Both the position numbers and the translations under genes were made by a program. A DNA stretch of 56,433 nucleotides from Actinomycetota bacterium (GTDB lineage Bacteria; Actinomycetota; Acidimicrobiia; IMCC26256; JAENVU01), in NCBI GenBank assembly GCA_016870395.1, contig VGBT01000016.1, positions 1-56,433 of the forward strand, in the 5' to 3' direction. This document shows positions 1 to 56,433 of this stretch, piece after piece (within the stretch, counting starts at the first letter, position 1; each line of letters starts with the position of its first letter). The notes under the pieces are model-generated. The model made no database searches. It was not told where the DNA came from and saw only the letters and a list, made by a program, of their open reading frames with translations.

Positions 1-123
1 GCGTCCGTTGGTGCCGCCGTCGCCGTCGAGGGTCTCGAAGTACCAATCGGCTGCTCCGGCGGGCGCGCCTGTCAGCGCGAGGAGCATGACCAGGGTTCCC
101 ACGACGACCGAGGTTCTCCGCAT
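1..123 (-). CDS. Secreted protein, N-terminal fragment (cut by window edge)
   Basis: The first 41 codons of a gene that runs off the left edge. The ATG at 123 follows an AAGGGA ribosome binding site. The peptide starts with two Arg, has a hydrophobic core (VVVGTLVMLLALTG) and a likely signal peptidase site after APAGAA, so it is exported by the Sec system. The mature part begins DWYFETLDGDGGTNG, too short to assign a family. Function unknown. Confidence 0.6.
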   Translation of the reverse strand, partial: MRRTSVVVGTLVMLLALTGAPAGAADWYFETLDGDGGTNGR

Positions 124-179
124 CCCGGATCCCTTCGCGCCCGCCCGGGCTCAGGAGAATGGCGCCGCCCGGTGCGGGC

Positions 180-208
180 ACCCTAGGAAACCGGCAGCCC
201 CAAAGCAA
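180..208 (-). promoter_or_regulatory. Candidate promoter of the secreted protein
   Basis: Read on the minus strand there is TTGCTT, a 17-bp spacer and TAGGGT, which fits a primary sigma factor promoter. It would start transcription about 50 nt ahead of the ATG at 123. Prediction by eye only. Confidence 0.3.
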
Positions 209-279
209 CCGCCGTGATCAGACGCGGCGCTCACTTCGAGCGTCCCGATCGGTGCTGCTGGAGCCCCAGCAGAACGCGA

Positions 280-313
280 CAGAGGGGCCCGAGGGTGAAC
301 CCGGGCCCCTCTG
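280..313. terminator. Perfect 12-bp hairpin, possible terminator
   Basis: CAGAGGGGCCCG at 280-291 is exactly complementary to CGGGCCCCTCTG at 302-313, with a 10-nt loop. There is no T-run on either side, so it may act as a factor-dependent terminator or be an operator. Apart from this hairpin and the candidate promoter at 180-208, I see nothing else in 124-373. Confidence 0.4.
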
Positions 314-373
314 CGCTCGGCCGGAGCAGAACCGGTGAGTCGGCCCGGCGACACCGCCAGTGTCGATGCGCGT

Positions 374-727
374 GAGCTGTGGTCTCGGGCCAACGCGCAG
401 CACACCCACCGGCAAGCCGCGGCGTTCTAAGGTGCTCCGGAGGTCGGCTGGGGGCTGTTCCGCCGATCGGAGGAGGAGCTGGGGGTGCTCGGCGCCCTCG
501 ACGGTGTCGACGCCTTGGAGCTCGGCTGCGCCACCGCGTACTTCTCGGCCTGCTGTGCCGCGCCGGGTTCGTCGTCGAGGCGCTCCACGAACTGTACGCG
601 CCGGTCGACGCGGCCGCGCCCGACTACTGCGGTATCGATCACCGCCGACTGGGCGCGGCGATGGCCGGCCGAGGACTTGTGGGTCGCGCACCTCGACGTA
701 CTCTCCGAGGCCAAGCTGTACCCTTGA
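374..727 (+). pseudogene. Relic of a class I SAM-dependent methyltransferase
   Basis: Pieces of one methyltransferase can be read in order but not in one frame. From 374 the frame gives ELWSRANAQHTHRQAAAF and then a TAA at 428-430. The same frame continues with WGLFRRSEEELGVLG and the SAM-binding motif I region ALELGCATAYFSA. A frame change near 560 then gives RAGFVVEALHELYAP, which resembles the C-terminal end of this family, and another change gives DWARRWPAEDLWVAHL, the usual last residues. The central roughly 130 residues are missing, so the head and tail appear joined by an internal deletion. There is no convincing start codon. It lies just upstream of the exporter at 822 and may once have been its neighbour in an operon. 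Confidence 0.7.
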
Positions 728-752
728 CAAAACGTCACCGGGTGACGTCTCG
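724..752 (+). promoter_or_regulatory. Promoter with palindromic operator ahead of the exporter
   Basis: TTGACA at 724-729 is a perfect -35 hexamer. The spacer holds the perfect palindrome ACGTCACC-G-GGTGACGT at 732-748. A -10 would fall near 747-752 but is weak. A dyad of this size between -35 and -10 is typical of TetR-type repression of drug exporters. No TetR gene lies in the window. Confidence 0.5.
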
Positions 753-821
753 CCGACTCGCGGCCAGTCGGTACCGCTGCTCCATGATTGGGGACCGGGT
801 CGAGAACGGAGGGGGCCGATC

Positions 822-2444
822 ATGGCTGCTGGGCCAACGGATTCGGCCAGGAGCATCGCGCCGGAACGCCAGGGGTTGGTGCTGCTCGCGCTGCTCCTGG
901 TGGCGTCGGTCGCGAACCTGAACCTCTCGGTCTCCTTCGTGGCTCTGCCCGACATCGGCAAGGCCTTCGACGCGTCGCAGACCGGGCTCGATCTCATTGC
1001 CGTGGGCTACTCGCTCGGCCTTGCCACTTCCGTCCTCTACCTTGGTGCGGTCGGTGACCGGTACGGGCGCAAGCTCCTGTTGGAGCTCGGCGTGCTGCTC
1101 TCCATCCCTGCCTGCCTCGTCGCCGCCTGGGCTCCGTCCGAAGGGGTGCTCTTCGTGGCGCGGGTCGTGGGTGGGCTCTCGGCGGGTATGGCCTTCCCGA
1201 CGACGCTGGCACTGATCACCGCGCTCTGGTCGGGCCCGGCGCGCACCCGGTCGATCGCGCTCTGGTCCGCGCTGGGCGGTGCCATCATGGCTTTGGGGCC
1301 GCTCGTGTCGGGCGCGCTGCTCCAGCACTTCTGGTGGGGCTCCGTCTTCCTCGTCACGCTGCCCCTCGCGGTGGTCGCGCTGCTCCTCGCGGTCGTGCTG
1401 GTGCCGGCACACGTCAACGAGAGCAACGATCCCGTCGACAACCTCGGCGGGATCCTTTCAATGGTGATGATCGGCGCGCTCATCATCTCGATCAACTTCG
1501 TAGCGGTTCCGAACCGCGCGACCCTGGCGCTCGGGCTTGCGTTCGTCGCGCTCGGGGCGGGTGCCGGGTTCGTGCTCCGCCAGCGACGCGCGTCGAACCC
1601 GCTTTACGACCTCCACGTGGCAGCGCGGCGAGTGTTCTGGGTCGCGGCCTGCGCCGGCGTCATCGTGTTCGGCTCGCTGATGGCTGCCGTCTTCATCGGC
1701 CAGCAGTTCCTCCAGAACGTGCTTGGCTACTCGCCGCTCGACTCCGGCGCGGCGATCCTGCCGGGCGTCGTGTTGATGGTGCTCGTGGCGCCGCGCTCGG
1801 CGAAGCTCGTGGAGGAACGTGGCGCGCGCTTCACGTTGCTCCTCGGTTACTGCTTTATCCTCGGCGGTTTCCTGACCATGCTCGTGTCCTGGACGGAACG
1901 CAGCTCGTACTGGCCAGTCGGGCTCGCGTACGCTTTCCTCGGCGCCGGTGTGGGTTTAGCCGGCACGCCGGCATCCCGTTCGCTCACCAACGCCGTCCCG
2001 GTCGACCGCGCCGGCATGGCGTCGGCGACCGCCGACCTCCAGCGCGACCTCGGTGGGGCCATCATGCAGTCGATCCTCGGGGCGCTGCTCACCGCCGGCT
2101 ACGCGTCGGCGATGGCCGCCGCGATCGCCGGCGTGCCCAATGGCGATCAGGTCGCGAACAGCACGCAGGCCCAGCTCCAGGCGTCGTTCGCGAGCGCCTC
2201 CAACATCGCGTCGCAGTACCCGCAGTACGCAGTAGAGATCACAGCGGCCGCCGAGTCGGCGTTCGTCGACGGTGCCAACTGGGCCTACGCCGTCGGCATC
2301 GTGGCCGTCGTGCTCGGAGGGCTGCTCGTGTTCTTCATGTTTCCGCGGCTGGACGCGGAGCGCCGCCTTGTCGCCGAGTACCAGACCGAGGACGGAGCCG
2401 GAGCGGACGGTCGGTCCGGCGCCCGAGACGCTACGTCTAGGTGA
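822..2444 (+). CDS. DHA2-family MFS drug exporter, 14 TM
   Basis: A 540-residue multidrug-type proton antiporter of the major facilitator superfamily in the inner membrane. The ATG at 822 is chosen because a strong AGGGGG site lies just upstream and translation further upstream is not protein-like. Hydrophobic segments run throughout from about residue 18. Motif A (GDRYGRK) follows TM2, and length and pattern fit the 14-TM DHA2 group. The tail after the last TM is short and hydrophilic. The gene is alone on its strand, is preceded by a palindromic operator, and its end overlaps the decayed DsrE gene on the other strand by 8 bp. The substrate cannot be told from sequence. Confidence 0.88.
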   Translation: MAAGPTDSARSIAPERQGLVLLALLLVASVANLNLSVSFVALPDIGKAFDASQTGLDLIAVGYSLGLATSVLYLGAVGDRYGRKLLLELGVLLSIPACLVAAWAPSEGVLFVARVVGGLSAGMAFPTTLALITALWSGPARTRSIALWSALGGAIMALGPLVSGALLQHFWWGSVFLVTLPLAVVALLLAVVLVPAHVNESNDPVDNLGGILSMVMIGALIISINFVAVPNRATLALGLAFVALGAGAGFVLRQRRASNPLYDLHVAARRVFWVAACAGVIVFGSLMAAVFIGQQFLQNVLGYSPLDSGAAILPGVVLMVLVAPRSAKLVEERGARFTLLLGYCFILGGFLTMLVSWTERSSYWPVGLAYAFLGAGVGLAGTPASRSLTNAVPVDRAGMASATADLQRDLGGAIMQSILGALLTAGYASAMAAAIAGVPNGDQVANSTQAQLQASFASASNIASQYPQYAVEITAAAESAFVDGANWAYAVGIVAVVLGGLLVFFMFPRLDAERRLVAEYQTEDGAGADGRSGARDATSR

Positions 2445-2737
2445 AGATGATCTGGCTGCCCGTGGCGCGCTCGTAGACCTCGACAACCGTGATGATGTCG
2501 TCGACATCGTCGATGAAGTCGTCACGGCTCATCTCGAACATGTCTACCGACGCCGGCGATCTTCACGTGCTCGTTGCGGACCTTGTTGATCGCGTCGAGG
2601 CCGAGGAACGTGAAGAAGAGGTCGGCCTCGATCCCTTCCATCCGCGCACCGCCGCCCATGATCAGCCCGGGGTAGATGCCGTCGAAGGATCCCTTCGACA
2701 CGATGGTGGAGACCTTCTCGGTCGGTTCTGCTCCCAA
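2437..2737 (-). pseudogene. DsrE-family sulfur relay protein, internally deleted
   Basis: The N-terminal half reads KVSTIVSKGSFDGIYPGL then EADLFFTFLGLDAI, typical of the DsrE/peroxiredoxin-like family that handles persulfides. After KIAG at about 2560 the frame runs to an early stop. In the next frame the true C-terminus is present: SVDMFEMSRDDFIDDVDDI and ending IIFT with a TAG at 2437-2439. About 60 central residues are missing, including the region that should hold the family's conserved Cys. A TTG at 2737 is the likely former start, with an AGGATGAGG site before it. Third gene of a decayed minus-strand operon. Confidence 0.75.
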
Positions 2738-2741
2738 TGCC

Positions 2742-3068
2742 TCATCCTGGTCTAGATGCAGGCGGGGGCGTGGGGATGCCCGCGATCCTGGCGGCGAGCT
2801 TGGCGGGTCCCTTCTTGAAGAGCTGGTTGAGCTCCTTCACCGGGACACCGGATGTCTTGCCGAGTGCACGGATCGACGGCGCGGTGTCGTCCTTCAGGTA
2901 CGAGTCGCGCATGAACTCGACGACCTGCCAGTAACGGTCGGTCAACGGGTCGATGCCGGCGTCCTTGGGGTCCTCGTTACCGATGTCTCGGCTCCATTGC
3001 TCGGGCTTCTCGAGAAACCCCTGGTCGTTCATGTCGACGTCGTGGCCGGCGATCGTCGTGGTCGTCAC
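2742..3068 (-). pseudogene. TusE/DsrC-like sulfur relay protein, C-terminus frameshifted
   Basis: Starts at GTG 3068 behind a GAGGAG site. It reads as a DsrC/TusE fold protein: FLEKPEQWSRDIG, then DRYWQVVEFMRDSYLKD, SIRALGKTSGVPVKELNQLF and KKGPAKLAARIAGIP. DsrC-type proteins carry the sulfur on a conserved Cys at the extreme C-terminus. Here the reading frame ends PPPASRPG without Cys. Shifting frame by one base inside the preceding C-run yields the expected ending Cys-Ile-stop at 2752-2760. The protein is thus almost complete but has lost its functional end by a homopolymer indel. It sits 15 bp after the SQR-like gene. Confidence 0.72.
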
Positions 3069-3082
3069 GTCGTTCTCCTCGC

Positions 3083-4273
3083 TCACTCGGGCCGGTACCT
3101 GCCGGACATGGACATCTCGGCGCTGATGCCGGGGATCTCTCGGCCCTCCAGCAGCGCGTTCCAGTAGAACCACTGGAACATCGGCTTGCCCAGGTGGTTG
3201 AGCCGCGACTCCTCGAGCAGCGGCATCGGTCCCATCGCGTTGGGCAACCGGCCGGGGAGCGGCTCGGTCTCGTAGTCGAAGTCGATGAGCAGCGCCTTCT
3301 TGAACCCGGTCTCGACGAAGTAGTTCGCGTGCCCGTCGTAGGATTCGTCGAACGCCTCGCCGGCCAGGAACCGCTCCACGTTCTCGGCGCAGAGCTCTCC
3401 CTCGAAGTGGGTCACCGACCCGGCCTTCGAGGTCGGGATGTTGGCGGCGTCGCCGAGCACGAAGATGGTGGGCTTCACCTCGGACTGCAGGGTCGCCATG
3501 TTGGTGGGCACGGAGTTGAGCTCGTCGCCGAGGCCCGGTGAGCGGGTGACGCACTCGGCGCCGCCGTGCACCGGAACCGTGACGAGCAGGTCGAAGGTGA
3601 CTTCGCGCTCGTCGTAGCTGATCAGCCGTCCCCCGGGACCGTCGACCTCGCCAGTGTTGAACTCTTTGACGAGCGCGACACCCTTCTCCTCGAGCAGGTC
3701 TCCCAGGGTCTTCGAGGCGATCGGCGTTCGTGAACGCGCCGTAGACGGGCGTGACGTATGTGAGCTCGACGTCCTCGCAGATGCCGCGCTCGGTGAAGTA
3801 CCAGTCGGTGAGGAAGGCGAACTGAGCGGCGCGAGCGCGCACGCGAGGGCCGAGGCTCCCTCGAGGTTGTAGAAGGTGAACATCTTCTCCATCCACCCGG
3901 GACCGGTGAGCCCCTCGGGCTCCTCGGGCAGCCGGACGGCGCCGGTGGCCGCGACGAGCACGTCCTAGGCCAGGACCGTCCCGTCAGCGAGGGTCACCTC
4001 GTTCGCCTCGATGTCGACCGCGTCGATCTCGCACTGCAGGTAGTGGATGCCGTCGGCGAGCTGCGGCGCGCGCGGGCGCACGATCTCGTTGGGCTTGGCC
4101 AGGCCGAACGGCACGAAGAAAAGCCCCGTTTGGTACACGTGGCGTCCGTCGCGATCGACGACGGTGATCTGCGCCGACGAGAGGCTGCGCCGGAGCCGGT
4201 TGGCTATGATCGTGCCGCCCGTGCCCGCACCCAGGATGACGATCTGCTTCTCCATACCCCTCTGGGTATCCAT
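3083..4273 (-). pseudogene. Sulfide:quinone oxidoreductase-like flavoprotein, disrupted
   Basis: FAD-dependent SQR/FCSD-type oxidoreductase. The N-terminus has the dinucleotide fold IVILGAGTGGTIIANRLRR and FFVPFG. An in-frame TAG at 3965-3967 follows DGTVLA where the family has Tyr (YDVLV). Reading resumes with LVAATG and GLTGPGWMEKMFTFY, then two frame changes bracket AAQFAFLTDWYFTERGI. The last part, from TLGDLLEEKGVALVKEF through VLGDAANIPTSKAGS to the end, is intact and contains the second FAD-binding motif. ATG 4255 (MEKQ) is the more likely start because AGAGGGG precedes it; ATG 4273 is the longer option. One nonsense codon plus two shifts make function unlikely unless they are sequencing errors. 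Confidence 0.78.
4254..4269 (-). promoter_or_regulatory. CsoR/CstR-like operator before the sulfur locus
   Basis: ATACCCCTCTGGGTAT is a perfect ATACCC-N4-GGGTAT dyad. This form resembles operators of CsoR-family repressors, in particular the persulfide sensor CstR that controls SQR/rhodanese/TusA-type operons. It covers the ribosome binding site of the SQR-like gene. The operator assignment is inferred from form and context; no CsoR-family gene is in the window. Confidence 0.5.
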
Positions 4274-4355
4274 GGGACGGTGAATCGGTAGTGATCACCG
4301 GCCCGTCGATCCGAAACCTTCGCCCTTCTGTCGGCACCGATGCCTGCCGCCGGGG

Positions 4356-5066
4356 TCAGGACCCGGCCGAGCCGAGGCGGGCGACGGCGACGAGCGTGCC
4401 AGCGTCGAGGCGCTGCTCCAGCGTGCCGTCGAGCGCTGCGAGGCTGATGGCCAGCGCCGCCTGGGACGGTGGTGCGTCGGCCCAGCCGATCGCCTCCACA
4501 ATGACGACCGCGTGGGCCTGGTCGCGGGCGATCGTGACGCGCAGCTCGTCGGCCCGCTTGGCGAGGGCCGCGGCGAGCTCCTGCACGACCCGCAGCGCTG
4601 CGAGCGCGTCGCGTGCCTCGAGCGGCTCGCCCAAGGAGACCTCGACCACCTCGCCGTGGGTACCGACCTCCTCGCGAAGGAGCTCGAGCTCGAGCGCGAT
4701 CGCGGCGCGCAGCTCGGCCGCGACGTCGAGTCCCGGTCCGTTCGGCGTCGCGAGCATCGGCGTGCCGGCGAGGCGGGCTTGGCGATGCCGCTCCAGCGCC
4801 CACAGCCCGAGCGTGCGTGGGTCGGTGCTGGCCCTCCGCAGCCGCGCCGTCAGCTCGGCGTTGGTGTGATGCGCCTCGGCGAGCTCGGCCCGCAGCGTCC
4901 CGGTGCGAGACTCGAGATGCGCGACCGAGCGTTCGGCCTCGGCTCGGTGCTCGCGCTCGGTGGCCAGGTCGTCGCGCGTCGTGCGCAGCGTTCGGGCCAG
5001 CGCGACGAGTGCCGCGACCAAGAGCGCTCCGAGTGCTGCCGCGACGATCCAGGCGGTGGTCGACAC
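4356..5066 (-). CDS. Membrane-anchored coiled-coil protein, unknown function
   Basis: A 236-residue protein starting MSTTAWIVAAALGALLVAA, one N-terminal TM segment, followed by a Glu/Arg-rich coiled coil to about residue 85. The soluble C-terminal half (from about 105) has alternating helices and strands, with VVQELAAALAKRADELRVTI and VVIVEAIGWADA, vaguely like a degenerate histidine-kinase-type ATPase fold. I see no N or G box, so this is only a suggestion. It lies between the sulfur locus and the aminotransferase on the same strand. No family recognised with confidence. Confidence 0.55.
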   Translation of the reverse strand: MSTTAWIVAAALGALLVAALVALARTLRTTRDDLATEREHRAEAERSVAHLESRTGTLRAELAEAHHTNAELTARLRRASTDPRTLGLWALERHRQARLAGTPMLATPNGPGLDVAAELRAAIALELELLREEVGTHGEVVEVSLGEPLEARDALAALRVVQELAAALAKRADELRVTIARDQAHAVVIVEAIGWADAPPSQAALAISLAALDGTLEQRLDAGTLVAVARLGSAGS

Positions 5067-5159
5067 GCAGCAGGGTCTAGCCGATGCGCTGCGAAGGGGA
5101 GAAAACGTGCGGCTGTGGATGCATCGCCCGTCGTGGGCGAGGAGGTCCTGGCGAGCGAG

Positions 5160-6308
5160 TCAGCGCAGGTCGCTCACCACGGCGAGGAGTCGGGCCACGT
5201 CTTCGGCGTCCGAGTAGCAGGAGAGCCCGGCGCGCACGGTGCCGCCGCTCGCCGCGAGTCCGAGGGCCTCGACGGCCTCGACGGCGTAGTGGCTCCCGCT
5301 CCAGCCGGCCACGCGGGCCGCTGCGAGCGCGTCGACGACCTCGTCGGGATGCCGGCCCCGGACCGTGAACGAGACCGTCGGTGCCCGTGCCTCCGACGTC
5401 GCCGGTCCCAGGACGCGCACATGATCGAGGCCGAGGAGTCCTTCGAGCAGGCCGGCGAAGATCTCGCGCTCGTGCGCGGCGATCCGATCCACGCCGGTTT
5501 CGAGCAGGAAGTCGGCGGCTGCGCCGACGCCGGCGATGGCCTCGTACGCCGGCGTTCCCGTCTCCCAGCACGACGGCGAGCTGTCCGGCGCCGGGCGCAC
5601 CTTGTACGGAGACAGTTCGTCGCGTAGGCGCTCCGAGAGCCACAAGACCCCGGCGTGGGGCCCGTACCACTTGTAAGCGGAGGTCACGATCGCGTCGCAG
5701 TCGAGACGGGCCACGTCGATGGGTCGGTGGGGCACGAGGTGCACCGCGTCGACGAGGACGTTGGCATCCTGGGTATGGGCCGCGGCGATGACGGGGGCGA
5801 GATCGGGGATCGTGCCGAGCACGTTCGAGGCGCCCGTGATCGCGACCCAGCGGGTGCGGGGACCGATGCAGTCGATCACGGCGGCCGGATCGAGCCGGCC
5901 CGTCGCCGGGTCGAAGGGAGCGAGACGCATCGCCGCGCCGGCCTCTTGGGTCGCGATGCGCCACGGGGTGATGTTCGCGTCATGGTCGAGGCGGGTCCCC
6001 ACGATCTCGTCGCCGGCGCCAAGGGTCCGCCCGATCGCCCGGGTGAGCGCGAACACGAGCGTGGTCATGTTCGCCCCGAACACGACGCCGCCTGGGTCGG
6101 CACCGAGAAGGCGACCGACCGACGCCCGGGCCGAGGCCGCGAGCGTACCGGTTGCCTGCGATGCCGTGAACCGCCCGCCGCCGTTGGCCACGTCGCCGGT
6201 ACGCAGGTAGCCGGCGATCGCGTCGATCGCGGCGTCGACCATCTGCGTGCCGGCGGGTCCGTCGAAGCGCGCCCAGCCGTCGGCCAGACCGGGGAAGCGG
6301 TGTCTCAT
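5160..6308 (-). CDS. Cysteine desulfurase-like class V aminotransferase
   Basis: A 382-residue PLP enzyme of the SufS/CsdA-like fold. Visible are the N-terminal FDGPAGTQMVDAAIDAI, the cofactor region FGANMTTLVFALTRAIG, the His-containing VDAVHLVPH and the PLP lysine in TSAYKWYGPHAGVLW. The end SCYSDAEDVARLL is typical of the single-copy cysteine desulfurase-like subfamily that occurs apart from suf or isc clusters. The ATG at 6308 is chosen because it starts the conserved N-terminus (MRHRFPGLADGWARFD); the open frame extends much further upstream but is not protein-like. Substrate uncertain: desulfurase or selenocysteine lyase activity is possible. Confidence 0.82.
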   Translation of the reverse strand: MRHRFPGLADGWARFDGPAGTQMVDAAIDAIAGYLRTGDVANGGGRFTASQATGTLAASARASVGRLLGADPGGVVFGANMTTLVFALTRAIGRTLGAGDEIVGTRLDHDANITPWRIATQEAGAAMRLAPFDPATGRLDPAAVIDCIGPRTRWVAITGASNVLGTIPDLAPVIAAAHTQDANVLVDAVHLVPHRPIDVARLDCDAIVTSAYKWYGPHAGVLWLSERLRDELSPYKVRPAPDSSPSCWETGTPAYEAIAGVGAAADFLLETGVDRIAAHEREIFAGLLEGLLGLDHVRVLGPATSEARAPTVSFTVRGRHPDEVVDALAAARVAGWSGSHYAVEAVEALGLAASGGTVRAGLSCYSDAEDVARLLAVVSDLR

Positions 6309-6453
6309 CACGCGATCATGGCTCGCGGCCACGAGACCGGTCGCGAGACCTTCGGCGATTCTGGACTTTCGGCTCTCGATCGCCGGGTGACCGTCGCGGT
6401 TCGATCCCGCGACGACACTGAGGGAGGTCCCCACATGGACACTGCCGACGCGA

Positions 6454-6783
6454 GTGGTGGCCGGCTCGATGCGGAGGAACAAGCAGCGGGCTGGGAAGCG
6501 TTCGGTCTGGCGCAGCGGGCTCATCGGCGCGCTTCTCGGGATGGTGATCGGTGCCGCGGTCTGGGCGGGCCTCGTCGCGGTGGCGCTCGCCGGCTCCGGG
6601 TGGGGTCTCGGTCCGCCCCTGTGGATGGCGGCCGGGATCGGAGTCTTCGCCGGGGCGTTCCTGGGCGGCTGGGCCGGCGTGATGGTGGGAACGACCCGTC
6701 TCGAGCACGTGGAGCACGGGCAGCTGATGCCCCGCTCCGAGCAGTCGGATCGCGCTGTTCTCGGCCCGGATCCTCGACCGTAG
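6454..6783 (+). CDS. Small membrane protein, start uncertain
   Basis: Two glycine-rich TM segments (LIGALLGMVIGAAVWAGLVA and MAAGIGVFAGAFLGGWAG) form a helical hairpin, with a short hydrophilic tail, 109 residues from the GTG at 6454. The best ribosome binding site (GGGAGG at 6422-6427) instead serves an ATG at 6435 in another frame, which gives an acidic leader MDTADASGGRLDAEEQAAG. A one-base indel between about 6470 and 6530 would join that start to the TM part. Either the GTG is used or there is a frameshift. Function unknown. Confidence 0.45.
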   Translation: MVAGSMRRNKQRAGKRSVWRSGLIGALLGMVIGAAVWAGLVAVALAGSGWGLGPPLWMAAGIGVFAGAFLGGWAGVMVGTTRLEHVEHGQLMPRSEQSDRAVLGPDPRP

Positions 6784-6822
6784 GGTGTCCATGGCGACGG
6801 TGTGTGAAGATCCCGGGTTCCT

Positions 6823-8022
6823 GTGTCGATCATCTGCTCCGTGCGCCGCCTCCGGCCCTTCCTAGCGCTCGTCGGTGCCGCCCTCGTGTTGGCGGGCGTT
6901 CCCACCGCGTTGCCGGCCGTTGCTGCGCCCATCAGGTCGGCACCCGACGTCCCGGCGCGACTCGCCACGCTCCAGGCGCTCGAGGAACGCCGGAGCCAGG
7001 AAGTCACCGACGCCATCAGCCGTCGCGACGACGTTCGCCGCCGGCTCGACACCGCTCGCGGCCTGGCGGAGACCGCGCGGGCGCGCACCGACCAGCTCAG
7101 CGTGCGCGCGGCGGAGGCGGCCGCGCGCTACGAGACGGCCCGCCGGCGGGTCGGGGAGCTCGCGGCTGTTGCGTATCGCGGTGGTGCGGACCAGTCCCAG
7201 CTGATGATGGTCCTCGACATCGAGAGCCTCGGCGACTACGCGTACCGTCGCGAGCTCGTCGAACGGGTGGGGGAGCGGCAACGGAACGCAGTCCGAACCG
7301 CGCAGCGCGAGCGGGCGACGGCCACGGCGCTCGCGGACGAGGCTCGGGCCGAGCGGAATCGGCTCGTCGGCGTCGTCGACGCCCTGACTCGCGCGCTGCC
7401 CGACCGGGAGACGGCGGTGACCACCGCGCAGGTGGCTCTCGCCCGAGTCGAGGTGTGGCGCGAGCGATGGGAGGCGATCGCGGGCGGCACGGCCACCACG
7501 ATCATGGGGCGCCCCGCGCTTACCCCCGACGAGCTGGCCACCTGGTTCACGGCCACGCGCCGCCGTGCGCGCCTCACCGTCTCGATCTCCGAGCTCGCCC
7601 GCTACTACGTCGAGGAGGGCTCGGCGGTCGGGGTGCGTGGCGACATCGCGTTCGCCCAGTCGATCCTCGAGACGGGAAGCTTGTGGTTCCCGGATGGCGG
7701 TCAGGTGCTGCCGACCGACAACAATTTCGCGGGTATGGGTGCGTGCGACAGTTGCGCGTCGGGGGATGACTTCCCGGATGCGCGCACGGGCGTGCGGGCT
7801 CAGGTGCAGCAACTTCGGGTCTACGCCGATCCGAGCCTGACCAATGCGATGCTGAACCCGCCGGCGGTGAACCCGCGGCTCGACGCGCACTTCCTCAAGG
7901 GACGCGTGCCGACGTGGGGCGGCCTCACGCACACGTGGGCGACCGCAAGCACCTATGGCGACCGGATCCTGGCGATCTACGGCGAGATCCTCGCCTGGCA
8001 CACCGACCGCGCCCGGTTGTAG
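6823..8022 (+). CDS. Secreted peptidoglycan hydrolase with coiled coil and glucosaminidase domain
   Basis: A 399-residue exported protein. A signal peptide (FLALVGAALVLAGVPTALPAVAA) is followed by a long Arg/Ala/Glu coiled coil (about residues 45-215), as in Actinobacterial NlpC/RipA-type hydrolases, which often use it to dock to divisome regulators. The C-terminal part (about 255-399) holds ARYYVEEGSAVGVRGDIAFA, QSILETGSLWF and NNFAGMGACD, the pattern of the Mannosyl-glycoprotein endo-beta-N-acetylglucosaminidase family, with the catalytic Glu in LETG. Start is GTG 6823; GTG 6841 just before the Arg pair is equally possible. Its end abuts the convergent gene at 8023. Confidence 0.8.
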   Translation: MSIICSVRRLRPFLALVGAALVLAGVPTALPAVAAPIRSAPDVPARLATLQALEERRSQEVTDAISRRDDVRRRLDTARGLAETARARTDQLSVRAAEAAARYETARRRVGELAAVAYRGGADQSQLMMVLDIESLGDYAYRRELVERVGERQRNAVRTAQRERATATALADEARAERNRLVGVVDALTRALPDRETAVTTAQVALARVEVWRERWEAIAGGTATTIMGRPALTPDELATWFTATRRRARLTVSISELARYYVEEGSAVGVRGDIAFAQSILETGSLWFPDGGQVLPTDNNFAGMGACDSCASGDDFPDARTGVRAQVQQLRVYADPSLTNAMLNPPAVNPRLDAHFLKGRVPTWGGLTHTWATASTYGDRILAIYGEILAWHTDRARL

Positions 8023-10266
8023 CTACGGCGCTTCGGCCATCACCTCGGGTGCCGGTGCCGGCTCGGGTGCGCGTGCTACGAGGAACACGAGCACCGGGAG
8101 GAGCACCGCGAGCATCATTCCAAGGACCTGGACGCCGGAGTCGTTCAGCACGGTCCCGAGGACGGCGAGCACCGCGAAGGAGATGAGTCCCGGCCGCAGG
8201 GTGGGGATCCAGGCCTCGACCTTGCCGATCCAGTCGGTGCGCCAGATCGCGTACGCGACGACCACGACGACGGCCAGCACGAGCAGCACCCAGCCGGTGT
8301 TCGAGAAGGTGCCGGCCATCAGGATCGCCTTGCGCCCCACGACCGTCGCGAACCCGCCCGGGCCCTCGTTACCGACCTTCTCGAAGAAGCGGCCGACGTG
8401 TGTTCGCTCGCCGCTCGTGCGCGCGAGGTCGACCAGCCCGATGATCAGGCCAGCCACGACGGGCGCGAGTGCGAGCCCGATGACGGAGCGGACGGTCACC
8501 CGGCGTTCGGCGAGCATGATCGCGAGGAGGCCGAACGCCGGCGCTGCCGAGATCGCGCCACCGAAGTCCTGGCCCCACAGCGGGGAGCCCACGACCACGA
8601 GCACTACGCCGAGCAGCCCGATCGCCACCACCGTCCCGCCCCGGCCGTGGATGCGCCATGCGAGCAAGGTGGCCAGGAGGAGCGCCGCTGCGCAGAGCTG
8701 TGCGGAGGCCGGGTTGCCGAGACCGGCGAGGCGGATCCCGACCGTCGGCGTGTACCCGAAGACCGTGTTCAGCTCGAGGTGGGCGCCGCTCAGTGCGTCG
8801 AGCCCGTGCAGTGTCACGAGCACGCCGAGTCCGACGATCAGGGAATCGGCAGGAGCCCGCCGGGCGACCAGCATGCACGTGGCCGCGTACAGCGCGGCGA
8901 AGCCCAGCAGCCAGGCGAGATAGGCGGCCGTTCCCCAGCGATCGAACGGGAGCGCCCCGGCGGTGTAGGTGGCGACCAGGTAACCGAGGAGCCCGAGCGC
9001 GAGCCACGGCAGTGTCGCCCGACCGAGTCCGCGTCTCAGCAGTGCGAGCGTGAGCAACGCGAGCGCGACCGTGAGCACGATGAGGACGAAGGTGGCCTGA
9101 CCGATCGTGGCATCGCGGAACACCGCCGCGCGGTTGGCCCGGACGAGGAAGCGCACCCGGCCCTCGAAGTCGTTCCCGGTGTCGCGCACCTCCGCCGGAC
9201 GCCCTTCCATCGCGTCGGGTCGGTCGATGCCGAGCACGTCGAGCGCGGTCGGTGCGATGTCGACGATCTGGAGGAAGCCGGCGCGCCGTGTCGTGCCCGA
9301 CTCCAGGTAGCCAGGCGCGACGCCTGGTGCGTGTAGCGCGGCGACGGTCAGCTCGCGTTGACGACCGGAGTGGTAGGGCCCGACGACGAGCACCGCGTCG
9401 CGATTCAGGTCGACCCGTTCGAGCAGCGCTGCGAGCATCCGATCGGTCGAGGCGAGCGCGTCGGCGCGCATCGCCACGCGCTGCGCGGGCGTCGAGAGGT
9501 AGCGGTAGGCGTCGGCGCGGGCAACGTCGGACGCCTCGACGAGCGCGACCGTCCGACGCTTCGAAAACTCGGCGGGAAACGCGTCGAGTACGCGGCGCCG
9601 GTCGAGTCGGAGCCCGAACGGCGCATTGGGATCGGCGCGCAGCAGCTCGGGGTCTACGGTCCCGGGGGTTCGGCCGGTCTCGTCGATCAGGGCGAGCGCG
9701 GCCTCGCGGTGGAGCTGCTCCGCGCTGGTCGCCAGCTCGTCGACGTCGGCGTTCGCGATCACGTCGCGGGAGATGCCGGCCTCGCGTAGCGCGCGGCCGA
9801 GCGCGCCGGGCTCGGCGTCGTAGGGCTGGTCGGAGTTCTCCTCCACGAGCTGCGCGAACCCGAGCGCGCCGACCAGGGTGCCGAGGCTGCGCCCGGTGCG
9901 GCGGGCGAAGACCGCGTCCGCTCGGCTGTCGCCGTAGTCCTCCTCGCCGAGGAGGTTCTGGCCCGCGAGATCGCTTGGCGCCACGGCCCGGCTGCCCGCT
10001 CCGAGCGCGGCGTAGCCGTTGGCGGGCTCGGTGTCCAGACGCACCGAGCGGGTCGAGAGGTCGGCGATCGCGGAGCCGGCGAGGAGCCGGTCGAGCGTCG
10101 GCGTGTCGGCGCTACGCACGTCGGCCCAGGTGACGGCAGGGAGCGAGAGGATCAGCAGGCTCCGGGCCCGTTCGGGCTCAGCCTCGGCCACCGGGTCGGG
10201 GGCGAGCAGGGCGAGCCCGATCACACCTGCGGTTGCTGCGCCGACCGCCCGCCAGAGCGTCCTCAT
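8023..10266 (-). CDS. Large envelope protein: phosphatase-like ectodomain plus polytopic membrane domain
   Basis: 747 residues. An N-terminal signal/anchor is followed by a large extracytoplasmic domain (about 30-370) with traits of the alkaline-phosphatase superfamily: LLILSLPAVTWADV near the start, VVGPYHSGRQREL, and a late QIVDIAPTALDVLGI typical of sulfatase-like folds. The metal-ligand pattern is incomplete, so catalysis is doubtful. From about residue 385 there are about ten TM segments. Conserved proteins of this build occur in Actinobacteria with no known function. It is divergent from the glycosyltransferase gene at 10335, which suggests a shared role in cell-surface assembly. Confidence 0.6.
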   Translation of the reverse strand: MRTLWRAVGAATAGVIGLALLAPDPVAEAEPERARSLLILSLPAVTWADVRSADTPTLDRLLAGSAIADLSTRSVRLDTEPANGYAALGAGSRAVAPSDLAGQNLLGEEDYGDSRADAVFARRTGRSLGTLVGALGFAQLVEENSDQPYDAEPGALGRALREAGISRDVIANADVDELATSAEQLHREAALALIDETGRTPGTVDPELLRADPNAPFGLRLDRRRVLDAFPAEFSKRRTVALVEASDVARADAYRYLSTPAQRVAMRADALASTDRMLAALLERVDLNRDAVLVVGPYHSGRQRELTVAALHAPGVAPGYLESGTTRRAGFLQIVDIAPTALDVLGIDRPDAMEGRPAEVRDTGNDFEGRVRFLVRANRAAVFRDATIGQATFVLIVLTVALALLTLALLRRGLGRATLPWLALGLLGYLVATYTAGALPFDRWGTAAYLAWLLGFAALYAATCMLVARRAPADSLIVGLGVLVTLHGLDALSGAHLELNTVFGYTPTVGIRLAGLGNPASAQLCAAALLLATLLAWRIHGRGGTVVAIGLLGVVLVVVGSPLWGQDFGGAISAAPAFGLLAIMLAERRVTVRSVIGLALAPVVAGLIIGLVDLARTSGERTHVGRFFEKVGNEGPGGFATVVGRKAILMAGTFSNTGWVLLVLAVVVVVAYAIWRTDWIGKVEAWIPTLRPGLISFAVLAVLGTVLNDSGVQVLGMMLAVLLPVLVFLVARAPEPAPAPEVMAEAP

Positions 10267-10334
10267 CGGTGCGGATCATGCCATCCGGGAACCCGACGAC
10301 GTGGTGCGGCGTTGCTCGGGGCGTTCGGGCCAGA

Positions 10335-11975
10335 ATGGTGGCCCCCGACCCGCAAGGCAGCTCTGTGGCCATCGACGTCGCGTCCGAGAGGGCACCGCTC
10401 GGCGATCAGATCCCAGATGGTGCGGACGCGCCCCGAGACCGTGTCGACGGGTTCGGGACGGCGGCCGGTGTGCGCGTCAGCCGGTGGAAGCTGCTCGTCG
10501 TGCTCGTCTTGGCGACGGTCGCGCTGCGGATGCCCGCGTTCTTCGTGGAGGTGTTCAACTCCGACGAGACCTTCCTCGCGACCCAGGCCGAGGTGATCCG
10601 GGAGGGTGGAGAGCTCTACAAGGAGGCCACCGACCGCAAGCCCCCGCTCGTTCCCTATCTGTACGCGGCCGCGTTTTCGGTCACCGGGAGCACGGCGCTG
10701 TGGGCAGCGCGTGTGCTCGCGATGGTCGCCGTCGTGCTCACCGCGCTGCTGCTCGCGTCGGAGGCGCGTCGTCGATACGGGGAGCGCGCCGCGTGGACTG
10801 CGAGCCTGCTGCTCGTCTTCGCGTCGGTCGCCTTCGCGCCCCAGGACGGCCAGGCTGCCAATTTCGAGATCTTCATGCTGCCTGCGATGATGGCAGCGGT
10901 TGTGCTCGCGTCTCGAGGGCAAGCGCTGGCGGCGGGCTTGGCCGTGGCGGTCGCGACGTTGGCGAAGCAGACGGGGGCGGCGACGCTGCTTCCGGTGCTC
11001 TACCTGCTGTGGGCCGACCCGCCGCTGGTGCTCGAGCCGCCACCGCCGCGCGACCAGGGCCGCCGGGCTCCCCGCCGCGCCGGTCGGATCGCGGCTGCGC
11101 TCGCCGGCTTCGGCCTCCCGATCGCGGTGGTGGCCTTGTTCGTCGGGCCCGGAGACCTCCTCTTCTGGGCCGTGCTCGGCAACGGGTCCTACCTCGGCAT
11201 CGGCTCTGCGTCCGCATACGTGCTCGGCTTGTTCGCGGTCATGACGTTCGCGTTCCTGGCCTGCAACCTGCCGATCGTCTGGACGCTGCCGCGCGCCTGG
11301 CGGGAGCGACGGGAGCATCCCGAGACCGATCTCTGGCTCTGGCTCGTGTCGGCGGCGGTGTCCGTGGCCGTCGGGTTCCGCTTCTTCGGGCACTACTACC
11401 TGCAGCTGCTCCCACCGCTCGTGCTCCTCACGGCAGGTGTGCTGGCGCGGTCGGCCCGCCGGGTAGCGGTCCGGACGGTCGCGGTCGCTGCCGTGGTCGC
11501 GGTCGGCTTCTCGGTGCTCGGGTACTTCAAGCGACCCTGGGGTGACGAGCCCCGGTACGAGTCGATCAGCGAGTACCTGGACGAGGTCGCCGTGCGCGGC
11601 GACCAGGCCGCCGGATCCGACAGGGACCGGATCTTCGTGTGGGGCCACATGCCGGAGATCTACTGGAAGTCGAAGCAGCGCCCTGCGACCCGCTTCCTCT
11701 CGAGCGGCTTCCTCCTCGGCGACTGGGGCAGCCGACCCGACGGCGACCTCACGACCGACGTACCCACGCCGGGTGCGCGGGAGCTGTTCATGACCGACCT
11801 GCGGGTGCATCCGCCGCGCTTCATCCTCGACACCGCGCCGGCCGGTTTCCGAGGCTCCGAGCACTATCCGATTTCCAAGTTCCCCGAGCTGAAGACGTTC
11901 GTCGACACGGAGTACCGCTACGTGCGCACGATCGACGGCATCTTCATCTACGAGCGGCGGCGCGCGGCCCGCTGA
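10335..11975 (+). CDS. Polyprenyl-phosphate-sugar-dependent glycosyltransferase (GT39/GT83-like)
   Basis: A 546-residue integral membrane enzyme of the ArnT/PMT fold. After a hydrophilic head, TM1 (LLVVLVLATVALRMPAFF) leads into the first outer loop with the catalytic acidic motif NSDETFLATQAEV and the characteristic DRKPPLVPYLYA. About ten further TM segments follow and a C-terminal extracytoplasmic domain of about 130 residues starts near FKRPWGDEPRYES. It probably moves a sugar from a lipid carrier to an extracytoplasmic acceptor. The ATG at 10335 is chosen over upstream codons that overlap the divergent gene; GTG 10365 is an alternative. No clear Shine-Dalgarno. Confidence 0.75.
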   Translation: MVAPDPQGSSVAIDVASERAPLGDQIPDGADAPRDRVDGFGTAAGVRVSRWKLLVVLVLATVALRMPAFFVEVFNSDETFLATQAEVIREGGELYKEATDRKPPLVPYLYAAAFSVTGSTALWAARVLAMVAVVLTALLLASEARRRYGERAAWTASLLLVFASVAFAPQDGQAANFEIFMLPAMMAAVVLASRGQALAAGLAVAVATLAKQTGAATLLPVLYLLWADPPLVLEPPPPRDQGRRAPRRAGRIAAALAGFGLPIAVVALFVGPGDLLFWAVLGNGSYLGIGSASAYVLGLFAVMTFAFLACNLPIVWTLPRAWRERREHPETDLWLWLVSAAVSVAVGFRFFGHYYLQLLPPLVLLTAGVLARSARRVAVRTVAVAAVVAVGFSVLGYFKRPWGDEPRYESISEYLDEVAVRGDQAAGSDRDRIFVWGHMPEIYWKSKQRPATRFLSSGFLLGDWGSRPDGDLTTDVPTPGARELFMTDLRVHPPRFILDTAPAGFRGSEHYPISKFPELKTFVDTEYRYVRTIDGIFIYERRRAAR

Positions 11976-11985
11976 GCCCGAGCGG

Positions 11986-12837
11986 CTAGGGACCGAACGG
12001 GCCCACGAGCTGCTCGCTCGTCGCCCAGAGCCGGCGGGCCGCCACGTCGTCGCGGCCCGCGCGCGACACAGCCGCCGGCCGACCGCGCGCGTAGTACCCG
12101 CCCGTCGCGCCGTCCACGGCGTTCGACGAGGCGAGGTAGACGGAGGTCGCCGCACCGCGTTCGGGGCTGATGGCGAGGAGGCGGCCCCCGAGTGAGATCA
12201 CGCGTTCGTAGCCGTCGCCGTCGCGACCGAACCGGCTGTTCACGTAGCCGGGATGCACCGCGTTCGCGGTGACCCCCGTTCCCGACAACCGGCGAGCGAG
12301 CTCGAGGGTGAACAGGACGTTCGCGAGCTTCGACCGCGCATAGGCACTGAAGCCGCGGTAGTGGCGCGTGGACTGCAGGTCGTCGAAGTCGAGGCCACGG
12401 CGAGCCACCTTGTGGGCGTGCGACGCGACCACCACGACGCGCGCCGGCGCGCCGTGGCGGAGGAGGCCGACCAGCCGGCCGGTGAGGCAGAAGTGGCCGA
12501 GATGGTTCACGCCGAACGTCGTCTCGAATCCATCGCGGGTCTCCGTGCGCTGCGAGAGCATCAGCCCTGCGTTGTCGACGAGGACGTCGAGGCGATCGGT
12601 ACGGTCCTGCACCGCGGCCGCGCAGGCGTCGATCGACGCCAGGTCGGCCAGATCGAGGGGGACGACCTCCGCCGAGGCGCTGCTGCTTCGGGTGTGGATT
12701 TCCTCGATCGCCTCGGCGCCCCGGCGAGGATCCCTGGAGGTGATCAGCACGCGTGCGCCCAGGCGTGCGAGTGCGATCGCGGTCTCCTTCCCGATCCCGG
12801 CGTTCCCGCCGGTGACGAGCACGACTTTGCCGTCCAC
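11986..12837 (-). CDS. Short-chain dehydrogenase (retinol dehydrogenase-like SDR)
   Basis: 283 residues from GTG 12837. Rossmann NADP site VLVTGGNAGIGKETA, the NNAG-equivalent motif as VDNAGLM, the catalytic Ser in VVVASHAHK, and YARSK with the Tyr and Lys of the active site. The subfamily is the RDH11-like group (VHPGYVNSRFG), broad-range oxidoreductases acting on hydrophobic carbonyls. Of note, the first Asn of NNAG is Asp here. The gene is 10 bp downstream of the convergent glycosyltransferase and follows the nuclease gene at 12885 on the same strand. Substrate unknown. Confidence 0.82.
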   Translation of the reverse strand: MDGKVVLVTGGNAGIGKETAIALARLGARVLITSRDPRRGAEAIEEIHTRSSSASAEVVPLDLADLASIDACAAAVQDRTDRLDVLVDNAGLMLSQRTETRDGFETTFGVNHLGHFCLTGRLVGLLRHGAPARVVVVASHAHKVARRGLDFDDLQSTRHYRGFSAYARSKLANVLFTLELARRLSGTGVTANAVHPGYVNSRFGRDGDGYERVISLGGRLLAISPERGAATSVYLASSNAVDGATGGYYARGRPAAVSRAGRDDVAARRLWATSEQLVGPFGP

Positions 12838-12884
12838 GCGCCCGAGCGTACGCGTGGGCGCGGTGGGCTGTTTGCCGCGGCGAG

Positions 12885-13598
12885 TCAGGCGACGCGCAGG
12901 GTCACCCGGACCGGTAGGTGGTCGGAGCCGACGGGCCGTCCGATCCACGGGTCGATCGGCTCCAGGTCCGGGCCCACCCAGACGTGGTCGATCTGGCTGT
13001 GGGGGCCCCAGGCGGGCCAGGTGCGGCCGCGCACGGCCCGGCGGCGGCCGCGCAGGACTGCCGCGATCGGGGGCCCCCACATGTTGCAGTCACCGACGAT
13101 CGCGTTGGGTGCGCCGATCGCGGCGAGCTCCCGGTCTACGCGGCGCAGCTGCGGGAGCGAGCCCCAGAGCCGGTGCGACGCGTGCACCGCGCCGATGGTC
13201 ACGGGCGTCCCACCGACGTCGAGGGTCGCGACCAGGCTGTGACGGCGGTGGACGACGTCGCCGCCCACATGCGGAAGCGGCACGTCGTACCAGGCGAGAA
13301 CCGGCAGCCGGCTGAGCACGGCGAGACCGCAGGTGCCTGCCGGCCCGTCCGGCGTTACCACCAGGTGGCGCGGTCGGGCCCGGTTGCGGTCCGACATGAA
13401 CGTCACGTCGCGCAGCGTCGCGCCGGTCGCCACGGCGATCTGGTCCACATACGCAGGTCGGCCGAAGGGGCGCCAGCACTCCTGGAGCACGAGGACGTCC
13501 GCGTCGAGCCCCCGGCAGACCTGGACCACGTCGAAGGGTCGCGCGCACATGTCGACCCCCCAGTGCGTGTTGAAGGTCGCGACGCTCAGCTCGGCCAT
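12885..13598 (-). CDS. Endonuclease/exonuclease/phosphatase-fold protein
   Basis: 237 residues with all signatures of the EEP metal-dependent phosphodiesterase fold in order: ATFNTHWG near the start, LQECWRPFG with the metal-binding Glu, GAVHASHRLWG with the catalytic His, GDCNMWGPP, and the terminal GSDHLPVRV. No signal peptide, so it is cytosolic. Such proteins hydrolyse nucleic acid or phosphoester substrates; the substrate is not predictable here. It is 47 bp ahead of the SDR gene at 12837 and may be co-transcribed with it. Confidence 0.8.
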   Translation of the reverse strand: MAELSVATFNTHWGVDMCARPFDVVQVCRGLDADVLVLQECWRPFGRPAYVDQIAVATGATLRDVTFMSDRNRARPRHLVVTPDGPAGTCGLAVLSRLPVLAWYDVPLPHVGGDVVHRRHSLVATLDVGGTPVTIGAVHASHRLWGSLPQLRRVDRELAAIGAPNAIVGDCNMWGPPIAAVLRGRRRAVRGRTWPAWGPHSQIDHVWVGPDLEPIDPWIGRPVGSDHLPVRVTLRVA

Positions 13599-13670
13599 CG
13601 GGTGCGTACTCCTCGACGCGCGGGGAACTGGGAGGTGCAGGGTATCGGCGGGCCTGCGTAGTCTTCGGAC

Positions 13671-13685
13671 CTGACGGACCGTCAG
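13671..13685 (+). promoter_or_regulatory. Palindromic TetR-like operator
   Basis: CTGACGG-A-CCGTCAG is a perfect 15-bp palindrome ending 16 bp before the ATG of the SDR gene at 13702. Operators of this form are frequent for TetR-family regulators of lipid and xenobiotic genes in Actinobacteria. No regulator gene is adjacent. Confidence 0.5.
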
Positions 13686-13701
13686 ATCACGAGGAGCCGA
13701 G

Positions 13702-14517
13702 ATGACCAGCCTTCAGGGGCCCGGACCGGCTGGCTACGACCTGTCCGGCCAGGTGGCCGTGCTCACCGGCGCCGGGAGTGGCATCGGGCGCGCCACCGCG
13801 CTCACGCTCGCCGCCGCGGGCGCGACGGTGGTGGGTGGCGACATCGACGAGGCGGCGGCCCGGGCCACCGCGACCCGGATCGACGAGGTCGGGGGTGTCG
13901 CTCGCGGGGTACGTGCCGACGTCACCGACCGGGAGCAGGTCGACGCGCTCATCGACGGCGCCGTCGCGGAGTTCGGACACGTCGACATCGTCGGGAACAT
14001 CGCGGGGGTGCCCCACAACAAGCTCGTGATGGAGTGCAGCGACGAGGAGTTCGAGCGCATCCTCGCGATCAACCTCAAGAGCGTCTTCTACGGCTGCCAG
14101 GCCGCGATGCGCGTGATGGTTCCCCGCAAGACCGGCAACATCGTCAACGTCTCGTCGGGAGCGATCGACACCCCGGCACCGACCCTCGCGTGCTACGGCA
14201 TGACGAAGGCCGCGGTCGCGATGCTCACCAAGACGCTCGCATGGGAAGGTGGCCCGCTCGGCATCCGCTGCAACGCGATCGCGCCGGGCGTGATCGAGAC
14301 GAACTTCTCGCGCCACAACTTCGTGGACGCGCAAGGCAATGTGGACCCCGAGAAGCTCGAGGCGTACCGCACCCGGTTCGGGCGCATGACGCCGCTAGGC
14401 CGGGTGGGCGAGGCCCAGGACGTGGCGAACACGATCCTGTACCTCGTGTCCGACGCGGCGTCCTACATGACCGGGCAGATCCTTCGCCCCAACGGCGGCC
14501 AGGCCATGCCCTGGTAG
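13702..14517 (+). CDS. SDR-family oxidoreductase
   Basis: 271 residues, classical SDR. NAD(P) site AVLTGAGSGIGRATALTL; GDIDEAAAR, where the acidic residue after strand beta2 suggests NAD preference; GNIAGVPH in place of NNAG; catalytic SSG and YGMTKAAV (Tyr, Lys). The end GGQAMPW is typical of family members that act in fatty acid, steroid or alcohol catabolism. ATG 13702 has GAGGAG seven bases upstream. The gene is alone on this strand behind a palindromic operator and so is probably inducible. Confidence 0.85.
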   Translation: MTSLQGPGPAGYDLSGQVAVLTGAGSGIGRATALTLAAAGATVVGGDIDEAAARATATRIDEVGGVARGVRADVTDREQVDALIDGAVAEFGHVDIVGNIAGVPHNKLVMECSDEEFERILAINLKSVFYGCQAAMRVMVPRKTGNIVNVSSGAIDTPAPTLACYGMTKAAVAMLTKTLAWEGGPLGIRCNAIAPGVIETNFSRHNFVDAQGNVDPEKLEAYRTRFGRMTPLGRVGEAQDVANTILYLVSDAASYMTGQILRPNGGQAMPW

Positions 14518-14521
14518 TGGG

Positions 14522-15880
14522 CTAGACCGCGGGGAGGCGGACCTCGAGGCGGGCGCCGCCGAGCGGCGGTGGCGCGGTCTGGACGCACACGGTCCCGCCA
14601 TGGCGCTCGACGATCGAGCGAACCATCGCGAGGCCCAGCCCGAGCCCACCGGCGTCGCGCGCGCGGCCCTCGTCGAGGCGGGTGAACCGCTCGAACACGC
14701 GCTCGGTGTCCTCGGGAGCGATCCCGGGGCCGTCGTCGTCGACGTTGAGCACGACGTCGTCGCCTTCGACGCGCAGTGCCACCACGACGGTGGTGCTCGC
14801 ATGGCGGGCCGCGTTGTCGAGCAGGTTCCGAACCACTCGCGCGAGCTGGTCGCGGCTGCCGCGCACTCGGCCCGCGGAGACCTGCTCGGTCCGGACCTCC
14901 ACGTTCCGCACCCGTATTGCCTCCTCGAGTACCGCGTCGTCGAGGTCCACCTCGGTCGCCGCCGGCGGGGGCATGCCCTCGTCGTCGCGGGCGAGGAGGA
15001 GCAGGTCGTCGACGATCCGGCCGAGTCGCTCGTCCTCGTCGAGCATTCGGTGCACCACGCGCTCCCAGTCGGCCTGTTCGGGGTGGGCGAGCGCGACTTC
15101 GCCGGTGGCGCGGATTGTGGCGACGGGCGAGCGCAGCTCGTGGGAGGCGTCGGAGACGAAGCGGCGTTGGCGCGTCGATGCGCCCTCGAGTCGATCGAGC
15201 ATCTGGTTCATCGTGTGGGCGAGTCGGTCGACCTCGTCACGCGACCCGGGCTCCGGTACGCGCCGATCGAGGCTGCTCGCGGTGATGCGTTCGACCTCGG
15301 CGCGGATGGCCTCGACCGGTCGCAGGGCACGGCCGGTGACCACCCAGGCGACGCCGCCGACCATGAGCACGAGCACTGGCATGACCAGCCACAGCGTGTG
15401 GCTCACGGCGTCGACCGAGCGCGCCACGTCGTCGAGCGTGCTCGTGGCGACGAGTACGACGGGTCGGCCCGTCGACGTCGTGACGCGCGTGTACGTGTAC
15501 ATCACGTCACCCTCGACGCGTCGCTCCGGCGCGCCCTGCACGCCGATCGGCGGCCGACGGAACAAGGGTGGGTCGTCGTCGGCGAAGCCGGGACTGCCGC
15601 CGATCACGTTGCCGTTCGCGTCGAGGACCTGCAGGTAGGTGACGCTGCTCACGCTCGGTCGGGGCAGGTTGCCGAGCCGCACGCCGGCACGCACCTGACG
15701 CTCGTACTCGGCGAGCGTGCGCTCGCCCTCGTTGCGGACCTCGTCGCGCAGCGACGTGTTGACGGTGCGGACCATCACCAAGGAGGTGAGGCCGACCGCG
15801 ATCGCGAACACGAGTGCCGCCGCCACGCTGATGCGGACCCGCACCGACGCCCGGAGGGGCCGCGCCGCCTCCCTATGCAT
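14522..15880 (-). CDS. Two-component sensor histidine kinase
   Basis: 452 residues. TM1 (ISVAAALVFAIAVGLTSLVM), an extracytoplasmic sensor of about 110 residues, TM2 (WLVMPVLVLMVGGVAWVV), HAMP linker (RALRPVEAIRAEVERI), H-box FVSDASHELRSPVATIR with the phospho-accepting His, N-box RNLLDNAARHA, and ATP lid DDDGPGIAPED plus GGLGLGLAMVRSI. It is an OmpR-partner kinase of the common Actinobacterial type. The start overlaps the end of the response regulator gene by 8 bp, so the pair is translated together. The signal is not known. Confidence 0.92.
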   Translation of the reverse strand: MHREAARPLRASVRVRISVAAALVFAIAVGLTSLVMVRTVNTSLRDEVRNEGERTLAEYERQVRAGVRLGNLPRPSVSSVTYLQVLDANGNVIGGSPGFADDDPPLFRRPPIGVQGAPERRVEGDVMYTYTRVTTSTGRPVVLVATSTLDDVARSVDAVSHTLWLVMPVLVLMVGGVAWVVTGRALRPVEAIRAEVERITASSLDRRVPEPGSRDEVDRLAHTMNQMLDRLEGASTRQRRFVSDASHELRSPVATIRATGEVALAHPEQADWERVVHRMLDEDERLGRIVDDLLLLARDDEGMPPPAATEVDLDDAVLEEAIRVRNVEVRTEQVSAGRVRGSRDQLARVVRNLLDNAARHASTTVVVALRVEGDDVVLNVDDDGPGIAPEDTERVFERFTRLDEGRARDAGGLGLGLAMVRSIVERHGGTVCVQTAPPPLGGARLEVRLPAV

Positions 15881-16547
15881 CGGGCAGGAGTCGGTAGCCG
15901 GCGCCGCGCACCGTCTGGATCGTCTGGAGGTCGAACGGCGTGTCGATCTTCTTGCGGAGGTAGCCCACGTACACCTCGACGATGTTGGGGTCCCCCGCGA
16001 AGTCGGGCCCCCACACCTCGTCGATGAGGTCGCGCTTGGAGACCACCGCGTCGGAGCGGCGCATGAGGAGCTCGAGCAGCGCGAACTCCCGTGCGGTCAG
16101 GCTGATGGGCTCGTCATGCCGGGCGCAGGCCCGGGTGGCCGGGTCGAGCGTGAGCGATCCGACCTCCAGCACCGCGGGCCGGGGGGTCGCGCCACGCCGG
16201 AGCAGTGCGCGCAGGCGTGCCACCAGCACGAGGAACGAGAACGGCTTCGAGAGGAAGTCGTCTGCACCGGTGTCGAGTGCCTCGGCCTCGTCCTCCTCGC
16301 CGTCCTTGGCGGTGAGCATGAGGATGGGGGTCCACACGTCGTCGGCGCGCAGGGTCCGGCACACCTTGTAGCCGTTCATCCCGGGCAGCAGGATGTCGAG
16401 CACGATCGCGGCATAGCTGTTCTCTCGCGCGCGCCAGAGTCCGTCGAGGCCGTCGTGCACCACGTCGACGTCGAATCCCTCGGCCTGCAGCCCTTCGGCG
16501 ATCGTGGCCGCGAGCTGCTGCTCGTCCTCCACGACGAGTACGCGCAT
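15873..16547 (-). CDS. OmpR/PhoB-family response regulator
   Basis: 224 residues. Receiver domain with acidic pocket VVEDEQQ, phospho-acceptor Asp in VLDILLPGMNG, and switch Lys in SKPFSF. Winged-helix DNA-binding domain from about residue 130, with SLTAREFALLELLMRRSD, VYVGYLRKKID and QTVRGAGYRLL. First gene of an operon with the kinase at 15880; the kinase ATG overlaps this gene's end. ATG 16547 chosen because it begins the MRVLVVED core. Confidence 0.93.
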   Translation of the reverse strand: MRVLVVEDEQQLAATIAEGLQAEGFDVDVVHDGLDGLWRARENSYAAIVLDILLPGMNGYKVCRTLRADDVWTPILMLTAKDGEEDEAEALDTGADDFLSKPFSFLVLVARLRALLRRGATPRPAVLEVGSLTLDPATRACARHDEPISLTAREFALLELLMRRSDAVVSKRDLIDEVWGPDFAGDPNIVEVYVGYLRKKIDTPFDLQTIQTVRGAGYRLLPDA

Positions 16548-16666
16548 CCGGAGATGTTCCCACGACGGCCGCACCCACCCCGGTGCATCCTGAGGTCGCT
16601 CTCAGGACCTACACTGAGCGACTGCAGGGAGTCGGCGTACCCCGCAGGGTTCGCGGGGAGCCGAGG

Positions 16667-16702
16667 AACCACTCGGCGAACCACTCGGCGAACCACTCGG
16701 CG
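16667..16702 (+). repeat. Three 12-bp tandem repeats in the helicase leader
   Basis: AACCACTCGGCG occurs three times without gaps at 16667-16678, 16679-16690 and 16691-16702. It lies in the 270-bp gap between the response regulator and the DEAD-box gene, 115 bp before the ATG. A short hairpin CCCCGC/GCGGGG lies just upstream, near 16641-16658. I see no gene in this gap. Confidence 0.75.
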
Positions 16703-16817
16703 TGACGTCCGGCACCTGCGGGTCAACCTCACGCACGGTGTGCCCGGCCGACCGGCCGGTCTCGGGAGCAGGGGGGCGACCCCTCCGCAACCGACGACCA
16801 GGAAGTCGACTACACCG

Positions 16818-17987
16818 ATGACCATCTCCTTCCGGGAGCTCGGCGTGTCCGCCGAGCTCACCGACGCTCTCGCTGACGCCGGGATCTCCGAGCCGTTTGC
16901 GATCCAGGCCCTCACGATCGCCGATGCCCTCGCCGGCTGCGACGTACTGGGCAAGGCCAAGACCGGGTCGGGCAAGACGCTCGCGTTCGGCCTGCCGCTG
17001 CTCGACACGGTCACCAAGGCGAAGCCACGATCGCCCCACGGCCTCGTGCTCGTGCCCACCCGCGAGCTCGCCAATCAGGTGAAGGACGTGCTCGCCCCGC
17101 TCGGCAAGGTCAAAAGGCTCCGGGTACGCGCGTTCTACGGCGGCGTCGGGATGGACCCGCAGTTCGAGGCGCTCAAGAAGGGCGTCGACGTCGTGATCGG
17201 CACGCCGGGTCGGCTCATCGACCTCATGGAGCGCAAGGAGTTGTCGGTCGCCGACGTGCAGGTGCTCGTGCTCGACGAGGCCGACCGCATGGCCGACATG
17301 GGCTTCCTGCCGCAGGTGCAGAAGATTCTGCATCGCGTCACCGGCAAGCACCAGACGATGCTGTTCTCCGCGACGCTTGACCGCGGCGTCGACCGCCTGG
17401 TGGCGCGCTACCTCGAGGACCCGGTCTCCCACGAGGTCGAGTCGACCGAGGAGACCGTCGAGGAGATGCATCACCACTTCTTCATGGTCCATCAGATGGA
17501 CAAGGTGAAGGTCGTGGCGTCGATCTCCCGAGGCGTCGATCGCACGCTCGTGTTCTGCCGCACCAAGCGCGGCGCCGACCGTCTCGTCGAGCAGCTGCGC
17601 CGCGAGCGGGTGCGCGCCGGCGCGATCCACGGCGACCTGCGTCAGGCCGCCCGCGAACGCGCGCTCGCCGACTTCGCCGACGGCAAGCTGCCGGTGCTCG
17701 TCGCCACCGACGTCGCGGCCCGTGGCATCCATGTCGACGCGGTCGACGTGGTCGTCCATTACGACCCGCCCGAGGACCACAAGGCCTACCTGCACCGTTC
17801 CGGTCGCACGGCTCGGGCGGGTGAGGCGGGGGTGGCCGTGATGCTGACCCTGTGGAACCAGGAGAACGAGGCCCGGGTGATCCAGCGGCGCCTGCAGCTC
17901 GATCGCCCGATCGTCGAGGTGTTCTCCAACGACCCGCGCCTGGCCGACCTCCGCACCTGGGACACGGCCGCGGAGTCGGTGGCCTGA
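16818..17987 (+). CDS. DEAD-box ATP-dependent RNA helicase
   Basis: 389 residues. Q motif region FRELGVSAELTDALADAGIS followed by FAIQ, motif I AKTGSGKT, Ia PTRELANQ, GG, TPGR, motif II DEAD, motif III SAT, IV-V LVFCRTKRGAD and TDVAARGIHV, motif VI HRSGRTARAG. It has only the helicase core with a short C-terminal tail, shorter than CsdA-type proteins. It unwinds RNA in ribosome assembly or cold adaptation. ATG 16818 fits the start of the conserved N-terminus. The long leader with repeats may regulate translation. Confidence 0.92.
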   Translation: MTISFRELGVSAELTDALADAGISEPFAIQALTIADALAGCDVLGKAKTGSGKTLAFGLPLLDTVTKAKPRSPHGLVLVPTRELANQVKDVLAPLGKVKRLRVRAFYGGVGMDPQFEALKKGVDVVIGTPGRLIDLMERKELSVADVQVLVLDEADRMADMGFLPQVQKILHRVTGKHQTMLFSATLDRGVDRLVARYLEDPVSHEVESTEETVEEMHHHFFMVHQMDKVKVVASISRGVDRTLVFCRTKRGADRLVEQLRRERVRAGAIHGDLRQAARERALADFADGKLPVLVATDVAARGIHVDAVDVVVHYDPPEDHKAYLHRSGRTARAGEAGVAVMLTLWNQENEARVIQRRLQLDRPIVEVFSNDPRLADLRTWDTAAESVA

Positions 17988-18002
17988 GCGCGACTGCGCT
18001 CA
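17985..18002. terminator. Possible short terminator hairpin between convergent genes
   Basis: TGAGCGC (17985-17991) pairs with GCGCTCA (17996-18002) around a 4-nt loop. It includes the helicase stop codon and the stop of the convergent enoyl-CoA hydratase. No T-run. Confidence 0.3.
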
Positions 18003-18809
18003 GCGGCCTTCGAAGCTCGGGGGTCGCTTCTCCAGGAAGCTCATGAGGCCTTCCTGGAAGTCCTGGGTCGCCATCAGCTGCATGAGCTGGAGCAGGACGT
18101 GCTCCGAGTGGGAGCGGAAGTCCTCGTTCATACCCGCCCGGAAGAGGCGCTTCATCGCCTGCACCGCGAGCGGAGCGTTGGCCGCGATCTCGCCGGCCCA
18201 GTCGCGCGCCGTGTCCATCAGCGCGTCGTCGGGGACGACCTCGTTGACGATCCCGAGCTCGCACGCTTCCGCCGCCGACAGGTCGCGGCCGAGGTAGGCG
18301 ATCTGCGCTGCCTTTGCCCAGCCCACGAGCCGGGGCAGGTACCAGGTGCCGCCCGACTCGGGCACGATCGCCCGCTTCGCGAACCCGGGCAGGATGCGCA
18401 CAGACTCGGCGGCGAGCCGCAGATCGCAACCCAGCGCGAGGTCGACTCCGTATCCAGCAGCGGCACCGTTGAGCACCGCGATGACCGGCGTGTCCATCTC
18501 GTAGAGGGTCACGGTGGGCAGATCCGAGGTACGGGCCATGCCACCGCCCCCGCCGGGGCTTACCTGCCCGCTACCACCGATGCCGGTGCCCGCGACCGCG
18601 TCCTTGATGTCGAGTCCCGAGCAGAACCCGGCACCGGCCCCGGTGAGCAGTGCGACCCGCACGTCGGCGTCGCGCTCCACGCGCTCGATCGCTGCGCCCA
18701 GCTCGCGCAGCATGCGAACCGAGATCGCGTTGCGCCGGTGCGGCCGGTTGAGCGTGATCGTCGCGACGTGGCCGTCGACGTCGTAGATCACCTCGGGTAC
18801 GTCGTTCAT
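18000..18809 (-). CDS. Enoyl-CoA hydratase/isomerase family protein
   Basis: 269 residues of the crotonase fold. Oxyanion-hole segments are seen in GAGAGFCSGLDIKD and VLNGAAAGYGVDLALGCDLR, and the second active-site region PESGGTWYLPRLVG has the Glu at the usual hydratase position. A glycine-rich surface loop (GIGGSGQVSPGGGGG) is inserted after the first oxyanion strand. The C-terminus (QDFQEGLMSFLEKRPPSF) is typical. Acts on acyl-CoA in beta-oxidation or a related pathway. No acyl-CoA partner gene is adjacent. Confidence 0.85.
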   Translation of the reverse strand: MNDVPEVIYDVDGHVATITLNRPHRRNAISVRMLRELGAAIERVERDADVRVALLTGAGAGFCSGLDIKDAVAGTGIGGSGQVSPGGGGGMARTSDLPTVTLYEMDTPVIAVLNGAAAGYGVDLALGCDLRLAAESVRILPGFAKRAIVPESGGTWYLPRLVGWAKAAQIAYLGRDLSAAEACELGIVNEVVPDDALMDTARDWAGEIAANAPLAVQAMKRLFRAGMNEDFRSHSEHVLLQLMQLMATQDFQEGLMSFLEKRPPSFEGR

Positions 18810-18836
18810 CGAGATCCTTCCTGGGTGCCGGAGTGC

Positions 18837-20219
18837 TCAGTGGGTCCGGCCGGCAGGCAGGCGCTCGCGCCTGGACGGGTGGCGGTTCGTGGTCGGCATG
18901 GGCCGGATCGGGGCGATCGGCTCGTCGTACTCGACGATGTCGATCATGCGCCGGCGGCGGGCCTCGGCGAGCGCGCGCTGGCGGGCCAGGCGGCGGCGTC
19001 GTTGACGCCGCACCGCGCGGCGCCGCAGGAGGAACAAGGTGCCGAGCACGAGCACGAAGGCGATCGCGAGGTTGCGGAGGCTGAGCCGGCCTCCGAGCGG
19101 CGCGCCCGGCGTGCCGGAGGCGGTCGTCGCCGCGACGGGTTCCGCAGCGCGTCCCGCTTCTGTCCGGTGGGCGTCGGCAGGCGCCTCGGGTGCAGCTGCC
19201 GACCCCGCGGGCGCGCCCGACGCTACGGCCCGGGGTTCTGCGGCCACGACGGGGGTGGCGCCGGTGCCGGTGCCGAGGGCCGGCGGCAGGCCTGTGAACG
19301 CGGCGATGCGGGCGTCGGCCGTGGAGATGCGGACCGCGGGCAGGACGGCGCCCGAAGTGGATGCGCTCGCGGGGGTCGCGAAGCCCTGGTCGAGGAGGTA
19401 GCCGGCCCAGCCGGTGTCGTCCCACGTTCCCATCACGACCGCCACCAACGTGCGCCCGTCACGGGTGGCGGAGGTGACCAGCGTGCGGCCCGCGGCGCTG
19501 GTGTAGCCGGTCTTCATCCCGGTCGCGCCCGGGTACGTCGTGAGGAAGCCCCTGTTGTGGTTGACCAGCTGCCGGCCGACCCCGTTCGGGTCGGTGAACT
19601 CGTAGGTGACGGTGGCCACGGTCGAAGCGATCTGTGGCACTGCGAGCGCGTTGCGGGCCGTGATCGCGAGGTCGTACGCGCTCGTGCGGCTGCCGCCGCC
19701 GAACGACAAGCGGTCGTCGAGGCCGGACGGGTCGCGGAAGGTCGTGTCCTGCATGCCGAGTCGCTCCGCCGTGGCCTGAGCGTCGACGGCGAAGGACTCG
19801 ACGCTGCCCGAGGTGCGCTCGGCGAGCGCGTACGCGGCGTCGTTCGCCGACACGATGAGCAGCGAGTGCAGGGCGTGGTCGAGCGGCCACACGCTGCCCT
19901 CGGTCATCGAGATCTTCATCGCCGGCTGCGCCGCGGCGCGCGCACTGACCCGGACGGTGCTGGAGAGCGGGAGCCGCTCGAGCACGGCCAACGCGGTGAG
20001 GAGCTTGATGGTGCTCGCCGGGAGCTGGGCCTGGTGCTCGTTCTTCGCCGCCAGCACCGCGCCCGTGCCCGCGTCGACGACCACGTACGACGCGGGTTCC
20101 TGGGTCGTGGGCGGCGCCGCGCCCGCGGGCGCGGCGGGCAGCGTGAGCGCGGCGCCGCCCAGGACGAGGGCGGCGAGGCATCGGACGCGCCCCATGACGC
20201 CCGATCGGTTCGACGGCAT
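18837..20219 (-). CDS. D-alanyl-D-alanine carboxypeptidase (S11, PBP5-like)
   Basis: 460 residues. Signal peptide ([21 protein letters not shown]), then the penicillin-binding fold with SxxK as [10 protein letters not shown], SxN as VSANDAA and KTG as [11 protein letters not shown]. It trims the terminal D-Ala of peptidoglycan peptides outside the membrane. After the catalytic domain comes an Ala/Pro-rich linker, a C-terminal TM helix ([15 protein letters not shown]) and a very basic tail, so the enzyme is membrane-anchored at its C-terminus with a cytosolic tail of about 60 residues. Single gene between unrelated neighbours. Confidence 0.9.
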
Positions 20220-20310
20220 CCCCCTCAGAGTAGGGGGATCGGTGGGGGGAGGCGATGATCAGGCCGGAATCGGTCCGCTCGGCGGGCGGGTCGCGTGCCA
20301 CGATGGGCCC

Positions 20311-21510
20311 GTGACCTCCGGAGGCCGTGTCTCGCGCCGCATAGCGGCCATCACCGAGTCGGCGACGCTCGCCGTCGACGCCAAGGCGAAGGCCCTCCAG
20401 GCGGCCGGCGAGCCCGTGATCGGCTTCGGGGCGGGCGAGCCCGACTTCCCGACACCGGTCCATGTCGTCGAGGCCGCGGTCAAGGCGTGCTACGACCCCG
20501 CCAACCACCGCTACTCGCCGACCGCTGGTCTCGCCGACCTGCGCGAGGCGATCGCCGCCAAGACCCGGCGCGACTCGGGCTACGTGTGCGAACCCGCGCA
20601 GGTGCTCGTCACCAACGGCGGCAAGCACGCGGTGTACAACACGTTCCAGACGCTGCTCGACGAGGGTGACGAGGTGCTCGTCCCCGCGCCTTACTGGACC
20701 ACCTATCCCGAGGCGATCGCGCTCGCGGGCGGTCGCCCGATCGTGTTGCCCACCACGGCCGCGGCCGGCTTCCGGGTCACCGTCGAGCAGCTAGCGGCGG
20801 CGTGCACCCCTCGTACCAAGGCGCTGCTGTTCGTGTCGCCGTCGAACCCGACCGGTGCGGTGTACCCGCCGGTGGCGGTCGAGGCGATCGGCAGGTGGGC
20901 CGTCGAACAGGGCATCTGGGTCGTCACCGACGAGATCTACGAGCACCTGACCTTCGGCGACCACCGGTTCACCTCGATGCCGACGCTCGTCCCCGAGCTG
21001 GCCGACACCTGTGTCGTGCTCAACGGGGTCGCGAAGACCTACGCGATGACGGGGTGGCGGGTCGGCTGGATGATCGGCCCGCGCGACGTGATCACCGCGG
21101 CGACGAACCTGCAGTCGCACTCCACTTCCAACGTCGCCAACGTCGCGCAACGAGCGGCGCTCGCGGCCGTGTCGGGCGATCTCGGCGCGGTGGCGGAGAT
21201 GCGCGCCGCCTTCGAGCGGCGTGGACGCACGATGCACCGGATGCTCTCCGCGATCCCGGGTGTGGAGTGCATCGAGCCGGAAGGCGCCTTCTACTGCTTC
21301 CCGAGCTTCGAGGGCGTCCTCGGTCGGGAGCTCGGTGGCCGGCGGGTCGAGACGTCGGTCGGGCTCGCCGAAGTGCTGCTCGACGAAGCCAAGGTCGCGG
21401 TCGTGCCGGGCGAGGCGTTCGGCGCGCCCGGATACGCCCGGCTGAGCTTCGCCCTCGGCGACGACGACCTCGTCGAGGGGGTCGGTCGGATCGCGGACTT
21501 CCTGTCGTGA
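20311..21510 (+). CDS. Aspartate-type aminotransferase (class I, fold I)
   Basis: 399 residues from GTG 20311. PLP aminotransferase of subgroup I-gamma: [12 protein letters not shown] at the N-terminus, [11 protein letters not shown] cofactor region, [24 protein letters not shown], the Schiff-base Lys in [18 protein letters not shown], and the C-terminal [12 protein letters not shown] with the carboxylate-binding Arg. It probably transaminates aspartate or a related amino acid. It lies 31 bp ahead of serA on the same strand, which suggests a joint amino-acid biosynthetic unit. No clear ribosome binding site; the transcript may be leaderless. Confidence 0.88.
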
Positions 21511-21541
21511 CGCCGGCGCCGCGGCGCGTAGCCTCCCGCGC

Positions 21542-23128
21542 ATGACCCAGCGTGTCCTCGTCGCCGAAGAGCTGGCCGAGCGCGGCCTTGGGTCCATGCG
21601 TACCGCGGGCCTCGACGTCGATGTGCAGCTCGGACTCTCGCCCGAGGCCCTGCGGGACGCAGTCCGTGGTGCCCACGCATTGATCATTCGGAGCGCGACG
21701 CAGGTCACGGCCGAGGTGCTCGCTGCCGGGACCGATCTCGTGGTGGTGGGCCGAGCGGGCATCGGGCTCGACAACGTCGACGTGGCCGCGGCCACCAAGC
21801 ACGGCGTGATGGTGGTGAACGCGCCGCAGTCCAACGTGCTCTCGGCCGCCGAGCAGGCCGTCGCCCTCATGCTCGCCCAGGCGCGCAACATCCCCCAGGC
21901 CGATGCCGACCTGAAGGCCGGCCGCTGGAACCGCTCGCGCTGGGCCGGAGTGGAGCTGCACGCCAAGACGCTCGGGGTGGTCGGGCTCGGGCGGGTCGGC
22001 GTGCTCGTGGCCCAGCGGTGCCTCGCGTTCGGGATGCGGCTCCTCGCCTACGACCCGTACGTGAGCGCGGAGCGCGCTCGACAGCTGGGCGTGGAGCTGG
22101 TGCCGAGCGTCGAGGCGCTGATCGCCCAGGTCGACTTCCTCACGATCCACCTGCCCAAGACTCCCGAGACGATCGGGTTGTTCGGGCCCGACGTGCTCGC
22201 AGAGGCCAAGCCCGGTCTTCGGATCGTCAACACCGCGCGCGGCGGGATCATCGACGAGGCCGCCCTCGCGGCGGCCATCGCCGACGGTCGCATCGCGGGT
22301 GCGGCGATCGACGTGTTTGCCACCGAGCCGGCCACCGAGTCGCCGCTCTTTGCATTGGAGAGCGTCGTGGTCACGCCACACCTCGGCGCGTCCACGGTGG
22401 AAGCCCAGGACAAGGCGGGCCAGACGATCGCCGAGCAGGTCGTGCTCGCGCTGCGCGGGGAGTTCGTGCCGCTCGCGGTGAACCTCGCGGCCACCGAGGC
22501 CAACGCGACGGTCCAGCCATTCCTGCCGCTGGCAGAGCGGCTCGGGCGGCTGTTCACGGCCCTTGCCAGCGGTACCCCCGAGATGCTCGAGGTCGGCTTC
22601 GAAGGCCAGATCGCCGACTACGACTGCAAGGTGCTCACGCTCGGGGTGCTCAAGGGCGTGCTCGCACCCGTCGTCGACGAGCCGGTGAGCTTCGTCAATG
22701 CCCCCCAGCTCGCCGAAGAGCGGGGTCTGACGGTGCGGGAGACGAAGCTCGGCACCGCCCGCGACTACGTGAACCTCGTCGAGCTGCGCGGTCACGCCGC
22801 CGGTCGCGAGACACAGGTCGCGGGGACCCTCTACGGCAAGCAGGCCGCCCCTCGTATCGTCGCGATCGACGACCACATCGTCGACGTCCCGCCCTCTGCG
22901 CACATGCTCGTCGTGCGCAACGCCGACGTGCCCGGGATGATCGGCAGGGTCGGCACGATCGTCGGCGACGCCGGGATCAACGTCGACGACATGGACGTCG
23001 GCAAGACGGCCCAGGGCGAGGCCGCGCTCATGGTGCTCTCCACCACGGCTCCCGTGCCGGCCGACGTGGTCGCGGCGCTGCGCGCCGTCGACGGCATCGT
23101 CGACGCCCGCGCGATCGAATTGGGCTAA
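21542..23128 (+). CDS. serA: D-3-phosphoglycerate dehydrogenase
   Basis: 528 residues, the long type I form typical of Actinobacteria. Substrate and NAD domains: RSATQVTAEVL, GRAGIGLDNVDV, the Rossmann motif GVVGLGRVGVLVA, NTARGGIIDEAAL (Arg) and TPHLGASTVEAQ with the catalytic His. Then the allosteric substrate-binding domain (about 320-450) and a C-terminal ACT domain (HMLVVRNADVPGMIGRVGTI) that normally binds serine for feedback inhibition. First step of serine synthesis. Its TAA overlaps the stop codon of the convergent SRPBCC gene. Confidence 0.95.
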   Translation: MTQRVLVAEELAERGLGSMRTAGLDVDVQLGLSPEALRDAVRGAHALIIRSATQVTAEVLAAGTDLVVVGRAGIGLDNVDVAAATKHGVMVVNAPQSNVLSAAEQAVALMLAQARNIPQADADLKAGRWNRSRWAGVELHAKTLGVVGLGRVGVLVAQRCLAFGMRLLAYDPYVSAERARQLGVELVPSVEALIAQVDFLTIHLPKTPETIGLFGPDVLAEAKPGLRIVNTARGGIIDEAALAAAIADGRIAGAAIDVFATEPATESPLFALESVVVTPHLGASTVEAQDKAGQTIAEQVVLALRGEFVPLAVNLAATEANATVQPFLPLAERLGRLFTALASGTPEMLEVGFEGQIADYDCKVLTLGVLKGVLAPVVDEPVSFVNAPQLAEERGLTVRETKLGTARDYVNLVELRGHAAGRETQVAGTLYGKQAAPRIVAIDDHIVDVPPSAHMLVVRNADVPGMIGRVGTIVGDAGINVDDMDVGKTAQGEAALMVLSTTAPVPADVVAALRAVDGIVDARAIELG

Positions 23129-23586
23129 CTGACGGTTCGGGCGAGGATCCCGAGGGTGGCTCGCAGCGCCCCTTCGGAGATCACCGGGAAGATCCCGGCC
23201 TCCCGCCATGTGGGGTCGATGTTCGACCAGTCGTAGTAGCTCGTCACGAGGGTGCCGCCGTCGGCGGGCTCGAGCCGGTACCCGTACACGTGCCCGAGCT
23301 GCGGCTTGATCTGGCCGAGGATCGTCCAGGCGATCTCCCGATCGGGTTCGAAGGTCTCGATCGTCACCGTCACGTCGTACTTGCCGAGTGGGTAGTCGTT
23401 GAGCGCCTCCCGGTCCATGTGCACCACGAAGCTGTCGCCGATCTTGGTGACGGGCTCGCCGGTGGCGTCCATGAGCATCCCCGAGCTGTCGATCGCCACA
23501 TGGCCCTGCGGGTCGCAGAGCAGGGTGAAGATCGCCGCCGGGTCGGCCGGGATGGTGCGCTGGACTTCGATCCGCTCATCGCTCAT
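23125..23586 (-). CDS. SRPBCC-family protein
   Basis: 153 residues with the START/Bet v1-like pattern: the short opening strand IEVQRTIPADPAAIFTLLCDP, a central FEPDREIAWTILGQI and GGTLVTSYYDWSN, ending with a long helix. Such proteins bind hydrophobic ligands or act as polyketide cyclase-like enzymes. No ligand is implied by context. A gap of 21 bp separates it from mscL, which lies upstream on the same strand. Confidence 0.75.
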   Translation of the reverse strand: MSDERIEVQRTIPADPAAIFTLLCDPQGHVAIDSSGMLMDATGEPVTKIGDSFVVHMDREALNDYPLGKYDVTVTIETFEPDREIAWTILGQIKPQLGHVYGYRLEPADGGTLVTSYYDWSNIDPTWREAGIFPVISEGALRATLGILARTVS

Positions 23587-23607
23587 GGATGGTTCCTCTC
23601 GTCGGGT

Positions 23608-23994
23608 TCAGCCCGTGCTTCGTTCCCGCAGCAGGTCGCGGATCTCCGTGAGCACCTCGAGCTCGGTGGGGTCCGCCTCCTTCTCTTCGCGACTGCGGAG
23701 GCTGCGTAGCCGCTCGTACGCCTTCACGATCACGAAGAGCGTCGCGGCGATGATCGCGAAGTTGAAGACCTGCGTGATGAACGCGCCGTAGCGGATCACC
23801 GCGTCGTTCAACGTGAGCGTGAGGTCGGCGAAGCTCGTCTTGCCCAGCACGATGCCGACGATCGGCATCAGCAGGTCGTTCACCAGGCTGTCGACCAGCG
23901 TCTTGAACGCGAGGCCGATGATGAAGGCGACGGCCACCGAGACCAGGTCGCCCTGCATCACGAAATGCTTGAACTCGTCCCAGAACTTCTTCAT
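23608..23994 (-). CDS. mscL: Large-conductance mechanosensitive channel
   Basis: 128 residues. The N-terminal helix MKKFWDEFKHFVMQGDLVSV, TM1 with VAVAFIIGLAFKTLVDSLV (pore-lining), a short outer loop, TM2 GAFITQVFNFAIIAATLFVI and the cytosolic helix TELEVLTEIRDLLRER match MscL along its whole length. A pentameric channel that opens under membrane tension in hypo-osmotic shock. ATG 23994 has a good GGAAGA site; the longer frame upstream has no family match. Confidence 0.95.
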   Translation of the reverse strand: MKKFWDEFKHFVMQGDLVSVAVAFIIGLAFKTLVDSLVNDLLMPIVGIVLGKTSFADLTLTLNDAVIRYGAFITQVFNFAIIAATLFVIVKAYERLRSLRSREEKEADPTELEVLTEIRDLLRERSTG

Positions 23995-24073
23995 CTGTCT
24001 TCCTTTCTCGGGGGATCGCGTTGTACCTTTGGGGAAGCGGCAGGGAGACGGCGCAAATGGGTGGCGTGGAGCG

Positions 24074-24496
24074 TCAGCGCTTGGCCGGTCGCAGGCCGTC
24101 GGCCTCGGCGGCGGTGCCGTCGAGGTAGCAGCGATCGGCGCGGGTGCGGTCGTAGCTCCCGCCACCGGGAACGTGGAAGATGCCGGAGCCGAGCTTGGCC
24201 TTCACCGGGTGCGAGGCCGGGCAGGCGCCGTCGGTCGCCTCGACCCACCGGGCGATCCCGCCGCTCTCGCCGTCGAGCTCGGGCTCGCCCTCGAGCTCGA
24301 CGGCGGGTGGGATCTCGACGTGGTGCTCGGGAACACCTGGCACCGGGCGCGGCAGCGCGGGGAACGGCTGGGGCTCGAAGGTGAGTCCACCGGTATCAGG
24401 CGCGCGGGCGGCGAGGAACCGCCACGCCGCGTAGGCCGCCCCGGCCAGCAGCCCGAACGCCATCCCCCGTCGCAAGAGCCTGCGCACGCCCGGCAT
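24074..24496 (-). CDS. Membrane-anchored sunset-domain protein
   Basis: 140 residues. N-terminal TM (GMAFGLLAGAAYAAWRFLAA), a Pro/Glu-rich linker, and a C-terminal domain with CPASHPVKAKLGSGIFHVPG, YDRTRADRCYLDG and ending AEADGLRPAKR. This Cys/His-containing module is the sunset domain, found widely in Actinobacteria at the end of membrane proteins, with unknown role. It precedes mscL on the same strand with an 80-bp gap. Confidence 0.7.
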   Translation of the reverse strand: MPGVRRLLRRGMAFGLLAGAAYAAWRFLAARAPDTGGLTFEPQPFPALPRPVPGVPEHHVEIPPAVELEGEPELDGESGGIARWVEATDGACPASHPVKAKLGSGIFHVPGGGSYDRTRADRCYLDGTAAEADGLRPAKR

Positions 24497-24522
24497 TCTC
24501 GCACGCCGCGGATCAAAACGCG

Positions 24523-24551
24523 TTGACCGCGCGTCGAGAACCTGTCAGACT
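24523..24551 (+). promoter_or_regulatory. Candidate leuA promoter
   Basis: TTGACC (24523-24528), a 17-bp spacer and CAGACT (24546-24551). The start site would lie near 24558, only a few bases before the leader peptide ATG at 24561, so the leader would be translated from an almost leaderless transcript. The leuB leader has the same arrangement. Confidence 0.45.
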
Positions 24552-24560
24552 GACGGGTCC

Positions 24561-24602
24561 ATGACTGCAATGCCGCGCATCCAGAGCCTGCTCCTTACCT
24601 AG
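24561..24602 (+). CDS. leuA leader peptide (13 residues)
   Basis: ATG 24561 to TAG 24602 encodes MTAMPRIQSLLLT, with three consecutive Leu codons of different type (CTG CTC CTT, 24588-24596) near the end. It is directly followed by two hairpins, the second an intrinsic terminator, before leuA. This is the classical make-up of ribosome-mediated leucine attenuation. Confidence 0.8.
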   Translation: MTAMPRIQSLLLT

Positions 24603-24603
24603 A

Positions 24604-24663
24604 GGCGAGCACACATACGTGCTCGCCGCACCCTCTCGTGCCTCCGGGCCGGGAGGGTTTTTT
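24604..24663 (+). promoter_or_regulatory. Leucine attenuator: hairpin and intrinsic terminator
   Basis: Hairpin 1: GGCGAGCAC (24604-24612) with GTGCTCGCC (24619-24627). Terminator: ACCCTCTCG (24630-24638) with CGGGAGGGT (24650-24658), one G-U pair, then six T. AGAGG at 24601-24605, covered by a ribosome at the leader stop codon, can pair with CCTCT (24632-24636) inside the terminator's 5' arm. So a ribosome stalled upstream on Leu codons would favour an extended hairpin 1 and read-through, while completed leader synthesis favours termination. This model is inferred from base pairing. Confidence 0.8.
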
Positions 24664-24695
24664 GTTGCCCTGATGCCCGACCCGAGAGGAACCCC

Positions 24696-26237
24696 ATGGA
24701 CAGGGTGCTCATCTTCGACACCACGCTGCGGGACGGCGAACAGTCGCCCGGCATCTCGCTCGACGTGGGCGAGAAGCTCGAGATTGCCGAGCAGCTGTCG
24801 CGTCTCGGGGTCGACGTCATCGAGGCGGGGTTCCCGATCGCGAGCGACGGCGACTTCGAGGCGGTCGAGGCGATCGCGAAGTCGGTGCGGGGTCCGGTGA
24901 TCGCGGGGCTGTCGCGCACCGGGTTCAAGGACGTCGACCGCGCTTGGGAGGCAATCCGCCACGCCGAGCGCAACCGGATCCACGTCTTCATCGCGACGTC
25001 CGAGATCCACATGCGCAAGAAGCTGCGGATGACCCCCGACCAGGTCAAGGCCGAGGCCGGTGCCGGAGTGGCGAGGGCGCGGTCCTACACCGACGACGTC
25101 GAGTTCTCCCCGGAGGACGGCTTCCGCTCGGATCCCGACTTCATGTGCGAGGTGTGCCAGGTCGCGGTCGACAACGGCGCGGCCACGCTGAACATCCCCG
25201 ACACCGTCGGCTTCGGGCTGCCCGAGGACTATGGGAAACTCATCGCCTACGTGTTCGACACGGTCACGGGTGACTACGTGGTGTCGACCCACTGTCACGA
25301 CGACCTCGGGCTTGCCGTCGCCAACTCGCTCGCCGGGGTGACGAACGGCGCACGACAGGTCGAATGCGCGATCAACGGTCTGGGTGAGCGCGCGGGCAAC
25401 GCCGCGCTCGAGGAGGTCGTGATGGCGATCAAGACCAGGAGCGACTACTTCGCGGGCGTCGACACCGGGATCCGCACCGAGGAGCTCGCGCGCACTTCGC
25501 GGATGGTGTCGCGTCTCACCGGGTACCCGGTGCAGTTCAACAAGGCCATCGTTGGCCGCAACGCGTTCGCGCACGAGGCGGGCATCCATCAGCACGGTGT
25601 CCTGGAGGACCGTGAGACCTACGAGATCATCGACGCCGGCCTCGTGGGGCAGGAGGCGGCCCAGATCGTGCTCGGCAAGCACTCCGGCCGCCACGCCTTC
25701 TCCGACTCGCTCGACAAGCTGGGTCTGCACCTCCAGGGCGACGCGCTGAACCAGGCCTTTGTCCGGTTCAAGGAGCTGGCCGACCGCAAGGTCCAGATCA
25801 ACGAGGCCGATCTCGAGGCGATCGTCGCCGCGGAGCTCGGCCTCGGCATCGTGCACAAGTTCGCGATGGTGAGCCTCGACTTGGAGGGCGGCACCCAGCG
25901 CACCCCCCACGCGTACGTCACGCTCACCGACGGTGCCGAGAAGATCGAGGCCGACGGCGAGGGCAACGGGATGATCGACGCCGCGATCGCCGCGATCGCC
26001 GCCGCGACCGGGGTGACCGGCGAGCTCACCGAGTTCCACGTCTCGTCGGTGACCCGCGGCGGGGACGCCCTGGGCGACGTCGTGCTCCAGCTCGACGCCA
26101 ACGGCGTGCGGGCCGGGGGACGCGGGGTCGCCACCGACGTCGTGGAGGCGTCCGCGCGTGCGTACCTCGCGGCGGTGAACAAGGTGGTGCGGCTGCGCGA
26201 GCGGCCCGAGGTACGCGAGCGCGCGGTCGGGCCGTGA
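24696..26237 (+). CDS. leuA: 2-isopropylmalate synthase
   Basis: 513 residues. HMG-CoA lyase-like TIM barrel: FDTTLRDGEQSPGISL with metal-binding Asp and the catalytic Arg, EAGFPIASDGDFEAV, STHCHDDLGLAVANSLAG with the metal His pair, and QVECAINGLGERAGNAALEE. The C-terminal regulatory (LeuA dimer) domain starts near residue 390 and contains HAYVTLTDG and EADGEGNGMIDAAI, where leucine would bind for feedback inhibition. This is the LeuA type 1 family, and the Leu attenuator upstream supports leuA rather than homocitrate or citramalate synthase. A GAGAGG site precedes ATG 24696. Its end overlaps the next gene by 4 bp (GTGA). Confidence 0.93.
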   Translation: MDRVLIFDTTLRDGEQSPGISLDVGEKLEIAEQLSRLGVDVIEAGFPIASDGDFEAVEAIAKSVRGPVIAGLSRTGFKDVDRAWEAIRHAERNRIHVFIATSEIHMRKKLRMTPDQVKAEAGAGVARARSYTDDVEFSPEDGFRSDPDFMCEVCQVAVDNGAATLNIPDTVGFGLPEDYGKLIAYVFDTVTGDYVVSTHCHDDLGLAVANSLAGVTNGARQVECAINGLGERAGNAALEEVVMAIKTRSDYFAGVDTGIRTEELARTSRMVSRLTGYPVQFNKAIVGRNAFAHEAGIHQHGVLEDRETYEIIDAGLVGQEAAQIVLGKHSGRHAFSDSLDKLGLHLQGDALNQAFVRFKELADRKVQINEADLEAIVAAELGLGIVHKFAMVSLDLEGGTQRTPHAYVTLTDGAEKIEADGEGNGMIDAAIAAIAAATGVTGELTEFHVSSVTRGGDALGDVVLQLDANGVRAGGRGVATDVVEASARAYLAAVNKVVRLRERPEVRERAVGP

Positions 26238-26884
26238 GCAGCGACGCTGCGGCTCGTGTGAACCTCTGGGTGAACCCGGAGCACGCGCGCCGGTACCTCG
26301 GGGAGCGGGCGACGATCCCGCACCAGGTCGAGGCGATGGCGGCGCTTGCCGAGTTCGTCCCCGGGTCGGTCAAACGCGCGCTGGACCTCGGCACCGGTGA
26401 CGGCATCGCCATGGCGCTCGTGCTCGACCTCCGTCCTGGTGCGACCGGCGTCGCGGCCGACTTCTCCGAGGAGATGCTCGGCCGCGCCCGGTCCCGGTTC
26501 GCGGGCGCGCCAGTCGAAGTCGTGCGCCACGATCTCGACGAGCCGCTACCGGAGGCGTGGGGCGAGTTCGACCTGGTGCTGAGCAGCTTCGCGATCCACC
26601 ACGTCCCGCACGAGCGCAAGGCCGCGCTCGCCGGCGAGGTCTTCGAGCGGCTCTTGCCCGGGGGGACGTTCCTCAACCTCGAGCACGTGGCGTCGCCGAG
26701 CGAGCGGCTCCACGACGAGTTCCTCGCGTCGATGGGCCGGACGCCGGTCGACGACGACCCGTCCAACATCCTCGCCCCCGTCGAGGCTCAGCTCGAGTGG
26801 CTGCGGAGCGCGGGATTCACCGACGTCGACTGCCACTGGAAGTGGCGCGAGCTAGCGCTCCTGGCGGGCCGAAGCCCGATCTGA
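26234..26884 (+). CDS. Class I SAM-dependent methyltransferase
   Basis: 216 residues from GTG 26234, translationally coupled to leuA. Motif I RALDLGTGDGIAMALVL, motif II-like ATGVAADFSEEMLGRAR, motif IV FDLVLSSFAIHHVPHERKA and LLPGGTFLNLEHV. The head VNLWVNPEHARRYLGER resembles Actinobacterial class I methyltransferases of unknown substrate. Its place in the leuA transcript means it should follow leucine-dependent attenuation, although no role in leucine synthesis is known. Confidence 0.82.
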   Translation: MSSDAAARVNLWVNPEHARRYLGERATIPHQVEAMAALAEFVPGSVKRALDLGTGDGIAMALVLDLRPGATGVAADFSEEMLGRARSRFAGAPVEVVRHDLDEPLPEAWGEFDLVLSSFAIHHVPHERKAALAGEVFERLLPGGTFLNLEHVASPSERLHDEFLASMGRTPVDDDPSNILAPVEAQLEWLRSAGFTDVDCHWKWRELALLAGRSPI

Positions 26885-26978
26885 GCGGTTGCGACGACGC
26901 CTGCCGCTCGGTCGGCTCGGGCCGGTGCTCAGGGTGTGAACATCCTCGGCCCGGACCGCTCAGCGAATGCCAGTCGCT

Positions 26979-27005
26979 TCAGGTTTCCTGGCCGGCTGCC
27001 GATCC
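26979..27005 (+). promoter_or_regulatory. Sigma-28 (FliA/SigD)-like promoter
   Basis: TCAGGTTT (26979-26986), an 11-bp spacer and GCCGATCC (26998-27005). The flagellar-type sigma consensus is TAAAGTTT-N11-GCCGATAA, so 12 of 16 positions match with exact spacing. It lies 42 bp before the ATG of the 42-residue gene and points towards it. Confidence 0.5.
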
Positions 27006-27047
27006 CACCCCCGGACCGCACACGGACCGCGCCGCTGGGAGGCAGCC

Positions 27048-27176
27048 ATGACCTGTCACGAGTTCCTCACGTACCTCTTCGACCGAGAGCAGACCAAGGA
27101 GCTCGCCGTAGAGCTCGCTTTCGCGATCGACGAGGCGCTCCTCGCACAACGCCGCCAGCTCGCGATTCCCGCGTAG
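27048..27176 (+). CDS. Small protein of 42 residues
   Basis: ATG 27048 has a strong GGGAGG site eight bases upstream. The product (MTCHEFLTYLFDREQ then TKELAVELAFAIDEALL and ending LAIPA) is mostly helical and mildly acidic with one Cys. A longer in-frame start exists at 26967, but that segment is low in coding character and overlaps the putative promoter. No family recognised. The sigma-28-like promoter upstream hints at a link to motility or surface behaviour. Confidence 0.5.
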   Translation: MTCHEFLTYLFDREQTKELAVELAFAIDEALLAQRRQLAIPA

Positions 27177-27216
27177 CGATCTCCTTCCGCTGTCGCCGGG
27201 TGGCACGATCTGGCTC

Positions 27217-28065
27217 GTGGATGTGACCACAACCGTCGCGCTGCCGGGCTGGTACCGCGACCCGTGGGGTGTCGCCTGGTGGCGCTGGTGGGACGGCGCC
27301 GTGTGGACCGGGTACACGGAATCGTGGTTCGTGGCGCCTCGTCCCGCGCCGGCACATGTTCCGAAGCCGCCGATCCGTGCGGGCTGGACCGCGCTGCTCG
27401 GCATGGTGACCGGTCTCGGGTGCTCCATCGCCGCAGGCGCGATCCTGATCGTGGCCGGCGCCGACACGAATGGCGCGATCGTCCTGCTCGGCTCCACCGC
27501 GTGCCTGTGGGCTGGGCTGCTCGGCGCGTGCGTGATCGCCGTGCGCCGGAAGGGCACCGGGAGCCTGCGGGACCTCGGCCTCCTGCGGTTCCGTTGGGTC
27601 GATGCTGCGCTCGGGCTCGGCTTCGGTACCGCGCTGGTGTTCGTCGTGGGTGGGCTCGCCCAGGTCATTGAGGTGCTCGCACCCGAGATCCTCCCGCACG
27701 GGCGCGGCGAGCGCTCCGACCCCTTCACAAACGACAGTGGCTTCGCGATCGCGGTGATCGTGCTGATCGCGGTGGTCGGCGCCCCGTTCTTCGAGGAGCT
27801 CTTCTTCCGGGGGCTGGTGCAGGGCACGTTCGTGGCCAGCCGGGGGGTCGCGGTCGGCGTCGTGCTCCAGGCGATGCTGTTCGGCGTCGTCCACATGACC
27901 TTCGACGGCGGTTGGGGCAACGTCGGGGTCTTCCTGATGATCCTCGTCGTCGGGCTCGCGCTCGGCGTGATCCGGTTCGGGTTCAAGCGCCTCGGGCCCG
28001 GGATGTTCACGCACGCGACGTACAACGCGATCGTCGTCGCCGTCGCGTTCGCCACGTGGCGTTGA
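27217..28065 (+). CDS. CPBP-family intramembrane metalloprotease with DUF2510 head
   Basis: 282 residues from GTG 27217. The first 40 residues (PGWYRDPWGVAWWRWWDGAV) are a DUF2510 motif, often fused to Actinobacterial membrane proteins. Six to seven TM segments follow. The CPBP/Abi motifs are present: FFEELFFRGLVQG (EExxxR), FGVVHMTFDGG and THATYNAI with the third-motif His/Asn. These proteins cleave substrates inside the membrane or act in bacteriocin immunity. The target is unknown. Ends just before the convergent leuD. Confidence 0.82.
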   Translation: MDVTTTVALPGWYRDPWGVAWWRWWDGAVWTGYTESWFVAPRPAPAHVPKPPIRAGWTALLGMVTGLGCSIAAGAILIVAGADTNGAIVLLGSTACLWAGLLGACVIAVRRKGTGSLRDLGLLRFRWVDAALGLGFGTALVFVVGGLAQVIEVLAPEILPHGRGERSDPFTNDSGFAIAVIVLIAVVGAPFFEELFFRGLVQGTFVASRGVAVGVVLQAMLFGVVHMTFDGGWGNVGVFLMILVVGLALGVIRFGFKRLGPGMFTHATYNAIVVAVAFATWR

Positions 28066-28092
28066 TCGGTGGGCGTCGATCAGGGGGGTTGG

Positions 28093-28689
28093 TCAGGAAG
28101 CGGTGCTCGGGAGCCAGCCGGGTCGCGTGTGCTCGTAGGTGCTGATCTCGAGTGCGTGCTGCTCGGTGATCCCGATGTCGTCGAGGCCGTGCACGAGTCG
28201 GTGCCGGGTGTGCTCGTCGAGGGCGAACGACTCGTCGAGGCCGATCGCCGGTACCGCGACGCGCCGGTCGGCAACGTCGATCACGATCTCCGTGGAGGCG
28301 TCGTCTTCCACGGCCCGCATGATCCGCTCCACGACTCCCTGGTCGACCGTCACCGGCACCAGCCCCGTCTTCGTGGCGTTGTTGCGGAAGATGTCGGCGA
28401 AGCGCGACGAGATCACCGCGCGGAACCCGTAGTCCTGCAGCGCCCAGACGGCGTGCTCGCGCGACGAGCCGGTGCCGAAGTTGGGCCCGGTGACGAGGAT
28501 CGTGGCCCCGTCGTAGCGTGAGACGTTGAGGACGAAGTCGGAACGCTCACGCCACTCGGAGAAGAGGCCTTCACCGAACCCGGTCCGTTCGACGCGCTTG
28601 AGCCAGTCGGACGGGATGATCTGGTCGGTGTCGACGTCGGAGCGGTCGAGCGGGACCCCACGGCCGACGATCTCGGTGACGGCTTCCAT
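28093..28689 (-). CDS. leuD: 3-isopropylmalate dehydratase, small subunit
   Basis: 198 residues. The swivel domain has VPLDRSDVDTDQIIPSDWLK, the substrate-recognition segment GPNFGTGSSREHAVWALQDY, and FRNNATKTGLVPV. Together with LeuC it isomerises 2- to 3-isopropylmalate. The ATG at 28689 overlaps the leuC stop codon by one base (TGATG), so the subunits are translationally coupled. Confidence 0.95.
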   Translation of the reverse strand: MEAVTEIVGRGVPLDRSDVDTDQIIPSDWLKRVERTGFGEGLFSEWRERSDFVLNVSRYDGATILVTGPNFGTGSSREHAVWALQDYGFRAVISSRFADIFRNNATKTGLVPVTVDQGVVERIMRAVEDDASTEIVIDVADRRVAVPAIGLDESFALDEHTRHRLVHGLDDIGITEQHALEISTYEHTRPGWLPSTAS

Positions 28690-30089
28690 CAGTCCAGGTC
28701 CTCCGGGGTGGCGAAGCGGCCCGCGATCGCGGTTGCGGCCGCGACGGCGGGTGAGACGAGATGGGTACGGCCGCCCTTGCCTTGACGGCCCTCGAAGTTC
28801 CGGTTGCTGGTGCTCGCGCAGCGCTCGCCGGCCGTGAGCTTGTCGGGGTTCATCGCGAGGCACATCGAGCAGCCCGGCTCGCGCCAGTCGAACCCCGCGG
28901 CGCGAAAGACCCGGTCGAGCCCCTCGGCCTCGGCCTGCGCCTTGACCGCGAACGACCCGGGCACGACGAGCGTGCGGACACCGTCTCTCACCCGGCGGCC
29001 CTGCGCCACCGCCGCGGCGGCCCGGAGGTCCTCGATGCGCGAGTTGGTGCAGGAGCCGATGAACACGGTGTCGACGGCGATCTCGCGGATCGGCGTGCCG
29101 GCGGCGAGGCCCATGTACTGGAGCGCCCGCGTGGCCGACTCGCGTTGGCCGAGGTCGTCGAAGGAGTCGGGATCGGGGACGGCCGCGTCGATGGTGGTCA
29201 CCTGACCGGGGTTGGTGCCCCACGTGACGCTCGGCCGGAGTGCCGCGGCTTCGAGCACGACCTCCCGGTCGAAGGTGGCGCCGTCGTCGGTGACGAGCGC
29301 GCGCCAGTCGTCGAGCGCCTGTTCCCACGCGGCGCCGGTGGGGGCGAAGGGCCGTCCCTCGAGGTAGGCGAACGTGGTGTCGTCGGGTGCGACGAGCCCG
29401 GCGCGCGCGCCGGCCTCGATCGACATGTTGCAGACCGTCATCCGTGCTTCCATCGAGAGGCCGAGGATCGCGGAGCCCCGGTACTCGATGACGGAGCCGA
29501 TGCCACCGCCGGTGCCCAGTCGCCCGATGATCGCGAGCACCACGTCCTTCGCGGTGACGCCGGCGGGAAGGTCGCCGTCGACCGTGACCGCCATCGTCCC
29601 CGGGCGCTGCTGGGGGAGCGTCTGGGTGGCCAGGACGTGCTCGACCTCGCTCGTGCCGATGCCGAAGGCGAGCGCGCCGAGCGCCCCGTGGGTCGAGGTG
29701 TGGCTGTCGCCGCACACGATCGTCATCCCCGGCTGGGTGAGGCCCTGCTCGGGGCCGATCACGTGGACGATGCCCTGTCCGGGGTCGCCCATGCCGTAGC
29801 AGCGGATCCCGAGCTCGGCGCAGTTGGCGGCGAGCACCTCGATCTGACGGCGGGAGGTCGGGTCCTCGATGCCCCGCTCGAGCCCGGCGGTGGGGACGTT
29901 GTGGTCCATGGTCGCGACGGTCAGGTCGGGTCGGCGCACCCGGCGCCCGTTGAGCCGGAGGCCGTCGAACGCCTGCGGGGAGGTGACCTCGTGGACGAGG
30001 TGCAGGTCGATGTAGAGCAGGTCGGGTTCGCCCGCGGCTCGATGGACGACGTGGCGCTCCCAGATCTTCTCGCTGAGGGTCTGGCGCAT
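28689..30089 (-). CDS. leuC: 3-isopropylmalate dehydratase, large subunit
   Basis: 466 residues of the aconitase family. The [4Fe-4S] ligands are seen as Cys in [13 protein letters not shown]-type context ([20 protein letters not shown]), in [13 protein letters not shown] and in [14 protein letters not shown]. Catalytic region MDHNVPT near residue 80. Acts with LeuD in leucine synthesis. No leader peptide or terminator is visible in the 158 bp upstream, unlike leuA and leuB. It is transcribed away from the regulator at 30248, with which it shares the intergenic region. Confidence 0.95.
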
Positions 30090-30197
30090 CGTGGGGATCT
30101 CCGGGACATCGGCTCGGGGCGTGAGGTGGAGGGCTCAGGATACGAGAGCGGGCCTCGCTCCCTCGACGGGAACGGCCGGATGGCGCGGCAGCGATGG

Positions 30198-30240
30198 TTC
30201 ACGTCGGCGTAACAATCCCGAAATCTGGCCGCCGTACGGT
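30198..30240 (+). promoter_or_regulatory. GlnR-like box and -10 ahead of the regulator/antiporter-GlnD genes
   Basis: TTCAC (30198-30202), N6, GTAAC (30209-30213), N6, GAAAT (30220-30224), N10, TACGGT (30235-30240). GTAAC-N6-GAAAT fits the gTnAC-N6-GAAAc unit recognised by GlnR in Actinobacteria. The same elements at the same spacing occur before the ammonium transporter at 52610-52652. The ATG follows the -10 by 7 bp, so the transcript is probably leaderless. Confidence 0.55.
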
Positions 30241-30247
30241 GCCCGTC

Positions 30248-30754
30248 ATGGCCGTCGTCCTGGTGCGTTGGCCGGAGCAGGCCGAGCGACTGGGCCCCTT
30301 GCGGCAAGCCTTGACCCCCCGTCTGCTGCTGGTCGCACCCGACGTCTTGGCGCCCGCACCGGTCGACCCGCTCGAGGACTGGGTGCGCCTCCCCGCCGCC
30401 GACGGCGACGTGCGCGCCCGGCTCGCGACCCTCGAGGCCCGTGCCGCCGCCGCCTCACCGCTGCCCACGATCGACGACGACGGGATCCTGCGCTTCCGCG
30501 ACGGCTGGGTTCCGCTCTCGCCGGTGGAGCGCGGGCTCGCGCAGGCCCTCGTCGAGCGGTACGGCGCGGTGGTCGGGCGGGAGGTGCTGTCACGCCGGGC
30601 ATGGCCGTGCGGCGCGCCCACCCGGAACGCGCTGGACGTGCACATCCTGCGACTGCGACGCCGGATCGCGACCGTCGGGCTCGAGGTCCGCACGGTGCGA
30701 TCGCGGGGCTACCTCCTCCAGGTCGCGACGGTCGCCGTCGACCTGGCTCGCTGA
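30248..30754 (+). CDS. Winged-helix regulator with vestigial receiver (GlnR-like build)
   Basis: 168 residues. The C-terminal half is an OmpR-type DNA-binding domain: WVPLSPVERGLAQALVERY, GREVLSRRAWP, LDVHILRLRRRIATVG and VRTVRSRGYLLQV. The N-terminal 75 residues are a shortened, phosphorylation-incompetent receiver-like region with RLLLVAPDVLAP and VRARLATLEARA and no acidic pocket. GlnR has the same plan, but with a full-length atypical receiver. It ends 6 bp before the antiporter-GlnD fusion, so the two form one unit. Inference: it may regulate this locus and nitrogen genes; a direct GlnR orthologue is not proven. Confidence 0.65.
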   Translation: MAVVLVRWPEQAERLGPLRQALTPRLLLVAPDVLAPAPVDPLEDWVRLPAADGDVRARLATLEARAAAASPLPTIDDDGILRFRDGWVPLSPVERGLAQALVERYGAVVGREVLSRRAWPCGAPTRNALDVHILRLRRRIATVGLEVRTVRSRGYLLQVATVAVDLAR

Positions 30755-30760
30755 GCGCTC

Positions 30761-33466
30761 GTGCCAGTGAGCGTCAGCGAGATCCTCCTCGACATCCTGA
30801 TCGTCCTCGTGGCCGCAAAGCTCGCGGCCGAGGTCGCCGAGCGCCTCGGTGTCCCCGCGGTCGTCGGCGAGATCACGGCCGGGGTGTTGATCGGCCCCTC
30901 GGTGCTCGGCATGGTGGGCTCCACCGAGGTGCTCGAGGTTCTCGGTGAGCTCGGGGTGATCCTGCTGCTCCTCCAGGTCGGCCTGGAGATGGACGTGCGC
31001 GACCTGGCTGCCGTCGGTCGTGCCTCGATGACCGTGGCGGTGATCGGCGTCGTGCTGCCGATGGCCGGCGGGATCGGAGTCGCCGTCGCGTTCGGCGAGT
31101 CCTCCGACGTCGCGCTGTTCGTCGGAGCGGCCCTCGCGGCGACGAGCGTGGGAATCACCGCGCGGGTCTTCAGTGACCTGCGCGCGCTGTCGTCGGTGGA
31201 GGCCCGCACCGTGCTCGGCGCCGCGGTGGCCGACGACGTGCTCGGGCTCGTGATCCTCACCGTCGTCGTGCGCATCGCCACAGAGGGCGGTGTGTCGCTG
31301 CTCACCGTTCTGGGCATCGTCGGCGTCGCGGTCGGCTTCCTCGTGGTCACGGTCGCGCTCGGCGGCCGGATCGCGCCGCCGTTGTTCGAGTTCGTGCAAC
31401 GAAACGCGCGCTCGGCCGGCACCTTGGTCGCGCTCGCCTTGGCGTTCACACTCGCGTTCGCGCAGCTGGCCGAGGCCGCGAAGCTGGCTCCGATCGTCGG
31501 TGCGTTCGTCGCGGGACTCGCGCTCTCGCGCAGCGACCAACGGGAACGCATCGAGCGCGAGCTCGCACCGGTCGGTCACCTCTTCATCCCTGTGTTCTTC
31601 CTCGGCATCGGGATCGCGGTCGACGTCGGGTCGTTCGTCGACGGCGAGGTGCTCGCCGTCGCGGGCGCGCTCCTCGTGGTCGCGGTGATCGGCAAGCTCG
31701 TGGCCGGGACAGGAGCGATCGGGGCCCCGGGCGATCGGTGGGTCATCGGGCTCGGGATGCTGCCCCGGGGCGAGGTCGGGCTCATCTTCGCGACGATCGG
31801 GCTGCAGCGCGGGGTGCTCGACGACTCCCTCTATGCCGCGCTCCTGCTCGTGGTCCTCGCCACGACGCTCATGACCCCGTCGCTGCTGCGGCGCCGGATG
31901 GCCCGGGTGCGTGGCGCGGCCGCGCCGGTGGTTGCCGAGCCCATGCCCGAAGCCGGGTGGTTGTGGGTCGACGACGGCGTGGTGGACCTCGTTGCCGAGC
32001 CGCCCGACCATGCCTTGCTGACGATCGCGCTCCAGGCCGCGGGCGCGATCACGGTGGGGGCGCGCCCGGGCCGCAGGCTGCTGGACCGGCTCGGCGCCAT
32101 CGGCCAGGAGATGCCCCGCTGGGACCCGGCCGCCACCGACCGGCTCTTCGAGGTCCTGGCCCGAGGCAACGAGCGCACGTGGCGCTTCCTCGAGACGACC
32201 GGTGTGCTCGAGCGGTCGCTTCCCGAGCTCGCGACGGCGGTCGAGCGGCGGCGGGCGGACCCGTACGTGCTCGACCCGAACCACGTGCTGCGCTTCGAGC
32301 TCGTGGATCGTGTCTGGGAGCTCGTCGCACGCGACGCCCGCGCGCGCGCGGCCCACGAGCACCTGTCGCATCCCGAGCGGTTGCTGCTCGCCGCGCTGGT
32401 GCTCGACGCCGCGGGCGACGGCGAGGACGCGGTGCCGCTGGCCCGCCGGCTGGTGCAGCGCCTCGACCTCGGCGCCGCGGTCGAGCAGGAGGTGGCTGCG
32501 CTCGTCGGCAACGCGGCGCTCCTGCGCGCGGCCGCCGGTCGCATCGACGGGTTGACGGAGGAGTCCGTTCTCCAGCTCGCCGCGCACCTGGAACGCACCG
32601 AGCTCGCCTGGGGCCTGTACCTCGTCGCCTTGGCTCTCGGTGACCTCGACACTGCCGGGCGGCACCGGCTGGACGAGCTCACCGACCTGGTGGTCGCGAC
32701 GCTCGAGCAGCCCACCCTCACCGGCCGTGACGCGCGCAACCTGGTGGAGCGGCGGCGCTCCGAGGCGATCCGGCTCGCTCGGGACGACGAACACGTGATC
32801 GACCGGATCATGCACGCCCCGCGCGCCTACGTGCTCACCCAGGACGCACCTGACATCGCGCGGCATGCCGCGCTCGTCGAGCCGCTCCCGCGACGCGGTC
32901 AGGTGCGCGTCGGGGTCCACGACGGTCCCGACGGCCGCGTCGTGGTCGACGTGGTCAGTCGGGACCGCCCCGGACTGCTCGCCACGGTCACCGGAGTGCT
33001 CGTGCGCGAAGGTCTCGAGGTAAACGACGCGCTGGTCGCGACATGGGGCGACGGCGGCGCGCTCGAGAGCTTCGTCGTCCGCGTCGCGGCCGGCACCGAG
33101 CCATCCGACGCGGACCGCCTCGCGACTGCAGTCGAGCATGCCCTCGGTACGCCGCTCGGGGCCCCGGAGAACCCCGAGGCGGAGGTGCGCTTCGACGACG
33201 CCGGGTCGCCCTGGTACACGGTCTGCGAGGTGCGCAGCCCGGACCGGCCCGGCCTGCTGCACCAGATCGCCGTGGGTCTCGCGGCCGCTGGGGCGAGCGT
33301 GCACTCCGCAAAGGTCGAGACCGTCGGCGGCGTCGCGGTCGACCGGTTCCACCTCACCGACGCGAACGGCGCCAAGCTCGGCGGCGAGCGGAAGGACGCG
33401 GTGCGCGCGGCGATCGTCGGTGGTGTCCGGTCCCGCCGTCGACTCCTCGGCCGCATCGCGGTGTGA
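30761..33466 (+). CDS. CPA2 cation:proton antiporter fused to the regulatory half of GlnD
   Basis: 901 residues. Residues 1 to about 390 are a 12-13 TM CPA2 exchanger: ERLGVPAVVGEITAGVLIGP, the conserved ADDVLGLVILTVVV with the ion-binding Asp pair, GAFVAGLALSRSDQRERIE, GIGIAVDVG and GMLPRGEVGLIFATIGL. From about 405 the sequence follows GlnD after its nucleotidyltransferase: a linker helix bundle with FLETTGVLERSLPELATAV, an HD-type region (about 504-680, DPNHVLRFELVDRVWELV) whose LHDIGKG motif is replaced by LDAAGDGED, and two ACT domains (about 725-800, SRDRPGLLATVTGVL; about 817-890, SPDRPGLLHQIAVGL). No nucleotidyltransferase is present. In GlnD the ACT domains sense glutamine, so ion exchange here may be gated by nitrogen status. 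Start GTG 30761; GTG 30767 is possible. Confidence 0.85.
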   Translation: MPVSVSEILLDILIVLVAAKLAAEVAERLGVPAVVGEITAGVLIGPSVLGMVGSTEVLEVLGELGVILLLLQVGLEMDVRDLAAVGRASMTVAVIGVVLPMAGGIGVAVAFGESSDVALFVGAALAATSVGITARVFSDLRALSSVEARTVLGAAVADDVLGLVILTVVVRIATEGGVSLLTVLGIVGVAVGFLVVTVALGGRIAPPLFEFVQRNARSAGTLVALALAFTLAFAQLAEAAKLAPIVGAFVAGLALSRSDQRERIERELAPVGHLFIPVFFLGIGIAVDVGSFVDGEVLAVAGALLVVAVIGKLVAGTGAIGAPGDRWVIGLGMLPRGEVGLIFATIGLQRGVLDDSLYAALLLVVLATTLMTPSLLRRRMARVRGAAAPVVAEPMPEAGWLWVDDGVVDLVAEPPDHALLTIALQAAGAITVGARPGRRLLDRLGAIGQEMPRWDPAATDRLFEVLARGNERTWRFLETTGVLERSLPELATAVERRRADPYVLDPNHVLRFELVDRVWELVARDARARAAHEHLSHPERLLLAALVLDAAGDGEDAVPLARRLVQRLDLGAAVEQEVAALVGNAALLRAAAGRIDGLTEESVLQLAAHLERTELAWGLYLVALALGDLDTAGRHRLDELTDLVVATLEQPTLTGRDARNLVERRRSEAIRLARDDEHVIDRIMHAPRAYVLTQDAPDIARHAALVEPLPRRGQVRVGVHDGPDGRVVVDVVSRDRPGLLATVTGVLVREGLEVNDALVATWGDGGALESFVVRVAAGTEPSDADRLATAVEHALGTPLGAPENPEAEVRFDDAGSPWYTVCEVRSPDRPGLLHQIAVGLAAAGASVHSAKVETVGGVAVDRFHLTDANGAKLGGERKDAVRAAIVGGVRSRRRLLGRIAV

Positions 33467-33491
33467 GTGACGGCGTCGCGGCCCCGGCGGC

Positions 33492-33922
33492 TCAGCGCAC
33501 CGGAAGGCGGACCGCGCGCCGCGCGGCGGAGAGCGTGGCCTCCACGGGGCCCGAGGTCTCGACCGTGGTGGCGCTCGGCCACGGATCGGCTCTTGCTGCC
33601 AACGCGCGCGCGATCTCCGGCGACGCGTCCGACGCGTCGGTGCCCGCGCGTGTGCGATCGGCGATCCGCGTCGCCATGACCGTCTCGGGTGCCTCGCAGC
33701 GCAGCTCGACGATGTCGGCCGCGGTCGCCTCCGCGAGCGCGGCCGCGTCGTCGCGCGCGGCGGCGGTACCCCACGATGCGTCGAGCACAACCGACTCGCC
33801 GCGGGCGAGCAGCATCCGGGCGCGGGCGAGCAGCTCCGCGTAGGTCGCGTCGGTCGTCCGCTCGGCGTAGATGCCCTCGCCGAGCGGCGTGGGCGCGTGC
33901 TCGGTGTGCGCGAGCCCGACGA
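33492..33922 (-). pseudogene. C-terminal remnant of an AAA/APH-type kinase (Rv2004c-like)
   Basis: Reads in one frame from the junction near 33922: GLAHTEHAPTPLGEGIYAE, TTDATYAELLARARMLL, ESVVLDASWGTAAARDD, LRCEAPETVMATRIADR, DASPEIARALAARADPWP, ending RRAVRLPVR. This is the last about 140 residues of the bifunctional phosphotransferase/ATP-binding protein family (about 500 residues when complete). The N-terminal APH domain and the P-loop are gone. It is joined directly to the CBS part of the M50 protease relic, as if by a deletion. In mycobacteria the Rv2004c homologue belongs to the DosR dormancy regulon. Confidence 0.7.
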
Positions 33923-34821
33923 GGTCCTCGGCGGCGAGCGTCGGCACATCGCGACGAGCGACGTCGGACAGGTGCGTGTCGGGTGCCGCGCGCGAGGTCC
34001 TCGACGCCGACCAGTCCGACGTAGTGCTCGGAGGCGACGACGGGGAACACGCGCTGCGCGCTGTAGTGGCGGACGTCGAGCGCGTCGTGCGCGCGGGAGC
34101 CGCCCGTGAGCGTGACGGGATCACGGAGCATGAGGTCGCTCACGCGAAGTCCCCGGAGGCGCACATGGACCACCGTGGCCGCCTCCTCGGCCGAGGCGCC
34201 GAAGTACACGAACACGCCGATGATCAGGAACCAGACATCGACGAAGACACCCATCGCCGCCATGACGATCGCGACTGCCCGGCCGAGCCCCGCGGCCTTG
34301 TGGGTCGCGGTCTCGAGGTCGTAACGGCGCTCGAGAACCGAGCGGAACACACCACCTCCGTCCATCGGGAACGCGGGGAGCAGGTCGAACCCCGCGAGCA
34401 CGAGGTTCACCCACGCGAGGCGGGCGACCAGCGGCCCGTCGAAGAGCCGTACGGGCAGGAGCGGGATCCCGGCGGCCACCGCCACGAGCGCGGTGACGAC
34501 CGCGAGCGCCAGGCTCGCCATCGGGCCCACGATGGCGATCGCGAGCTCGTCGCAAGGGTCTTCGGGGAGATGTTCGAGTCCTGAGACGCCACCGATCGGC
34601 AGGAGCAGGATCTCGCGCACGTCGGCACCCCGACGCCGCGCGACCACGCTGTGGGCCAGCTCGTGGGCGACGACCGACCCGAAGACACCGACGATCTAGC
34701 GCATTCCCGAGGCAAGGCCCGGGCCTTCCGGTGTCGAGGCCGCCAGCCCGACGATCAAGACGATCAGCAGGAAGCTCGCGTGTACGCGGATCTCGATGCC
34801 GAGGACCCGTCCGAGGGGCAT
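33923..34821 (-). pseudogene. M50 site-2 protease with CBS domain (Rip3-like), nonsense and frameshift
   Basis: ATG 34821 starts MPLGRVLGIEIRVHASFLLI. After 41 codons comes a TAG (34696-34698) where a Trp is likely in the family. The same frame continues with GVFGSVVAHELAHSVVARRR (HExxH zinc motif), GGVSGLEHLPEDP, and LLPAFPMDGGGVFRSVLERR (second zinc motif), then TM segments and the start of a CBS domain (LRVSDLMLRDPVTLTGG). A frame change near 33990 leads to THLSDVARRDVPTL, after which the frame enters the kinase relic. Reading the TAG as a sense codon would restore the protease core but not the CBS pair. Divergent from the hibernation factor at 35023. Confidence 0.72.
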
Positions 34822-34897
34822 CGACCAGCGGCGGCTGCCCCCCGCTCACCCTCGGCTGCCATGCACCCGACCTACGGCGACGGCGGCGATCCGCCCA

Positions 34898-34913
34898 GAG
34901 GCCAAAGGGCCTC
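34898..34913. promoter_or_regulatory. Palindrome between the protease relic and the hibernation factor
   Basis: GAGGCC-AAAG-GGCCTC is a perfect 6-bp dyad, 110 bp before the ATG at 35023 and 77 bp before the divergent ATG at 34821. It loosely resembles DosR-type half-sites (GGGAC-N4-GTCCC) but only about three of five positions per half agree. I list it as a possible shared operator. Confidence 0.3.
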
Positions 34914-35022
34914 GGTGCGGGCTGTACGCGTGACCCCCGCCCCTGGGCGGTGATCGCAGACCTCGCGATCCTGAGGATGAGTCCTCCGACGACGCCGAGG
35001 GAAGACCAGGAAGGGAGACCGG

Positions 35023-35811
35023 ATGAGCTTCGCGGAAGAACCTCAGGTCACGGTCTCGACTCAGGGGGAAGTGAACGCCGACGAGCGCGCGTACGCGGAG
35101 GAGAAGTTCGCCCATGTCATGAAGTTGGCGCCGGGGCCGGTGCTCCACGCGCAGCTGCGGCTCGCGATGGAGCCAGACCCGGCGCGCGAGCGCCCGGCCG
35201 TCGTGAAGGGTTCGCTCGACGTCGACGGGCGTTCGGTGCGCGCCCACGTCGCCGCGGCATCGATGCGCGAAGCAATCGACGCCTTCGAGGCGAGGTTGCG
35301 TGACCGACTCGTGCATCTCGGGGAGCGGCCCCAATCGCGCGAGCGGCGCCATCGGGACTCCGGGCCCGGCAAGTGGCGCCACGGTGATGCGCCGACGCCG
35401 CATCCCGAGTACTCCGACCGTCCCGTCGACGGGCGCGAGATCGTCCGCCGCAAGCAGCTGGCCCCGGGCCCCGAGACCCCCGACGAGGCCGTGTTCGACA
35501 TGGAGACGCTCGACCACGACTGGTTCCTGTTCACGAACGCGAGCAGCGGCGAGGACAGCGTCGTGCATCGGGTGCCGGGTGGGTTCGCGATCGTGGCCCC
35601 GAACCCGGATCCGGCGGAGCTCGAGCGGTGCGCGGCACCGATCACCGTCAGCCCGCTCGTCCCGGCCCGACTCGGTGTGGACCAGGCCATCGAAGTGCTC
35701 GACCTCGCGGCCGAGCCGTTCGTGTTCTTCCTCGACGAGCGAACCGGGCGCGGCTGTGTCGTCTACCGGCGCTACGACGGCCACTACGGCCTCGTGGCCG
35801 CGGCCGAGTAG
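35023..35811 (+). CDS. Ribosome hibernation factor, RafH/long-HPF type
   Basis: 262 residues. Residues 1-100 form an HPF/RaiA domain (VTVSTQGEVNADERAYAEEK, HAQLRLAMEPD, DAFEARLRDRLVHLG), which sits in the decoding region of 30S subunits. After a basic linker come two S30AE-C-like modules: EIVRRKQLAPGPETPDEAVF with DHDWFLFTNASSGEDSVVHR, and ITVSPLVPARLGVDQAIEVL with EPFVFFLDERTGRGCVVYRR. Two C-terminal modules are typical of RafH, the hypoxia-induced DosR-regulated factor of mycobacteria, rather than of ordinary long HPF. A GGAAGGGAG site precedes ATG 35023. The broken neighbours are also of DosR-regulon type. Confidence 0.82.
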   Translation: MSFAEEPQVTVSTQGEVNADERAYAEEKFAHVMKLAPGPVLHAQLRLAMEPDPARERPAVVKGSLDVDGRSVRAHVAAASMREAIDAFEARLRDRLVHLGERPQSRERRHRDSGPGKWRHGDAPTPHPEYSDRPVDGREIVRRKQLAPGPETPDEAVFDMETLDHDWFLFTNASSGEDSVVHRVPGGFAIVAPNPDPAELERCAAPITVSPLVPARLGVDQAIEVLDLAAEPFVFFLDERTGRGCVVYRRYDGHYGLVAAAE

Positions 35812-35828
35812 GGGAGGGGCGCTCCTGC

Positions 35829-36302
35829 TTACTCGACGGGCCGGATGTCGACGATCTCCACGGTCAGGGCCTGCTTGCGGGGCGTCTCGTAGCTGGCGGT
35901 CTCGCCCACCTTCTTGCCCATGAGCGCCTGGCCGAGCGGTGACGACGTGGAGAGCACGTCGTGGGTGTCGTGCCGCTCCTCGATCGACCCGATGAGGTAC
36001 TCGGTCGGCTCGTCGTCACCTTCGATCACGATCTCGACGATCGTCCCGGGGCCGACGTGGTCTGCTGTCGGCGACTCGACGACCACGGCGTGCTTCAGTA
36101 TGGCCTCGAGCTGGCGCACGCGCGCCTCGTTGAGGCCTTGCTCGTTCTTGGCCGCGTCGTAGTCGGCGTTCTCGGAGAGGTCGCCGAGCTCGCGGGCACG
36201 CTCGATCTTCTCCGAGATCTCGCGTCGATGTGGTCCCGACCGGTGCGCGAGCTCAACTTCGAGCCGGTCGTAGGCGGTCCGCGAGAGGTGGGGCTGGTCC
36301 AT
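35829..36302 (-). CDS. greA: Transcription elongation factor GreA
   Basis: 157 residues. The N-terminal coiled coil carries the acidic tip ARELGDLSENADYDAAKNEQ, whose Asp and Glu coordinate the second Mg ion in RNA polymerase for transcript cleavage. The C-terminal FKBP-like domain has IGSIEERHDTHDVLSTSSPL and GQALMGKKVGETASYETP. Rescues backtracked polymerase. Stop codons of the hibernation factor and greA are 17 bp apart, convergent. Confidence 0.93.
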   Translation of the reverse strand: MDQPHLSRTAYDRLEVELAHRSGPHRREISEKIERARELGDLSENADYDAAKNEQGLNEARVRQLEAILKHAVVVESPTADHVGPGTIVEIVIEGDDEPTEYLIGSIEERHDTHDVLSTSSPLGQALMGKKVGETASYETPRKQALTVEIVDIRPVE

Positions 36303-36339
36303 GAGGCGCCAGGCTAGGCAACGATGGTGACGATCGTGC

Positions 36340-37032
36340 TCACCGCTTCAGGAAGAACAGCTGCAGCTCGAGCTCGCCCTCGTCGGCGATCGACGCCACG
36401 CGAGGGGCGCTGGGCTTGGTCATGCCGTAGTCGGCGAGCGCGACCGGGAGGTGCCCGACGACCTGGATCGCCGTCCCGTCCCAACGGCCCTCGAGTGGGA
36501 TCGTCACCTTCCGGGTCACCCCGTGGATCGTGAGGTCACCGGTCGCGTCGAAGGTGGTGGTCGTCCCCTTCGTCGGGGGCTCCGGCAACACGACCGGATC
36601 CGTCAGCTCGAACGTCGCCTCGGGGAACTTCGAGGTCTCCAGTCCCTGGTCCCGCAACGCGTTGGCCCGGAACGCCGGATCGCTCGTCAGCGCCGTGAGG
36701 TCGGCCTTCACCGTCGCGCTCGTGACGCGATCGCCGTCGATCTCGAGGCTTCCCTCGACGTCGGTCGTTCTGCCGGTTGCTGTGTTTGCGATCGCGCCGA
36801 CGAACTCCTCGTCGATGCGGAAGCCGGCGAACGAGCCGGCCGTGTCGTTCGGCGTCACCACCCAGACGCCGCCCAGGGTGCCTCCCTCGGTGACCGGAGT
36901 CGGCTCGATCTCGGCACGAGGCTTGGCGCTGTCGCGCAGGAGGAACCACCAACCGGCCACGGCCGCCAGGCCGAGGACCACGATGCCTGCGATCAAAATC
37001 GTGAGGACGCCGCCGCGTTCGCGCTGGTGCAT
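36340..37032 (-). CDS. Membrane-anchored YceI-family protein
   Basis: 230 residues from ATG 37032; ATG 37050 adds six residues. One N-terminal TM (VLTILIAGIVVLGLAAVAGW) anchors an extracytoplasmic lipocalin-like YceI barrel: GVWVVTPNDTAGSFAGFRID, NTATGRTTDVEGSLEI, DPAFRANALRDQGLET, SKFPEATFELTD, and GVTRKVTIPLEGRW near the end. YceI proteins bind polyisoprenoid lipids. Single gene, divergent from the leuB leader. Confidence 0.85.
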   Translation of the reverse strand: MHQRERGGVLTILIAGIVVLGLAAVAGWWFLLRDSAKPRAEIEPTPVTEGGTLGGVWVVTPNDTAGSFAGFRIDEEFVGAIANTATGRTTDVEGSLEIDGDRVTSATVKADLTALTSDPAFRANALRDQGLETSKFPEATFELTDPVVLPEPPTKGTTTTFDATGDLTIHGVTRKVTIPLEGRWDGTAIQVVGHLPVALADYGMTKPSAPRVASIADEGELELQLFFLKR

Positions 37033-37090
37033 CGAGCCAGCCTCGCGCACCCGAGCCCGCCCGGCAGGTCACCTGTCGTTGTGGCGGGGT

Positions 37091-37120
37091 TTGACAGGGC
37101 CCCTGACCTGCTGCAATGCT
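37091..37120 (+). promoter_or_regulatory. leuB operon promoter
   Basis: TTGACA (37091-37096) is a perfect -35. With an 18-bp spacer, AATGCT (37115-37120) would be the -10, giving a start near 37127, three bases before the leader ATG at 37130. Confidence 0.5.
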
Positions 37121-37129
37121 GGCTGGTCC

Positions 37130-37177
37130 ATGCGCTGTGCCGACGCCACCGCCACGACCGTCATCGTCATTCCGTAG
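37130..37177 (+). CDS. leuB-operon leader peptide (15 residues)
   Basis: ATG 37130 to TAG 37177 encodes [15 protein letters not shown]. The run Val-Ile-Val-Ile (GTC ATC GTC ATT, 37160-37171) sits just before the end. A hairpin begins at the base after the stop codon and an intrinsic terminator follows. Same build as the leuA leader, but sensing Val/Ile supply. Confidence 0.8.
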
Positions 37178-37234
37178 GCGAACGCCGCCGCCGGCGTTCG
37201 CTCTCGACCGTCCACCTCGGTGGGCGGTTTTTTT
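37178..37234 (+). promoter_or_regulatory. Val/Ile attenuator: hairpin and intrinsic terminator
   Basis: Hairpin 1: GCGAACGCCG (37178-37187) with CGGCGTTCGC (37192-37201). Terminator: ACCGTCCACC (37207-37216) with GGTGGGCGGT (37219-37228), one G-U pair, followed by seven T (37228-37234). A ribosome at the leader stop would block hairpin 1. The exact antiterminator pairing is not evident to me. It controls a six-gene transcript from leuB to gltX. Confidence 0.78.
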
Positions 37235-37250
37235 GTGCAAGGGAGCACTC

Positions 37251-38243
37251 GTGACCCACCGGATCGGGATCATCGCCGGTGACGGCATCGGCCCCGAGGT
37301 CGTCGCCGAGGCTTGCAAGGTGATCGACGCCACGGGCGTCGCGTACGAGGCGGTTCCCTACGACCTCGGCGGTGCGCGCTACCTCCGCACGGGCGAGGTG
37401 CTCCCCGACGTGGTGCTCGACGAGCTGCGTGGCCTCGACGCGATCCTCCTGGGCGCCGTGGGCACCCCCGACGTCCCGCCCGGCGTCCTCGAGCGGGGGC
37501 TGCTGCTCCGGCTGCGCTTCGAGCTCGATCTCTACGTGAACCTGCGGCCGTTCCAGGCGCCGGCGAGCGCGCTCAACGGCGGTGTCGACATGGTGGTCGT
37601 GCGCGAGAACACCGAAGGCGCCTATGCGGGCGAGGGTGGCTTGCTGCGCAAGGGCACCCCGTCCGAGATAGCGACCCAGGGCTCGGTCAACACGCGCTTC
37701 GGCGTCGAGCGCTGCGTCCGCTTCGCGTTCGATCTCGCGGATTCGCGTGCGCGCAGGCACCTGACCCTGGTCCACAAGACGAACGTGCTCACGTTCGCCG
37801 GCGACCTCTGGCGGCGGACCTTCGACGCGGTCGCGGCCGAGCATCCCGACGTCACGACCGGCTACGACCATGTCGACGCCGCGTGCATCCACTTCGTGCA
37901 GCGGCCTGAGCGCTACGATGTGATCGTCACCGACAACCTCTTCGGCGACATCCTCACCGACCTGGGCGGCGCGATCGCGGGCGGCATCGGGCGGGCCGCG
38001 TCGGGCAACCTCAACCCGGCCCGGACGGGGCCGTCGCTGTTCGAGCCGGTGCACGGCTCGGCACCCGACATCGCGGGAACCGGGACCGCGGATCCCCGCG
38101 CGGCCATCATCTGCGCGGGGATGCTGCTCGAGTGCCTCGGCGAGTCAGAGGCCGCCGAGGGAGTAGCGAAGGCAGTCGCAGGCTCCGACGACGTCTCTGG
38201 CAGCACCGCCGAGGTCGGCACTCGCATCGCGGAAAGGGTGTGA
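37251..38243 (+). CDS. leuB: 3-isopropylmalate dehydrogenase
   Basis: 330 residues from GTG 37251 behind AAGGGAG. Beta-decarboxylating dehydrogenase: [53 protein letters not shown], the Asp-rich [20 protein letters not shown] and [20 protein letters not shown]. Third step of leucine synthesis. First gene of the attenuated operon; ilvE follows after 4 bp. Confidence 0.94.
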
Positions 38244-38247
38244 CGCA

Positions 38248-39165
38248 ATGCCTATCGAGAAGACCGAGAAGATCTGGATGAACGGCGAGCTCGTCCCGTG
38301 GGACGAAGCGCGGATCCACGTCCTCACGCACACCCTCCACTACGGGATGGGCGTGTTCGAGGGCATCCGGGCCTACGAGACGGCCGCCGGGCCGGCCGTG
38401 TTCCGCCTCACCGACCACGTCGACCGGCTCCTCGAGTCGGCGAAGATCATGATGATGGAGATCCCGTACACGGCGGAGGAGATGGTCGAGGCGATCAAGC
38501 TCACGGTCCGCGAGACGGGGTTGCAATCCTGCTACATCCGGCCGATCGCGTACTACGGGTACGGCGAGATGGGGCTCAACACGCTGCCGTGCACCGTCGA
38601 CGTCGCCATCGCGTGCTGGCCCTGGGGCGCCTACCTGGGTGACGACGCCCTCAGCAAGGGTGTGAGCATGAAGATCAGCTCCTGGGTCCGCCACGACCCG
38701 AACACGATGCCGCCGGCCGCGAAGACCACCGGGAACTACGTCAACTCTTCGCTCGCGAAGGTCGAGGCGCTGAAGTCGGGCTACGACGAGGCGATCATGC
38801 TCAACCCCCAGGGGTTCGTCAGCGAGTGCACCGGCGAGAACATCTTCTGCTGCCGCGACGACGTGCTCGTGATGCCGCCCCTCGCCGCAGGTGCGCTCGA
38901 GGGCATCACCCAGCACGCGGTGGCGACGATCGCGGTGGATCTCGGCTTCGAGGTGCGCCCCGACATGCTGACCCGAAGCGACCTCTACATCGCCGAGGAG
39001 ATGTTCGTCTGCGGCACCGCCGCGGAGGTGAGCGCGGTCAACTCGGTCGACGACCGGCAGATTCCGTGCCCCGGCCCGAAGACCGTCGCGGTCGCCGACG
39101 AGTTCGCCAAGGCCGTCCGCGGCCAGACCGACCGATACAAGGACTGGGTCGAGCATGTCGGGTGA
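38248..39165 (+). CDS. ilvE: Branched-chain amino acid aminotransferase
   Basis: 305 residues of fold-type IV PLP enzymes. HTLHYGMGVFEGIRAYETAA at the N-terminus, RLLESAKIMMMEIPYT, YIRPIAYYGYGEMGL, the Schiff-base Lys in PAAKTTGNYVNSSLAKVEA, and EECTGENIF-like SECTGENIFCCRDD. Last step in Val, Leu and Ile synthesis. Its end overlaps cimA by 11 bp. Confidence 0.93.
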   Translation: MPIEKTEKIWMNGELVPWDEARIHVLTHTLHYGMGVFEGIRAYETAAGPAVFRLTDHVDRLLESAKIMMMEIPYTAEEMVEAIKLTVRETGLQSCYIRPIAYYGYGEMGLNTLPCTVDVAIACWPWGAYLGDDALSKGVSMKISSWVRHDPNTMPPAAKTTGNYVNSSLAKVEALKSGYDEAIMLNPQGFVSECTGENIFCCRDDVLVMPPLAAGALEGITQHAVATIAVDLGFEVRPDMLTRSDLYIAEEMFVCGTAAEVSAVNSVDDRQIPCPGPKTVAVADEFAKAVRGQTDRYKDWVEHVG

Positions 39166-40774
39166 GGGAGGCCTCCCCGCGCGGGTCGAGGTCTACGACA
39201 CGACGCTGCGCGACGGCGCGCAGCTCGAGGGTATCTCGCTGACCGTCGACGACAAGCTTCGCATCGCCGAGCAGCTCGACTGGCTCGGAGTCGACTACAT
39301 CGAGGCCGGTTGGCCGGGAGCGAACCCGAAGGACGACGAGCTCTTCCGCCGGGCGGCGAAGGAACTCCAGCTCACGACGAGCCGGCTCGTCGCGTTCGGG
39401 ATGACCCGCCGGGTGAAGGGCAAGGTCGATGCCGACGACACGCTCCGCCACCTCGTGGAGGCCGGCACGGACTCGGTCTGCATCGTCGGCAAGTGCTGGG
39501 ACTACCACGTTACCGAGGCACTGGGCACGACGCTGGACGAAGGCGTGGCCATGGTGACCGACTCCGTCGAGTACCTCAAGGGCCTCGGGCGCGAAGTGCT
39601 CTTCGACGCCGAGCACTTCTTCGATGGGTACAAGCACAACCCCGAGTTCGGCTTCCGAGTCCTCGAGGGTGCGGTCACGGCAGGAGCCGACCGGCTGGTC
39701 CTCTGCGACACGAATGGCGGCGCGCTGCCCTTCGAGGTCGAGCACATCGTGCGCTCCGTCGTCGACTACTTCGGTGCCGAGGTCGCGGTCGGCGTGCATC
39801 TGCACGACGACGCAGGGTGCGGCGTCGCCAACGCCCTGGCCGGTGTGCGCGGCGGGGCGACCCAGGTGCAGGGGACGATCAACGGCTACGGCGAGCGCAC
39901 CGGGAACTGCAACCTCACGTCCATCATCCCGAACCTCTCGTTGAAGATGGGCGTCGAGACGCTGCCGCCCGGCCGCCTGGAGCGGCTCACTCCGGTCGCC
40001 CACCACGTGGCCGAGCTGGTGAACATGGCGCTGAACCCCCAGGCGCCGTACGTGGGCTCCTCGGCCTTCGCGCACAAGGCGGGCCTGCACGTGAGCGCGA
40101 TCGCCAAGCGCCCGGACGCGTACGAGCACGTGCATCCCGACCTGGTCGGCAACGGCACGCGCTTCGTGATGTCGGAGCTGGCGGGTCGCTCGACGATCCT
40201 GCTCAAGGCGGCCGAGCTCGGGCTCGAGCTCGACGGCCCGACCGTCAACGAGGTGGTCGACACCCTCAAGCAGCTCGAGCACGAGGGCTACCACTTCGAG
40301 GTGGCCGACGCGTCGCTCGAGCTGCTGATGCGGCGAGCCGCGGGCTGGGAGCCGGGCTGGTTCCACGTCGAGTCGTTCCGTGTCATCACCGACGACGCGA
40401 GCCCCGAGACCGCGACCGACCGCGAGCCCGACGGGGTCACCACGGAGGCGACGATCAAGCTGCACATCGGCGAGGAGCGGCTGATCGCGACCGCGGAGGG
40501 CAACGGGCCGGTCAACGCTTTGGACCGCGCGCTGCGCCACGCCCTGGCGGGTCGCTACCCGGCGCTCGATCGGCTCCACCTCACCGACTACAAGGTGCGT
40601 GTGCTCGACACCCAGAGGGGAACGGGGGCGGTCACCCGGGTCCTGCTCGACTCCACCGACGGGGAGGCCAGCTGGACCACCATCGGGGTGAGCGAGAACA
40701 TCATCGAGGCGAGCTGGCAGGCGCTTCACGACTCGCTCGTCTACGGCTTGCTCCGGGCCTCGGCCCGCGGGTAG
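39155..40774 (+). CDS. cimA: (R)-citramalate synthase
   Basis: 539 residues. TIM barrel with VYDTTLRDGAQLEGISLTVD, DYIEAGWPGANPKD, HLHDDAGCGVANALAG and QGTINGYGERTGNCNLTSII; GAQ instead of GEQ and the GWPG motif mark the CimA branch. The C-terminal regulatory domain (about 385-539) ends in an allosteric fold with HIGEERLIATAEGNGPVNAL. It condenses acetyl-CoA and pyruvate, giving a threonine-independent route to 2-oxobutyrate and isoleucine, which fits the Ile codons in the leader. Confidence 0.92.
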   Translation: MSGEGGLPARVEVYDTTLRDGAQLEGISLTVDDKLRIAEQLDWLGVDYIEAGWPGANPKDDELFRRAAKELQLTTSRLVAFGMTRRVKGKVDADDTLRHLVEAGTDSVCIVGKCWDYHVTEALGTTLDEGVAMVTDSVEYLKGLGREVLFDAEHFFDGYKHNPEFGFRVLEGAVTAGADRLVLCDTNGGALPFEVEHIVRSVVDYFGAEVAVGVHLHDDAGCGVANALAGVRGGATQVQGTINGYGERTGNCNLTSIIPNLSLKMGVETLPPGRLERLTPVAHHVAELVNMALNPQAPYVGSSAFAHKAGLHVSAIAKRPDAYEHVHPDLVGNGTRFVMSELAGRSTILLKAAELGLELDGPTVNEVVDTLKQLEHEGYHFEVADASLELLMRRAAGWEPGWFHVESFRVITDDASPETATDREPDGVTTEATIKLHIGEERLIATAEGNGPVNALDRALRHALAGRYPALDRLHLTDYKVRVLDTQRGTGAVTRVLLDSTDGEASWTTIGVSENIIEASWQALHDSLVYGLLRASARG

Positions 40775-40785
40775 CAACGCAGCCG

Positions 40786-41337
40786 ATGCCCACCGATCCG
40801 TACGTGCCCGCCGCCCTCGACGAGGAGCCCCGCCAGGCGCGCAACCTGGCCCCGGGCGTGCAGATGCCGCCGGCCCTCGCCTGGCGGGCCGACCGCCCGG
40901 GAGACCTCGGTGCGGAGCAGCCGGAGGGCGCGTTGCTCGGCTCACCGGGTCCGAACGTCGGGTACGCGCTCACGCTCGCGAACCGCCAACGTGGCCGCCT
41001 CCGACTCGCGCCCCACGAGCACACGCAGGACGCGGTTGCGGTGGTGGCGGCACTGGCGATGAAGCGGGCGGCGGCGTTCGGTCGGGCCCCGGTGAAGCCC
41101 GACGTCGACCTCGCCGTCGAGCTGCTGGGGTACGCGGGCGAGGTGCCGACGGCGGTAACAGCCCGGCGAGCTGTCGCCACCCACGGTGCGGCTCACGAGT
41201 ACGCGGTGTGCCGAACCCTGGTCGACGCCGTGCCCGTCGAGCTGCTGCGGCTCGCGCCGGCCGAGCTGGCGTCCCAGGCTCCTGCGGTGCGCGACGCGAT
41301 GCTCCGCGCGTCGGCGCAGCGCAGCGCGGCCGACTGA
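40786..41337 (+). CDS. Conserved hypothetical protein in the leuB-gltX operon
   Basis: 183 residues, soluble, Ala-rich. A Pro/Glu-rich head is followed by a conserved-looking core with LLGSPGPNVGYALTLANRQR, RLRLAPHEHTQDAVAVVAAL and DVDLAVELLGYAGEVPT, then helices to the end. No catalytic motif recognised. It lies 11 bp after cimA and 3 bp before the acyl-CoA dehydrogenase, so it is co-expressed. Confidence 0.6.
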   Translation: MPTDPYVPAALDEEPRQARNLAPGVQMPPALAWRADRPGDLGAEQPEGALLGSPGPNVGYALTLANRQRGRLRLAPHEHTQDAVAVVAALAMKRAAAFGRAPVKPDVDLAVELLGYAGEVPTAVTARRAVATHGAAHEYAVCRTLVDAVPVELLRLAPAELASQAPAVRDAMLRASAQRSAAD

Positions 41338-41340
41338 CCG

Positions 41341-42495
41341 GTGGGTCTGTTCGCGCTGCCCGACGAGCTCGAAGCGCTCCGCGCGGCGGCGCGGCGCCTC
41401 GCCGAGACCGAGATCGCTTCTCATGCTGTCGATGCCGACCGTGATGCCACCTTTCCCTGGGCCTCGTTCGAGGCCTACCGGGACTCAGGGCTCGTGCGGG
41501 CGATCTACCCCGAGCACCTGGGCGGCGACGGCGGCGGGGCGCTCGCCTACGCCGTGCTGGTGGAGGAGGTGGCTCGGGTCTGCGGTTCGTCGTCGCTGTT
41601 CGTGCTGATCTCGCGCCTCGGTGTGACACCGATCGTCGAGCACGCCTCCGACGCGCTTGCCGGCGCAGTGGTGCCCCGGGTCGCGGTGGGGGAGTGGCAG
41701 GCCAGCTACTGCCTCTCGGAGCCGGAGGCGGGCAGCGACGTCGCGTCCATGACGACGCGGGCCATCCGCGACGGCGACCACTACGTGCTCGACGGTCGCA
41801 AGTCCTGGATCACCAACGCCGGGATCTCCGACGTCTACACGGTCTTCGCCAAGACCGACCCGGCGGCGGGCAGCCGAGGAATCAGTGCGTTCGTGGTTCC
41901 AAGGGACACGCCGGGGTTCACCATCGGCAAGCTCGAGCACAAGATGGGCATGCGGGGGTCACCCACCGGCGAGCTCGTCCTCGAGGGAGCCGTCGTTCCT
42001 GCGGACCACCTGATCGGCGCCGAGGGCCAGGGGTTCGCGTACGCGATGGGGGCGCTCGACACCTCTCGTCCGATCGTCGGGGCGCAGGCGGTCGGGCTCG
42101 CGCAGGGCGCGCTCGACGCCGCGGCCCGGTACGTCACCCAACGCCGCCAGTTCGGCCGCGCGATCGCCGAGTTCCAGGGCCTCCAGTTCATGCTCGCCGA
42201 CATGGCGACGCAGGTCGAGGCAGCCCGCACGCTCGTCTACCGGGCCTGCTCGATGGTCGACGCGGGAGGCCCCACCGTGTCGAAGGTCTCGGCGATGGCG
42301 AAGCTCTTCGCGAGCGACACCGCGATGCGCGTGACCACGGACGCGGTCCAGGTGCTCGGCGGTGCCGGCTACACGACCGAGTTCCCCGTCGAGCGGATGA
42401 TGCGGGATGCCAAGGTCACCCAGATCTACGAGGGCACCAACCAGATTCAACGTGTCGTCGTGGGCCGCCGGCTCCTCGACGAGGTCACGACGTGA
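41341..42495 (+). CDS. Acyl-CoA dehydrogenase
   Basis: 384 residues from GTG 41341. FAD flavoprotein: ASYCLSEPEAGSDVASMTTR, DGRKSWITNAGISDVYTVFA, GMRGSPTGELVLEGAVVP, RRQFGRAIAEFQGLQFMLAD, and the catalytic Glu region QIYEGTNQIQRVVVGR. In a branched-chain operon it could act on a short branched acyl-CoA, but that is only context. It overlaps gltX by 4 bp (GTGA). Confidence 0.88.
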   Translation: MGLFALPDELEALRAAARRLAETEIASHAVDADRDATFPWASFEAYRDSGLVRAIYPEHLGGDGGGALAYAVLVEEVARVCGSSSLFVLISRLGVTPIVEHASDALAGAVVPRVAVGEWQASYCLSEPEAGSDVASMTTRAIRDGDHYVLDGRKSWITNAGISDVYTVFAKTDPAAGSRGISAFVVPRDTPGFTIGKLEHKMGMRGSPTGELVLEGAVVPADHLIGAEGQGFAYAMGALDTSRPIVGAQAVGLAQGALDAAARYVTQRRQFGRAIAEFQGLQFMLADMATQVEAARTLVYRACSMVDAGGPTVSKVSAMAKLFASDTAMRVTTDAVQVLGGAGYTTEFPVERMMRDAKVTQIYEGTNQIQRVVVGRRLLDEVTT

Positions 42496-43940
42496 ACGAC
42501 ACCCCGCGCGACGGGGTGAGGGTTCGCTTCGCGCCCGCGCCGACCGGGTACCTCCACGTCGGCAGCGCGCGGGCGGCGCTGTTCAACTGGCTCTTTGCCC
42601 GTCACCACCGAGGCACGTTTATCCTGCGGATCGAGGACACCGATGCCGCGCGCTCGCGCGGCGAGTGGATCGTCGGGATCCAGGACACCCTGCGCTGGCT
42701 GGGGCTTGACTGGGACGAGGGTCCCTACCTCCAGGGCGACCGCCTCGACCGGTACGCCGCCGCGGCAGGGCGCCTGCTCGCCGCCAGCCGCGCTTACGAG
42801 TGCTACTGCACGCCGGATGAGGTCAAGGCGCGCAACGACGCCGCCCTCGCGGCCGGGCGATCACCCGGCTACGACGGCCGCTGCCGCGATCTCACCGATG
42901 CCGACCGGGAGGCGCTTGCCGCCGCGGGGCGCCCCCGCTCGATACGGTTCCGTACGCCCGATACCGGGGTGAGCAGCTTCACCGACCTCGTCCGCGGTGA
43001 GGTGTCGGTCGAGTGGTCGACGGTGGCCGACTTCGTGATCGTGCGCTCCGACGACAGTCCCGTGTTCTTCCTCGCGAACGCGGTCGACGACGCCGAGATG
43101 GGGATTACCCACGTTCTTCGTGGCGAGGACCTCCTCGACTCGACGCACCGCGTGCTCGCGCTGCGCGAGGCCCTCGGGGTGGAGGGCCGCCTGCAGTACG
43201 GCCACCTTCCGCTGCTCGTGGGGGCCGACCGCGCGAAGCTGTCGAAGCGCCACGGCGCGGTCGCGCTCGAGGACTTCCGGGATCGCGGCTACCTGCCGGA
43301 TGCGCTCGTCAACTACCTCGCGCTGCTGGGATGGGCACCGGAAGACGGTCAGGAGATCCTCTCGCGCGACCAGCTGATCGCGATGTTCGACCTCGACCGC
43401 GTCACGCACTCCGCCGCGTTCTTCGACTACCAGAAGCTTGACTGGATGACCGGCGAGTACCTCCGCGCGCTTTGTGAGGAGGAGCTGGCAGCGTTGGTCC
43501 TCGACGAAGCCCGAGCGCGTTGGGGTGAGGCCGTCGACGAGGCCTCGGCCGCGGCCGTCGCGCGCATCGGTCAGGAACGGGCGACCACCGTCGTCGGTCT
43601 CGTCGAGCAGGCCGACTTCCTGTTCGTCGGCGACGACGGTTTCGAGATCGCGCCGGACTCGTGGGAGCAGGTCGCGGCCACCGACCGCGGCGTGGAGATC
43701 CTCGACTCGGTGCGCGCGCATCTTGGCGCGTGCGCGTGGGACGTCGAGGTGATCAACGCGGAGATTCGCGCCGCGCTCGCCGACCTCGAACTGAAGGCCA
43801 ACAAACGGACGATGCCGCTCCTCTACGCCGCGGTCGAAGGCCGGCGCGCCGGATTGCCGCTCTTCGACGCGGTCCACCTGCTGGGACGCGAGCGCACGCT
43901 TGCCCGTCTCGACGCGGCTTGCAGCCGACTCGACGCCTGA
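42492..43940 (+). CDS. gltX: Glutamyl-tRNA synthetase
   Basis: 482 residues from GTG 42492. Class Ib synthetase: HIGH-like APAPTGYLHVGSARAALF, LRIEDTDAARSRGEW, zinc-type ECYCTPDEV, FLANAVDDAEMGITHVLRGE, KMSKS as RAKLSKRHGAVALED, and the anticodon-binding helical domain at the C-terminus. Actinobacteria generally lack GlnRS, so this enzyme probably also misacylates tRNA-Gln for GatCAB. Both substrate tRNAs follow directly downstream. Confidence 0.95.
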   Translation: MNDTPRDGVRVRFAPAPTGYLHVGSARAALFNWLFARHHRGTFILRIEDTDAARSRGEWIVGIQDTLRWLGLDWDEGPYLQGDRLDRYAAAAGRLLAASRAYECYCTPDEVKARNDAALAAGRSPGYDGRCRDLTDADREALAAAGRPRSIRFRTPDTGVSSFTDLVRGEVSVEWSTVADFVIVRSDDSPVFFLANAVDDAEMGITHVLRGEDLLDSTHRVLALREALGVEGRLQYGHLPLLVGADRAKLSKRHGAVALEDFRDRGYLPDALVNYLALLGWAPEDGQEILSRDQLIAMFDLDRVTHSAAFFDYQKLDWMTGEYLRALCEEELAALVLDEARARWGEAVDEASAAAVARIGQERATTVVGLVEQADFLFVGDDGFEIAPDSWEQVAATDRGVEILDSVRAHLGACAWDVEVINAEIRAALADLELKANKRTMPLLYAAVEGRRAGLPLFDAVHLLGRERTLARLDAACSRLDA

Positions 43941-44000
43941 GCGACCCGCGCCCATGACATGAATGGCGTGGCCTCCACGGGCTACGATCTCGTGTCCCAT

Positions 44001-44071
44001 TCGGGGGTGGTGTAATCGGCAACACAACAGGTTCTGGCCCTGTCATTGGGGGTTCGAGTCCTCCCCCCCGA
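44001..44071 (+). tRNA. tRNA-Gln (CUG)
   Basis: Acceptor TCGGGGG/CCCCCGA, D arm GTGT-AATCGGCA-ACAC region, anticodon stem ACAGG/CCTGT with loop TTCTGGC (anticodon CTG at 44034-44036), T loop TTCGAGT. Discriminator G. The acceptor and T stems compete for one C in the C-run at 44063-44068: the T stem has only four clean pairs if the acceptor has seven. CCA is not encoded. Confidence 0.88.
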
Positions 44072-44110
44072 GCCGGTCGCCGGGTGAGCCACCGCCCGGA
44101 GGCTCGGTAC

Positions 44111-44183
44111 GGCCCCGTCGTCTAGTGGCCTAGGACGCCGCCCTCTCAAGGCGGTAACGGCAGTTCGAATCTGCTCGGGGCTG
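44111..44183 (+). tRNA. tRNA-Glu (CUC)
   Basis: Acceptor GGCCCCG (44111-44117) with CGGGGCT (44176-44182), anticodon stem CCGCC/GGCGG with loop CTCTCAA giving anticodon CTC, T arm GGCAG-TTCGAAT-CTGCT. Discriminator G, no encoded CCA. It is 39 bp after tRNA-Gln and probably on the same transcript. Confidence 0.92.
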
Positions 44184-44188
44184 CAACC

Positions 44189-44222
44189 CGCGAGGCCCGG
44201 GACCGAGGTCCCGGGCCTCGCG
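44189..44222 (+). terminator. Strong terminator hairpin after the tRNA genes
   Basis: A 16-bp inverted repeat CGCGAGGCCCGGGACC (44189-44204) and GGTCCCGGGCCTCGCG (44207-44222), starting 5 bp after tRNA-Glu. Followed by CAATTCCTGTT rather than a clean T-run. Confidence 0.7.
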
Positions 44223-44887
44223 CAATTCCTGTTCTCGCGTCTTCGATCGCACTTGCAGCTCGAGGCGCGGCGTCTTCGTCTCGACGACGAGCGTGCACGG
44301 AAGTCCGACGGTGTCGAGTGGATCGCGAAGATCGTGAGCTTCGAGTATCCGCGCGCGACGACCGGAGATATGTCACGCTTCCTGTTGCGCGCGTTGCGCG
44401 CGAAGCACCAGTGAAAGCAGCAGTAAAAGCACTAGTAAATATGCCGGTGCTCGTTTACGAACCAGTTCACAACTGAGCAGCGCGTCGAACGTGTATGCAC
44501 TGCGCGTCGGCAAGAAATGCTTGACCTTCGCGTGTGAATGCGTTTCCATGCACGATGAGACGGGCTGCGGAGGTGATGCACAAGGCAGGTCTCGTCCTTC
44601 ACATCGAGGTGCGGCACGTGCGAGCGGGGTGCACACCGCACCGAGGGATGTCGGCGTCGGCTCGTCGAAGCAGTCGTGACGAGGTGTCGCAGCGAATCCC
44701 TGTGATCGCGATGTCGTTGCCGGTCGGCCAGCGCAGTGCTGGCGGCCCCGCGCGACAGCGTGAAACCGAGGACCCCATCGACGCAGAGCATCGCGAGGAC
44801 CATCCCCGTGACGTGAGCGTTCGCATGCGAGCCCTCTGACCGAAGCAACACCCAAGAGCAAGACACACCTGAGAAAGGTGGTAACCA
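44223..44887. other. 665-bp gap with a possible gene remnant and an AT-richer stretch
   Basis: At 44253-44414 a TTG-started frame reads LEARRLRLDDERARKSDG, then VEWIAKIVSFEYPRATTGD and ends FLLRALRAKHQ, protein-like but with no start site or known family; it may be a remnant. 44400-44480 is markedly richer in A/T than the rest of the window. Other open frames here on both strands have no coding character. Position directly behind tRNA genes is where integrated elements often leave traces, but no integrase or att repeat is visible. Confidence 0.35.
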
Positions 44888-45340
44888 GTGCCTCCGGCAA
44901 AGAGAAGCACCCGCAAGGCCGCAGCGAAGCGGGCCCCGGCGAAGCGGAAGGCCGCGAAGCGGGCCCCGGCGAAGCGGAAGGCCGCGAAGCGGGCACCGGC
45001 GAAGCGGAAGGCCGCGAAGCGGGCCCCGGCGAAGCGGAAGGCCGCGAAGCGGGCCCCGGCGAAGCGGAAGGCCGCGAAGCGGGCCCCGGCGAAGCGGAAG
45101 GCCGCGAAGCGGGCCCCGGCGAAGCGGAAGGCCACCAAGCGGGCCGCGACCAAGCGGAAGGCCCCGGCCAAGCGCAAGGCACCCGCCAAGCGCAAGGCCA
45201 CCAAGCGCAAGGCCACCAAGCGGGCCGCGACCAAGCGGAAGGCCCCGGCCAAGCGCAAGGCCCCCGCGAAGCGGAAGGCCGCGAAGCGGGCACCGGCGAA
45301 GCGCAAGGCCACGAAGCGGAAGGCCGCCAAGCGGCGCTAG
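44888..45340 (+). CDS. Histone H1-like Lys/Ala/Arg repeat protein
   Basis: 150 residues from GTG 44888 with GAAAGGTGG upstream. Composed almost only of Lys, Ala, Arg and Pro. Seven identical or near-identical decapeptides (AKRAPAKRKA) fill residues about 13-82, followed by less regular KRKATKRAATKRKAPAK-type repeats, ending AAKRR. Such tails occur in HC2-type histone-like proteins and in the C-terminal arm of Actinobacterial HupB, and bind DNA or RNA by charge. Here the whole protein is tail, with no folded HU domain. Confidence 0.78.
   Translation: MPPAKRSTRKAAAKRAPAKRKAAKRAPAKRKAAKRAPAKRKAAKRAPAKRKAAKRAPAKRKAAKRAPAKRKAAKRAPAKRKATKRAATKRKAPAKRKAPAKRKATKRKATKRAATKRKAPAKRKAPAKRKAAKRAPAKRKATKRKAAKRR
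44924..45133 (+). repeat. Seven 30-bp tandem repeats inside the H1-like gene
   Basis: The 30-bp unit beginning GCGAAGCGGGCCCCGGCGAA is present seven times head to tail; copy three and the rest differ at single positions (for example GGGCACC for GGGCCCC). Each unit encodes ten residues, so copy-number change keeps the frame. Confidence 0.9.
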
Positions 45341-45373
45341 CCGAGTTCAACGCTTTACCGAGCAACCAGTGGA

Positions 45374-45401
45374 TTCGGGGAGGCCTACGGGCCTCCCCGA
45401 A
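45374..45401. terminator. Bidirectional terminator hairpin
   Basis: TTCGGGGAGGCC (45374-45385) and GGCCTCCCCGAA (45390-45401) form a perfect 12-bp stem with a 4-nt loop between the convergent H1-like and PIG-L genes. Confidence 0.65.
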
Positions 45402-45419
45402 CCGCGTCCGGACGACGGG

Positions 45420-46145
45420 CTACGGGCGCAGGAGCTTGAATTCCTCGGCGAGGTCGTAGCCGTGGCGCGCGCCGGCTGCCCGTGCTTCGCGTTCGATCCG
45501 GTCCGCGAACGCGAACCGTTGCGCCTCCTCTCGCGCGCTTCGCGCGTCGATGCCCATCGTGGTGTGCCACTGGCTGCGATGGCACAGCAGGGACGCGACC
45601 TTCACGTCGATGGTCGACGCTGCGGGTTCGGCATGGTCGGGCGCATCGGCTTCGAACAGCAACAGGAGCTCCGGCCGATGGTGCGCGCCGCCGATGCCGG
45701 GGAAGAAGTGCGGGTCCCGTGCTGCGACGACGCCGTCGATCGTGAGCCACCCGGCATGGCGATGGTCGGGGTGCAGGCGGTACCGCGTCCAGGGGTCGTG
45801 GCCGAACACCACGTCAGGACCGATCTCCCGGATCGCCCGAACGAGATGGAGCCGTTCGGCGACCGTGTGCTCGAGCTCTCCGTCGACCAGGCCGATCCAG
45901 TGCAGCACCCCGTTGCCGAGCACGCGGGCTGCCTCTCGCGCTTCGGCTTCGCGGCGCGCGACGAGGGCGGCGAGGTCGTCGCCCTCGTCCCAGCTGCCCT
46001 TGGAGCCGTCGGTAAGCACGAGCAGATGGATCTCCGTGCCGGCCGCCGCCCATCGGGCGAGGGTGGCGCCACACCCGAACTCAATGTCGTCGGGGTGTGC
46101 GCCGATCGCCAGAGCCCGTTCCGGCGTCGCGAGGGGCTCGCTCAC
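45420..46145 (-). CDS. PIG-L/LmbE-family deacetylase
   Basis: 241 residues from GTG 46145. Zinc-site motifs AIGAHPDDIEFGCGATLARW (HPDD), VLTDGSKGSWDEGDD and HPDHRHAGWLTIDGVVAA. The family removes acetyl from GlcNAc-type sugars; in Actinobacteria MshB and Mca act in mycothiol metabolism. Motifs alone do not show which. It overlaps fbiD by 4 bp. Confidence 0.85.
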   Translation of the reverse strand: MSEPLATPERALAIGAHPDDIEFGCGATLARWAAAGTEIHLLVLTDGSKGSWDEGDDLAALVARREAEAREAARVLGNGVLHWIGLVDGELEHTVAERLHLVRAIREIGPDVVFGHDPWTRYRLHPDHRHAGWLTIDGVVAARDPHFFPGIGGAHHRPELLLLFEADAPDHAEPAASTIDVKVASLLCHRSQWHTTMGIDARSAREEAQRFAFADRIEREARAAGARHGYDLAEEFKLLRP

Positions 46146-46792
46146 GGTTGGACGGCCATCGAGGCGAGGTCCTCGGGCATGTCGACGTCGAACGCGAGCA
46201 ACGGATCGCGCACCACCCGGGTCGCGAGACCGGCCCGACGGGCAGCCGCGAGGTGCCGACGGAAGGATCCGGGGCCGTAGGCGAACCGGAATGCCGTACC
46301 GCCGGCCGCGGCGTGCGCGGCGGCGACGGGGATCGAGCACACCGGCGTCCCGTCCCCGCGGTGGCACGGCACGAGGACGGCGATCGGTCGACTTGCGTCG
46401 GCCGCGATCGGCTGGAGCGAGCCCGCGGTGACGTGCGGAAGATCCGCGTGGGCGACGACCGCGCGCGCCAGACCTTCCGCCGCGCACCATCGGACGCCGG
46501 CACTCGCGGCACCGTCGAGCGTGCCGGGATCCTGGAGAACCGCGACGCCGAGGTCGTGTGCCCAGGCGCGCACCTCGGGCGCGTCGGAGACGACCGCCAC
46601 CGGGAGCGCGCCGGCGGCGGCGACCACGCGCTCGGCCATCTGGCGTGACAGATTGGCCCGGTGCTCGGCGTCGAGCGCGTCGGCGAGACGGACCTTCCCG
46701 ACCGCGAACGCTCGGATGGGGATCACAACGCCGGTGACGACGGAGCGGGAGCGCGCATGGACGGGCGCGCGTCGGGAGGGCTGAGGTTGCAT
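46142..46792 (-). CDS. fbiD: 2-phospho-L-lactate/phosphoenolpyruvate guanylyltransferase
   Basis: 216 residues. CofC/FbiD nucleotidyltransferase: VIPIRAFAVGKVRLADALDA, VAVVSDAPEVRAWA, LGVAVLQDPGTLDGAASAGV, VVAHADLPHVTAGSL and FRFAYGPGSFRRHLAAARRA, ending with FDVDMPEDL. It makes the GTP-activated C3 unit for coenzyme F420. ATG 46792; a start closer to VVTGVVIP is possible. First gene of a pair with the PIG-L deacetylase and divergent from plsC. Confidence 0.9.
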   Translation of the reverse strand: MQPQPSRRAPVHARSRSVVTGVVIPIRAFAVGKVRLADALDAEHRANLSRQMAERVVAAAGALPVAVVSDAPEVRAWAHDLGVAVLQDPGTLDGAASAGVRWCAAEGLARAVVAHADLPHVTAGSLQPIAADASRPIAVLVPCHRGDGTPVCSIPVAAAHAAAGGTAFRFAYGPGSFRRHLAAARRAGLATRVVRDPLLAFDVDMPEDLASMAVQP

Positions 46793-46815
46793 GGGTCTGC
46801 GTATGCTACCGAGCG

Positions 46816-47532
46816 ATGGATGCCGCCTACGGCGTGGTGCGAGCCGCGCTGCTCCCACCCCTGCACTTCGGCGTGGGGTGGGTGCTCGAAGGTGCATCCG
46901 GCGTTCCGCGCCACGGCCCGACGATCCTCGCGAGCAACCACGTGTCGTACCTCGACCCGCTGGCACTCGGATACCTGGCCCATCGACGCGGTCGCAAGGT
47001 GCGCTTCCTTGCCAAGGACGAGCTCTTCGCCAAGCGCGGTTTTGGCTCGGTGCTGCGTGCGATGCACCAGATCCCTGTCCGCCGTGGCACTACCGACGCC
47101 GCCGGATCGCTCGACGCCGCCATCGCGGCACTGCGTGGGGGTGAGTGCGTCGCCGTCTTCCCCGAGGGCACGATCTCGCTCGACCTCGAGCCCATGGTCG
47201 GCAAGTCCGGCACCGCGCGCCTCGCCGCGGCCGCGGGGATCCCGGTCACCCCGATCGGCCTGTGGGGCCTGCACCGGGTCATGTTCAAGGGTCGCAAGCC
47301 GCGCTGGCGCGCGGGCGTCGCGGAGGTCGTCGTCGTGGGGGACCCGGTGACCGTCGGCCCCGACGAGGACATGCGGGTCGCGACCGACCGGATCATGAAT
47401 GCGATCTGCGGGTGTGTGCACCGCGCGCGCGAGATCTACCCGCAGACGCCGTCGAACGGTGACGACGGATGGTGGGTGCGCAGTCCCGGCGGCGCGGTCC
47501 TGCGCAGCTGCCGACTCGGCGAGGAGATGTGA
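46816..47532 (+). CDS. plsC: 1-acyl-sn-glycerol-3-phosphate acyltransferase
   Basis: 238 residues. Acyltransferase block I NHVSYLDPLALGY (NHxxxxD-type), block II VRFLAKDELF, block III VFPEGTIS and block IV AGIPVTPIGLWG. It acylates lysophosphatidate at the membrane. The next gene, gpsA, makes the glycerol-3-phosphate for the same pathway and overlaps by 4 bp (GTGA). Confidence 0.9.
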   Translation: MDAAYGVVRAALLPPLHFGVGWVLEGASGVPRHGPTILASNHVSYLDPLALGYLAHRRGRKVRFLAKDELFAKRGFGSVLRAMHQIPVRRGTTDAAGSLDAAIAALRGGECVAVFPEGTISLDLEPMVGKSGTARLAAAAGIPVTPIGLWGLHRVMFKGRKPRWRAGVAEVVVVGDPVTVGPDEDMRVATDRIMNAICGCVHRAREIYPQTPSNGDDGWWVRSPGGAVLRSCRLGEEM

Positions 47533-48542
47533 GCACCAAGGCCGCGGTGATCGGTGCGGGCTCGTGGGGGACCGCGGTCGCCGCGATCGTGGCCACGAAC
47601 GCCGACGCTGTCCTCTGGGCACGAGACCCGGTCGTGGCCGCGGCCGTGACCGATGAGCACCGCAACCCCCGATACCTCCCGGACGTTGCCCTGCCGGTGC
47701 GGTTGCGCGCGACGACCTCGCTCGAGGATGCCTGCACCGGTGCCGACGTGGTCGTGATGGGGGTGCCTTCGCACGGCTTCCGCGACGTGCTCGGGCTGGC
47801 GGCGCCGTCGATCGGTGCCGAGGTTCCGATCGTCAGCCTGGCCAAGGGTGTCGAGCAGGCCACGTTGCTGCGCATGACCGAAGTGGTCGCCGACGTGCTG
47901 TCCGACCACCGCCGGGACATGATCGGCGTGCTCACCGGGCCCAACCTGGCCCGCGAGGTGGCGGCGGCCGAGCCCACCGCCTCCGTGGTCGCCTTCGAGG
48001 ACGCCGCCACGGCGGAGCAGCTCCAGCACCTGCTCATGACCGCGACGTTCCGCGTGTACACGAACCCCGACGTCGTGGGCTGCGAGATCGCAGGCGCGCT
48101 GAAGAACGTGATCGCGCTCGGTGCGGGCATCGCGCACGGGCTGGGCTACGGGGACAACACCAAGGCGGCGCTCATCACCCGGGGCCTGGCCGAGCTCGCC
48201 CGCCTCGGCATCTCGCTGGGCGGCGACCCGCTCACGTTCTCGGGGCTTGCCGGCCTCGGTGATCTGGTGGCCACCTGCACGAGCGAGAAGAGTCGCAATC
48301 GGACTGTTGGGGTCGCGCTCGGACAGGGCCGCGCGCTCGAAGACATCGTCGCCGAGACGAGAATGGTGGCCGAAGGTGTGAAGAGCACGGAAGCGGTGCT
48401 CGCGCTCGCGCGCCGCCAGGGCATCGAGATGCCGATTGCCGAGCAGGTCGGTGCGGTGCTCTACGAGGGACGAAACCCGGCCGACATCGTGCCCGCGCTC
48501 ATGTTGCGGGAAGCCAAGCCCGAGCTGCGCGGGATGCGGTGA
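47529..48542 (+). CDS. gpsA: Glycerol-3-phosphate dehydrogenase [NAD(P)+]
   Basis: 337 residues from GTG 47529. Rossmann motif AVIGAGSWGTAVAAIVATN, VVMGVPSHGFRDVL, SLAKGVEQATLLRM, GVLTGPNLAREVAA, the substrate-binding Lys in EIAGALKNVIALGAGIAHGL and GLGDLVATCTSEKSRNRTVG. It supplies glycerol-3-phosphate for phospholipid synthesis, in line with the plsC partner. Confidence 0.95.
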   Translation: MSTKAAVIGAGSWGTAVAAIVATNADAVLWARDPVVAAAVTDEHRNPRYLPDVALPVRLRATTSLEDACTGADVVVMGVPSHGFRDVLGLAAPSIGAEVPIVSLAKGVEQATLLRMTEVVADVLSDHRRDMIGVLTGPNLAREVAAAEPTASVVAFEDAATAEQLQHLLMTATFRVYTNPDVVGCEIAGALKNVIALGAGIAHGLGYGDNTKAALITRGLAELARLGISLGGDPLTFSGLAGLGDLVATCTSEKSRNRTVGVALGQGRALEDIVAETRMVAEGVKSTEAVLALARRQGIEMPIAEQVGAVLYEGRNPADIVPALMLREAKPELRGMR

Positions 48543-49675
48543 TCGTCGGCGCGCTCGGTACACGGGGCCGGGCTTGCGTCGACGAGCGGGGAGGCGTCAC
48601 CGTCCCCGGCGAGGACTGGTCGCTGTGTTGGTGGATCGGTGCCGACGACCGCGTGCGCGACCCTGCCCGGGAGCCGTCGGTGCGCCAGGTCGCGTCGGCT
48701 ACGGCTCCGGTCCCCGAGACCCGGCTGCGAGTGCCGGGCGGTGACGTGGTCCAGTCCGTCTACGGGATCGGTGGGCCCGGCGGGCTCGTCGTCGTCGAGG
48801 TCGAGAACACGTCGCCCGCGGCCGTCGTGGTGGGGTTCGGGCTGATCGGCGCCCGGTCGATCGTAGTGACGTCGACGGGGAGCGCTACGTGGCTCGCGCT
48901 CGACGGGCGCGAGGTGTTCGCGCTGCCGTTCGCACCGCCGCGTTGGACGGCCGGCGCGGGACCCGTCGACCCGCTCACGCCCGGCGAGCGCACGGGTCCG
49001 ATGCCGGCGATGCGCGACCGAGACGGCCTCGGGTTGGCGCTGCTGTACCCCTTGAGCCATCGGAGCCGGATGCGCGTTGTTCTGGCCACGTCTTGGGAGG
49101 AACCGGGGGCCGTCGATCTCGCGCGCGTCCCGGACGCGCGGCAGGTCACGCGCGGCTGGGAGCGGCACCTGGCCCGCGGGATGCGCACGGTGCTTCCCGA
49201 CACGGCCGCGCAACAGGCCGTGGACCTCGCCCGGACGCAGGTGCTGCTCGATCCCGACCCCGATGCCGAGACCGCTGCGGCGCTGGAGGACTGGGGGTTC
49301 GACGTCGAGGCGACCTGGGCCTGGCGCGGGCTGTCGCTCCGGTCACGCCGGCGCGCGGCTCGTCGCGAGTCGCTGGGCGCGGGGGACGGCCCCGCGGCGC
49401 TGCTGCTGCGCGTCCGGCGCGCGCTGGTGCGCGAGCACGAGGGAACCATCGACCTGCTCCCGTCGGTCGAATCCGGCAACGTCGAGGTGCATGGTGCGCC
49501 TACCCGGCTCGGCACGGTGGGCTTCGCGCTGCGGCGGCATGGCGAGCGGGCCGCGCTGCTCTGGGAGGTCGCCGATCCGGCGCCCGGCCTCGTGCTGCGC
49601 GCGCCCGCGTTGGACCCGAGCTGGTCGACGACCGACCCGGCCGGCAAAGCGTTCCTCACCCCCACCCGGCCCTGA
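48539..49675 (+). CDS. Conserved hypothetical, beta-sandwich-like, coupled to gpsA
   Basis: 378 residues from GTG 48539, overlapping gpsA by 4 bp. The N-terminal half has many short strands (LVVVEVENTSPAAVVVGFGL), DWSLCWWIGADD near the start, and VSPATRAPL-type loops; the C-terminal half is helical with ALEDWGFDVEATWAWRGL and ends LLWEVADPAPG, APALDPSWSTTDPAG. It resembles the N-terminal sandwich and the terminal part of glycogen-debranching-like glycosidase relatives, without a full helical barrel. The convergent neighbour is a GH38 mannosidase, which supports a carbohydrate role. Low certainty. Confidence 0.5.
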   Translation: MIVGALGTRGRACVDERGGVTVPGEDWSLCWWIGADDRVRDPAREPSVRQVASATAPVPETRLRVPGGDVVQSVYGIGGPGGLVVVEVENTSPAAVVVGFGLIGARSIVVTSTGSATWLALDGREVFALPFAPPRWTAGAGPVDPLTPGERTGPMPAMRDRDGLGLALLYPLSHRSRMRVVLATSWEEPGAVDLARVPDARQVTRGWERHLARGMRTVLPDTAAQQAVDLARTQVLLDPDPDAETAAALEDWGFDVEATWAWRGLSLRSRRRAARRESLGAGDGPAALLLRVRRALVREHEGTIDLLPSVESGNVEVHGAPTRLGTVGFALRRHGERAALLWEVADPAPGLVLRAPALDPSWSTTDPAGKAFLTPTRP

Positions 49676-49748
49676 CCTCAGCCAGGGTTTTGGCGTCACC
49701 AGACCGCGACTATCGCGCTGCAGCGACGCCAAAGCGCTGTTCGGCAGC

Positions 49749-52538
49749 TCAGTTGAGTTTGAGCGTGGCGATCCGTCCGGCGGCGAGCCGGACGGTCCCC
49801 TCGAATCGGCCCTGGGGACGCCCGACCAGGTCGACGAGCCAACCGGTCGCCGGCGAACCGTCGCGCTCGACCACGACGGTTCGGTCCTCACCGGCCGGGT
49901 TGTAGACGCGCACGACGAGGCCTCCCGGGTCGCGAAGGACTGCCGAGACTGCCGCCCCCTCCACCCGCAGTCGACGGCCCGTCACCGCGAGGTGGGCCCC
50001 GTGTTGGCCGCCGACGCGGACCCGCTCCAGCGGCACGAGCACCTCGTCGGCCCGGTCGTAGCAGCGCGCCTGCTCCCAGCCGCCTTTGTGGACGAGGACC
50101 GCGTACTCGACCGCGATGCGCCGCTGTAGCTGGGGGCCGTCGAGCGGGTCGAGCGGTCCGGCGGGGTTGGGGCGCAGGTCGAGCTCCGAGCGGGACAGGT
50201 AGCCGGTGGCGCGCAGGAGGGTGAGCGCGAGCTCGCGACCGTCGGCGACGAGCTCGTACTCGAGCAGGCCGTCGTGCACGAGCGCGATGCCGGCGTCGCC
50301 GTCGGAGGCGTCGACGAAGCGGCGCGACACGAACGTGGGGAGCGGCGCCTCGTGCGGTCCGCCCTCAGTCTCGAGCCCCCGCTCGACGACTGCGAACGCG
50401 CACTCGGCGTGCGAGTGCTCGACCCGGGACGGGAGGGGGAAGTGGGCGCGCACGCGGTGGTCGCGTGCGCGGTTGTCCCACTCGTGGTGCACCCGCACGA
50501 AGGGCTCACCGGTGCGCAGCTCGAGCGTGGTGACCACCTCGGTGAGCACCGCGTCGTCGCTACGTCCCTCGCAGCGACGCTCGTCGCCGATCGCGTGCGT
50601 CGGCCATCGGTACCACGCGGCAACGTGCAGTCGCGCCCGGACGGGACCGGTCTCAGCGAGGGTCACCGCGACCGCTTCGGGGGTGTCGGTCACGATGTCG
50701 TCGGTCGGGGGCGAGTAGTTGTATGTGTCGCCGCCGTCGCCGTTCTCCACGAGGCGTCCGAGGCCCGCGACCGTGAGACCGTCGGCGGTCGTGATCGCGT
50801 ACCTGCCGCTGTGGAGGTCGACGTCGACGCGAAGGTGTTCGTTCTCGAGCCAGTGTGCGCCGGCGTCGACCCGGCCCTCCTCGACCCGGCCCTCCTCGAC
50901 CCGGCCCTCCTCGACCCGGCCCTCCTCGACCCGGCCCTCCTCGACCCGGAAGGTGCGCCAGCCGAAGCCCGGCACCGCCGCGACCGACGCCACCACCTCG
51001 CGGGTCGGCGCGCGCATCAGCGAGAAGCGGAACGTCGTTTCGGGATCGGCGAGCGCGAGCAGCTCGTCGCGCAGGTCTTCGAGGTCGATCGCCGCCTCGC
51101 CTGCGTTCACCGCCACGCACCGGATGTGCACGGTGCCGGGGTCGTCACGGTCGACGGCGTACCTGCCGATCCGTGCACCGGCGAACTCCGGACCGCGCAT
51201 CATGTCGAGCACCCCGTGCAGCCCCCTTCCCTGCACGACGACGGCGAACGCCTCGCCCCCGATCGTGCGTACGACCTGCGCGGGATGGCGGCTGCCGTCG
51301 TCGAGTGCGACAAGATGACATGAGCCTTCCCCGGGAACGGTCATCTCGAGCAGCCCGTCGCGATCGGTCTGCGTAGGGTTGACCACGAGCGTCGACCCGG
51401 GAGGTGCGTCGAGCTCGGCCGCGAGCGCGCGCAGTGCCTCGCGCGAGAGGCCGTCACCGAGATGACGGGCCTCCTGGTAGCGCACGACGACTGCATCCAC
51501 CACGTCGTCGTGGCTGCACGCGCACGACGAGTCGTGCGCGCTGTTCAGCACGAGGTTGCGCCACGCGACCTCCAGAAGCGCGGCGGGGTAGACGTCGGCC
51601 GGAAGGAACAGCGCGCTGAGCGGCTCGGCCCGGCGCTCGATCGAGCGCTCCGCGCCGGCGCAGACCTGGTGGACGTCGACCCGGTTGGAGGCGACGCCCA
51701 TCAGCACGTTGGCCCGCGCGCCCGACCGCAGTTCGCCTCGCCAGGTGGCGAGCCCTTCGCTCGGTTGGGTGGCCAGGTACTCCGGGAGCGAGGTCACCTC
51801 GAAGCGGTAGTCGGTCTGCGCGGCGTTGGCCTCCTCGACGACGCGCCCGAGCCAGGGCTGGGGCATCTGGTGGTCGGTCCCGTTCATGAGCAGGATGCCG
51901 CCGCCGGGAAGTCGCGCCGGGCCGAGCTCGGTCTCGTAGCCGCGCGCGCGACCGACGAGCTCCTTCGCGTCGTCGGGGAGGTCGCGACCGTTCGAGTACG
52001 AGCCGTAGAGGTACTCGGCACGCAGGCGCGAGCCGTCCGGCGCCTCCCACCAGAACGCGGTCTGCGTGATCGCGCTCGGGACTCCGCGCCACACGACGGC
52101 ATGCTCAAGGCCGGCCTGGCACAGGATCTGGGGCATCTGCGCGACGTGGCCGAACATGTCGGGCAGGTAGCCCACCGACATCGGCCCGCCGAAGTCGGTG
52201 GCGCGCGCCACGCCCATCTGCAGGTCGCGCACGATCGTCTCGCCCGAGACCATGTACTCGTCCATGAGGATCATCCACGGACCGACCGCGAGCCGACCGC
52301 TCGCGGCGAGGCGGTGCAGCGTGTCGGCGGCCTCGGGTCGGATCGCGAGGTAGTCGTCGAGCACCGCGGTCTGCCCGTCGAGGAGGAACCGCTCGTAGGC
52401 GAGGTCGCGCTCGAGGAGCGGCAGGAGCGTGTCGAGCAGCCGCACGAGTCTCAGACGGAACGCCTGGAACGGGGCGTACCACTCCCGGTCCCAATGCGTG
52501 TGGGGGACGATCGCGACGACCGTCGGCGGCGTGGTCAT
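49749..52538 (-). CDS. GH38 alpha-mannosidase
   Basis: 929 residues. Zinc and nucleophile motifs: IVPHTHWDREWYAPFQAFR at the N-terminus, GYLPDMFGHVAQMPQILCQA with the nucleophile Asp, LLMNGTDHQMPQPWL, and NSAHDSSCACSHDDVVDAVV with a zinc His. The C-terminal half is the beta-sandwich of bacterial GH38 enzymes. No signal peptide, so it acts in the cytosol on imported mannosides or mannoglycans. ATG 52538 is chosen because GGAG lies upstream. An in-frame 15-bp repeat array is inserted in the middle. Confidence 0.9.
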   Translation of the reverse strand: MTTPPTVVAIVPHTHWDREWYAPFQAFRLRLVRLLDTLLPLLERDLAYERFLLDGQTAVLDDYLAIRPEAADTLHRLAASGRLAVGPWMILMDEYMVSGETIVRDLQMGVARATDFGGPMSVGYLPDMFGHVAQMPQILCQAGLEHAVVWRGVPSAITQTAFWWEAPDGSRLRAEYLYGSYSNGRDLPDDAKELVGRARGYETELGPARLPGGGILLMNGTDHQMPQPWLGRVVEEANAAQTDYRFEVTSLPEYLATQPSEGLATWRGELRSGARANVLMGVASNRVDVHQVCAGAERSIERRAEPLSALFLPADVYPAALLEVAWRNLVLNSAHDSSCACSHDDVVDAVVVRYQEARHLGDGLSREALRALAAELDAPPGSTLVVNPTQTDRDGLLEMTVPGEGSCHLVALDDGSRHPAQVVRTIGGEAFAVVVQGRGLHGVLDMMRGPEFAGARIGRYAVDRDDPGTVHIRCVAVNAGEAAIDLEDLRDELLALADPETTFRFSLMRAPTREVVASVAAVPGFGWRTFRVEEGRVEEGRVEEGRVEEGRVEEGRVDAGAHWLENEHLRVDVDLHSGRYAITTADGLTVAGLGRLVENGDGGDTYNYSPPTDDIVTDTPEAVAVTLAETGPVRARLHVAAWYRWPTHAIGDERRCEGRSDDAVLTEVVTTLELRTGEPFVRVHHEWDNRARDHRVRAHFPLPSRVEHSHAECAFAVVERGLETEGGPHEAPLPTFVSRRFVDASDGDAGIALVHDGLLEYELVADGRELALTLLRATGYLSRSELDLRPNPAGPLDPLDGPQLQRRIAVEYAVLVHKGGWEQARCYDRADEVLVPLERVRVGGQHGAHLAVTGRRLRVEGAAVSAVLRDPGGLVVRVYNPAGEDRTVVVERDGSPATGWLVDLVGRPQGRFEGTVRLAAGRIATLKLN
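50871..50945 (-). repeat. Five 15-bp in-frame repeats in the mannosidase gene
   Basis: CCGGCCCTCCTCGAC is repeated five times, giving five EEGRV pentapeptides in a surface linker just after the strand WRTFRV, about residue 532-556. Copies are identical at DNA level, which points to recent slippage expansion. Confidence 0.9.
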
Positions 52539-52609
52539 GGCTCCGGAGCCTACGGCCCGGGCCCGATCCACCCCTCGTCAGGTTGTGGTCATACGCGCGA
52601 CGTGGCTTG

Positions 52610-52652
52610 TTCACACCTCTGAACGGAACATGAAACCGCCCGTCCGTACCGT
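52610..52652 (+). promoter_or_regulatory. GlnR-like box and -10 ahead of the ammonium transporter
   Basis: TTCAC (52610-52614), N6, GAACG (52621-52625), N6, GAAAC (52632-52636), N10, TACCGT (52647-52652). Spacing is identical to the element at 30198-30240. The middle unit is a poor GlnR a-site, but GAAAC is perfect. The coding start is 78 bp after the -10. Confidence 0.55.
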
Positions 52653-52730
52653 CCCCTGGGTCACTGGTGGAGTGGGTGGACGGAGGGGCAGCGGCGCCCC
52701 GGTGGCACCCCCGTGTCCTGGGAGGACAGC

Positions 52731-54314
52731 GTGAGACTGACTTCAAGGAGGATCGCGATGCTGGGTGTGCTGAGCGCCCTGTTCGTGGTTCTGTTCGCCG
52801 CGCCTGCGTTCGCGGCCGAGCCCAAGCCGGTGTACGACGCCCCGGCGCCGGCGGCCTCCGACGTTGCCGTCAGCTTGAACCTGCTGTGGGTCGTGATCGG
52901 CGCGTTGCTGGTGATCTTCATGCAGGCGGGCTTCGCCATGGTCGAGACCGGGTTCTGCCGGGCGAAGCACGCGGCCCACGTGGTGTCGACGAACTTCGCG
53001 ATCTTCGGCCTCGGGTTCGTGGGCTTCTTCCTCGTGGGCTACGCGCTCATGTTCGGCGGGTTCAGCTACCCCGGCTACTTCGGCCTCGATGGCGCGACGG
53101 GCGGACCGCTCATCGGTAGCGGCTCGTGGGTGTTCCTGTGGCACGGAGGCTTCGCGTTGACGAACCTCCACGAAGGAGCGCGTCTCGCCCCCGTGGCGGC
53201 GTTCTTCCTCTACATGGTGGCGTTCATGGACACCACCGCCACGATCCCGACCGGCTCGATGGCCGAGCGCTGGAACTGGAAGGCGTTCGTGGGCTGGGGC
53301 CTGTTCTGCGGTGCCATCTACTACCCGCTGTTCGGGGCCTGGACCTGGGGTGGTGGCTGGCTCAGCCAGCTCGGCAACAGCATGGAGCTGGGCTTCGGGT
53401 ACGTCGACTTCGCCGGCTCCGGGGTGGTGCACGCGATGGGCGGCGTGGCTGGTCTGGCCGGCTCGCTCGTGCTGGGTGCTCGGATCGGCAAGTACGGCGC
53501 CGACGGCAAGCCCCGCGCCCTCGGTGGGCACAGCATCCCGATGGCGATGCTCGGCACGTTCATCCTGCTGTTCGGGTGGTTCGGCTTCAACGCCGCCTCC
53601 ACCTTCGCGGCGACGGACGTCCAATTCGCGGTCGTGGCCACGAACACCGCGATCGCGGCGGCGTTCGGTGCCACGGTGGCGATGTTCTACGTGATGGTGA
53701 GGATGGGCAAGCCCGACCCGGGCATGCTTGTGAACGGCATGCTCGCGGGCCTTGTCGCCATCACCGCACCGTGTGCGTTCGTCGACCCCTGGGTGTCGGC
53801 GATCATCGGCGGAATCGCGGCGATCATCGTGATCGAGTCGATCTTCCTCTGGGAGCGCAAGGGCATCGACGACCCGGTCGGGGCCATCTCGGTGCACGGC
53901 GTCGGCGGCATCTTCGGCGTGCTCTGCGTCGGGCTCTTCGCCAACGGCAAGTACGGCGCGGGTTGGAACCTCACGAAGAAGGGTGCGGCTACCTCGGCGT
54001 CCGGCGTCACCGGGATCTTCTACGACTTCGAGCTCGGCATCCGTCAGCTCGGAGCCCAGGTGGCAGGGGCACTGACCATCTGCATCGTGATGTTCGGCAT
54101 CGCCTACGCGTTCTTCAAGATCCAGAACGCGGTGATGAAGAACGGCATCCGGTCCCTGCCCGAGGACGAGATCATGGGCCTCGACCGGCCCGAGATGGGT
54201 GTCCTCGCCTACGACAACCTGCAGCTCAACGAGCTCGACATCGTGGGCACCGAGGCCGAGCCCGAGATGGTCATGTCGGGCGGTCCCTCGCCCGACCCGA
54301 CGATCGGTCGGTAG
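52731..54314 (+). CDS. amt: Ammonium transporter
   Basis: 527 residues. A cleavable N-terminal signal (LGVLSALFVVLFAAPAFA) precedes 11 TM segments. Family features: FMQAGFAMVETGFCRAKHAA, MVAFMDTTATIPTGSMAERW, the pore twin His in GSGVVHAMGGVAGLAGSLVL (about residue 233) and SVHGVGGIFGVL (about 388), and the tail GIRSLPEDEIMGLDRPEMG. Conducts ammonium in a PII-controlled manner in most bacteria; no glnK follows here. Start GTG 52731 is chosen for GGGAGG at the right distance; GTG 52713 is the longer option. Confidence 0.93.
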   Translation: MRLTSRRIAMLGVLSALFVVLFAAPAFAAEPKPVYDAPAPAASDVAVSLNLLWVVIGALLVIFMQAGFAMVETGFCRAKHAAHVVSTNFAIFGLGFVGFFLVGYALMFGGFSYPGYFGLDGATGGPLIGSGSWVFLWHGGFALTNLHEGARLAPVAAFFLYMVAFMDTTATIPTGSMAERWNWKAFVGWGLFCGAIYYPLFGAWTWGGGWLSQLGNSMELGFGYVDFAGSGVVHAMGGVAGLAGSLVLGARIGKYGADGKPRALGGHSIPMAMLGTFILLFGWFGFNAASTFAATDVQFAVVATNTAIAAAFGATVAMFYVMVRMGKPDPGMLVNGMLAGLVAITAPCAFVDPWVSAIIGGIAAIIVIESIFLWERKGIDDPVGAISVHGVGGIFGVLCVGLFANGKYGAGWNLTKKGAATSASGVTGIFYDFELGIRQLGAQVAGALTICIVMFGIAYAFFKIQNAVMKNGIRSLPEDEIMGLDRPEMGVLAYDNLQLNELDIVGTEAEPEMVMSGGPSPDPTIGR

Positions 54315-54852
54315 CCGAACCGATCCCCCAGCAGGAGTGGCCGGCGGACGACGAGGTCCGCCGGCCATTCCTCTCCTGCTCTTGCGACTTCGTCGCAGGC
54401 CTGCGCATCTTCGGGGAAGGCGCGCACGCTCGGGCCCCGCCTCGGGTACCGCACGGTACGTTCGGTAACGCGGTCCTCTGATGCGGTGACCTGCGCCGAC
54501 GCGCGAAATTGCACTCTGACCTGCCCAAACAGGTACTCGCTACTTGTCGTCGTTCTCCGTCGTTTCGCGACCTCTCGCGGCCTGGCCGCGGCCTGGGTGT
54601 GACACCAACGTCAGGAATCGCCGGACGCCCGAGCGCGCCAGCGCCCGGCCTCGGGAGCAGGCCGGTCGTGCGCTGGTGGATCGAACTACCGACCTGAGGT
54701 TTCCTGGCCGGTCCGGCCACCTCGGGCGGCGCCGTCACCGCGAGCCGAACCTGTCGGCCGCGCACGTCGGCGACCTCCACAACGATCCTGGTGCCGTCGG
54801 GGAGCTCGAGCACGAGCTGCTCCCCGGGCCGGCGCGTGAGCGCGAGTGCCAT
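54271..54852 (-). CDS. csrA: CsrA-like regulator with aberrant C-terminal extension
   Basis: ATG 54852 has a perfect GGGAGG site. The first about 48 residues are CsrA-like: MALALTRRPGEQLVLELPDG, TRIVVEVADVRGRQVRLAVT, APPEVAG. CsrA dimers bind GGA motifs in mRNA leaders. After AGPARKPQVG the usual VHREEV helix with the key Arg is absent, and the frame runs on for some 140 low-complexity residues through the amt terminator into the amt 3' end. The tail is not protein-like. Either a frameshift removed the native stop, or the gene is a decaying copy. Only about 54705-54852 can be trusted as CsrA. Confidence 0.55.
   Translation of the reverse strand: MALALTRRPGEQLVLELPDGTRIVVEVADVRGRQVRLAVTAPPEVAGPARKPQVGSSIHQRTTGLLPRPGAGALGRPAIPDVGVTPRPRPGRERSRNDGERRQVASTCLGRSECNFARRRRSPHQRTALPNVPCGTRGGARACAPSPKMRRPATKSQEQERNGRRTSSSAGHSCWGIGSATDRSSGRARDRPT
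54331..54379 (+). terminator. Terminator after the ammonium transporter
   Basis: Inner stem TGGCCGGCGGAC (54338-54349) with GTCCGCCGGCCA (54356-54367), and outer arms GCAGGAG/CTCCTGC. No T-run, but a very stable two-part hairpin 17 bp after the stop codon. Confidence 0.6.
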
Positions 54853-55049
54853 TTCAACCTCCCTGTCGATCTGGTGTCGGGGTGCAACGCTACGGGCAGG
54901 GGCGGCAGGTGTCAGGGCGGCTCCCATTCGAGCTCGGGGCACTTGGGTGATGTTGACCTTCGGCCTTGTTGATTGCCCGATCTGTCCGCTAACGTCCCTT
55001 TCCAGGACCCGGGGCGGCAGGCTGCCGGGCGGGGCAAGGGAGGACGGGC

Positions 55050-56433
55050 ATGTTCCGTCGTATCGCGACGACGTTCTCCACAGGTCTGCTACTCATGGCC
55101 GGGCTGGTAGGCATCAGCTCATCATCAGCACAGCCGATGCTGCTGCCACCGGTACCTCGGCCCGCGATCTCGGTCGGGGATGCGTCGATCCCCGAGGGGA
55201 ACGTCGGGAACCGCCAGGTGTACTTCACCGTGACGCTCTCGGACCCGCAACTCACGAACACCACGGTGAAGTACACCGCGATTCCGATCACTGGCTCGGC
55301 CACCGACTTCCAGGTCCGGACGGTGCCGGCGACGCTGACGGTGCGCGCCGGTCTCACGAAGGCATTCATCTCGGTCCTCGTGTATCCCGACACCGTCGCT
55401 GACGGCGACAAGTCCTTCGCGGTCACCCTTTCAGCACCGTCTTCGGGCGTCAGCCTGCACCGATCGACGGGGATCGGCACGATCATCGACGATGACCCAG
55501 GGAGCGACCTCACTGTCAGTGTCGGAGACGTGGCCGCGGTTGAGGGCGACACCGGCACAATTCCATCGGCGACGATGGTCCAGTTCCCCGTTGTGCTCTC
55601 CGGGCCTGCACCGGACCCGATCACAGTGGGCTACCTGACGCGCGGGAACGGCACCGCGACGCCGTTCACCGACTACACGCCCAAGACCGGGCTCTTGAAC
55701 TTCGCAGCGGGCACCTTCAAGAAGTACGTCACGATCAACGTCGCCCGCGACGTGACACAAGAGCCGGACGAGACGCTTGGCCTCACCCTCTACCTCGTCG
55801 CGGGCAGCGCGACCCTCGGGCGCGCCGAGTCCGTCGCCGTCATCCTCCCCGACGACCCCGTGCCAACTACTACCAGCCTTACGTCTGGCCCCAATCCTTC
55901 GACCGTCGGCCAGTACGTCCCGTTCACCGCGGCAGTCAGTCCATCGACTGCAACCGGCAGCGTCGAGTTCTACGACGGGCTGACGCTCCTCGGCACCGGA
56001 ACCCTCGTCAATGGAATCGCGACCTACCAGACCGGGGCCTTGTTACCCGAAGACCACACGATCACCGCCACATACACCGGCGACACCGGTCACATGCACT
56101 CGAGCTCGGACCCGATCACCCAGACCGTTCTCCCAGCACCGCGTGCCTCCACCCAGATCGCCGCCGGCAGCTCCCACACCTGTGCGATCCTCGACAACGG
56201 GACGGTCAAGTGCTGGGGCTACAACGCAAAGGGCCAGCTCGGTCTCGGTAACACCGATCCCCGGGGTGATGGGCCGGGCGAGATGGGCGACAACCTCCCC
56301 GCCGTCGACCTCGGAACCGGACGCACCGCCACCGCCATCACCGCCGGCTACCAACACACCTGTGTGATCCTCGACAACGGGACGGTCAAGTGCTGGGGCT
56401 ACAACGCCTTCGGCCAGCTCGGTCTCGGTGACA
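55050..56433 (+). CDS. Large secreted protein with Calx-beta, Ig-like and RCC1 domains (3' end beyond window)
   Basis: ATG 55050 has GGGAGG upstream and the frame is open for 461 codons to the window edge. Signal peptide: GLLLMAGLVGISSSSAQP. Two Calx-beta repeats follow (ISVGDASIPEGNVGNRQVYF ... IIDDDPGS; VSVGDVAAVEGDTGTIP ... VILPDDPV). Next is a bacterial Ig-like (Big_3_5) domain with TSLTSGPNPSTVGQYVPFTA and GSVEFYDGLTLLGTGTL. Then RCC1-type repeats start: SSHTCAILDNGTVKCWGYN, GQLGLGNTDP, and a second copy QHTCVILDNGTVKCWGYN. The array is expected to continue into a beta-propeller. Likely an extracellular adhesive or matrix protein. Confidence 0.85.
   Translation, partial: MFRRIATTFSTGLLLMAGLVGISSSSAQPMLLPPVPRPAISVGDASIPEGNVGNRQVYFTVTLSDPQLTNTTVKYTAIPITGSATDFQVRTVPATLTVRAGLTKAFISVLVYPDTVADGDKSFAVTLSAPSSGVSLHRSTGIGTIIDDDPGSDLTVSVGDVAAVEGDTGTIPSATMVQFPVVLSGPAPDPITVGYLTRGNGTATPFTDYTPKTGLLNFAAGTFKKYVTINVARDVTQEPDETLGLTLYLVAGSATLGRAESVAVILPDDPVPTTTSLTSGPNPSTVGQYVPFTAAVSPSTATGSVEFYDGLTLLGTGTLVNGIATYQTGALLPEDHTITATYTGDTGHMHSSSDPITQTVLPAPRASTQIAAGSSHTCAILDNGTVKCWGYNAKGQLGLGNTDPRGDGPGEMGDNLPAVDLGTGRTATAITAGYQHTCVILDNGTVKCWGYNAFGQLGLGD

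Follow-up and report, generated by a model that had tools for sequence, protein, structure and literature searches.

A membrane ion exchanger and a shortened copy of GlnD joined in a single protein of uncultured Actinomycetota

An uncultured member of the Actinomycetota encodes a membrane ion exchanger and a shortened copy of GlnD in a single protein. The complete gene (901 amino acids, GTG start) lies at positions 30761–33466 (+) of the window, the 56,433-nucleotide stretch of DNA that was analyzed, and the upstream gene stops 6 bp before its start. Residues 1–380 are a NapA-like CPA2 antiporter, and residues 396–886 correspond to GlnD downstream of the catalytic module. The initial annotation of this DNA gave the correct coordinates, strand, and length and described a complete CPA2 exchanger followed by the post-nucleotidyltransferase part of GlnD, a description borne out by the PF00999 match, the UTase_glnD match, and a profile-profile alignment. 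With a probability of about 0.58, we propose that the fusion is a cation/H+ antiporter gated by an amino acid sensor, probably for glutamine, and that it works alongside an ammonium transporter (Amt).

According to this proposal, the NapA-type cation/H+ antiporter would have a GlnD remnant as its cytosolic tail, with sensing as the only function left to it. An amino acid indicative of nitrogen status, glutamine being the likeliest, would be bound by the two ACT domains in tandem; the pseudo-HD and helical segment would relay the change to the exchanger core; and the fusion would act with its partner Amt, such that cation or proton flux is adjusted to ammonium uptake. Amino acid binding, glutamine as the ligand, and gating of the exchanger are steps that we infer. 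A more specific version is held only tentatively: the fusion may be an ammonium-uptake ion valve, in which the built-in GlnD sensor reads glutamine and tunes the flow of a cation (Na+ or NH4+) and of protons to Amt activity, such that one protein would connect membrane energetics to nitrogen status.

The fusion is a CPA2 member by each sequence test run on it. Within the antiporter domain (30761–31900, +), the Pfam family Na_H_Exchanger (PF00999) spans residues 19–375 with 222 bits (E = 1e-65), i.e., the full-length fold, and the nearest solved relative is NapA from Thermus thermophilus (PDB: 4bwz; 374-residue alignment, E = 2.5e-64). The exchanger domain resembles NapA over its whole length, including the TSVG stretch and the ion site: D158 and D159 (31232–31237, +), in the TM5 equivalent, align to the NapA Asp-Asp pair, and K312 (31694–31696, +), in the TM10 equivalent, aligns to NapA K305. 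These three residues are kept in all of the fused and unfused relatives examined. The solved NapA chain (394 amino acids) differs in that it stops where the fusion's tail starts and lacks a cytosolic regulatory domain. An Asp/Asp/Lys site is the mark of electrogenic CPA2s/CPAs (PMC6181914), and by this criterion the predicted ion site marks the exchanger as electrogenic and of the NapA type. As a first guess from the ion-site residues, the transported cation would be Na+; the genomic context suggests that it may instead be NH4+ or K+.

The remainder of the protein is GlnD-derived. The NCBIfam P-II uridylyltransferase model UTase_glnD matches residues 430–886 (E = 1.4e-38), Pfam recognizes two ACT stretches, and a profile-profile alignment (hhalign) of 10 fusion tails with 11 GlnDs gave a probability of 100% and E = 5e-41 over 476 columns, covering residues ~300–786 of the window genome's own GlnD. 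That GlnD is encoded by a separate, complete glnD elsewhere in the genome, in a P-II operon, beside P-II and Amt. By hhalign, the tail opens with the segment that in GlnD lies between PF08335 and the HD domain (residues 396–500; 31946–32260, +), with a conserved P..GWL start, followed by a pseudo-HD region (residues 501–600; 32261–32560, +) and a helical segment of the long type found in E. coli GlnD (residues 601–712; 32561–32896, +), the last delimited from the alignment, hhalign, and an AlphaFold2 model. ACT1 (residues 713–795; 32897–33145, +) and ACT2 (residues 808–880; 33182–33400, +) were placed by Pfam, AlphaFold2, and the alignment.

Structure prediction of the tail, which the initial annotation had suggested as a check, agreed with this assignment: the AlphaFold2 tail model (pLDDT 79) matched tandem-ACT proteins and the HD/helical part of A-adding enzymes, and no RCK domain was among the 50 Foldseek matches listed. 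Pfam likewise found no RCK/TrkA_N domain in the window protein, which places it outside KefB/KefC by the domain test for those proteins. An RCK or USP tail was rejected on the Pfam scan and the structure matches of the tail model. The AlphaFold2 run on the full-length protein, made with five sequences only, reached pLDDT 53 and left the membrane part without a model. The PDB holds no GlnD structure.

Both GlnD catalytic sites are, judged by sequence, lost in the fusion. None of the fusions has the nucleotidyltransferase, PF08335, or the HD metal-ligand pattern. PF08335 (GlnD_UR_UTase) occupies residues 166–281 of the window genome's own GlnD, and the fusion tail begins after it; neither the window protein nor any of the 10 tails scanned has the domain. 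The "linker bundle" of the initial annotation, if PF08335 was meant, should therefore be dropped from the description. In an alignment of 31 fusion tails with 6 canonical GlnDs, the pattern HxxTVDxH ... LLHDxGKG was kept in the GlnDs and lost in the fusions, with LVLDAAGDG standing in the fusion at the position of GlnD LLHDVGKG and a sole isolated HD dipeptide left in one genome (G097). The earlier reading of a degraded HD motif and of an apparent loss of both enzymatic activities is upheld, with the metal-binding residues required for uridylyl removal gone and no nucleotidyltransferase domain present. Because these are two defining features of GlnD, the fusion must not be called GlnD, although its putative sensor is GlnD-derived.

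The ACT pair, by comparison, has kept its GlnD-type loops. DRPGLL motifs are present at residues 735–740 and 828–833, as the initial annotation noticed, and the loop glycine, at the position of a known ACT ligand site (the one that binds Ser in PGDH; PMC3173338), is kept in 24 of 28 fusions in ACT1 and in 27 of 28 in ACT2. Other positions are particular to the fusions: W762 in ACT1 and P817/W818, H848, and K872 in ACT2 are nearly or fully invariant among them and are not typical of GlnDs, so the ligand, its site, or an interface may have changed, and the ligand may not be glutamine. The tail is maintained, given its low dN/dS: tail regions gave values of ~0.1–0.2 for two genome pairs (G162/G329 and G000/G020), and in other pairs some regions reached ~0.3 and several were saturated. 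These ratios show purifying selection on the tail. The ACT and helical parts of the tail change faster than the exchanger; within the distal tail, the pseudo-HD and helical parts diverge fast and the best conserved stretches are in the ACT pair.

Genomic neighborhood provides the link to nitrogen. Outside the window's family, the fusion usually adjoins an ammonium transporter gene, often a P-II gene, and sometimes glnD. Amt and/or P-II adjoin the gene in 16–17 of 25 genera, and in 12 of 13 measured cases the fusion and Amt are on the same strand with a gap of ≤500 bp. Common ancestry among the genera and the manual entry of the counts make a binomial figure of 3e-23 for this linkage an overstatement of its significance. 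Genomes carry one to four Amt genes, and the one beside the fusion nearly always belongs to a clade distinct from the Amt of the amt-glnB-glnD operon. The window also holds a member of the fusion-neighbor clade, a 533-amino-acid transporter near the "marine subtype" model (52713–54314, +), but at a distance of 19 kb its linkage to the fusion is loose. Unfused orthologs of the antiporter in three genomes (G002, G173, and G404) also adjoin Amt, so the association with ammonium transport may be older than the fusion. The initial suggestion that the fusion couples ion or pH homeostasis to nitrogen status gains a link to nitrogen from these Amt and P-II neighbors; the rest of it we infer.

The same neighborhoods could be read differently, with the tail serving as a P-II docking platform instead of a small-molecule sensor: the pseudo-HD region would grip P-II without chemistry, and P-II would control the antiporter. 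GlnD normally grips P-II, a protein that signals its own modification state together with 2-oxoglutarate and ATP/ADP. Several genomes, two of which have the unfused antiporter (G173 and G002), include P-II genes in the antiporter's gene cluster, and these P-II proteins keep their T-loop tyrosines. We consider docking unlikely, however, given that conservation in the distal tail peaks in the ACT pair and not in the pseudo-HD region and that many fusion loci have Amt without a nearby P-II gene.

In the window's family, the fusion sits between leuC and greA/leuB, and Amt is not adjacent. The gene directly upstream, across the 6-bp gap, encodes a winged-helix (Trans_reg_C) regulator (30194–30754, +) that is probably co-transcribed with the fusion. 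It occupies the same position in most leu-locus relatives and in three further genomes (G007, G013, and G033), and it adjoins glnD in G355 and G013. Its N-terminal region is conserved and is not a receiver domain (RWPEE...PRLLLV...EDW.RLPA). GlnR was rejected as its identity since only weak OmpR-type C-terminal matches and no match to a GlnR model were obtained; it may be a nitrogen regulator with no relation to GlnR. Downstream of leuB, the window has a second LeuA-like match of the isopropylmalate/citramalate synthase type (approximately 39182–40516). In two ~1 Mb genomes of family f22 (L067 and L074), an unfused orthologous antiporter is divergently oriented beside leuC, like the fusion of the window's family, through either shared ancestry or coincidence.

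This location raises the alternative that the ligand of the ACT pair is not glutamine but some other amino acid, e.g., a branched-chain one, with the antiporter linked to the pathway concerned. The fusion-invariant ACT residues that are unlike GlnD are in keeping with such a change of ligand. Most other genera, including two genomes of another class (f70), have Amt or P-II neighbors and not leu genes, so placement in a leu locus may have no functional meaning, and we regard this alternative as improbable. Glutamine sensing beside Amt remains the preferred reading.

The intact single-ORF architecture was found in 26 sampled genomes from two classes of Actinomycetota (24 aligned genomes of one class and two, G432 and G418, of another), and in two more class genomes (G013 and G150) the fusion is split over contig ends. 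One narrow peptide-pattern scan covered 84,980 species genomes. Nearly all carriers are metagenome-assembled genomes, which could suggest two genes joined in silico, one of the conditions under which the initial annotation would have been withdrawn. However, the same junction recurs in many independent assemblies whose proteins are 42%–71% identical over their full length; an assembly join is therefore excluded for practical purposes. In G019 (L092, near 7279), an in-frame TGA occurs near the antiporter/tail junction, at about residue 399, after which the tail continues in frame; this is either a sequencing mistake or a sign that the two genes are separate here. A contig titled as a Bifidobacterium breve metagenome-assembled genome (L003, CAMBEL010000005.1) has a gene order nearly identical to that of the window's genus, and its name looks wrong.

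Fusion tails form one clade (support 98/93) apart from all sampled GlnDs. Several fusions are located near glnD; a recent duplication of the neighboring glnD was rejected as their source, given the separate clade. A stand-alone 470-amino-acid GlnD-like protein in G434 (L127, 4530–5942, −), with a degenerate HD, two ACT domains, and neither antiporter nor nucleotidyltransferase, is sister to the fusion tails. These relationships are most simply read as one fusion event followed by losses, with an antiporter tree too poorly resolved for proof.

The losses bear on whether the tail has a regulatory role. In five sampled genomes the tail ends ahead of the ACT domains (G021, G043, G191, G280, and G274; L071, L061, L062, L056, and L057), so the putative ACT sensor has been lost several times. 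Other lineages have tail-less orthologous antiporters, with the G173 copy nested among fused ones, and these, together with the ACT-less versions, show that some lineages can do without the tail. The truncations, the nested unfused copy, and the fast-diverging pseudo-HD and helical parts could all be explained if the tail were a structural or oligomerization appendage that binds no regulatory ligand, left over from a GlnD fusion that is being lost. That explanation is very doubtful because the tail is kept in ~20 genera of two classes, has invariant ACT residues, and shows dN/dS mostly well below 1.

No report of a CPA2 exchanger joined to GlnD or ACT domains was found in the open-access literature searched, in agreement with the initial remark that no such system was known. 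The architecture represents the sensing half of GlnD freed from catalysis, placed into an ion exchanger, and retained in two Actinomycetota classes beside ammonium transporters. If the proposed function is true, nitrogen status would act directly on ion and proton balance, and the ACT pair of GlnD would seem to be a portable sensor; the tail would also be a natural non-catalytic construct of ~500 residues with which to find where GlnD-type ACT domains bind their ligand, a site that is poorly defined.

Among known systems, GlnD is a glutamine sensor that acts through P-II modification. The tail corresponds to all of GlnD after the nucleotidyltransferase-PF08335 module, including the ACT pair, but without that module or the HD metal ligands, and it is attached to a membrane exchanger. 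In the methionine importer MetNI, an ACT-like C-terminal domain binds the transported amino acid and controls transport; MetNI is an ABC importer that senses its own substrate, whereas the ligand sensed by the fusion would differ from the ion transported. Plant ACT-repeat proteins of the ACR11 type also have a GlnD-type ACT pair without GlnD catalysis (PMC3173338), but they are soluble plastid proteins without a transporter. The nearest functional precedents are KefC and YcgO/PtsN. KefC-type exchangers are CPA2 proteins with a C-terminal cytosolic ligand-sensing domain, the KTN domain of KefC binding glutathione (PMC7349511); they have a KTN/RCK sensor and a Kef-like ion site, whereas the fusion has a GlnD-ACT tail and a NapA-like site. 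YcgO/CvrA is under the control of PtsN of the nitrogen PTS, such that K+ efflux responds to a nitrogen-related signal (PMC7349511). There the signal protein acts in trans, whereas the putative sensor of the fusion is part of the exchanger itself.
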